31,235 nucleotides of DNA, taken from the IMG/VR virus record IMGVR_UViG_3300008735_000064, positions 1 through 31,235 of that record; one strand, 5' to 3'. The position numbers were made by a program, and so were the translations under genes. The notes under the pieces are model-generated. The model saw nothing but the letters and a program-made list of their open reading frames with translations. It did no database searches and had not been told where the DNA came from. The DNA is from a virus. Each line of letters opens with the position of its first letter. Within the stretch, counting starts at the first letter, position 1. This document shows, in pieces, positions 1 through 31,235 of the stretch.

Positions 1-17
1 TATTGTTACTCTTATCT

Positions 18-98
18 TCATTTGAATAACCTCTGTTGCATTAAGAAGAACCTAACAATCTCTTTTATTCTATTCATATCTTTAACTCTTAACTTCAT
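18..98 (-). CDS. Small basic hypothetical protein (26 aa)
   Basis: This short reading frame begins with an ATG that overlaps the TGA of the 77-aa gene upstream (ATGA), the same coupling seen between several genes of this leftward operon. It encodes 26 residues rich in Lys, Arg and hydrophobic residues. No motif is recognised. Length and composition alone would not support it; the overlap is the only positive evidence. It could be the true last gene of the operon or a chance frame. Confidence 0.33.
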   Translation of the reverse strand: MKLRVKDMNRIKEIVRFFLMQQRLFK

Positions 99-328
99 AA
101 CACCTTTCCCCATACATCTTGTTGCACTTTAGAACTACAATTTGCCATGCCACTATTCTTTACTTCTTCTTTTGTTAGTTTTTCGTTTTGATACCAATCT
201 ATGATATCTTCTTCAATGTCATTTGCTATTACATACTCGTCAACAGCATCTCCAACATCTTCATCTTCTGCTACTATTAGATTAAACCCTCCAAATGAAA
301 TATAATACTCATTGTATTTCATTACCAT
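95..328 (-). CDS. Acidic hypothetical protein (77 aa)
   Basis: A small soluble acidic protein with a Glu/Asp-rich middle (residues about 20-45) and no Cys pairs or membrane segment. It follows the 143-aa zinc protein with a 7-base overlap, so it is probably translated from the same leftward mRNA. The start could be the ATG at 328 or the second ATG at 322. No family is recognised. Its place in a train of overlapping genes makes it a credible gene. Confidence 0.6.
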   Translation of the reverse strand: MVMKYNEYYISFGGFNLIVAEDEDVGDAVDEYVIANDIEEDIIDWYQNEKLTKEEVKNSGMANCSSKVQQDVWGKVL

Positions 329-753
329 GCCTCACCATTCTGATCAAACTCATCATACATCATGACTGTTCCTTCCTCTGATTGATATGATCGTTGATGA
401 TAAGGACAGATGTCATTCTGTCCACCAAATGAGGTAGGTATCACATAACCTTGACACATATTACAATACAATGTGCTACTACCATGTGGTTGTTGTGATA
501 CTCTCCTGTTTGGATTAATATCATTAACATCATCATACATATCACTACCTGTCTTACCACAATCACTACACTTCCATTCCATATCACTATCGCCACCCCA
601 TAACTCATGCAATTTCTTTACTGTTATCCATTCATCATTATAATATACTTCAGGGTGTCCATCTTTATTATATCTTCTCTTTTCATCATCAAAATCTATG
701 TCTTGTCTTGCTTGACACATAGCCTCAAAGTTAGGGTGAGTACATTTTTTCAT
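322..753 (-). CDS. Zinc-ribbon hypothetical protein (143 aa)
   Basis: Residues about 61-100 hold a treble-clef or zinc-ribbon type site: a first pair CSDC followed by Gly, and a second pair CNMC about 35 residues later. More Cys and His residues near the N-terminus (Cys-Thr-His) and C-terminus (CPYH) may bind a second metal. The ATG overlaps the stop of the 92-aa gene upstream (ATGA). Such proteins usually bind nucleic acid or a protein partner, but nothing here shows which. No family name can be given. Confidence 0.7.
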   Translation of the reverse strand: MKKCTHPNFEAMCQARQDIDFDDEKRRYNKDGHPEVYYNDEWITVKKLHELWGGDSDMEWKCSDCGKTGSDMYDDVNDINPNRRVSQQPHGSSTLYCNMCQGYVIPTSFGGQNDICPYHQRSYQSEEGTVMMYDEFDQNGEAW

Positions 754-1028
754 AATCCACTCTCATGAGGAGCTTCACTTGGAATGCCTGTATCTGGATC
801 AATAACTCCTATTTTTCCTTTATAATATTCTGGATAATTCTTTTCTAACACTTTAATGAGTCTTTCAATCTTATACTGAATAACTTTTTTTGCAGCAGTA
901 TCAACGGTAAAAACAAGATTAGATAATTGTCCTAATACCTTGTACATATCTTTTTGCAAGTGATTACATTCTTGGTACCAATCCACGAAGTTACCGTCAC
1001 TAAATCGTATCATCTTATCATCTTTCAT
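750..1028 (-). CDS. Hypothetical protein (92 aa), helical
   Basis: A soluble protein whose middle (residues about 18-65) reads as amphipathic helices with regularly spaced Leu, Val and Ile. The tail is Pro/Gly-rich. Its ATG abuts the TAA of the 184-aa gene, and its stop overlaps the next ATG, so it is an internal operon gene. No catalytic motif or Cys pair is visible and the family is unknown. Confidence 0.6.
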   Translation of the reverse strand: MKDDKMIRFSDGNFVDWYQECNHLQKDMYKVLGQLSNLVFTVDTAAKKVIQYKIERLIKVLEKNYPEYYKGKIGVIDPDTGIPSEAPHESGL

Positions 1029-1583
1029 TTATATCCTCACCTTAACAACACCGTTCTTTATCTTTAACTCACCATTCTTGTATCTTCTTATCAACTCTAG
1101 CCTTACCTTGAGTGGCAGGTAATCGAGTGGGTTATCTTTCTTTTGTTGCATTTCTTCCTTGAATGTTATTGGTTTTAAACCCCAAGCATTATTCCTCTTT
1201 ATAATTCTACCTACTCTCTTTCTATACTTATCTCTATCTTCATACGCTTTCTTAGTGCCGTCATCATACCCTACATATCTAGGCATGTTAGTGTTAAGAC
1301 CAATGGTTTCCCTATCAATAACGTTATTATCCTTATCAATTAGGAACACATTTGGGTTTAATTTATGAGTAATGGTACATTTATAGCAACATATACCCTT
1401 AATCACAGCATGTGTAGCACTAATAACCTTAACAATACGAACAAATTCCTCTACCATACGTGAACATATCACACATTCGATTGATATATTGGTAGGTTTT
1501 TCCTCTGTTTGTTTCATGCTAGGCATGGATTTATCTACCATTTCGTTACCATACATATCATATAGTTTGTTTTTTTCTTTCAT
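1029..1583 (-). CDS. Zinc-finger hypothetical protein (184 aa)
   Basis: Residues about 37-72 contain a CVIC pair and, about 25 residues later, a CCYKC cluster, which together look like a zinc-binding site of the recombination-endonuclease VII or zinc-ribbon type. The C-terminal half is rich in Lys and Arg, suggesting nucleic-acid contact. An HNH-like endonuclease (VII) was considered because of the paired CxxC and the later Arg and Asn residues, but a clear His-His-Asn core was not seen. It is the first gene of the 18-1583 leftward unit. A TATA-like box lies about 37 bases upstream, leaving a leader of roughly 11 bases. Confidence 0.65.
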   Translation of the reverse strand: MKEKNKLYDMYGNEMVDKSMPSMKQTEEKPTNISIECVICSRMVEEFVRIVKVISATHAVIKGICCYKCTITHKLNPNVFLIDKDNNVIDRETIGLNTNMPRYVGYDDGTKKAYEDRDKYRKRVGRIIKRNNAWGLKPITFKEEMQQKKDNPLDYLPLKVRLELIRRYKNGELKIKNGVVKVRI

Positions 1584-1616
1584 ATTAATACACTTTTTCT
1601 ACTACTACTATTACCC

Positions 1617-1624
1617 TTTATAAA
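1617..1624 (-). promoter_or_regulatory. TATA-like box for the 1583-18 operon
   Basis: The palindromic box TTTATAAA is centred 37.5 bases before the ATG at 1583. This is further than for most genes here, so the mRNA would have a short leader. It lies directly beside the T-rich terminator of the upstream gene. Confidence 0.4.
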
Positions 1625-1640
1625 AAAGAAGGGGGGATAG
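1622..1640 (-). terminator. T-rich terminator after the 127-aa gene
   Basis: Read leftward, the stretch goes from a C-run into CTTCTTTTTT, 20 to 40 bases past the stop of the 127-aa gene. Archaeal termination commonly uses such T-runs without a hairpin. Confidence 0.45.
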
Positions 1641-1662
1641 GATTTAGACTGGCACATGGTTC

Positions 1663-2046
1663 TTAAGCACCTGTGCTGTCTGTAGCTAGTGGGAATAGCT
1701 CCTTTAAGCCGTCTATCTGACTAGATATATCATATGACGAGTGTTTCTGTGAAACACCAACCATTACATAGACCTTACCAAATATCTGCACTTTATTTGC
1801 ACCTACCCCATGAGGTAGGTTCAAATGCCATGTGAGCATTGGACGACCTGAGGATTTGCTACATGTGATGTTTAAACCACTAGCATCCTTTATTGCGTCA
1901 ACAAAACCATCGAATAAGGTCTTTCTACCCTGACCTTTGACGAGGTTTTCCAACGTTTCTTCGGTAAGGACTAGTTCCCTACCTTTGAAGGTGATTGCCA
2001 CACCATCTTGTGAAGCGTCACCATCTGAATTTTTTGAAAAACTCAT
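1663..2046 (-). CDS. Hypothetical protein (127 aa) under its own promoter
   Basis: A soluble protein of 127 residues with a polar N-terminus, a helical stretch around residues 30-55 and a beta-rich second half. It could be a small DNA-binding or regulatory protein, but no helix-turn-helix can be pointed to with confidence. A TATA-like box (2070-2077) sits 27.5 bases before the ATG, giving a leaderless or nearly leaderless mRNA. Upstream of that box is the six-copy GATCGC array, so the gene is likely subject to special control. Being a single-gene unit next to an operator-like array is typical of a regulator; this is inference only. Confidence 0.65.
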   Translation of the reverse strand: MSFSKNSDGDASQDGVAITFKGRELVLTEETLENLVKGQGRKTLFDGFVDAIKDASGLNITCSKSSGRPMLTWHLNLPHGVGANKVQIFGKVYVMVGVSQKHSSYDISSQIDGLKELFPLATDSTGA

Positions 2047-2069
2047 TGCCTCAACTTTATGTCTTCCCT

Positions 2070-2077
2070 AATATAAA
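2070..2077 (-). promoter_or_regulatory. TATA box of the 127-aa gene
   Basis: TTTATATT on the leftward strand, centred 27.5 bases before the ATG at 2046, fits a leaderless transcript. The GATCGC array begins 10 bases further upstream. Confidence 0.5.
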
Positions 2078-2086
2078 TCAAACCGA

Positions 2087-2148
2087 GATCGCATTTGATC
2101 GCCCTTTTTGATCGCCTTTTGATCGCCCTTCTGATCGCATTTGATCGC
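2087..2148. repeat. Array of six GATCGC sites spaced 10-13 bp
   Basis: GATCGC starts at 2087, 2097, 2110, 2121, 2133 and 2143, spacings 10, 13, 11, 12 and 10. Most copies sit in a longer unit close to TTGATCGCCCTT. All copies point the same way and lie near one face of the helix. The array lies just upstream of the leftward TATA box at 2070-2077, and another TATA-like box (2165-2172) flanks it on the right. This is what cooperative binding sites look like: an operator or activator array, or iterons of a replication origin. Which one cannot be told from sequence. Confidence 0.7.
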
Positions 2149-2164
2149 CCTTATTTCCACTAGC

Positions 2165-2172
2165 TTTAAATA
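2165..2172 (+). promoter_or_regulatory. TTTAAATA box to the right of the GATCGC array
   Basis: A perfect archaeal-type TATA box with an ATG 29.5 bases from its centre on the rightward strand. The core TTTAAA is palindromic, so it could also serve leftward transcription through the array. Confidence 0.35.
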
Positions 2173-2197
2173 GTCCGTTTCTGTCGTGTAAGGTCAT

Positions 2198-2257
2198 ATG
2201 GAAAATTTTGAAATTTTAATCATCACCAGGAATACAATAGATACAAACCTAATATAA
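2198..2257 (+). CDS. Possible 19-aa peptide or start of a small RNA
   Basis: The ATG lies near the position expected for the transcript start from the box at 2165-2172. The frame encodes 19 mostly hydrophobic residues and ends before the convergent nuclease gene. Any RNA from this promoter that read on would be antisense to that gene. With no other support, an RNA rather than a peptide may be the product, or the box may not be used. Confidence 0.2.
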   Translation: MENFEILIITRNTIDTNLI

Positions 2258-2274
2258 ACCTAGACCGGAAAAAA

Positions 2275-2610
2275 TTACCTTTTGCCACCAAAGTAGGGGG
2301 CAGCAAGTCCCAAATCAACTAATTTCTGGTTCAGACAGATATCATTCTTATATAAGTCAACAAGGGGGCGACCAAACTTGCCAAAGCCATGAACCCTAAT
2401 AATAACCTTACCATCAGCGACAAAACCTATCACGAACTCCTTAGATTTGAGACCGGAGGCTTTTTCAACCAGGTCCCTGGTGCGAGTTTCGGGGGTATCA
2501 ACACCAATGAGTCTAACTCTTTCACTCAGAGTTATATGAAAACCTAGGTCAATATCAAGATCCAGCGTGTCCCCGTCAACTACTCTTCTTACCTTTGCCT
2601 TGAATTTCAT
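2275..2610 (-). CDS. Staphylococcal-nuclease-like (SNase/thermonuclease) endonuclease
   Basis: A 111-aa minimal SNase-fold (OB-fold) nuclease, which cuts DNA or RNA using calcium. The family's signature is present: VDGDT at residues 11-15 (metal-binding Asp12/Asp14), Arg33 and Asp38 in the RLIGVDTPE block with Glu41 as general base, and KFGRPL at 78-83 supplying the second catalytic Arg (Arg81). These match Asp21, Arg35, Asp40, Glu43 and Arg87 of the S. aureus enzyme. No signal peptide is present, so it should act inside the cell, for example in host DNA breakdown or viral DNA processing. The ATG lies inside the 64-aa zinc gene (35-base overlap), so the two are translated from one mRNA. Confidence 0.88.
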   Translation of the reverse strand: MKFKAKVRRVVDGDTLDLDIDLGFHITLSERVRLIGVDTPETRTRDLVEKASGLKSKEFVIGFVADGKVIIRVHGFGKFGRPLVDLYKNDICLNQKLVDLGLAAPYFGGKR

Positions 2611-2770
2611 CTTTTTTCACGATTTGATCATGTAACTCACCCATATGCTTGCCACAAATACGACAAATAACGTACTTATAGACACCTGAAGTAACAATAT
2701 AAAACGTAGGATGTGCACATGAATCCTTAACGTTTAAAAATTTCCCGTTTTCGCCTAACTGTACTTTCAT
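2576..2770 (-). CDS. Small zinc-binding protein (64 aa)
   Basis: A 64-residue protein with a Cys-x-His start (Cys18-Ala-His) and a CRIC pair followed by Gly-Lys-His about 20 residues later, a plausible single zinc site. The C-terminus is strongly basic. It overlaps the start of the nuclease gene by 35 bases, a tight arrangement that suggests coordinated production and perhaps a helper or nucleic-acid-binding role for the nuclease. The similar Cys-Thr-His start of the 143-aa protein (322-753) hints at a related fold. Confidence 0.65.
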   Translation of the reverse strand: MKVQLGENGKFLNVKDSCAHPTFYIVTSGVYKYVICRICGKHMGELHDQIVKKDEIQGKGKKSS

Positions 2771-2777
2771 TTAGATA

Positions 2778-2894
2778 CTACACCCCCTCATGTGATTTTT
2801 CATGGTCTGATATTTCTTTTAATATTTTAACAGATACATGCATCATGGGTTCATTCTCCTTAATCCACCCACAGGTTTTACACTTGAATTTCAT
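2778..2894 (-). CDS. Zinc-finger miniprotein (38 aa), C2H2-like
   Basis: A 38-residue frame read from the ATG at 2894. It opens with MKFKCKTCGW, giving a CxxC pair, and has His residues near positions 19, 31 and 35, a C2H2-like layout. The ATG overlaps the TGA of the 48-aa Cys-rich gene (ATGA), and the 64-aa gene follows 7 bases later. The product at 3206-3313 has the same opening (F-x-C-K-x-C-x-W) and a similar His tail, so the two are probably paralogues. Likely one zinc ion per chain; partner unknown. Confidence 0.55.
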   Translation of the reverse strand: MKFKCKTCGWIKENEPMMHVSVKILKEISDHEKSHEGV

Positions 2895-3037
2895 TTCTTC
2901 CCGGACCTCTTATGAAAATTAGAGCAGCATTCACACTTATCACATTCTACCTGAGAATGATGTCCACATATACCACACTCACACCCCATATCAAATAAAG
3001 TTTTTTGATTCTTATCCTTAAAATAAGGTAAACTCAT
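2891..3037 (-). CDS. Cys-rich zinc miniprotein (48 aa)
   Basis: This 48-residue frame has eight Cys within about 24 residues, arranged CxCxxC, then seven residues, then CxxCxCC, with two His between the groups. It can bind one or two zinc ions. Its ATG overlaps the stop of the 61-aa membrane gene (ATGA) and its stop overlaps the next ATG (ATGA), strong positional support for such a short gene. Basic C-terminus. Function unknown. Confidence 0.6.
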   Translation of the reverse strand: MSLPYFKDKNQKTLFDMGCECGICGHHSQVECDKCECCSNFHKRSGKK

Positions 3038-3219
3038 ATTCCTTCCCTTAATGTTGTTTCTGCATACTCGTTTTTGTCGTATTTGGAATCATTTGTTTTG
3101 TTTTTGTTAGTATAGTCCAGATAAGCCCAAAGTGCCACCATAAGTATCCCAGGAATTATTCCAATCCCTGTGCAGCACATAAATAACCCGATATACAGCC
3201 ACCATTTAGTGTTTTCCAT
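3034..3219 (-). CDS. Small membrane protein (61 aa)
   Basis: Residues about 6-33 form one long hydrophobic stretch (or a tight hairpin broken by Gly-Ile-Gly-Ile-Ile-Pro), followed by a charged, Asn/Lys-rich tail of about 25 residues. It has no cleavable signal. A TATA-like box lies 26.5 bases before the ATG, inside the preceding miniprotein gene, so it may be transcribed on its own as well as in the operon. A holin-like or membrane-anchoring role is possible but unproven. Confidence 0.62.
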   Translation of the reverse strand: MENTKWWLYIGLFMCCTGIGIIPGILMVALWAYLDYTNKNKTNDSKYDKNEYAETTLREGI

Positions 3220-3313
3220 GTTTCTTGTTATGCTTGATTACTATATATAAATGTTCCATATCTCCGTCATATCTCCATTTGCACTTCTTACACTGAAACG
3301 TCACTTTGCTCAA
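3206..3313 (-). CDS. Zinc-finger miniprotein (35 aa), TTG start
   Basis: The frame encodes F-Q-C-K-K-C-K-W near its start and ends in several His (IKHNKKHGKH), a C2H2-like pattern matching the 38-aa protein at 2778-2894. The chosen TTG overlaps the TGA of the upstream 38-aa gene (TTGA); a GTG three codons later is an alternative. It overlaps the next gene's ATG by 14 bases. The shared pattern with its paralogue is the main evidence that it is real. Confidence 0.5.
   Translation of the reverse strand: MSKVTFQCKKCKWRYDGDMEHLYIVIKHNKKHGKH
3242..3249 (-). promoter_or_regulatory. TATA box before the 61-aa membrane gene
   Basis: TATATATA centred 26.5 bases before the ATG at 3219, at the normal spacing for leaderless genes here. 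It lies within coding sequence of the upstream miniprotein. Confidence 0.4.
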
Positions 3314-3426
3314 TTTTTAATTCTTTTTTTAATCTCTTCTTTTTCGTGATACAACTCTACCATATGTTCCACACACCTTTCTAGAGTCGCATTTATTTCG
3401 TTTAAGCGTTTCTTGTCTTCTGACAC
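3310..3426 (-). CDS. Charged helical miniprotein (38 aa), leaderless GTG start
   Basis: The frame from GTG 3426 encodes 38 residues, nearly all predicted helix, with alternating Lys/Glu and Leu/Ile as in a short coiled coil. In-frame ATGs exist at 3444 and 3432, but the box TTATATAA at 3448-3455 is centred exactly 25.5 bases before the GTG, the spacing used by most promoters here. This favours the GTG. Its stop overlaps the TTG of the next miniprotein. Function unknown. Confidence 0.5.
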   Translation of the reverse strand: MSEDKKRLNEINATLERCVEHMVELYHEKEEIKKRIKN

Positions 3427-3447
3427 ACACATTGTTTGCGTCATATC

Positions 3448-3455
3448 TTATATAA
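3448..3455 (-). promoter_or_regulatory. TATA box of the 3426-2275 leftward unit
   Basis: TTATATAA, centred 25.5 bases before GTG 3426. It probably drives the miniprotein-to-nuclease run of overlapping genes. Confidence 0.5.
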
Positions 3456-3475
3456 GTCTTCCTTTTCAGGATCTC

Positions 3476-3494
3476 GGCTTCGCTTCGCTCAGCC
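3476..3494. other. Imperfect GC-rich inverted repeat
   Basis: A locally GC-rich 19-base stretch just past the protease stop, with arms GGCT/AGCC and inner GC/GC pairs separated by two mismatches. It stands out from its AT-rich surroundings. It may stop transcription from the protease unit, but no T-run follows on the leftward strand. Confidence 0.25.
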
Positions 3495-3495
3495 A

Positions 3496-4227
3496 CTAAT
3501 GCCATTTTCTCATCATCCGTTTACGGAAGTAGTCAATGATTCGTGACTTGAGATTACGGTTGCCGTAGAATTTTTGGATGCGTTCAACGTCATGGTTATG
3601 AAGCACCACTCTGCCGTTATAATACGGATACATAATACAGTCTTTGTGCTGTTGGCAATGTTTTAAACCAATAGCGTGACCACACTCATGTAGCAGGGTA
3701 TGAATTATGTTATAAGTTCTAAGTTTGGTTTTTGTGTGAGGAGGATATTTATCAGGATAAATTTTATGTGCGTTTACCGGTTTTCCGTTTGTCGACCATA
3801 AGACAGAATCGTTGAACGTAATGTCACCACCTATCTGTGTGCCATTTGGAAAGTAGGCATATGCCAAAGTACTAGGTCTTTCCTTGAACATTTTATCATC
3901 ATCTTTCTTTAAAAATCTCATTTCAATATCAGCTCTTATGCCTTTATCTCTTATCCTCTTAAATCTAATATCATTCGTCCTGAATCCCCACTGTCTTAAT
4001 GCTATTGCCAGTGCAGTATCTTCAAAGGTATTTTCCGGAAAATTAACAGATGTGTTAACTACCTTATATGTTACAAAACCCCAGTCCTTAGCAATACCAT
4101 TTCTGTCAACGTGTTTTTTAGGATCCCATTTATGTTTCCACTCGTCTATTTCTGCATAAGAGAAATCCAAATTAATATTAGACTCAAAATCAACTTCATT
4201 GGAATCAATTATACAAAAATTGTCCAT
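3496..4227 (-). CDS. Matrixin-like (M10, metzincin) zinc metalloprotease
   Basis: A 243-aa protein whose residues about 45-205 align by eye with the catalytic domain of matrix metalloproteases. The zinc site HECGHAIGLKH is at 180-190 (His180, His184, His190; base Glu181). The Met-turn IMYP follows at 198-201, then an Asp/Ile/Tyr-Gly helix end as in matrixins. Upstream, a Gly-Gly-Asp then Asp-x-x-Leu-Trp segment matches the structural metal loop and the edge strand before the active-site helix. There is no signal peptide and no cysteine-switch prodomain. The C-terminal 30 residues are very basic. It may cut host surface-layer or internal proteins, during entry or release. It sits directly upstream of the 3426 unit and after two small membrane-protein genes. 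Confidence 0.85.
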   Translation of the reverse strand: MDNFCIIDSNEVDFESNINLDFSYAEIDEWKHKWDPKKHVDRNGIAKDWGFVTYKVVNTSVNFPENTFEDTALAIALRQWGFRTNDIRFKRIRDKGIRADIEMRFLKKDDDKMFKERPSTLAYAYFPNGTQIGGDITFNDSVLWSTNGKPVNAHKIYPDKYPPHTKTKLRTYNIIHTLLHECGHAIGLKHCQQHKDCIMYPYYNGRVVLHNHDVERIQKFYGNRNLKSRIIDYFRKRMMRKWH

Positions 4228-4228
4228 T

Positions 4229-4405
4229 TCAGCACACTATTTTCATTTTATCACACCAATCGTAGTACGCATTGGTAGATGTTTCTTGTGTTATTGATGG
4301 TATGTATGGTGTGTCAATCAGTTCAAGTTGTGCTATTCCAATGAATCCACATACTGTAAACAGAATTATAAACGTGATTATAATGCCAAATTTTTCATAA
4401 TTCAT
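4229..4405 (-). CDS. Single-pass membrane protein (58 aa)
   Basis: A short N-terminus, one hydrophobic segment (residues about 5-25, rich in Ile and Phe) and a polar tail of about 30 residues with two Cys near the end. The ATG at 4405 overlaps the stop of the next gene upstream (ATGA), which fixes the start; an in-frame GTG at 4414 is less likely. It ends one base before the protease ATG. The layout resembles the neighbouring 67-aa protein, and both probably expose the Cys-bearing tail outside the membrane. Confidence 0.62.
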   Translation of the reverse strand: MNYEKFGIIITFIILFTVCGFIGIAQLELIDTPYIPSITQETSTNAYYDWCDKMKIVC

Positions 4406-4605
4406 CCCGACCACCCAAAGTTTGTTATTACTTTCGGAAAATATTGCTCATTACAGATTCTTGTAGATGATGTAATCGGCTCTACACAATTAGTTTCCAT
4501 TGATGACTCTACACCTACCATATATATAAAAATTACTAGTATCATTATGCCTACCAGAATCATTACAGGATAATGCATATATTTTTCAGGAATCATCGTC
4601 CTCAT
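4402..4605 (-). CDS. Single-pass membrane protein (67 aa)
   Basis: One hydrophobic segment at residues about 13-32, preceded by a short basic N-terminus and followed by a polar tail of about 35 residues with two Cys. ATGs at 4605 and 4596 are both possible, as is TTG 4617; the first ATG is preferred. It overlaps the genes on both sides, so it belongs to the protease operon. Together with the 58-aa protein it could form a membrane complex for release or for presenting the protease, but this is inference. Confidence 0.58.
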   Translation of the reverse strand: MRTMIPEKYMHYPVMILVGIMILVIFIYMVGVESSMETNCVEPITSSTRICNEQYFPKVITNFGWSG

Positions 4606-4780
4606 CCCTAATACCAAGTTGTTTTTCTTCCTTTATCTTATCTTCTGCCAGAAAATTCAATTTGTAAAACACTTTTTTTGTCTTTGTAGGCATCTCTCTA
4701 AGATCCTTGCCTTTTTTACCAAATGCGAGTATGAACCAATCCATAATCTCATCATAATCTTCTATTTCTAATTCTACCAT
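4586..4780 (-). CDS. Acidic hypothetical protein (64 aa), first gene of protease operon
   Basis: A soluble protein with an acidic N-terminus, a central basic-aromatic part and an acidic tail ending in Asp-Asp-Asp-Ser. A TTG at 4792 extends the frame, but the box CTTTAAGT (4802-4809) is centred 25.5 bases before the ATG at 4780, so that ATG is chosen. Function unknown. Confidence 0.6.
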   Translation of the reverse strand: MVELEIEDYDEIMDWFILAFGKKGKDLREMPTKTKKVFYKLNFLAEDKIKEEKQLGIRDEDDDS

Positions 4781-4801
4781 ACATCTTGTCAATGTTTATA
4801 T

Positions 4802-4809
4802 ACTTAAAG
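4802..4809 (-). promoter_or_regulatory. TATA box of the protease operon
   Basis: CTTTAAGT on the leftward strand, centred 25.5 bases before ATG 4780. A second candidate (TATATAAA, 4796-4803) is centred only about 20 bases away and fits less well. Confidence 0.5.
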
Positions 4810-4813
4810 TTTA

Positions 4814-4875
4814 AACCCAGCTAGATCGTCACTCTAGTCCTCTCTTTCGAGTATGCAGACTCACACTACTGGGCT
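4814..4875. other. Cloverleaf-like inverted-repeat element between divergent promoters
   Basis: Seven-base arms AACCCAG (4814-4820) and CTGGGCT (4869-4875) can close a stem. Inside is a perfect hairpin CTAGA-loop7-TCTAG (4821-4837) directly abutting the closing stem, and, read leftward, a second stem GTGT/ATAC. The outline resembles acceptor, T and D arms of a tRNA, but the T-loop consensus is absent and the anticodon region is too short, so it is not a tRNA gene. It lies between the leftward (4802-4809) and rightward (4894-4901) TATA boxes, where a regulator site or extruded structure would affect both. Confidence 0.4.
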
Positions 4876-4893
4876 GATTATAATACGAAAAGG

Positions 4894-4901
4894 TTTATAT
4901 T
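4894..4901 (+). promoter_or_regulatory. TATA box of the DUF7220-like gene
   Basis: TTTATATT centred 26.5 bases before TTG 4924. A second AT-rich box overlaps it on the right. Confidence 0.5.
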
Positions 4902-4923
4902 AAATATAACTTTATGTACATGA

Positions 4924-5193
4924 TTGAAAAAGGATTCCAGAAAGAAATCTCTCATAGAGTCAGCATTTGACATCACTCTTGGGTTTCTAATTTATTTACC
5001 AATCAACATATTCATTCTTCCTTATTTTACAAGTGGGATAGAAGAATATAGTTTAGCCACAGCATTGACCATATCATCAATCTATACTTCTATAGCAGTA
5101 GTAAGAAAATATATGATTAGGCGGTTATTTGTGAATGAAAGTATGACAAAATCATTACAAATCCTGACAAAGTTTATTAAGCAGGTAAATTAA
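4924..5193 (+). CDS. Small two-helix membrane protein, DUF7220-like
   Basis: An 89-aa protein with a basic start, two membrane segments (residues about 16-36 and 42-60), then an R-K-Y-M-I-R-R-L-F motif and a polar tail. The order S-L-I-E-S, two hydrophobic helices, V-R-K-Y and R-R-L-F resembles the DUF7220 family of small phage membrane proteins as I recall it. There is no in-frame ATG near the front; TTG 4924 lies 26.5 bases from the centre of a TATA box, so a leaderless TTG start is likely. An ATG at 4920 is in another frame and soon hits a stop. It precedes the portal gene by 8 bases. Confidence 0.68.
   Translation: MKKDSRKKSLIESAFDITLGFLIYLPINIFILPYFTSGIEEYSLATALTISSIYTSIAVVRKYMIRRLFVNESMTKSLQILTKFIKQVN
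5173..5180 (+). promoter_or_regulatory. TATA-like box of the portal gene
   Basis: TTTATTAA, inside the end of the preceding gene, centred 25.5 bases before the portal ATG. Confidence 0.4.
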
Positions 5194-5201
5194 CCTAAAA
5201 C

Positions 5202-7178
5202 ATGGGTAGATGGGATCAATTAAAGGGTTTTATAACTGGTAGAGGAACGATAGACAAAGCTTTTACCGATACTACGACAAGACCAAGCATTGCACAGCCA
5301 TATATGGCTACTGATACAGGTGCAAAGTTACCAATTTTTCCATTTCCACTGATAATGATATACGAATTGGCAGATAATATCGATGCATTGAGAATTCCTA
5401 TTGAGACATTAAATCGTGAAATATTCAAAAATGGCTTCGAAATTGTCGAAAAATGGAAGTTTAAATGCTCAGATTGTGGAAAAGAGTTCCAATATGAGCC
5501 ACTTGTAGACAACCTCCCAGATGAGCAACCTTTCCAATCTAACGAAGATAATCAGGACAACTCATTGCCAAAAACGAAGCGAAGAACCACAAATAAAGCG
5601 AATAAAAAAGCACTTGTAGACGATGTGATGTGTGATAGTTGTGGAAGTATAAAACTATTAAGACCAATACCACAGAATAGAAAGATACTTGAGGGTTTGT
5701 TAAACGAATCAATAAATTCAAACGAACAAACCTTAGAAGACGTAGCAAGACAACTTGAAAGAGATTTAGACGTTGCAGACAATGCATATCTATTGGTGTT
5801 AAAGAATTATTGGGTAGATGATAATACAGGTTTAATCTCAGAAAAGAAAACAGAGATAAAAGAAATGTTAAGAATTGATCCTCCACAAGTTGCAATGATA
5901 GCAGACAGTGATGGAAGAATAGGATATGATGATAAAAGAAATGAAATATTTGTTTGCCCTAGATTTGAACATAGGGATAAACGACTTACATCAAATACAT
6001 GTGATCAGTGTGGAGCTCAGGCATTAAAGGCAATAATGGAAGTGAACTCTGTTTATTCTATAGGTATTCCACAACCAAAAAGAGTTATTTATGGAGAGGG
6101 AGAAGTTATTTGGAAAGCAGGTAAGTATAAGCCAGGATTAATTTATGGTTATTCACCGATATATTCCGTCTGGTCAAAGGCAATGTCCTTGACACATATG
6201 GATGAATACATTAGAAAATATTTTGATAAGATGAGACCCCCAAGGGGTATGTTAGTAATTGCCTCGCGTAATTACGAAACATTCAGAAAATCTTGGGATA
6301 TGCTGGAGCAGAAAGCTACAGAAGATCCATATATGATACACCCACTTTTGGTTGAAAGTGAAAAGGGTGGAAAGAATATGGCACAATGGATTGACTTTAC
6401 TGGTTCACTTAAAGAATTAGAGTTTATGGCACTTCGTAAGGAGTTAAGACAGATAATTGGAGCAATTTACGGTGTTTTACCACTTTATTATGGAGAAATG
6501 CCTAGTGGATGGTCACAAGAGGGCTTACAAGTTACGATTACAAACAGGGCAGTAACATGGGGTCAGGACATACTTCGTAAGTCATTTTACACTAAAATAG
6601 CAAGTTTGTTAGGTGTAGACGACTGGGAAATACGATTAAAGGCTGGAGAAGAGACAGACAAGTTAAGAGAACTACAAACACAGTCAACCGAAATACAAAA
6701 TATGGCAACAATGCAAGGAATGGGATTTGAAGTAAAGAGAACACATACAGGGGAGTTCAAGGTATCAAAAGATCCTATAATAAACCCAATGATGATGGCA
6801 CAGGAAGCAGAAGTAGAAAAACCACAGAAGAAAGGAAGAGGTAATGCAATGGGTCAGAAGAAAGAGAATAAACAAAGTTTTCAAGGAGAGCCAAAGAGGG
6901 GAAGACCATCTGATCCCGGAGGGACAAACCAGGGAGCACCTGCAAGTGGTACAGGTACAACAATGAGTAAGAAGACTTATCTTAAAGGTATAACACCTGA
7001 TAATTTTGAAGTTGTTAAGAACATATTACAAACATCAGTTGACTTTGGATGGAAGAAAACAAAGACGGTTAATGAATTACGCAAGTCGGCACATATGACA
7101 GTCAGAGATGCAAGAGAAGTATTTGATAACGAATTAGGCTCAACAAGGAGGTGGGAGAATGGAGAAGAAGAAAATTAA
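5202..7178 (+). CDS. Portal protein with zinc-ribbon insertions
   Basis: The 658-aa product has the layout of a tailed-virus portal, the dodecameric ring through which DNA enters the capsid. It has an N-terminal alpha/beta domain, an aromatic Y-G-Y-S-P-I stem region near residue 315, a long helical part around 340-440 and the segment Y-G-V-L-P-L-Y-Y-G-E-M before the C-terminal crown. Two Cys sets are inserted: Cys89/Cys92 with Cys144/Cys147 (a zinc ribbon split by a charged loop), and Cys252 with Cys267/Cys270 plus a nearby His. Residues about 535-590 are low-complexity, and the last 50 residues form a separate charged domain. First large gene of the virion block, with its own TATA-like box 25.5 bases ahead. 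Confidence 0.85.
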   Translation: MGRWDQLKGFITGRGTIDKAFTDTTTRPSIAQPYMATDTGAKLPIFPFPLIMIYELADNIDALRIPIETLNREIFKNGFEIVEKWKFKCSDCGKEFQYEPLVDNLPDEQPFQSNEDNQDNSLPKTKRRTTNKANKKALVDDVMCDSCGSIKLLRPIPQNRKILEGLLNESINSNEQTLEDVARQLERDLDVADNAYLLVLKNYWVDDNTGLISEKKTEIKEMLRIDPPQVAMIADSDGRIGYDDKRNEIFVCPRFEHRDKRLTSNTCDQCGAQALKAIMEVNSVYSIGIPQPKRVIYGEGEVIWKAGKYKPGLIYGYSPIYSVWSKAMSLTHMDEYIRKYFDKMRPPRGMLVIASRNYETFRKSWDMLEQKATEDPYMIHPLLVESEKGGKNMAQWIDFTGSLKELEFMALRKELRQIIGAIYGVLPLYYGEMPSGWSQEGLQVTITNRAVTWGQDILRKSFYTKIASLLGVDDWEIRLKAGEETDKLRELQTQSTEIQNMATMQGMGFEVKRTHTGEFKVSKDPIINPMMMAQEAEVEKPQKKGRGNAMGQKKENKQSFQGEPKRGRPSDPGGTNQGAPASGTGTTMSKKTYLKGITPDNFEVVKNILQTSVDFGWKKTKTVNELRKSAHMTVRDAREVFDNELGSTRRWENGEEEN

Positions 7179-7422
7179 GAAAAAACCAAGCAAGGAAATT
7201 ACAAAGGCTACTGTAAAAGTAAAACTCGGAGAAGTGAATGTATACAAGGCAAAAGAGGTAAACATACCAAACGTGTATCACCCAAACTATAAACTTATTG
7301 ACGATACAATAGAAGATATAAGGAAGATGAGTAGAAAAGTATCTACTAATGACTATGCTACCAACAATGTTTATCTGTTATTACAGGATTGTTTAAAGAA
7401 AATAACACTTGCTGAGAAGTAA
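7159..7422 (+). CDS. Basic hypothetical protein (87 aa)
   Basis: The first 25 residues are dominated by Lys; the rest is a small mixed domain without Cys pairs. The gene overlaps the portal's end by 20 bases and has a strong Shine-Dalgarno site, AGGAGG at 7146-7151, seven bases before the ATG. Clear SD use for an internal gene contrasts with the leaderless starts elsewhere. A role in head assembly or DNA packaging is plausible from position only. Confidence 0.68.
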   Translation: MEKKKIKKKPSKEITKATVKVKLGEVNVYKAKEVNIPNVYHPNYKLIDDTIEDIRKMSRKVSTNDYATNNVYLLLQDCLKKITLAEK

Positions 7423-7853
7423 TGGCAACCAAACTCAATATAAATTCCGGTTCGTATATCGGGCAAAAACTGTGGGAATTACACCAAAAACACGAACAAA
7501 CGGCAGTAAATAACTACAAGGAAGGTATATGTTTCATGTGTTTCTCCAAGGATGCAGTGTCGGCAACACTCATAGATATATGTGGTGACTGTGCTGGAAA
7601 GAAAGGAAGAGAGGCATTATTAGTGCCAGTAGGCGAGAAATACTATGGAATGTGCTATGATTGTGGACAATATAGGTTTCATATAGAGAATATAAACGCC
7701 AGATTTTGTAGAATTTGTTATCAAAGAATAATGAAGAGAATAAGAGAAGATCATCATGGTCGGGAAGACCCATTTTGGAAAAGCATGAGAAAGAAGCATG
7801 GTAAGGACTTTGCCTTTACTATGAATGATTCAACAACCTCATTCAGAAGATAA
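7422..7853 (+). CDS. Double zinc-ribbon protein (143 aa)
   Basis: Two zinc sites follow one another: CFMC with CGDC (residues about 37-60) and CYDC with CRIC (about 78-103), each a four-Cys ribbon. The C-terminal 40 residues are basic and His-rich. The ATG shares one base with the stop of the previous gene (TAATG). Such proteins usually bind nucleic acid or bridge proteins; lying between portal and capsid genes, it could be a packaging factor or a transcription regulator. Confidence 0.72.
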   Translation: MATKLNINSGSYIGQKLWELHQKHEQTAVNNYKEGICFMCFSKDAVSATLIDICGDCAGKKGREALLVPVGEKYYGMCYDCGQYRFHIENINARFCRICYQRIMKRIREDHHGREDPFWKSMRKKHGKDFAFTMNDSTTSFRR

Positions 7854-7861
7854 TTTAAATA
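7854..7861 (+). promoter_or_regulatory. TATA box of the 105-aa membrane/coiled-coil gene
   Basis: Perfect TTTAAATA directly after the previous stop codon, centred 25.5 bases before ATG 7883. Confidence 0.6.
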
Positions 7862-7882
7862 TAAAGAAGATACAATAAATGC

Positions 7883-8200
7883 ATGGTAGAAGAAATATTT
7901 TCCAACTTTGGCTATGAAGTTATACTTATAGTCATAGGTATATTTTTGTCTGGTCTAGCAGCAAGTTTTATAAGCCGATTTAAAAAGAGGCAGGATTGTC
8001 TAGAACTAATACAAAAAAATGTGGAAGAATTGAACAAAAGGTCTTATCGTATAGAAAAGACCATTATTATTCTTGCAAAATTACAAGAGGATACCATATC
8101 AAAAACTCATCCTGAACTCAAGACCGAATGGGAAGAAATTGTAAAGGAGTTATTAGACACAAAGTTACAATATAAAAAACTTACTAATCTTGGTCATTAA
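7883..8200 (+). CDS. Membrane-anchored coiled-coil protein (105 aa)
   Basis: Residues about 9-30 form one membrane segment, followed by a basic stop-transfer patch and a 65-residue charged helix with heptad-like Leu/Ile spacing. The layout is shared by some holins and by membrane-anchored assembly factors. It is transcribed alone from a perfect TATA box and ends tail-to-tail with a leftward gene (17-base overlap). Confidence 0.65.
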   Translation: MVEEIFSNFGYEVILIVIGIFLSGLAASFISRFKKRQDCLELIQKNVEELNKRSYRIEKTIIILAKLQEDTISKTHPELKTEWEEIVKELLDTKLQYKKLTNLGH

Positions 8201-8369
8201 GTTTTCTTCGAGGTATATCATTAACATCTCCTTTCCAATCATGATACTTAGCCAAGTCTGGTGGAAGCATTAAGAATTCTAACAGTTTTTCAATGTTTGA
8301 AAGTTTTTGATTTGTCTCTCTTAGGAGTTCTTCAACATCCCCAAGGATAAAATCAATTTTGAATACCAT
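8184..8369 (-). CDS. Hypothetical protein (61 aa), helical
   Basis: A leftward gene inside the rightward block. Residues about 10-35 form an amphipathic helix (E-E-L-L-R-E-T-N-Q-K-L), then a Pro break and an acidic-basic tail. Its start lies 16 bases inside the end of the 150-aa gene, so the two form one unit. No motif is recognised. Confidence 0.55.
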   Translation of the reverse strand: MVFKIDFILGDVEELLRETNQKLSNIEKLLEFLMLPPDLAKYHDWKGDVNDIPRRKLNDQD

Positions 8370-8805
8370 TTTTTACCTGTAAGATGAAGTTTAACCTGTC
8401 TCTTGAAATATCGTAAAAACTCTGCAAGTTATCTATTTCTTTTTTATTTTTTGGTTTATCACCGTAAAAACGGTCTACTCTTATCTCTAATTCTGCTTTT
8501 CTGAGTTTCTTTGGAATAAACTCTATATTGCCACTTTTTGGATTATATTTTATTTCTTTTTTCTTTATTACCAGTTCATCCCCCTCTTTATACTCATATG
8601 TAGTACCATTGACAAAATGAACAATACTTCTTCCCAACTGTGGTCGTTCCTTATGTTTTGTTATTTTTGTAACAACCCATAGTTTCTTATTAGGTTTTAG
8701 AAAAATATCAATAATAGGTGCAGAAAACATGACTTCTTTATCTAATCTCTTATATTGTGTAAGATATTGATCATTGTTTTCATAAACATAAATAGATGTC
8801 CCCAT
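8353..8805 (-). CDS. Hypothetical protein (150 aa), beta-rich N-terminus
   Basis: The first 100 residues are beta-rich with many Tyr, Lys and Val; the last 50 are helical and basic. It has no membrane segment, Cys pair or recognised motif. A TATA box (TTTATATT leftward, 8829-8836) is centred 27.5 bases before the ATG. With the 61-aa gene it forms a two-gene leftward unit inserted among virion genes, like an accessory (moron-type) cassette. Confidence 0.62.
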   Translation of the reverse strand: MGTSIYVYENNDQYLTQYKRLDKEVMFSAPIIDIFLKPNKKLWVVTKITKHKERPQLGRSIVHFVNGTTYEYKEGDELVIKKKEIKYNPKSGNIEFIPKKLRKAELEIRVDRFYGDKPKNKKEIDNLQSFYDISRDRLNFILQVKNGIQN

Positions 8806-8823
8806 AATTACTCAACACAATCC

Positions 8824-8836
8824 TTATTAATATAAA
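8824..8836. promoter_or_regulatory. Overlapping divergent TATA boxes
   Basis: TTTATATT (leftward, 8829-8836) serves ATG 8805. TTATTAAT (rightward, 8824-8831) is centred 25.5 bases before ATG 8853. Because the boxes overlap, only one direction could assemble a TBP complex at a time. Confidence 0.45.
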
Positions 8837-8852
8837 TGTTTCTTTCAACAAT

Positions 8853-9071
8853 ATGGGTAAAAAGTGTAAATGTGGAAAAAAACGTTACGGGTATGGTGAT
8901 GGTATTCATGAGATTTGGATATGTTATAACTGTGGTAAGTTTGTAGGAAAAGCAGGTGGAGATTTTTTATTTACTATGTTTGTACAAGAAAACCCTAATA
9001 TCATAATGGGAATGATTAACGAAAAAATACTAAAACCAATAAATGACAAAAATGGTAGATATATTAATTAA
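8853..9071 (+). CDS. Zinc-ribbon protein (72 aa)
   Basis: The N-terminal 30 residues form a compact four-Cys zinc ribbon: CKCG followed after about 17 residues by CYNCG. The remaining 40 residues are a hydrophobic-leaning helix region. It is divergent from the 150-aa gene and appears leaderless. A role in regulating viral transcription or in the virion is possible; the sequence does not decide. Confidence 0.66.
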   Translation: MGKKCKCGKKRYGYGDGIHEIWICYNCGKFVGKAGGDFLFTMFVQENPNIIMGMINEKILKPINDKNGRYIN

Positions 9072-9144
9072 TGAGATCAGACGTTTAGAAGAAAAAATAG
9101 ACAAAAATAACAAATCCTTAAATAGCAGATATCTGTGTGGGTGA
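9052..9144 (+). CDS. Possible overlapping miniprotein (30 aa)
   Basis: A 30-residue charged helical frame (R-R-L-E-E-K-I-D-K) starts inside the 72-aa gene in another frame and ends just before the next ATG. It has no promoter at the usual spacing and no Shine-Dalgarno site, so it may be a chance frame. Confidence 0.22.
   Translation: MVDILINEIRRLEEKIDKNNKSLNSRYLCG
9117..9124 (+). promoter_or_regulatory. TATA box of the 88-aa membrane gene
   Basis: CTTAAATA centred 26.5 bases before ATG 9147; this decides the start against the in-frame GTG at 9135. Confidence 0.55.
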
Positions 9145-9146
9145 AT

Positions 9147-9413
9147 ATGGAAGCATTGATACTTGTCGCTATTGCATCAGCAATAGGAGCAGGTCTGAAC
9201 ACACTAAGAGGCTGGTTACATTCTGAAGGAGAAGCTTACTCTGTAAGACGACTAGCAGGATCACTGATTGTCGCTACTTTTGCTGCTCTGGCTATCGCAC
9301 AAGTCCAAATTGTTGACGGTTTAACTGATGCAGGAATTGTATTAGTTGGTCTGACAGTTGGATTTACTGCTGATTATGTAGTGACTAAAGCAAAGAAAGA
9401 GTCTAGCGAATAA
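9147..9413 (+). CDS. Small holin-like membrane protein (88 aa)
   Basis: Three hydrophobic stretches: residues about 2-18, 35-52 and 58-78, with the conserved-looking turn L-R-G-W-L after the first. The tail is short and Lys-rich. The start was chosen from the TATA spacing. Length and layout fit class I/II holins or small membrane proteins often found next to head genes, but no family is certain. It is a single-gene unit with its own promoter and terminator, suggesting independent timing. Confidence 0.62.
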   Translation: MEALILVAIASAIGAGLNTLRGWLHSEGEAYSVRRLAGSLIVATFAALAIAQVQIVDGLTDAGIVLVGLTVGFTADYVVTKAKKESSE

Positions 9414-9423
9414 GGATAGACAA

Positions 9424-9449
9424 GTGTTGTGTGTATTTTTTCCCAACAC
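9424..9449 (+). terminator. Hairpin plus T-run terminator
   Basis: Arms GTGTTG (9424-9429) and CAACAC (9444-9449) flank a loop containing a six-T run (9436-9441), just after the membrane gene and before the protease promoter. Confidence 0.45.
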
Positions 9450-9462
9450 ACTCACTAAATAC

Positions 9463-9470
9463 TTATAAAT
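9463..9470 (+). promoter_or_regulatory. TATA box of the prohead protease gene
   Basis: TTATAAAT centred 25.5 bases before ATG 9492; leaderless geometry. Confidence 0.55.
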
Positions 9471-9491
9471 TAGAGTTAATCTAAGATTTAT

Positions 9492-11372
9492 ATGGGAGAA
9501 GCAGTATTCTTCAGAAACCTTACCACGAAAGGATTGACAGCAGTTAATAGTGGAGAAAGGTATTTTGAGGGTTATCTTACAGTACAGGTAAAGGACAAGC
9601 AGGGAGAAGTCACAATAGTAGATGAATTGATGAAAGTGTTACCTGTTTGGATAGACAGGGGAGCTCCAATATCCGACACTCATAGTAACAGAATAATAGG
9701 AAAAGGAATAAACTATTCAAAAGTGGAATACAGAGATAAGGATGGAGAAGTATATCCTGCAATAAAGGTTACAGGTAAGATACATAAGAATTATGAATTA
9801 GACAATGATATTTGGCAAAAAATCAAATCAGGTGAATATAAGGGATTAAGTTTCGGTGGAGCAACAAAATCAGATAGAGAACCAATGAGAATGAAAGACG
9901 GTTCCATAGCATATAGTTTAAAGGATTTAGAACATTATGAGGTCGCAGTATGCAGAGATCCAGCAGTACCACTTGCACTTATTACAGAATATAACACATT
10001 AGCGAAAGCAGCAGTAGATGGAGTTGATTTAGGAGATGGTAGAATGTTGATTAAATGTGATAAGTTTGGTTGCTTTGTTGATAAGAATAACAAGGAAGCA
10101 GGGCTTAAAGCACCAGAAGCGAGAAACGAAGCATTGGTTTATGACGATAAGACACATGATCAACCAAGTGAAACACCATTAGAAAACCAAGCAAAAATAC
10201 AAAAGGTTTCAGATGAAATGGCTGGAACTTTACTAGATGAAGATAGAGCAGTTCAATCAGGTAAGGTAAGACCACCAACACCAAAACACTTAGTAAATCC
10301 AAAGGATAAAGGAGAAGATTGTGAAGACGGAAGTTGTGATAAGAAAGACGGATTTCCAGCTATGACATATCAAGAACATGAGTTTGATACTGAGGGCGTT
10401 TGCACAAATTGTGGTAAAAAGTATAAGAAAGGTGTGGTAGAGGGATTTCACCCACCAAAAGATTCAAAGAAAGCAGGACATGACAAGCCAGAAAAATGTG
10501 AGTTTTGTGGTGCAGCACAAAGAGATGCAACAATCATGGTAAAGAATCCAAAAGACCCCACTGCATCTGGGTTTGACAAGCAAAGAATGGATCAGTTTGA
10601 AACACATCGATCTCACCATACCAAGAAAGGACAAGATTGGTCAAACGCAGACGGAGATAGACATGGTATGTATAACCAAGACACAGACGAGGGTGGTATG
10701 GGTAAAAAACATACAGGACCAAAAGGATGTAAGTGTGGAGATCCAAAGTGTAAAGATCCTAAATGTAAGAAAAAACCTAAGAGAGAAGTTGGAACAGGTC
10801 ATGGAGCAGAACAGAATGATGCAGGAGAAGTCGGCTGGTCAGGTAGTGGTTCACCATATCCTAAGAAGAAGAAAGCAATAATAACAAACATATTATCACG
10901 ATTAAAATCATTAAATTTCATGTTAAAAGGTTATAGTGATGAGTTTAAAGAAGATAAAGAAAATTGGGAACAACAACAAGTGCCAAGTAGACGAAAAAGA
11001 AAAAGAAGAGGAAAGGATGCAGCAACCATTACAAACATACTATCACGATTAAAATCATTAGATTTTCTACTAAGAAAAGAACCATTGTTATCTAATTCAT
11101 GGGAAGCTGTACATATTGATCAAAAAGAACAAGCAGAAAAAAAGAAGAAAAAGAGAAAGAAGAAAGGTGGATTGGGAGGACTTCATGGTGCATTAGACTA
11201 TCGTGATCTTGATGAAAAACTTGATGCAGCAAAGAAAAAGAAGAAAAAAAAATCATTTTTAATGAGAGTTAAAGACGGAGAATTCGGTGGCATGAATACA
11301 GGAGAAGTAGAATGGACAGAACCAAGAGATACTGCTAATAGTAGAATGAAACGTGGTAAAGATGTCGCTTGA
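9492..11372 (+). CDS. HK97-type prohead protease (U35) with long zinc- and Lys-rich extension
   Basis: Residues 1-170 match prohead serine proteases, which cut scaffold and capsid proteins during maturation. They include G-Y-L-T-V then K-D-K-Q-G-E-V, the catalytic His64 in ISDTHSNRIIGKG, Ser120 in GLSFGG, and the closing E-V-A-V-C-R-D-P-A. The remaining 450 residues are unusual. They contain a CxxC pair joined to a second pair (CTNC, CEFC), a CKCGDPKCKDPKCKK cluster, several Lys runs, and a repeated helix TNILSRLKSL (starting near residues 462 and 515). The extension may act as a built-in scaffold that brings the protease into the prohead, like delta domains, though much longer. Leaderless promoter ahead; overlaps the next gene. 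Confidence 0.85.
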   Translation: MGEAVFFRNLTTKGLTAVNSGERYFEGYLTVQVKDKQGEVTIVDELMKVLPVWIDRGAPISDTHSNRIIGKGINYSKVEYRDKDGEVYPAIKVTGKIHKNYELDNDIWQKIKSGEYKGLSFGGATKSDREPMRMKDGSIAYSLKDLEHYEVAVCRDPAVPLALITEYNTLAKAAVDGVDLGDGRMLIKCDKFGCFVDKNNKEAGLKAPEARNEALVYDDKTHDQPSETPLENQAKIQKVSDEMAGTLLDEDRAVQSGKVRPPTPKHLVNPKDKGEDCEDGSCDKKDGFPAMTYQEHEFDTEGVCTNCGKKYKKGVVEGFHPPKDSKKAGHDKPEKCEFCGAAQRDATIMVKNPKDPTASGFDKQRMDQFETHRSHHTKKGQDWSNADGDRHGMYNQDTDEGGMGKKHTGPKGCKCGDPKCKDPKCKKKPKREVGTGHGAEQNDAGEVGWSGSGSPYPKKKKAIITNILSRLKSLNFMLKGYSDEFKEDKENWEQQQVPSRRKRKRRGKDAATITNILSRLKSLDFLLRKEPLLSNSWEAVHIDQKEQAEKKKKKRKKKGGLGGLHGALDYRDLDEKLDAAKKKKKKKSFLMRVKDGEFGGMNTGEVEWTEPRDTANSRMKRGKDVA

Positions 11373-14300
11373 TTATGAATATCTATTTAATCAGATAGAT
11401 AAAGCAAAGAAGAAGAAACCAAAGAAAGGTTATATACCCTGGAATAGCCCAGAGTCGAAAAAACTACAAGAGAAATTCTTAAAGGAGCAAAAAGATAGAG
11501 AAACATATACACAGGGAACTGGATTTACTACTGCTGATGCAAAGGATAAGCTTGTAAAAGAGAAACCAATAAGTGAAAAACTTACAAGAAGAGCAGGTAG
11601 AAAACGTGGTAGAGGAAAATATACAACAAGAACAGAACATGATACTAGAGGTAAGGAGGTAGGTACAACAATTACAGGTACACCTAGAAAAGTAGAGTCA
11701 ACTGCTGAAATAAGAATACAGGATCTTGATGAAACTGGTACAAAGAAGAGAGTGATTGATAAAAAACCTGTAAGAGGATTAGATAGGAAAGGAACAAAAA
11801 GAAATTATGAAAAGGAAAAGCAAAGAAGACAAGATAAAAAAGACGCAAAAGATAAACAAGAACAGCAGTTAAAAGAAGGAATTGATGGAGTTCCTGGATC
11901 CCATAGTACACTTTCAGGTTCTACTGCTGATAGTAGGTCAAATCCAAAAGGTAGGGTTGTAAACATTAAGATACCAAAGGCACGGGGAAAGAGACAGTTT
12001 CATAGCAAACAACCGGAAACAAAGACAGTAACTAATCTACAACCAAAAGATATAAAACCAGATAAACCAGTATCAAGAAAGACACAACTAAGACGAGAAG
12101 AGGGTGCAAGTAGTTCAAAGAAGATTGGAGTTGATTTGGATGAGATGAAAGAAAGGATGCAGACAGCTAATAGAAAATTACAAGAAGAAAGAAATACAGA
12201 AAGTGTAACTAGTTATGGAGAATTCAGAAAGCTAGACCAAGAAGGTCACAACGCTAGATATAAGAAATACATTGCAGATAGAAAAGCAGCAGCAGATAAA
12301 CGAGAAGCAGATAAAAAAGAGAGAGAATCAATAGATCCTAAAACAGGTGAAAAAAAAGGACCTAAAGTAAAACTAACGAAACCAAGAAAAAGTAGAGCGA
12401 AACCAGAAAAACCAACAACTACTGATACAACGGAAGAAGTATCAGATGATCCAGAAGATTATGAAGATTCAAATGATGATGATGATTATGAATATGGAAA
12501 AGATTATAAAAATCTAGGTAAATCATTTTACAAAGCATGGTTAGAAAAGAAAAGAGATTGGGATGCAGAAGATAAAGAATCCAAAGAGATGAATAGACCA
12601 ATTAAATGTACTAGTTGTGGTAAAACCAAACCTAGAATATTATATGAAAATCCATTAGGAAGACCTTTTGGAATATGTGATGAGTGTGCATCACCTCCTG
12701 CTCCGGGAGAACCAGACCCAAAATGGATTACAGATATGCAGAACGATGATGATACTGATGAAAATCCAAAAACATCAAAGAAATCATTTTACAAAGCATG
12801 GTTAGAGAAGAAAGATGATTGGGATAAAGATGAAAAAAAGCCCGATTTGGCTCAGTACGACAGAGGAGGAGGAAAGTTTTGTACAAACTGTGGTAGAAAA
12901 TCTAAATATCCATTATGGAATCCGAATGATAAAAAATCTGATCCAAGATTTAGTAGAGGAAAAGATGAGGGTCTTTGTGATAATTGTTTTGATGAAAGAA
13001 TGGATAATTCAGAGGGTAAGGACGAGTTTGATGATAAGACTAGAAAAGAAAATAAATCATTTTACAAATCATGGTTAGAGAAGAAAGAAGAAACTGACTC
13101 ACAAAAGTTTGAGAGATGGGTAAAGGAACACCCACAACCAGAACACCAAGAAAAAAAACAGACACAGATAGAATTGGCTTTGTTATTACGACAGATTAAT
13201 GAAGATGCAAAGAAAAAGAAAAAGGAAAGACAAGAAAGGAAAGAAAGATATGATGAAGAAACAGCAGCAACGATGAGAGAGATAGAAGCAGATATTTCTC
13301 TTCCAAAAGTTGAGGTTGATGGTAGGAACTCTGCTACCTATAAACACCCATCAGCGTTTGGAATATTGCAAGGAGGTAAAGAAACTAAAATGCATGACGA
13401 CCACATTAGACATAGAAGAGAAGCTCAGGGTACTATATCACAAGAAAATGCAGAAACATACAAATCATGGTTAAAAGAGAAAGATGCAGTTTCAGGTAAA
13501 CAGAGTCCAACAAGAAAACCGACTAATAATTACGTATATACAGATGATGACGAATCTTTACCTATGACAAGGCAACACCCAAAGGTAGCCATACCTCGAA
13601 AACATAGTCCAGACAACTTTCAATATGCTTGGGAACACACAGAGGGCAATCCTGGATACATGGAAACTATAGACAACTCAGGTAGAGTTAGTGAAGAGCG
13701 TAACGCAACTCACGAACGACATAATTTCTTGGATCGTAAGGAGAGAGAGGAAGCAAAAGCAAAAGAACCTAAATATACAATCTCTTACAGTTGGAACAAA
13801 GAAACAGATAAAGAAAGTGCAGAGAGAAGAGCAAGAGAATGGAACGAGGAAAGGAAAAAAGCAGAAGAAGACTGTCCATTCTGTGATGATGAGAAAAACC
13901 TTAGTAGAGAAGAACGTTGGAAAGACGAAGACAACATGGATGAATATACTGCACTGATGTTAGCTGAACATAAAAAAGATCCAGATGCTTTTCATGCAAA
14001 TATTGGTTCTGTAACACCAGAAGAGCAAAAAAAAATAAACAGTGCAGCAATGGAATCTGGTAAAGTTGATGACGAGAAATTAAAAGCAGAGATTCAAGAT
14101 GATGATTGGAGAAAACCAACTGCAACTAAACCACATGAATTTGATCCAAATAGGCATGGTTCTCATGTAAGAAATATTATGTATCCAGAATCAAAAGACG
14201 AATGTTCTGTATGTGGAAAAACTGTTGAGGAGCATAAAGGAGCAAAAATTGAAAAACCCACACGAAAACCACATAAATTACAAAATTACAACCCAGATAG

Positions 14301-14604
14301 TGGCAAGTATGATTATGAAGCAAAAGCAGAAGAAGGTATAGGAGGCATGAATATGGGCAGTCAAAGAGGTCTAGGACATGATGCAGGTTATAAGCAAGAT
14401 CCTGGTCAATCAGCACAGATAACAGAAGTTATAGAAGAAGAAACAAAAAGTGCCTATCAGACCGATTCACAAGACGAAAGTACTGATGTAGAGCCTAATA
14501 AACAACAAATACCAGCATCAAAGCCAGGTACAGATGTATTCAAATTATATAAGAAAGCCTTAATAATCAAGTATAAGAATATATATAAACCCCATAATCT
14601 TTAA
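11362..14604 (+). CDS. Giant charged repeat protein with zinc ribbons (1080 aa), probable internal head/scaffold protein
   Basis: Nearly the whole chain is Lys, Glu, Asp, Arg and Asn, with low complexity and likely disorder. A helix KSFYKxWLEKK occurs at residues 387, 474 and 565 and, degenerate, near 700. The first two copies are followed by a four-Cys ribbon (Cys416/419 with 439/442; Cys507/510 with 539/542). Further CxxC pairs lie near residues 840 and 950. It sits between the protease and the capsid gene, where scaffolds and proteins ejected with DNA are encoded, and it overlaps the protease frame. The ATG 11362 is preferred to GTG 11353; neither has a good Shine-Dalgarno site. No known family; the structural role is inferred from position and repeats. 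Confidence 0.72.
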   Translation: MSLDYEYLFNQIDKAKKKKPKKGYIPWNSPESKKLQEKFLKEQKDRETYTQGTGFTTADAKDKLVKEKPISEKLTRRAGRKRGRGKYTTRTEHDTRGKEVGTTITGTPRKVESTAEIRIQDLDETGTKKRVIDKKPVRGLDRKGTKRNYEKEKQRRQDKKDAKDKQEQQLKEGIDGVPGSHSTLSGSTADSRSNPKGRVVNIKIPKARGKRQFHSKQPETKTVTNLQPKDIKPDKPVSRKTQLRREEGASSSKKIGVDLDEMKERMQTANRKLQEERNTESVTSYGEFRKLDQEGHNARYKKYIADRKAAADKREADKKERESIDPKTGEKKGPKVKLTKPRKSRAKPEKPTTTDTTEEVSDDPEDYEDSNDDDDYEYGKDYKNLGKSFYKAWLEKKRDWDAEDKESKEMNRPIKCTSCGKTKPRILYENPLGRPFGICDECASPPAPGEPDPKWITDMQNDDDTDENPKTSKKSFYKAWLEKKDDWDKDEKKPDLAQYDRGGGKFCTNCGRKSKYPLWNPNDKKSDPRFSRGKDEGLCDNCFDERMDNSEGKDEFDDKTRKENKSFYKSWLEKKEETDSQKFERWVKEHPQPEHQEKKQTQIELALLLRQINEDAKKKKKERQERKERYDEETAATMREIEADISLPKVEVDGRNSATYKHPSAFGILQGGKETKMHDDHIRHRREAQGTISQENAETYKSWLKEKDAVSGKQSPTRKPTNNYVYTDDDESLPMTRQHPKVAIPRKHSPDNFQYAWEHTEGNPGYMETIDNSGRVSEERNATHERHNFLDRKEREEAKAKEPKYTISYSWNKETDKESAERRAREWNEERKKAEEDCPFCDDEKNLSREERWKDEDNMDEYTALMLAEHKKDPDAFHANIGSVTPEEQKKINSAAMESGKVDDEKLKAEIQDDDWRKPTATKPHEFDPNRHGSHVRNIMYPESKDECSVCGKTVEEHKGAKIEKPTRKPHKLQNYNPDSGKYDYEAKAEEGIGGMNMGSQRGLGHDAGYKQDPGQSAQITEVIEEETKSAYQTDSQDESTDVEPNKQQIPASKPGTDVFKLYKKALIIKYKNIYKPHNL
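12520..13473 (+). repeat. Coding repeats for the SFYKxWLEKK helix
   Basis: Near-identical copies begin at 12520, 12781 and 13054, with a diverged copy at about 13453. The first three are 261 and 273 bases apart, so whole modules (helix plus ribbon) were duplicated in frame. Confidence 0.75.
14582..14589 (+). promoter_or_regulatory. TATA box ahead of the scaffold-candidate and capsid genes
   Basis: TATATAAA, inside the end of the 1080-aa gene, centred 30.5 bases before ATG 14616. A TTTAAATA at 14600-14607 is only 12.5 bases from the ATG and too close to serve it. Confidence 0.42.
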
Positions 14605-14615
14605 ATAGATTAACT

Positions 14616-15242
14616 ATGGCAGACGAAGAACAAGTTGATCAAGTAGAGATCACTAAATCTGACGAAAGCGAACAAGCTTCTTATGAAAGTACAGTTGCAA
14701 AGAGTATTGATACTCTAGCAGATGTAGTTCAATCCATAGCCGAATCACAGCAAGGTGTAGAAAAAGCTATTACCGAAATGCATCAAAGAGTCAAAGCACT
14801 CGAAACACCCAGCGATTTACCATTGAGTCCGAAAGGAACTCAAGGTGGAGATGATGTTGGTGCTAAAGTGACTGCTCCAAATGACCCCTACCCAGTAGGA
14901 GATCAAGTTGGACTGGATTCTGACAGGAGATCTAAAAATCCCCCAAAGAAAGACCCAGCAGGACTCAAAATGCAGGAAAAACCTGTGCATAAGGCTAGTG
15001 AGGAAGAAGATATTGTTGAGAGTTCACAACCAGAAATGGTTATGAAATCACAACATGAGTTCTCTACTGAGACACCAAGACCTGGTAGTGCATTAGAAAC
15101 AGTTGACAAATCCTTTTCAAAGGATTATAGTCCAATACTGAAAGATGCACGATCTGAAGGTTATGAAGGTCTCAGCAAAGTAGCACAAAACATCCTAAGT
15201 GGTAAATATTACAAACCCACACCAGAGGAGGTAGGTCTATAA
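14616..15242 (+). CDS. Scaffold or capsid-accessory protein candidate (208 aa)
   Basis: An acidic, mostly disordered protein with one clear coiled coil at residues about 28-66 (hydrophobic heptads through V-K-A-L-E-T). It has a Pro/Lys-rich middle and a C-terminal helix (residues about 180-200) ending in K-Y-Y-K-P. Small size, coiled coil and position directly before the capsid gene match scaffolding proteins. The prohead protease could remove it during maturation. Its stop shares a base with the capsid ATG (TAATG). Confidence 0.6.
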   Translation: MADEEQVDQVEITKSDESEQASYESTVAKSIDTLADVVQSIAESQQGVEKAITEMHQRVKALETPSDLPLSPKGTQGGDDVGAKVTAPNDPYPVGDQVGLDSDRRSKNPPKKDPAGLKMQEKPVHKASEEEDIVESSQPEMVMKSQHEFSTETPRPGSALETVDKSFSKDYSPILKDARSEGYEGLSKVAQNILSGKYYKPTPEEVGL

Positions 15243-16462
15243 TGGTACAAATTAAAACCATTGACGAACTAGAAGCACTCTATTATGGATATAATAGAAA
15301 CCTATTGAGAAAGGCAGATGCACCAATCACAACTTCAACAGTTGGCGTTTTCAACGCTATCTATGGAGCATATGCATGGGCTCAGCTCAACTTAGAGGCA
15401 AACGCTTTTGGTATCTTACCAAAATATCCTTGGGACAAATCAGGATGGAGGGTCATAACTGCAAAGCCAGTTCTGAATACAACTAATTCTAACACAGTAT
15501 TAGGTGGTACATCAGAGGGTGGCTTAATTGCACAAACCATCAAACCAACACTTCAAGAAATTGATGTTAGACCAAAGACAGCACAACTGCCTTTCTCAGC
15601 ATCAGAGGTAATGGAATGGTTAGCAACACATAGTCGTGACGATATTTGGGGTGGACTAGGTTCACTCAGATTGTACATGGCTGTGCAGCACAAAGAATTC
15701 CTCAACAGAATGTTACTCGCAGATGTCGAAAAGCAAGCAGCAGATGCAAGTGGAGCTTGGACCGGAACAGCAGACTTTGAGTCTCTAGACCGAATTGTAT
15801 CAACCAGTGCTGAAGAAGCAGTAACTGGTGGTTCACAAACAGGCAACTACGATCCATGGGCTGCAAACGCAACCATCGACAGAGATAGTGGTACATCTTT
15901 CGATTGTACTGTTGAATCTGCTTCAGGTACTATTGGAACAAATGGTGTCCTTACTGACGATACACTAAGAGCTTTCTTACGAAAGATTAGAGTCGCAGCA
16001 GGTAAAGACCCAAACGTATTCCTAGGATCTCACGAAGTTTACTCCGAGATACAAGGTCTATACATGCCTTCAGTCCGTATTCCAAACCCATACGGTGAAA
16101 GCTTAGTACAGATTGATGTAAACGGTATCCAATCATTTAAGGGTACTGGAGTAGGTATTCATGTAGACTCTATATATGGAATTCCATTCATTCCAAGCAA
16201 GGATGCACCAAGCAATGCCTCCGACTCATCAGAGATCGGAAGATTATTTGCATTTGATACATCTGATGCAGAGGGATATGGTTATCCAAGAATCGGAATA
16301 CAAATTGCAATTCCAACAGAGTATTATGAAGCAACCAGACGTTCACCAGGTTACCCATTCGTCAACAATGCATTTGTTGAGAAAGGAGTATTCAGGACCA
16401 TGGGTGAAACAGTATGTCGTCACTTCAGATCACAAGGAAAGATTAGAGATATTAAACTCTAG
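15242..16462 (+). CDS. Major capsid protein (HK97-fold candidate)
   Basis: This 406-aa protein follows the protease and scaffold genes in the classic order and has the composition of a capsid protein: an amphipathic N-arm, many Gly/Ser/Thr, no membrane segment. Segments read as the family's elements: a Q-I-D-V-R-P-K-T-A E-loop-like stretch near residue 110, the spine-helix region around 120-160, and an R-I-P-N-P-Y-G-E-S stretch before the A-domain. A Shine-Dalgarno-like GGAGGT (15226-15231) lies 10 bases before the ATG. There is no large N-terminal delta domain, so scaffolding must come from another protein. A T-run terminator follows. HK97 fold is inferred. Confidence 0.82.
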   Translation: MVQIKTIDELEALYYGYNRNLLRKADAPITTSTVGVFNAIYGAYAWAQLNLEANAFGILPKYPWDKSGWRVITAKPVLNTTNSNTVLGGTSEGGLIAQTIKPTLQEIDVRPKTAQLPFSASEVMEWLATHSRDDIWGGLGSLRLYMAVQHKEFLNRMLLADVEKQAADASGAWTGTADFESLDRIVSTSAEEAVTGGSQTGNYDPWAANATIDRDSGTSFDCTVESASGTIGTNGVLTDDTLRAFLRKIRVAAGKDPNVFLGSHEVYSEIQGLYMPSVRIPNPYGESLVQIDVNGIQSFKGTGVGIHVDSIYGIPFIPSKDAPSNASDSSEIGRLFAFDTSDAEGYGYPRIGIQIAIPTEYYEATRRSPGYPFVNNAFVEKGVFRTMGETVCRHFRSQGKIRDIKL

Positions 16463-16472
16463 AACACTCACC

Positions 16473-16489
16473 TTTTTTCTTTTTTTTTT
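16473..16489 (+). terminator. T-rich terminator after the capsid gene
   Basis: Two T-runs split by one C begin 11 bases past the capsid stop, as expected for archaeal termination of a strongly expressed unit. Confidence 0.6.
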
Positions 16490-16528
16490 AAACTTTTAAA
16501 AATGTTATATAACTTATATAACAAAATA

Positions 16529-16536
16529 TTTATAAG
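16529..16536 (+). promoter_or_regulatory. TATA box of the 41-aa membrane miniprotein
   Basis: TTTATAAG centred 24.5 bases before ATG 16557. Confidence 0.5.
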
Positions 16537-16556
16537 TAGATGGTATATCTCGGATT

Positions 16557-16682
16557 ATGGTACAATTTTATCATGCCGATAAGCTGGCAAAAGCGAGGGA
16601 TTTGGTAATAATATTCCTATTTGGTTCTATCTTAATAGAAACACTCTCAGGAATTGAATTATTGGGTACTTGGTGGAAGTAA
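16557..16682 (+). CDS. Membrane miniprotein (41 aa)
   Basis: A short gene between capsid and decoration genes. It encodes a basic N-terminus, one hydrophobic helix (residues about 16-34, L-V-I-I-F-L-F-G-S-I-L-I) and a short tail ending in Trp-Trp-Lys. A TATA box 24.5 bases ahead and a stop just before the next TATA box define a complete single-gene unit. It could be a membrane protein of release or a minor virion part. No family recognised. Confidence 0.6.
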   Translation: MVQFYHADKLAKARDLVIIFLFGSILIETLSGIELLGTWWK

Positions 16683-16684
16683 TC

Positions 16685-16692
16685 TTTATAAA
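16685..16692 (+). promoter_or_regulatory. TATA box of the 119-aa gene
   Basis: TTTATAAA centred 25.5 bases before ATG 16714. Confidence 0.6.
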
Positions 16693-16713
16693 TCTTGACA
16701 TATTTGGTAGTAT

Positions 16714-17073
16714 ATGGCTTTAACAATCAGCACATCAGATTGGACAAATGCTAATGTTAGAAAGACTTTATCAGTCCAAGCAGCATTGGTATCTAAGCTA
16801 CGAATATATAGTATCAAAGTCACTTTCGGTGCCTCTGATAACTATGCGACCAACGGAGTGTCTGCTGACCTCAAAGAGGGAAGAATCTCTACACTCGTTG
16901 CTGTAATACCAACATACACAGACTCATTAAGAGAAGTAGTATATGACAAGGCAAACGAGAAGATTAAACTCTACGATGTAGGTGGTTCTGCAACAACACC
17001 TTTCACAGAAACTCCAAATACAAGCTCAGCTTGTGCATCAAAAATATTCGAGTTTCTAGTCATAGGCTACTAG
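16714..17073 (+). CDS. Putative capsid decoration or minor head protein (119 aa)
   Basis: A beta-rich soluble protein with many Thr, Ser and Val and no Cys pair. It is a single leaderless gene with its own promoter and a strong T-run terminator, directly after the capsid gene, as for abundant head-decoration proteins. The fold cannot be named from sequence. Confidence 0.58.
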   Translation: MALTISTSDWTNANVRKTLSVQAALVSKLRIYSIKVTFGASDNYATNGVSADLKEGRISTLVAVIPTYTDSLREVVYDKANEKIKLYDVGGSATTPFTETPNTSSACASKIFEFLVIGY

Positions 17074-17088
17074 AGTCCAAAATAGCCC

Positions 17089-17100
17089 TTTTTTTTTCTT
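17089..17100 (+). terminator. T-rich terminator
   Basis: A nine-T run ending in CTT, 16 bases after the stop of the 119-aa gene. Confidence 0.55.
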
Positions 17101-17104
17101 AAAG

Positions 17105-17112
17105 TTTATATA
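17105..17112 (+). promoter_or_regulatory. TATA box of the 89-aa gene
   Basis: TTTATATA centred 25.5 bases before ATG 17134. Confidence 0.6.
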
Positions 17113-17133
17113 AGGGAATATATTATATCATTC

Positions 17134-17403
17134 ATGGTAGAACTTAATCATAATGTAGTATCATTCAACTCAGATACTCTCGTAAAAGGAGGTCATGGGG
17201 TAGTTGTAGGTGTTTTTGTCACAAAGGTTGGAACTGGATCTAACAAGGTAGAATTTAGAAATGGAACTACAGCAAGTGACCCAATAGAATTTACTATATT
17301 CACAGCAGCACAAGGTACTTACTTAGGTATTAATAGAAGATTTGAGGATGGAATATTCGCAGATTGTACAGGAAGTGCTGAAGTTACAGTAGTGTTTAAA
17401 TAG
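17134..17403 (+). CDS. Putative capsid decoration protein (89 aa)
   Basis: A small all-beta protein: alternating Val/Phe with Gly turns, little charge, resembling a jelly-roll or Ig-like decoration protein. It stands alone behind its own TATA box. It could sit on the capsid surface or be a trimeric tail part. No named family. Confidence 0.58.
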   Translation: MVELNHNVVSFNSDTLVKGGHGVVVGVFVTKVGTGSNKVEFRNGTTASDPIEFTIFTAAQGTYLGINRRFEDGIFADCTGSAEVTVVFK

Positions 17404-17407
17404 AAAA

Positions 17408-17415
17408 CTTAAATA
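17408..17415 (+). promoter_or_regulatory. TATA box of the connector operon
   Basis: CTTAAATA centred 25.5 bases before ATG 17437; no further box is seen until 19251, so it likely serves three genes. Confidence 0.6.
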
Positions 17416-17436
17416 CAAATCAACTGTATTTTATAT

Positions 17437-18075
17437 ATGGCAACTACCTATTGCTCAGTGGAAGACGTAGCAGATTATCTAAGAATACCCATAACAGCTA
17501 CAACAGTTCCAAATAAGACACAGATAGAGAAGATTATCAACAGGAAAGAGGATGAATTAGACAGGCGTATTGGTCATGCTTGGAGATCAAAGACAGCATA
17601 TAATGAAAGACATAGACTACCATTGTTATACATATTTGGTTGGGGTACTCCGATATACTTACAACATAGACATATTTATGATTTTGATGCAGCAGAAGGA
17701 GATAAGATAGAAATATGGCAGGGTGCTTCTGCAACTTATGATCAGATATTAGGTAATGAACAATGGTATGATATGGATTATGAATATGGTAGATTATATC
17801 TTAGAGGATTTATCTTTTCAATTTTAAGGAATAACAGGGTTAGAGTTACTTACAGATATGGTGGAGAAAACTTCGCAGGTGATACTACTATACCAGGAGA
17901 TATTAAAGACTGTGTAATTAAAATGGTCGCTTTAGAATTTGTAAACACTAGTTTCAGAATGGACAAACTACCAATGGGTTCTGCTGGCGTTGACTACGCT
18001 TCATCAAAAAGACAATGGACAGAAGATATTGAGAAGTGTATTGAAAATCGTAGAGAAATATTCCCTATACCATAA
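17437..18075 (+). CDS. Head-tail connector (gp6/gp15-like adaptor)
   Basis: The start, C-S-V-E-D-V-A-D-Y-L-R-I followed by helices with E-D-E-L-D-R-R-I-G, is typical of head-tail adaptor proteins that dock under the portal. A beta-rich insertion (residues about 60-140) precedes the closing helices with I-K-D-C-V-I-K-M-V-A. At 212 aa it is longer than HK97 gp6 (about 100 aa), mainly through the insertion. First gene of a three-gene connector unit. Confidence 0.72.
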   Translation: MATTYCSVEDVADYLRIPITATTVPNKTQIEKIINRKEDELDRRIGHAWRSKTAYNERHRLPLLYIFGWGTPIYLQHRHIYDFDAAEGDKIEIWQGASATYDQILGNEQWYDMDYEYGRLYLRGFIFSILRNNRVRVTYRYGGENFAGDTTIPGDIKDCVIKMVALEFVNTSFRMDKLPMGSAGVDYASSKRQWTEDIEKCIENRREIFPIP

Positions 18076-18815
18076 TGAGTTATTTAATAAAAAATGCTGC
18101 TAGAAAACTAGCTGATATTGCTACACAAAAGATGTATGAAGTATTCCTTGAAAAAATGATAGAAAGGGGTTATGACGAAACTAATGTTAAAAAAATTGGT
18201 GGAGAAGTCAAACTGGAGGTTGACGATGTTGAAAAAACTGGATATGATGTTGACTTTATTGAAGCAGATACAATGGAAGAATATGCTGAAAAATACATAG
18301 ATGCAACGATAGACAAACCAAAATATGCTTATGACGAAGATTATAAAACTGAGGATCAGGAAAGAGACCCATCTGATTACAACCAGATGATACCTCCTGG
18401 AAGCAGAGTAGATATTGAGGGGTTAAAAGAATGGGTTAGGTCAAGTAAAATAGACAAAGATCCTGCTTTACAGGTAGCGAAACATTCAGTAGATATATGG
18501 GTAGGTGGAGATGGTGAAGTTGAAACTGCGTTAGATAGAGCTGTTGATCAAGCAGCATTTAAGGTTGCAAGGAAAATATATTATGTTGGAAGAAAACCAC
18601 CATATATGACACCGGAAGAATGGGATAATTATATAGTAGGAATGAAACCAATTCCAGGAAGTTATTCTAAAAATGAGTCATGGGGAAACAGGGAATTTCC
18701 TTATGGTAATCAGTATAAATACAGAGATGGACCAATTGATGACATTGATACAGCAGACCCAGTCTATAAAGGATGGACTAAAGTAGGACATGAGGATAGA
18801 GGAACAGTGGTTTAG
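18075..18815 (+). CDS. Putative head-tail joining / neck protein (246 aa)
   Basis: The ATG shares a base with the connector's stop. Residues about 120-195 run from G-S-R-V-D-I to Y-Y-V-G-R-K-P-P-Y, reminiscent of neck proteins of the HK97 gp10 type that end in a Pro-rich turn. Other parts are acidic and probably loops. The assignment leans on gene order (adaptor, this gene, tail terminator, tail tube). Confidence 0.55.
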   Translation: MSYLIKNAARKLADIATQKMYEVFLEKMIERGYDETNVKKIGGEVKLEVDDVEKTGYDVDFIEADTMEEYAEKYIDATIDKPKYAYDEDYKTEDQERDPSDYNQMIPPGSRVDIEGLKEWVRSSKIDKDPALQVAKHSVDIWVGGDGEVETALDRAVDQAAFKVARKIYYVGRKPPYMTPEEWDNYIVGMKPIPGSYSKNESWGNREFPYGNQYKYRDGPIDDIDTADPVYKGWTKVGHEDRGTVV

Positions 18816-19244
18816 ATGGGCACAGTAATGTATGATGCATTGAATGATATGCAGACTTTATTAAAGGGTGACTGGGGAACCACGGATACTGCTGGTACGT
18901 TTCCAGATATTCAAATCGTATGGGAAAGGAAAGTTGTAGGTTTGGCAAATTATACACAGGACACAATATTATTGACACCAAAAAGGGAAAATGTGGAATA
19001 CTTTGGATTATACGGATCTGATTTCTTACATCATGTAGATATACAAATTGAACTATGGTCATATATGAATCAGGATAGGCTGGATAATTTGGTGAAGGAA
19101 GTTACCAAAATAATCAAAAATAACATAAGACGTACTGATTTTGTGGATTTAGTAATAACAGGTTCTCTCTCTGCAAGTGACACATATAGGAACATTTGGA
19201 AGCATATTTTGACAGCAAAATATAGGAAACTAAACCCTACATAA
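18816..19244 (+). CDS. Tail terminator protein candidate (142 aa)
   Basis: The ATG follows the previous stop with no gap. A beta strand with alternating hydrophobics (V-D-I-Q-I-E-L-W-S), a helix (residues about 88-105) and a last strand pair match the compact alpha/beta fold of tail terminators, which cap the tail tube at its head end. It lies just before the tail-tube gene, the usual place. Confidence 0.66.
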   Translation: MGTVMYDALNDMQTLLKGDWGTTDTAGTFPDIQIVWERKVVGLANYTQDTILLTPKRENVEYFGLYGSDFLHHVDIQIELWSYMNQDRLDNLVKEVTKIIKNNIRRTDFVDLVITGSLSASDTYRNIWKHILTAKYRKLNPT

Positions 19245-19250
19245 TGAATA

Positions 19251-19258
19251 TTTAAATA
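19251..19258 (+). promoter_or_regulatory. TATA box of the tail tube gene
   Basis: Perfect TTTAAATA centred 25.5 bases before ATG 19280. Confidence 0.65.
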
Positions 19259-19279
19259 CTAAGTACATAAATAATACAT

Positions 19280-20266
19280 ATGGCGACAATCCGAACTGGT
19301 GCTAGTGCGTATCTTAAGTACGAATATGAGACATCATATGGCACTGGAGGAACACCAAATAAGAAATTTGGACTACAGGACAGACTGACCAATTGGTCAT
19401 TAACACATAATAGGATAGATATGCCACAATTAGACCAGACAACTATTGCCAATTTTGCTTATGGACAGCAAAGTGGTAGTTTGTCGGTGGGATGTGTATT
19501 AAGCAACCCTTGGATTTTTGAGTCAGTATTTGGACCATCTACACCAGGCTCAGCAACAGATGGAGTATATCCACACACATTTGGTACAACAGCAGGAAAT
19601 AAGACCATGAATACCCTAGTTGTTGAGGTCGGATATGACGGAGATTCTGCCGATATTGTAAGAACTATGAGAGGCTGTGTTGTTAACTCATTGGGTATTT
19701 CAACCTCAATAGGAGCAACAGTTGACTTGAGTGTTGATATGACATACGGAAAAGAGGATGCACCAAACACAACATTAGGAACAGCACCAACAGAACCAAC
19801 AGAGGCATTTCCATATACATTCGCTCATGGAGTGATAAAGGTAGGTGGAAATACACTTGCACAGGTTCAAGATGTAGATATAACATTTGCACAAAACCCA
19901 TCATTGCTTTATGGAATAGGAAACAACCAGGCAGTAAGTTCATACAGACAGGTATTTGACATGACAGGAAGATTTAGAGCAGCATTCTTAAATAAGAACT
20001 TATTAGAGGGTACATTAGCACAAATAGCGAAAAACACTTCAACAACATATGAAGAAACAATCGGTGGTTCACCAGAATTTGAATTAACATTCCAAAGCAC
20101 TGCATCATCCACTCAGAACGAAATAAAGATAACAGGAACAGGTCTAGCACCAACAGATCTTAATATTTCAGGAATAGAACCAGTTGAGCCAATATTTGAA
20201 GAAATAAACTGGAGAATAAAATCAGCTACCATAGTGGCAAAGAACACACAGTCGGTAGCAGAGTAA
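19280..20266 (+). CDS. Major tail tube protein
   Basis: A 328-aa, beta-rich, Thr/Gly/Ala-rich protein opening with T-G-A-S-A-Y-L-K-Y and Y-E-T-S-Y-G-T, a start seen in many siphovirus tail-tube subunits. It has alternating strands, no Cys pairs and no membrane segment. It is larger than minimal tube proteins (about 150-250 aa), so an extra surface domain is likely. Own leaderless promoter, as expected for an abundant protein, and the tail chaperone and tape measure follow. Confidence 0.8.
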   Translation: MATIRTGASAYLKYEYETSYGTGGTPNKKFGLQDRLTNWSLTHNRIDMPQLDQTTIANFAYGQQSGSLSVGCVLSNPWIFESVFGPSTPGSATDGVYPHTFGTTAGNKTMNTLVVEVGYDGDSADIVRTMRGCVVNSLGISTSIGATVDLSVDMTYGKEDAPNTTLGTAPTEPTEAFPYTFAHGVIKVGGNTLAQVQDVDITFAQNPSLLYGIGNNQAVSSYRQVFDMTGRFRAAFLNKNLLEGTLAQIAKNTSTTYEETIGGSPEFELTFQSTASSTQNEIKITGTGLAPTDLNISGIEPVEPIFEEINWRIKSATIVAKNTQSVAE

Positions 20267-20270
20267 GACT

Positions 20271-20278
20271 TTTATAAC
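20271..20278 (+). promoter_or_regulatory. TATA box of the tail chaperone gene
   Basis: TTTATAAC centred 25.5 bases before ATG 20300. Confidence 0.6.
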
Positions 20279-20299
20279 AGATCATTAATATTATTATTA

Positions 20300-20698
20300 A
20301 TGGCTATTAAGACCTTTGAGATAGACTATGAGGGGGAAAAACACTCCATAGATTATGAAGATGATCTTACTTTTGGTGAATTAGAAAGTGTGGTAAACCA
20401 AAGCGTAGACCTAGCAGATGTCACAAAACCTAAAGTAGATCTTCCAAGATATAGAATAAATATCCTTACAACTGTAATAAGAAAAGCACCTTTTCCAATA
20501 AAAGATGTAGGTGCTATCAGAAACCTAAAGGCTAAAGTAGTAAAACAGATCATCTCGGAGGTGATGAAAGACTACCCTTTAATGCAATTTTTGGAGGACT
20601 GGATGGTAACATTCGTAGGCACACAGGAAGCAACGAATTTACATACGGAGTCTATTACTTCCTTGCCGAAAGTTTCGGATGGGACAAGCACCAAGTAG
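20300..20698 (+). CDS. Tail assembly chaperone, short form (G-like)
   Basis: A 132-aa, mostly helical protein after a short beta start, located between tail tube and tape measure, exactly where siphoviruses encode the chaperone that coats the tape measure. It is leaderless. The last 30 residues look non-conserved (Thr/Ser-rich, ending S-D-G-T-S-T-K). They are replaced by a more protein-like sequence if the ribosome slips into the -1 frame. Confidence 0.74.
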   Translation: MAIKTFEIDYEGEKHSIDYEDDLTFGELESVVNQSVDLADVTKPKVDLPRYRINILTTVIRKAPFPIKDVGAIRNLKAKVVKQIISEVMKDYPLMQFLEDWMVTFVGTQEATNLHTESITSLPKVSDGTSTK

Positions 20699-20853
20699 AC
20701 ATATTACCGTCAAAGTATATCAAAGGTTTGTTATGGATGAATAAGAAACAGGCTGATGAATTAAAGAAAGAAGAGTTTAAGGGATCCTCAAGGATAGGAA
20801 ACGCTGGAATACCTCGTAATGTAGGCAGGCAATTTAAGAAAACTTTTAAGTAG
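20300..20853 (+). CDS. Tail assembly chaperone, -1 frameshift long form (G-T-like)
   Basis: In the -1 frame, sequence is open from 20536 to the TAG at 20851-20853, crossing the short form's stop. It encodes Y-Y-F-L-A-E-S-F-G-W-D-K followed by helices and a basic tail. F-G-W after a helix is typical of the T part of siphovirus G-T chaperones. No ATG, GTG or TTG lies in this frame before the conserved-looking part, which argues for slippage rather than a separate gene. No textbook slippery heptamer is present; G-AAT-TTA at 20635-20641 is closest. The exact slip site is unknown. Confidence 0.62.
20844..20851 (+). promoter_or_regulatory. TATA-like box of the tape measure gene
   Basis: TTTTAAGT, overlapping the end of the chaperone long form, centred 25.5 bases before ATG 20873. 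Confidence 0.5.
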
Positions 20854-20872
20854 ATAGCCTCATATAAATCAT

Positions 20873-22984
20873 ATGGTAGAAACCACAGAAAAAGAATTTA
20901 CTAAGGCAATACAGGAGTTATTCAAGGAGTGGGAAAAAACCAAGGATAAAGAAACACTTAGAATTATTAATTCTTTGCAAAAATCAAAGAGGTCACTCCA
21001 AAGTAGTAAAATGCAAGATCGACTACAACAACAGGTTCGTGGTAACATAGAAAGAAGGGCTGAGCTTCAAAAAGGTACTAGTGCACAATTTCCAAATATT
21101 GCACAGATAATGACTGGTGGGGCACCAAGCCCTGTTAGTTTAATGGGACGAATGCAACGACAGGCATCAAAACCGTTTAAGCGTGTTTGGGATTATCAAC
21201 AATCTGGAGAATCGATGAAGGAATTAGGAGCTAAGTGGATAAAAGGTGGACGAAAGGACGATGAGATGAGGAATGAATTAGAAAAAATGGGAGCAGAGCA
21301 CTCAGGAAAAGGAAAGAGAGCTGAAGCAGGATTCGGTAAGAACCTAATGGGAAAGAAGATGCAAGGCATGATAGGCAAGGTTGGAAAGTTTATGGAATCA
21401 AGCAAAGGACAGGGATTGATGGCTGGTGGAATGATGGGAGCTTCAATACTTACAATGATTATAAAGAAAGCAATGGAGGCTTCTCCAATGTTACAACAAA
21501 TGTTAAAAATAATGAATGTCGCTATGACATTATTCTTAAGACCAATAGGTGACTTTATAGGTGGTATGTTAAAGCCAATTATGTTATTTTTCCTAAGAGA
21601 AGTGGCAGTTCCAATGTTAAGAAAAGGAAAGGATATGATAAAAATAGGAGAACAGTTTGGAAAAGGAGCATTAGGATTCATGTTAAAACCAATAGAAACT
21701 ATACGAGAGGCATTGAATCCTTTTTCATCATCATTTGATGGAATAAAAGAATGGATGACTGAACAGAAATTAAGGGGTCTTGCAGCCGAAATGGAGGGTA
21801 GGGAATTACTAACTGTACTTAATATTATAAAGAATAAAGCAGCAGAAGATAAAACTGTTGGGGCAGATCCATTCACAGGTGCTCCGGGATATACAACAAC
21901 TCATGCAAAAGATTATAATGATCTTAAGAATTTGTTTGGTGGTCCAGAGGGTTTTCTGACACAGTTTGAGAATATAATGTATCAAGGTCAAGCACATGGA
22001 GGACGTATGTCATATGAATATGCCAGTGGATACTTTGATAATATGAAAGATGGAGGAGGTGTAGCAGCAGGAATGGGTGGTGGAACAGGATTTATGGCAG
22101 AAGTAGCACCAGTATTTACAGAAATATCAACAGAGGGAAGTAAAGTTACCACAGCATTTGTAAGTCTTAGTGAATCAGCAAACTGGGTAGCACAACAATA
22201 TAGATTAAAAGCTATGGAGGGTGGAATGACTGATGAACAAATAGCAGCATCTAAGGCTCTCTTTGATGAGTTTAGAAAATCCTCCCTGGCTGGAATGATG
22301 GGAAATGAACAAACATTGCTTTGGAATGAATTCCAAGAAAAACTTCAGACAATATTATATCCAGTAGAGAAAGCAGAGAAAGAGTTATCTGGCACTGTGA
22401 CTCATATCGCAAGAGGATCAAGAACAATAGAAGAATTATTTAAACAAATTGAAGGAGATTTCTTTGCAAACAGAAACACCAGTGAACATATAACAACAGA
22501 TTTTATAGGTATGGCAGATTTAACCTTACAAGGTTATAAAAAGGTACAGGCGTTACTCGCACAATTAGCAGCAGCCGGTAATAGATATTATAATTCTAGA
22601 AATATAATGGTAGGCAGAGGTGGAGGATTAGCTACCTGGACAAGAGTAGGAGAGGGAAAGTGGAAAAGTCCACAGAATTTACCCTTGTCAAGCCAAGCAG
22701 CAGCATATTATAAAAATTTAGGTGTTAATGTTCGTCAATTTGCACACGGTGGTGTTATAGGTGAGCATATATGGGGTATAGGAGAAAGTGGAAAAGCATA
22801 TGAGTTTGGAGAAAAGGGAAGTGAATTAGTAACCCCACTTAATAAGGCTAAAGAGGTTGGTAATACTATTGCAAACATTACTGTTAACATAGATAAGGTA
22901 GCAAGTGATGTAGATTTGGAACAAATAAAACCCATTGTTGAAAGGGCATTACATGAAGTACACTCAAGGAGGGGAATGATATAG
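20873..22984 (+). CDS. Tape measure protein
   Basis: This 703-aa protein has a charged, helical N-terminal third. Long hydrophobic Met/Gly/Ile-rich segments follow at about residues 180-255, then helices. Near residue 625 comes a C-terminal F-A-H-G-G-V-I-G-E-H block, followed by F-G-E-K-G-S-E-L-V-T-P, a signature seen at the end of many tape measure proteins. It fixes tail length and is ejected ahead of the DNA. At about 0.15 nm per residue the tail would be near 105 nm (estimate from the general rule). Long and short tail genes around it support the call. Confidence 0.86.
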   Translation: MVETTEKEFTKAIQELFKEWEKTKDKETLRIINSLQKSKRSLQSSKMQDRLQQQVRGNIERRAELQKGTSAQFPNIAQIMTGGAPSPVSLMGRMQRQASKPFKRVWDYQQSGESMKELGAKWIKGGRKDDEMRNELEKMGAEHSGKGKRAEAGFGKNLMGKKMQGMIGKVGKFMESSKGQGLMAGGMMGASILTMIIKKAMEASPMLQQMLKIMNVAMTLFLRPIGDFIGGMLKPIMLFFLREVAVPMLRKGKDMIKIGEQFGKGALGFMLKPIETIREALNPFSSSFDGIKEWMTEQKLRGLAAEMEGRELLTVLNIIKNKAAEDKTVGADPFTGAPGYTTTHAKDYNDLKNLFGGPEGFLTQFENIMYQGQAHGGRMSYEYASGYFDNMKDGGGVAAGMGGGTGFMAEVAPVFTEISTEGSKVTTAFVSLSESANWVAQQYRLKAMEGGMTDEQIAASKALFDEFRKSSLAGMMGNEQTLLWNEFQEKLQTILYPVEKAEKELSGTVTHIARGSRTIEELFKQIEGDFFANRNTSEHITTDFIGMADLTLQGYKKVQALLAQLAAAGNRYYNSRNIMVGRGGGLATWTRVGEGKWKSPQNLPLSSQAAAYYKNLGVNVRQFAHGGVIGEHIWGIGESGKAYEFGEKGSELVTPLNKAKEVGNTIANITVNIDKVASDVDLEQIKPIVERALHEVHSRRGMI
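22967..22972 (+). promoter_or_regulatory. Shine-Dalgarno site that points to an AUA start
   Basis: AGGAGG lies eight bases before ATA 22981. The nearby ATG at 22976 is only three bases away and belongs to the tape measure frame, where it gives Met-Ile-stop. Comparable sites precede the genes at 7159 (7 bases) and 15242 (about 10 bases). Confidence 0.5.
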
Positions 22985-23490
22985 CCGACATAGTAATAAA
23001 ATGTGTTAAACCATCTACAGGTGAGTTTGGTAATCTCAGGTTTACATATACCATAAAAAACTTGGACTCTGTAAGCATAGACCTTTCATCACCGGTTAGT
23101 GCAATGGCGTTACCACAGGCTATACTTGGGGATGCAAGTAATGTATTGGTAAAGGCAGAGGGTAATACAATGAGATTTTCAGTTTCATGGGTTCTACATG
23201 ATGAGGATTCATCTGTGGTGACATCTTATAATCCTGGTGGTGGAACTATTGATACAAGCAAATACTCTGGTGGTTCTGTCGATACAGCAGATGAACAGGC
23301 TAGATTTTTAACTGAAGAATTTCAGTTAAAAGGTGTAGAGTATCAATATTGGATAGACATAGGTGATAGTAATATTAGCAGATTTGGACTTATAGAAAGA
23401 TTACAACTTATAAAAACCGGATCAACACCCGTTACATGGAAAGCTACACTACAATTCATTGCAGGAGAAGTAGTTACAATACAGAATTAA
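22981..23490 (+). CDS. Distal-tail-type protein candidate, likely AUA start (169 aa)
   Basis: The frame is open from 22957 but has no ATG, GTG or TTG until TTG 23062. The stretch before that (A-D-I-V-I-K-C-V-K-P, then R-F-T-Y-T-I) looks like real beta-strand protein. ATA 22981 sits at the right distance from a strong Shine-Dalgarno site and overlaps the tape measure's TAG (ATAG), mimicking the ATGA overlaps elsewhere. Starting at TTG gives 142 aa and cuts off this part. The beta-rich product follows the tape measure, as distal tail (Dit-like) proteins do. A -1 frameshift fusion to the tape measure is another option. Confidence 0.62.
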   Translation: MADIVIKCVKPSTGEFGNLRFTYTIKNLDSVSIDLSSPVSAMALPQAILGDASNVLVKAEGNTMRFSVSWVLHDEDSSVVTSYNPGGGTIDTSKYSGGSVDTADEQARFLTEEFQLKGVEYQYWIDIGDSNISRFGLIERLQLIKTGSTPVTWKATLQFIAGEVVTIQN

Positions 23491-23491
23491 G

Positions 23492-25492
23492 ATGGCTAGA
23501 GCAAAATTATTTATTAACGGAACTGCAAAAACTATAATCAATTCTATCCTGCAAAAACAGGGAGAACGTTTAATAGACTCGTTAAATTTAATAGTTGCTG
23601 CCAACGTTGGTGTGGAAGTAAATGATAAGGTACTATACATTCAGGATTTTCTTGATGTGTATAATCTGAGTGCAGTATATAACTTCCAAAACACTGTAAA
23701 AGACGAGAGTGGCAACTCAAATCATGGAACTGCAACTGATATTCTGTATGGATCTGATAGTTGGGATGGATACTCTGGAATTTTTAACGGAACTTCAAGT
23801 AAGGTGACAATACCAGATGATAACAGTATAGATCTTTCTGGTGAATTTCATATTTATATTTGGGCAAAATGGACTGTCACGTCTTCTGGTTCCCTGTTTT
23901 CAAGAAGTCCGTTTAAGATAAATGTAAATGCTACCACAGCCGGTGATGTTAAAGTTATTCTAAACACTGATACAATCACCAGTTCTACTGCTGGGTATAA
24001 TGATGACAATTGGCATTTAATAGAGATAAAAAGAGACGCTGATAATCTTGTAACTTTAAGCATAGATGACACATCAAAGGGAACTGTCACTTCGTCAGTA
24101 GATTTGTCAAACACAACCTCGTATGAAATAGGTCATGAGGCAACTGCTGGTTATTTTGCTGGAGAAATCTCAAGATTAAGGGTTTATAAGGGAGATACGT
24201 TATCAAGTGAAGATTCTACAAAAATATATGAAAAAAGAAATCCGAGAACCACATTAAAATTTGGTGGATATGTAACAAAAATAGAGAATATTTTATCACA
24301 AAAGAATATAATAGCACATAGTTTTGGAAAAATTCTTGGTGAAACAGAAGTAAGGTCAACAGTTTATGATGACAGGACACCAGAATATATAGTAGAAAAT
24401 TTAATTACAACCAACACATCGTTTTCTTTTAATTCAGGTGGATTTACAACTGGTCTTACAATGACAAGATATACAGCAGATGGAAAACTTATAGATATTA
24501 TAAGGGACCTTTCTACATTTACAAATTACACGTTTTTCACTACGGGTTTAGAGGAATTTTTCTTTGTTCCAAAGAGTTTTACTGAGACAACAATTACACT
24601 TACTCATGGAACTGATGGTGTAATAAACAAGAGTGGTTTTGATGACAGTGAAATAGTGAACGACCTTACCGTGTTGGGTGAAAACAAAAAATATGAAACA
24701 ACAGAACTTTTTAGTGGGAATGGAACAACAAAAGAGTTCATATTAGTACGTAATGCAGTGTCAATAAAGGTATCAGTTGGAGGAAGTGAGAAAAAAGGCG
24801 AAGAGGATTATGAGTTAGATTCATTAGGAAGAACTATAACATTTGAAACAGCTCCAGCTTCAGGTACAGATAATATAAGCGTTGAGTACGAGTTTGAACT
24901 TCCGTTGTATTTAAGAGGACAGAGGCAGTCAAGTATAACTACATATGGTGTTCATGCAAAAAGAGTAAATATGCCTTGGATAAATAACAGAACTGACGGT
25001 ATAAGATTTTTAAACTCTTATTTAAACAGGTATAAGGATATAACAGAGAAGATAAAGATAGAATTAGGGTATATGTTTAATGGAGTAGAAGAAGGTGATA
25101 TAATACAGGTAATAAATACTTTAAAAGACATAAATGGTGATTTTATGGTTAAAAGTATAGAATGGGGATACCCATCAATGACAACAACTATAGATGTTGG
25201 AGAATATTACTTTGGATATTTTGAGTCCGATAAACAAATAGTTCAAAAACTTCATGATTTAGAAGGTGTTTTAACAACATCAAAATCACTGATAGATTTC
25301 GAGTCTCCAGAAGATGTTTTAATATTGACAGAAAATGTATATCAGACTGTTATAGAGAATTTTACAGAAAGTTTAAGTATTACAGAGTCAGACAATATAT
25401 ATGATTTACAGGTTGCTACATGGGGTTCATCTAATTATAGTTCAAGGGGGGTTGGAGTAACTCCACAAGGAAAGGTGTATACAAGTGGTTAA
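23492..25492 (+). CDS. Tail hub protein with inserted LamG-like domain
   Basis: 666 aa. Residues about 1-58 and 250-560 read as a baseplate-hub/Tal-like protein (F-G-G-Y-V-T-K-I-E-N after a strand, later Y-L-R-G-Q-R-Q and M-V-K-S-I-E-W-G-Y). Between them, residues about 60-245 form a LamG/concanavalin-like sugar-binding domain: Y-N-F-Q-N, D-E-S-G-N-S-N-H-G, F-N-G-T-S-S-K-V and a closing R-L-R-V-Y. The insertion would display a lectin from the tail tip. The C-terminal 100 residues are Ser/Thr/Glu-rich. The ATG is one base past the previous stop. Order after tape measure and Dit candidate agrees. Confidence 0.75.
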   Translation: MARAKLFINGTAKTIINSILQKQGERLIDSLNLIVAANVGVEVNDKVLYIQDFLDVYNLSAVYNFQNTVKDESGNSNHGTATDILYGSDSWDGYSGIFNGTSSKVTIPDDNSIDLSGEFHIYIWAKWTVTSSGSLFSRSPFKINVNATTAGDVKVILNTDTITSSTAGYNDDNWHLIEIKRDADNLVTLSIDDTSKGTVTSSVDLSNTTSYEIGHEATAGYFAGEISRLRVYKGDTLSSEDSTKIYEKRNPRTTLKFGGYVTKIENILSQKNIIAHSFGKILGETEVRSTVYDDRTPEYIVENLITTNTSFSFNSGGFTTGLTMTRYTADGKLIDIIRDLSTFTNYTFFTTGLEEFFFVPKSFTETTITLTHGTDGVINKSGFDDSEIVNDLTVLGENKKYETTELFSGNGTTKEFILVRNAVSIKVSVGGSEKKGEEDYELDSLGRTITFETAPASGTDNISVEYEFELPLYLRGQRQSSITTYGVHAKRVNMPWINNRTDGIRFLNSYLNRYKDITEKIKIELGYMFNGVEEGDIIQVINTLKDINGDFMVKSIEWGYPSMTTTIDVGEYYFGYFESDKQIVQKLHDLEGVLTTSKSLIDFESPEDVLILTENVYQTVIENFTESLSITESDNIYDLQVATWGSSNYSSRGVGVTPQGKVYTSG

Positions 25493-26006
25493 AGAACCAA
25501 CACCCCTTAATGGTCATGTTCACATAAAGGTGTGGGAAAAACAGGCAGATGGAACTGAAAAAGTTGTAAAGGATGATCTTATAAAAAATCTAGTTGTTAC
25601 AGCAGGAAAGGATTCATTAATGAAATTCATATCAAATATATCAGGAGTTGGAATTATTCAGGATATTGGAGTTGGAGATTCTACCACGGCAGCAGCAGTT
25701 GGTCAGACTGATTTACAAGCATCTTCTAACTATCTTTGGAAACCCATTCAAACGGAAGACCGTATATTTTTAACACCGACACTTTACCTTAGTGTTGATT
25801 TTGGTTATTCAGAGGCTAATTTTACATGGAATGAATTGGGATTAAGAGATACCCAGAACGGAAATGAAGAGATTATTTTATATTTAAATACTACTAAACA
25901 AACTACAGGACCATCACCAACTCTATTGGCTAGGCAGGTTGATGCATCACCACTGGTAAAGACATCAAGTAAGAGGGCGATAGTTGAATGGCAACTGAGT
26001 CTGTGA
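25485..26006 (+). CDS. Tail-fibre-associated structural protein (173 aa)
   Basis: The GTG start overlaps the hub's stop. The pattern N-L-V-V-T-A-G-K-D near residue 40, then I-G-V-G-D-S-T, a W-N-E-L-G-L stretch and an ending with R-A-I-V-E-W-Q-L recalls a common family of phage fibre-base proteins with few experimental data. It probably links the hub to the following adhesin. Beta-rich, no membrane segment. Confidence 0.62.
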   Translation: MVKEPTPLNGHVHIKVWEKQADGTEKVVKDDLIKNLVVTAGKDSLMKFISNISGVGIIQDIGVGDSTTAAAVGQTDLQASSNYLWKPIQTEDRIFLTPTLYLSVDFGYSEANFTWNELGLRDTQNGNEEIILYLNTTKQTTGPSPTLLARQVDASPLVKTSSKRAIVEWQLSL

Positions 26007-26015
26007 GGTATATGA

Positions 26016-27368
26016 ATGACAAGAATACTCATTCCACGATCTGATTCGGTTTCAGCAAAGATAATAGAACCATCTGATTTTGAAAATCTTTGGAGTTCAG
26101 ATATATTAAGGGATTATAAACATAGTGGATTTACCATGACAGCAGGTTCTGGTTTGACAGTAAATATGGCTGTTGGAAAAGCAAGGGTAAAAGGTCTGTT
26201 TATTGAAAGTACAGCGATAGAAAATGTTGCATCTTTGACAGCAAGTACGACAAATTATATCTATATTACTCTGGCTAGGGATGGAAATTCTGAGGCAGAA
26301 TCATGGAGTTTTACAAAAAACACATCAGGAACAACACCAACTGATTCTTTCTTTATAGGAAAGGCAGTTACAGGAGGGAGTACGGTTTCAAGTGTTTCTC
26401 AAGCTGGTGTCATATCAAAACCTGAACTTGTAAGGAGAAACCCAGACGTATATTTTGGTGACGGCTCTGACGGTGCTGTAACAATATCAACAAACACATC
26501 TTTGGATTCAACTAAACAATACACAGATTTAACAATTAACGCTGGAATAACATTATCGCCTACAGCAAACGAAAATTCAACCATAGTTTTATTTTGTACT
26601 GGTACATTTACATTAAATGGAACTATTAACACAAGTGGTAAGGGTGGAGCAGGTGGAATAGGTGGTCAAGTATCAACCAAAAACGGGAGATCACATGCAC
26701 ATAGTCAAACACATGAAGCCGGAAGAGAGGGATATGCCGGACAGCCCGGTGTGCAAGGATTTGGTGGAACTGTTAATTCTGGCAGTGGAGCTGGTGGAGC
26801 AGGTGGAACAGGAGAGGCAAGTGCTGGAGGTTCAGGATATGGTTATCCTTCGATTCCCGGAGTAAAAAATGTACCATATATGAGTAGAAATGTAGCATAT
26901 TCAGTAGCGACTTCAGCATTACCAGTTTTTGGTTCCGGTGGTTCTGGTGGTTCCGGAGCCGGAGGAGGAGGTGGAGCAAATTACAGCCTGACTCAACCCG
27001 GTGATGGTACAATAGGTGGAATTGGTGGAGCTGGTGGTGACGGTGGAGGAGGAGTTATAATATGTGCAAAAACAATCATACTTGCTTCTGGTTCTACAAT
27101 AAATACAAGTGGATCTGCTGGTTCTAATGGTGTTGATTCTGCTGCTCCTGCTGCTGTTACAACTCCCGGTGGACAAGGAGGAGGAGGTGGAGCCGGAGGT
27201 GGTGGTGAAGCTGGAAGTATAATTCTTTTATATGAATCTTTGACCAATAATGGTACAATAACAAAAACTGGTGGAGCCGGAGGTACTGGTGCAGGAAGTG
27301 GTTCACGAGTAGGAGGTAATGGTGCAACAGGTTCAGACGGTCAATTAACACAAGTAGTGGTATATTAA
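26016..27368 (+). CDS. Glycine-rich tail adhesin (450 aa)
   Basis: Residues 1-140 form an attachment domain. Residues about 145-210 are a beta segment (F-G-D-G-S-D-G-A-V, later T-L-N-G-T-I-N-T-S-G). Two-thirds of the rest is Gly-rich, with runs such as GGAGG and GGGGG broken by short hydrophobic strands (V-I-I-C-A-K-T-I-I). This is the plan of phage tip adhesins such as T-even gp38, where Gly-rich strands pack as polyglycine II and variable loops bind the receptor. A GAGG-type ribosome site lies just ahead. A second ATG at 26012 is out of frame. Confidence 0.74.
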   Translation: MTRILIPRSDSVSAKIIEPSDFENLWSSDILRDYKHSGFTMTAGSGLTVNMAVGKARVKGLFIESTAIENVASLTASTTNYIYITLARDGNSEAESWSFTKNTSGTTPTDSFFIGKAVTGGSTVSSVSQAGVISKPELVRRNPDVYFGDGSDGAVTISTNTSLDSTKQYTDLTINAGITLSPTANENSTIVLFCTGTFTLNGTINTSGKGGAGGIGGQVSTKNGRSHAHSQTHEAGREGYAGQPGVQGFGGTVNSGSGAGGAGGTGEASAGGSGYGYPSIPGVKNVPYMSRNVAYSVATSALPVFGSGGSGGSGAGGGGGANYSLTQPGDGTIGGIGGAGGDGGGGVIICAKTIILASGSTINTSGSAGSNGVDSAAPAAVTTPGGQGGGGGAGGGGEAGSIILLYESLTNNGTITKTGGAGGTGAGSGSRVGGNGATGSDGQLTQVVVY

Positions 27369-27377
27369 ACGAGAATA

Positions 27378-27385
27378 CTTAAATA
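27378..27385 (+). promoter_or_regulatory. TATA box of the distal fibre operon
   Basis: CTTAAATA centred 25.5 bases before ATG 27407. No other box at this spacing was seen to the window end, so it may serve all following genes. Confidence 0.6.
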
Positions 27386-27406
27386 GTAAATTATATTAGA
27401 TTTAAT

Positions 27407-27955
27407 ATGGATATTTACGAAAGTAACAAACCTGTTGGTAATCAAATCAACCCAGATTTAAACATATGTATCGTAAAAGAGAATACAACCACTGGACAAA
27501 AAACTTGGCTTTATACTCATAATATTGTAACTAATGATGGAGATTTATACTATGCACAACAAGCTGTCGAGGCTACACCAACTTCTGACTTTGGTGGGTC
27601 ATCAGGCAGAATGGAGTTGAGGACTGGCTCAGCAACTCCAGCAAAAGCTCATGTTTATTCGGATGTAACCACACCTGTAACAGCTTCAAGAAAGGCTATA
27701 GATTCTGGTTATCCAAAAGTTAATGATGATGACTCTGACAATACAGGATCTGGTACAGATATTGCAACTTGGAGAACAAGTTGGACAACTAGTGATTTTA
27801 ACGCTACAGCCATTCTAGGTGGATGTATTCATGTAGGAGGAGCAAGTCCAGCAAGTGGAACAAAACTATTGACACATTTTAGCATCACAAGCTTCAACAA
27901 GACAAGCAGTGACACGTTAAAAATATTCGTAAATCATACTTTTAACGGCACATAA
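27407..27955 (+). CDS. Hypothetical tail/fibre structural protein (182 aa)
   Basis: A beta-rich Thr/Ser/Gly protein with the segment H-N-I-V-T-N-D-G near residue 37, resembling the N-L-V-V-T-A-G element of the 173-aa protein at 25485, and a second half with W-R-T-S-W-T-T-S and strands. The two may be distant relatives serving different fibres. Leaderless start. Confidence 0.6.
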   Translation: MDIYESNKPVGNQINPDLNICIVKENTTTGQKTWLYTHNIVTNDGDLYYAQQAVEATPTSDFGGSSGRMELRTGSATPAKAHVYSDVTTPVTASRKAIDSGYPKVNDDDSDNTGSGTDIATWRTSWTTSDFNATAILGGCIHVGGASPASGTKLLTHFSITSFNKTSSDTLKIFVNHTFNGT

Positions 27956-27956
27956 A

Positions 27957-28079
27957 ATGGGTAAGCCCATAACAATGAAGTTTCTCTTCAGGTTATTGGA
28001 AAAATTAAACCATACTCCACAAGAGAGCCTAAACGCCAAAATTAAAATGGCAGAAGATGTGGTGATAAAACTTGGCTAG
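27957..28079 (+). CDS. Helical miniprotein (40 aa) between fibre genes
   Basis: The gene starts one base after the stop of the 182-aa gene and overlaps the TTG of the next gene by eight bases. It encodes a basic N-terminus and two short helices (F-L-F-R-L-L-E-K-L and A-K-I-K-M-A-E-D-V-V). Its fit between two genes is the evidence; it could be a fibre-assembly chaperone. Confidence 0.5.
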   Translation: MGKPITMKFLFRLLEKLNHTPQESLNAKIKMAEDVVIKLG

Positions 28080-29085
28080 AAAAGCAATTTATCAACACGC
28101 AACACAGGTTAATACCAGTTCATATCCAGATGATGGAAGTAGTCCAATAGGTTCAAACGAATGGAATGAAGCACCTGATCCACAGGGAATGATTGGAAAT
28201 ACTCCTGCAACTTCTACAATAACCATAGCGAGTGGAGTGTTAACACCAACTGATTCAGTTACAGTGGCAGCAGCCGAATCAGGTACAACCGACACATTAG
28301 ACAAACTGGCTATAACAAACACTAATCAATATGATTTAATTTATTTATTCGCAGATACAGGAGATACAATAACATTAACTCATACTTCAAGCCCATCAGC
28401 AGATGGTCATATATCCACAATAAGTGGAGCCAATGAAACATTATCAACCACAGTACCAACAATACTAATCAGAAAAGGAACTTATTGGTATGGATATGGT
28501 GGTGGTGCAGTAACAACTCCTACTGATATTACAGTAGCAGATGAATCAAGTGATACAACATGTTTTCCATTATTCGTAACAGCAGCAACTGGTGACTTAG
28601 AACCAAAGTCTGGAAGTAATTTAACATTTAATTCAAATACAGGTCTGTTAACATCAACATTACTTGCAGGAGCATTAACTGGAAATGTAACAGGAGACGT
28701 AAGTGGAAGTTCAGGAAGTTGTACAGGAAATGCAGCAACAGTTACAACTAATGCAAATCTTACAGGTGAAGTCACTTCAGTAGGTAACGCAACAACAATA
28801 GCAGCCAATATAGTTGATGAAGCAAATCTTAAAGTTAGCAATGCTCCAACAAACGGTTATATGTTAACTGCACAATCAGGTAATACTGGAGGTTTAACCT
28901 GGGCAAGTGCAGGAGGAGGTGCTCATACCGAACAGGGATGGGATGTTTATACTACACATACAGGTACAACAACAGCATCTGATGGTACAGCATATATGTT
29001 TGCCAGAAAGATTGATTCGAATAATGATGGACTCTACATAATGCTTTGGAAGAACGGAGCAAGTACAGAAGTCCAGATAGCATAG
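28072..29085 (+). CDS. Tail fibre protein, TTG start (337 aa)
   Basis: A Thr/Ser/Gly/Ala-rich fibre. Its middle (residues about 155-245) has the pattern I-T-V-A-D-E-S-S-D-T, then G-S-N-L-T-F-N-S-N-T-G, and T-G-N-V-T-G-D-V-S-G repeats, known from fibres of marine tailed phages. The C-terminal 60 residues end in a small domain with M-L-W-K-N-G. The only start near the front is TTG 28072, overlapping the 40-aa gene. Confidence 0.72.
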   Translation: MARKAIYQHATQVNTSSYPDDGSSPIGSNEWNEAPDPQGMIGNTPATSTITIASGVLTPTDSVTVAAAESGTTDTLDKLAITNTNQYDLIYLFADTGDTITLTHTSSPSADGHISTISGANETLSTTVPTILIRKGTYWYGYGGGAVTTPTDITVADESSDTTCFPLFVTAATGDLEPKSGSNLTFNSNTGLLTSTLLAGALTGNVTGDVSGSSGSCTGNAATVTTNANLTGEVTSVGNATTIAANIVDEANLKVSNAPTNGYMLTAQSGNTGGLTWASAGGGAHTEQGWDVYTTHTGTTTASDGTAYMFARKIDSNNDGLYIMLWKNGASTEVQIA

Positions 29086-29096
29086 GTATTACCTAT
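29082..29096. repeat. Perfect inverted repeat across a gene start
   Basis: ATAGGTA-T-TACCTAT spans the stop of the 337-aa gene and the first two bases of the next ATG. As RNA it gives a five-pair stem with a five-base loop. Confidence 0.4.
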
Positions 29097-30555
29097 GGCA
29101 ATAACTTATCTTAGTGGAGAAAGGATTCAGGGAAGTAGTACAGGAGCAAAAACACCAACACTTTCTTTTGATTTATCTAGTGCTTCTGGTTGGACACAAT
29201 CAGGAAATAACAGTCATTCTGTTGATACAACAAACAGTCAAATAGATTGGGATGCTACAGCAGGTGGTCAAGCTCAACTTTATTATGATATTGGATCAGG
29301 AAATATTAGTGATACTGCGTGGGTTTTAAGATTCAAATTTACAACTACTGCATCTGCTTCAGGTTCAGGTAGTTCAACCCACTTTGGTATTGGTCTTACT
29401 AACTCAACAGCAGGTTATGGAACAAACCAAAACCATGTCACATTTACTGCATCAACAGGTAATTCAGGAAATCAGAAATACCAAACTTGTATCGGTGTAG
29501 ATGAATCAAACAATAACGATGGTCAATTTGTTGATACAAATAAAGATGCATTTAGTAGAACATACCCAGCTAATGAAACAGTTTGGATAGAGATGAAAAG
29601 AACATCAGCAACTTCCTTAACAACAACCATATACACAGATGAATTTGTAACGTCAGCAGAGTCTAGGACAAGATCATTACACGCCAATACAGGATCAAGT
29701 ATGAGGTATTTGATGTGTAGTGGTAGAGATCAAGGTGCTGATAATCTAGAGGGAACAATAGAAGATATAAAATTTTATAATAGTGTTACAAGTGCAATAA
29801 CAGATGAAAAAACAACAATAACAAACGTACCAACAGGTACAAGATTTGAAGAAATAGATACGAGAAAAATATTTAGATTTGGTGGTGCAAGTGATACTTT
29901 TGGTTCAACAGCAGATGCAGTAACAGTAGCAGGTGTAACATTATCTACAGCAGATAAAAAACTAGGAACAGGTAGTTTAGATTATGATGGTGCTAGTGGA
30001 ACAAAAATAAGATTGGGTGTGGTTCAAGCATTACCAGCAGGAACAGCAGATTACACATATGCATTTTGGGTTAAGTTTGATAATACAAGTGGTGATAGCC
30101 AAGTATTCAAGGCACAAGACGGTGTAGAAACTTACATAAATTCAGGCGATCTTAAATTTAAAACAAGTGGTGGTTACACTACATTAATTTCAAGTGTATC
30201 AACAGGCACATGGTATCATATTATAATTGAAAATTCAGGTGGAACTACCTATGGATATTATAACGGTGGTAATGTTCAAAGTGCATCATCAGCAACAATA
30301 GGTTCATCCAATCTTAACGAATGGTATATAGGTGGCAAAGATTCTGGTTCTGAAGCACATGATGGACATATTGATGATTTTGCTATTTGGCATAGGGCTT
30401 TAACAAGTGCAGAACGAACAGCATTATACAATAGTGGTAATGGTGCAGTAGCAACGTCAATAGATACTACTGGTTTAAAATATTATTTGAACTGTGATTC
30501 AATAGTTGGTAAAAATAATGCTTTTGCTTGGAAAGAAAGAGGTACGGCAGCATAA
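29095..30555 (+). CDS. LamG-domain tail fibre/receptor-binding protein (486 aa)
   Basis: It opens with the tag R-I-Q-G-S-S-T-G-A, shared with the next gene. Residues about 20-235 are a beta-sandwich domain. A linker T-R-F-E-E-I-D-T-R-K-I-F-R, frequent in marine phage fibres, leads to a LamG-like domain at about 270-475 (L-G-T-G-S-L-D-Y-D-G, Y-A-F-W-V-K-F, G-H-I-D-D-F-A-I-W-H-R-A-L). LamG domains bind glycans or proteins, so it probably recognises the host surface. No Shine-Dalgarno site; a small hairpin covers the start. Confidence 0.76.
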   Translation: MAITYLSGERIQGSSTGAKTPTLSFDLSSASGWTQSGNNSHSVDTTNSQIDWDATAGGQAQLYYDIGSGNISDTAWVLRFKFTTTASASGSGSSTHFGIGLTNSTAGYGTNQNHVTFTASTGNSGNQKYQTCIGVDESNNNDGQFVDTNKDAFSRTYPANETVWIEMKRTSATSLTTTIYTDEFVTSAESRTRSLHANTGSSMRYLMCSGRDQGADNLEGTIEDIKFYNSVTSAITDEKTTITNVPTGTRFEEIDTRKIFRFGGASDTFGSTADAVTVAGVTLSTADKKLGTGSLDYDGASGTKIRLGVVQALPAGTADYTYAFWVKFDNTSGDSQVFKAQDGVETYINSGDLKFKTSGGYTTLISSVSTGTWYHIIIENSGGTTYGYYNGGNVQSASSATIGSSNLNEWYIGGKDSGSEAHDGHIDDFAIWHRALTSAERTALYNSGNGAVATSIDTTGLKYYLNCDSIVGKNNAFAWKERGTAA

Positions 30556-30604
30556 TGGCAATTAAATATCTCGATGCTAAAAGGATTCAGGGAAGTAGTA
30601 CAGG
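29120..30604 (+). repeat. 25-bp direct repeat encoding the shared fibre N-terminus
   Basis: The same 25 bases occur at 29120-29144 and 30580-30604, encoding the R-I-Q-G-S-S-T-G tag of two neighbouring fibre genes. Only the two ends of the given interval are repeats. Confidence 0.8.
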
Positions 30605-31235
30605 TGCAAACACAACTGTTACAATAACAGATGCAGGTGGTGAAGAAGATGCAATTAGAAATGGTGATGTGACAATAGCTGGACAAAGGTTTCAAACAGG
30701 TCATACGTTAATTGGAAAAACAATAAAATCATTTACAGTTTATTTGAAAAAACAAGGATCACCAACAGGTAATTTAGAAGCAAAGATTATAAATTCTAGT
30801 AATACTGAAAAGGCAAGTTTTGGTACGTTAGATGTTTCTACATTAACTACTTCATTTGTCCAAAAAACATTTACTTTCGTGTCAGCTACAACTAATAACA
30901 TCATTGATGCAGATGATAGAATTTCACTTCATTACAGTGGTGGTAGCAGTGGTAATGCTACTCGTGTAGAATTGTGTAGTAGTTGTGATATTGATTATAC
31001 AAATGAGGGATATTACATAAGCAGTTGGGCAGAACGAACAGGTAGCATGAGAATGACAGTTACATACGGTTCGCCTGATAAAGCAACATTACTTACAGAA
31101 GTATATCCAGATGGATTTGGTTCTAGTGCAGATGGTACATTAACAGGCGTGACACTAAACGAATCAGTTGAAAAACTTGGTACAGGTTGCTTAGACTTTG
31201 CAGGTGGTGGGGGTGATGATCTTGAAACAGGTGCG
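30555..31235 (+). CDS. Second LamG-type fibre protein, partial (runs off the window)
   Basis: The ATG shares a base with the previous stop (TAATG), and 227 codons are open to the window end. The first 18 residues are nearly those of the upstream fibre gene. Residues about 20-175 form a different beta domain with a Cys-x-x-Cys pair (C-S-S-C). From about 190 the start of a LamG domain appears (L-G-T-G-C-L-D-F), matching the same point in the upstream gene. A tandem paralogue with a swapped middle domain. Confidence 0.75.
   Translation, partial: MAIKYLDAKRIQGSSTGANTTVTITDAGGEEDAIRNGDVTIAGQRFQTGHTLIGKTIKSFTVYLKKQGSPTGNLEAKIINSSNTEKASFGTLDVSTLTTSFVQKTFTFVSATTNNIIDADDRISLHYSGGSSGNATRVELCSSCDIDYTNEGYYISSWAERTGSMRMTVTYGSPDKATLLTEVYPDGFGSSADGTLTGVTLNESVEKLGTGCLDFAGGGGDDLETGA

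Follow-up and report, generated by a model that had tools for sequence, protein, structure and literature searches.

A predicted -1 frameshift at a conserved C_CCT_TTA heptamer in the tail assembly chaperone gene of an archaeal tailed virus

The tail assembly chaperone gene of an archaeal tailed virus very probably yields two proteins, G (132 aa) and GT (184 aa), by -1 programmed frameshifting at the heptamer C_CCU_UUA. The gene lies in IMG/VR record IMGVR_UViG_3300008735_000064, of which the whole stretch of 31,235 nucleotides was analysed (positions 1-31,235, hereafter the window). The reading is based on two conserved frames, on a heptamer that is conserved and in one clade relocated, on a predicted fold and on the gene order. 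A G/GT frameshift in an archaeal tailed virus had been proposed in the initial annotation and is well supported by the conservation of both frames, the gene order and the predicted fold. In the proposed mechanism, the majority of ribosomes would translate G. At C_CCU_UUA (20575-20581), a fraction would move back by one base: tRNA-Pro in the P-site would exchange its pairing with CCU for CCC, and tRNA-Leu in the A-site would exchange UUA for UUU. These ribosomes would continue in the -1 frame for 90 codons and produce GT. In analogy to phage lambda, G would coat the tape measure, T would recruit tail tube subunits, and the slip efficiency would set the G:GT ratio. We infer the frameshifting itself and the effect of a Shine-Dalgarno (SD)-like element, and take the slip rate, the tRNA steps and what G and GT do from lambda. 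The predicted event is of a known kind, a -1 frameshift in a tail chaperone gene, here at another heptamer that lies deeper inside the gene. A joined GT product would be the proper annotation for these genes.

Reading frames, gene order and fold

Gene G (20300-20698, + strand) is an open reading frame for a short tail assembly chaperone of 132 aa, read by normal translation and terminated by TAG at 20696-20698. The frame at -1 to G stays open over 20536-20853 and runs across the G stop with 105 codons plus a stop. The initial annotation had described this frame as open across the stop of the short form, with a T-like ending FLAESFGWD and without a start of its own before the conserved part. 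All of this was borne out: the ending is present, and ATG, GTG and TTG are absent ahead of the conserved part in the window. The two open frames overlap at 20536-20698 (+ strand), and positions 20582-20698 would be read in both. The T segment (20581-20853, + strand), supported by its openness and motif conservation, encodes 90 aa and would form the C-terminal part of the fusion. The predicted GT consists of 94 G residues, ending in KDYPL, and 90 residues of the -1 frame, starting with NAIFGG, to give 184 aa; the predicted junction sequence is KDYPLNAIFGGLDGNIR.

The gene directly upstream of G encodes a tail tube (major tail) protein (19280-20266, + strand; Pfam Phage_tube_2, 2.5e-20). It is homologous to gp121 of HCTV-1, which directly precedes the annotated joined chaperone genes of that virus. 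Directly downstream lies an open reading frame for a tape-measure-like protein of 703 aa (20873-22984, + strand), so assigned by position and length. It has no family match of its own; HCTV-1 and HVTV-1 carry the tape measure gene at the corresponding place. The structural model of G comprises a beta hairpin and helices (pLDDT 81). Foldseek searches in a viral structure library matched it to proteins annotated as tail assembly chaperones in Bacillus phages and in HHTV-2 (probability ~1.0, E 1e-3 to 1e-2). In the PDB, neither sequence nor fold searches with G yielded a match. Sequence libraries contributed very little: neither G nor T matched a Pfam family, and PHROGs matches to T were weak (2/28 members), the best (E 0.001) being to a chaperone family. 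The fold search with the T domain gave weak matches only, the best to a functionally uncharacterised protein of an archaeal virus.

Conservation of the second frame and of the slip site

To gather relatives, viral contigs were searched with G, the capsid protein and the tail tube protein as queries, without selection on the heptamer. This resulted in 92 distinct G sequences with identities to the window from 28% upward. Two further scans, following the exceptional sequence L043, enlarged the set to 104 G entries with 103 unique coding sequences. The second frame was located at -1 in all 58 relatives of the first set for which the offset was computed, and it extends 17-84 codons beyond the G stop in 92/92 sequences. 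All complete relatives keep it open; stops in this frame, set beforehand as the refuting observation, were looked for and found in none of them. The openness from the slip site to the G stop exceeds chance, because synonymous redraws leave an expected ~8 of 92 sequences open, and all 92 are. Past the G stop, the changes in T amount to 0.30, 0.25 and 0.46 at codon positions 1, 2 and 3, and this third-position excess points to purifying selection. Within G, third-position changes decrease from 0.41 upstream of the slip site to 0.25 in the overlap, the pattern expected of dual coding. These codon-position counts were used in place of pN/pS, which was saturated on T and uninformative. The relatives share the T motif YY..A..FGW.K..VD..P..YL.

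The initial annotation had missed a textbook slippery site. C_CCT_TTA (20575-20581, + strand) is in phase with G at Pro93-Leu94, lies inside the overlap and follows the X_XXY_YYZ pattern (X=C, Y=T, Z=A). It occurs in 91/92 sequences of the first set, with L043 as the sole exception. The distance from the heptamer to the G stop is 117 nt in the window and 57-153 nt in relatives. The Pro codon of the slip site is CCT in 92/92 sequences; another invariant Pro of G is encoded in the same sequences by CCA (44), CCT (33), CCC (8) and CCG (7). Given the codon frequencies in the adjacent tail tube genes (TAC 0.21, CCT 0.24, TTA 0.60), the heptamer is expected in ~3% of sequences.

In the enlarged set, 93/104 entries carry C_CCT_TTA at homologous Pro-Leu codons and 11/104 carry T_TTT_TTA. 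The 11 carriers, L043 among them, form a single clade with 100/100 support in the tree. Their T_TTT_TTA is placed exactly 12 nt downstream of the usual site and is kept in all members. At the old site, the Pro-Leu codons, fixed in the other relatives, vary freely in this clade and read CCT CTA, CAA TTA, CCA CTA, CCC TTA, CCA TTG, CCG TTG or CCC CTA. Judged from these codons, the constraint has shifted along with the heptamer. The relocation represents a clean evolutionary experiment, with a moved site and a moved codon constraint, and it strongly supports the identification of the heptamers as slip sites. In three sequences of the clade, TTTTTTA is the very point from which the -1 frame is open.

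A shift at the non-standard G_AAT_TTA (20635-20641, + strand), the candidate of the initial annotation 60 nt downstream of C_CCT_TTA, is highly unlikely. This site is in phase and within the overlap, but conservation refutes it: it is in phase in only 2/92 relatives, and the closest ones have GAGTTCA at its position. Re-pairing from AAT to GAA in the P-site would be poor, and a canonical, invariant heptamer is available upstream. The sequence A_TTT_TTG (20587-20593) was also considered as slip site and rejected, its P-site re-pairing being imperfect and its sequence variable. Synthesis of T as a separate protein by internal or coupled initiation, without fusion, has a slightly larger but still very small probability. 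An ATG, GTG or TTG in the T frame six codons (three in one) past the slip site is present in 37/58 relatives. However, the window and 19 others of the 58 have no such start before the motif, and separate initiation leaves the invariant heptamer and its relocation unexplained. Moreover, in the clades with a -1 frame opening at the heptamer, the opening is located exactly where the shift needs it.

Two further readings have a negligible probability. A single contig could contain an indel, so that the two frames might reflect an assembly error or a recent gene-splitting mutation. The relatives already refute this, as the same two-frame layout is found in 104 relatives from many assemblies, and an identical copy of the locus exists in another contig. 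The extra product could also come from an RNA polymerase that slips on a homopolymer, in place of ribosomal slippage: the TTTTTTA of one clade contains a six-base run, and the window contains TTTTT at 20588-20592. But CCCTTTA, invariant in 93/104 entries, offers runs of three bases only, which are too short for efficient polymerase slippage. Frameshifting by the ribosome at C_CCT_TTA remains the preferred explanation.

Possible stimulators and known frameshift systems

An internal SD-like element, GGAGGTGAT (20557-20565, + strand), is a possible stimulator of the shift at C_CCU_UUA. SD stimulators of prokaryotic frameshift sites are placed upstream in the same way. The element is complementary to the anti-SD over 9 nt and ends 9 nt ahead of the heptamer, with 13 nt between GGAGG and the heptamer. 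Seven members of the window's clade have the 9-nt match, and synonymous redraws rarely or never reach it. Matches of at least 5 nt occur in 59% of the 92 sequences; a strong element is confined to the window's clade, and other clades lack it. SD-like leaders also precede some open reading frames of the window, at 7159 and 15242 (capsid gene). The position of GGAGGTGAT resembles that of prokaryotic SD stimulators (PMC8211752), and the element may stimulate the shift in the window's clade. A conserved nested structure downstream of the heptamer was not found in five clades, where single-sequence and alignment folds were near background.

The tail-chaperone frameshift is conserved in tailed phages, including lambda G/GT (Xu, Hendrix and Duda 2004, as cited in PMC5009743). 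Like lambda G/GT, the gene described here is flanked by genes for the tail tube and for a tape-measure-like protein, has a -1 site of the type X_XXY_YYZ and is predicted to give a short and a long product with a common N terminus. Sequence similarity to lambda G/GT was not detected. The heptamer is C_CCT_TTA, unlike G_GGA_AAG in lambda, and the shift is placed 117 nt before the G stop, which results in a long dual-coded stretch.

For archaeal viruses, -1 frameshifts have been predicted in the chaperone genes of HVTV-1, HCTV-1, HCTV-2 and HCTV-5 (PMC5009743, PMC8211752). These haloarchaeal siphoviruses (records compared: KC292029 and KC117377) share with the window an archaeal host, the gene order and the predicted -1 shift. 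The capsid proteins of HCTV-1 and HVTV-1 are homologous to that of the window, as is the tail tube protein in HCTV-1. Their annotated joined chaperones carry G_GGA_AAC and G_GGA_AAG at 30 nt from the G stop, in contrast to 117 nt in the window. A -1 frameshift has also been predicted for the chaperone pair of Hardycor1 (PMC7911831), which differs by its heptamer, G_GGA_AAT, and its haloarchaeal host. In HF1-like viruses, a +1 frameshift is predicted in the chaperone genes (PMC7230728). The heptamer CCCUUUA has been proposed as -1 site for CP/RdRp of Giardiavirus, in a disputed model (PMC8230311). Giardiavirus shares this heptamer with the window, but this RNA virus is unrelated, and a pseudoknot has been proposed downstream of its site.

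Few archaeal cases of -1 frameshifting are reported in the literature searched, and only fucA is given there as demonstrated (PMC8211752). Because the chaperone slip site is well defined and conserved, archaeal frameshifting becomes directly testable. The predicted G/GT frameshift is hereby extended from haloarchaeal viruses to a broad marine archaeal virus group. On balance, we favour the view that a large group of viruses of marine, probably ammonia-oxidising archaea uses a C_CCU_UUA -1 shift without conserved downstream structure, perhaps driven by an internal SD, and that its site moved once by 12 nt. If true, a thaumarchaeal ribosome would here make a -1 shift, and the literature searched contained no report of such a case.

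Host, capsid and other genes of the window

The capsid protein of the window is related to those of haloarchaeal and methanogen-associated tailed viruses, and an archaeal host is well supported. AmoC is encoded on two related contigs bearing C_CCT_TTA (L276 and L277). One of the two AmoC proteins, read over its entire length, is short and scores far below the bacterial AmoC cut-off. The amoC of L277 (1495-2058) is located a few hundred bases past the capsid gene; in L276, the matched amoC stretch has an in-frame TGA. Viruses of marine Thaumarchaeota with amoC are among those cited in PMC8651126, which assigns such viruses to a single capsid clade together with magroviruses and HVTV-1-like viruses. 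We infer a thaumarchaeal host for the window virus. Provirus scans of genome contigs found none.

The major capsid protein (15242-16462) is ~88-100% identical among the loci kept, the best 80 of 340. In the same best 80 of 340 loci, the tail tube and G proteins drop to 30-60% identity. This uneven conservation of capsid and tail could be due to capsid gene exchange or to strong constraint.

A tail protein at 23492-25492 shows a weak match to Laminin G domains that narrowly misses the Pfam cut-off (E 3e-4), and perhaps binds to the host surface. The adjoining open reading frames at 29095-30555 and 30528-31235 have similar starts, MAITYLSGERIQGSSTGA and MAIKYLDAKRIQGSSTGA, and are probably duplicated tail-end proteins. 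On the - strand, a predicted protein (3496-4227) contains the zinc-metalloprotease motif HECGHAIGLKHC and is matrixin-like by eye. A long, charged open reading frame (11353-14604) harbors repeated KSFYK.WLEKK units and several CxxC pairs resembling zinc ribbons.
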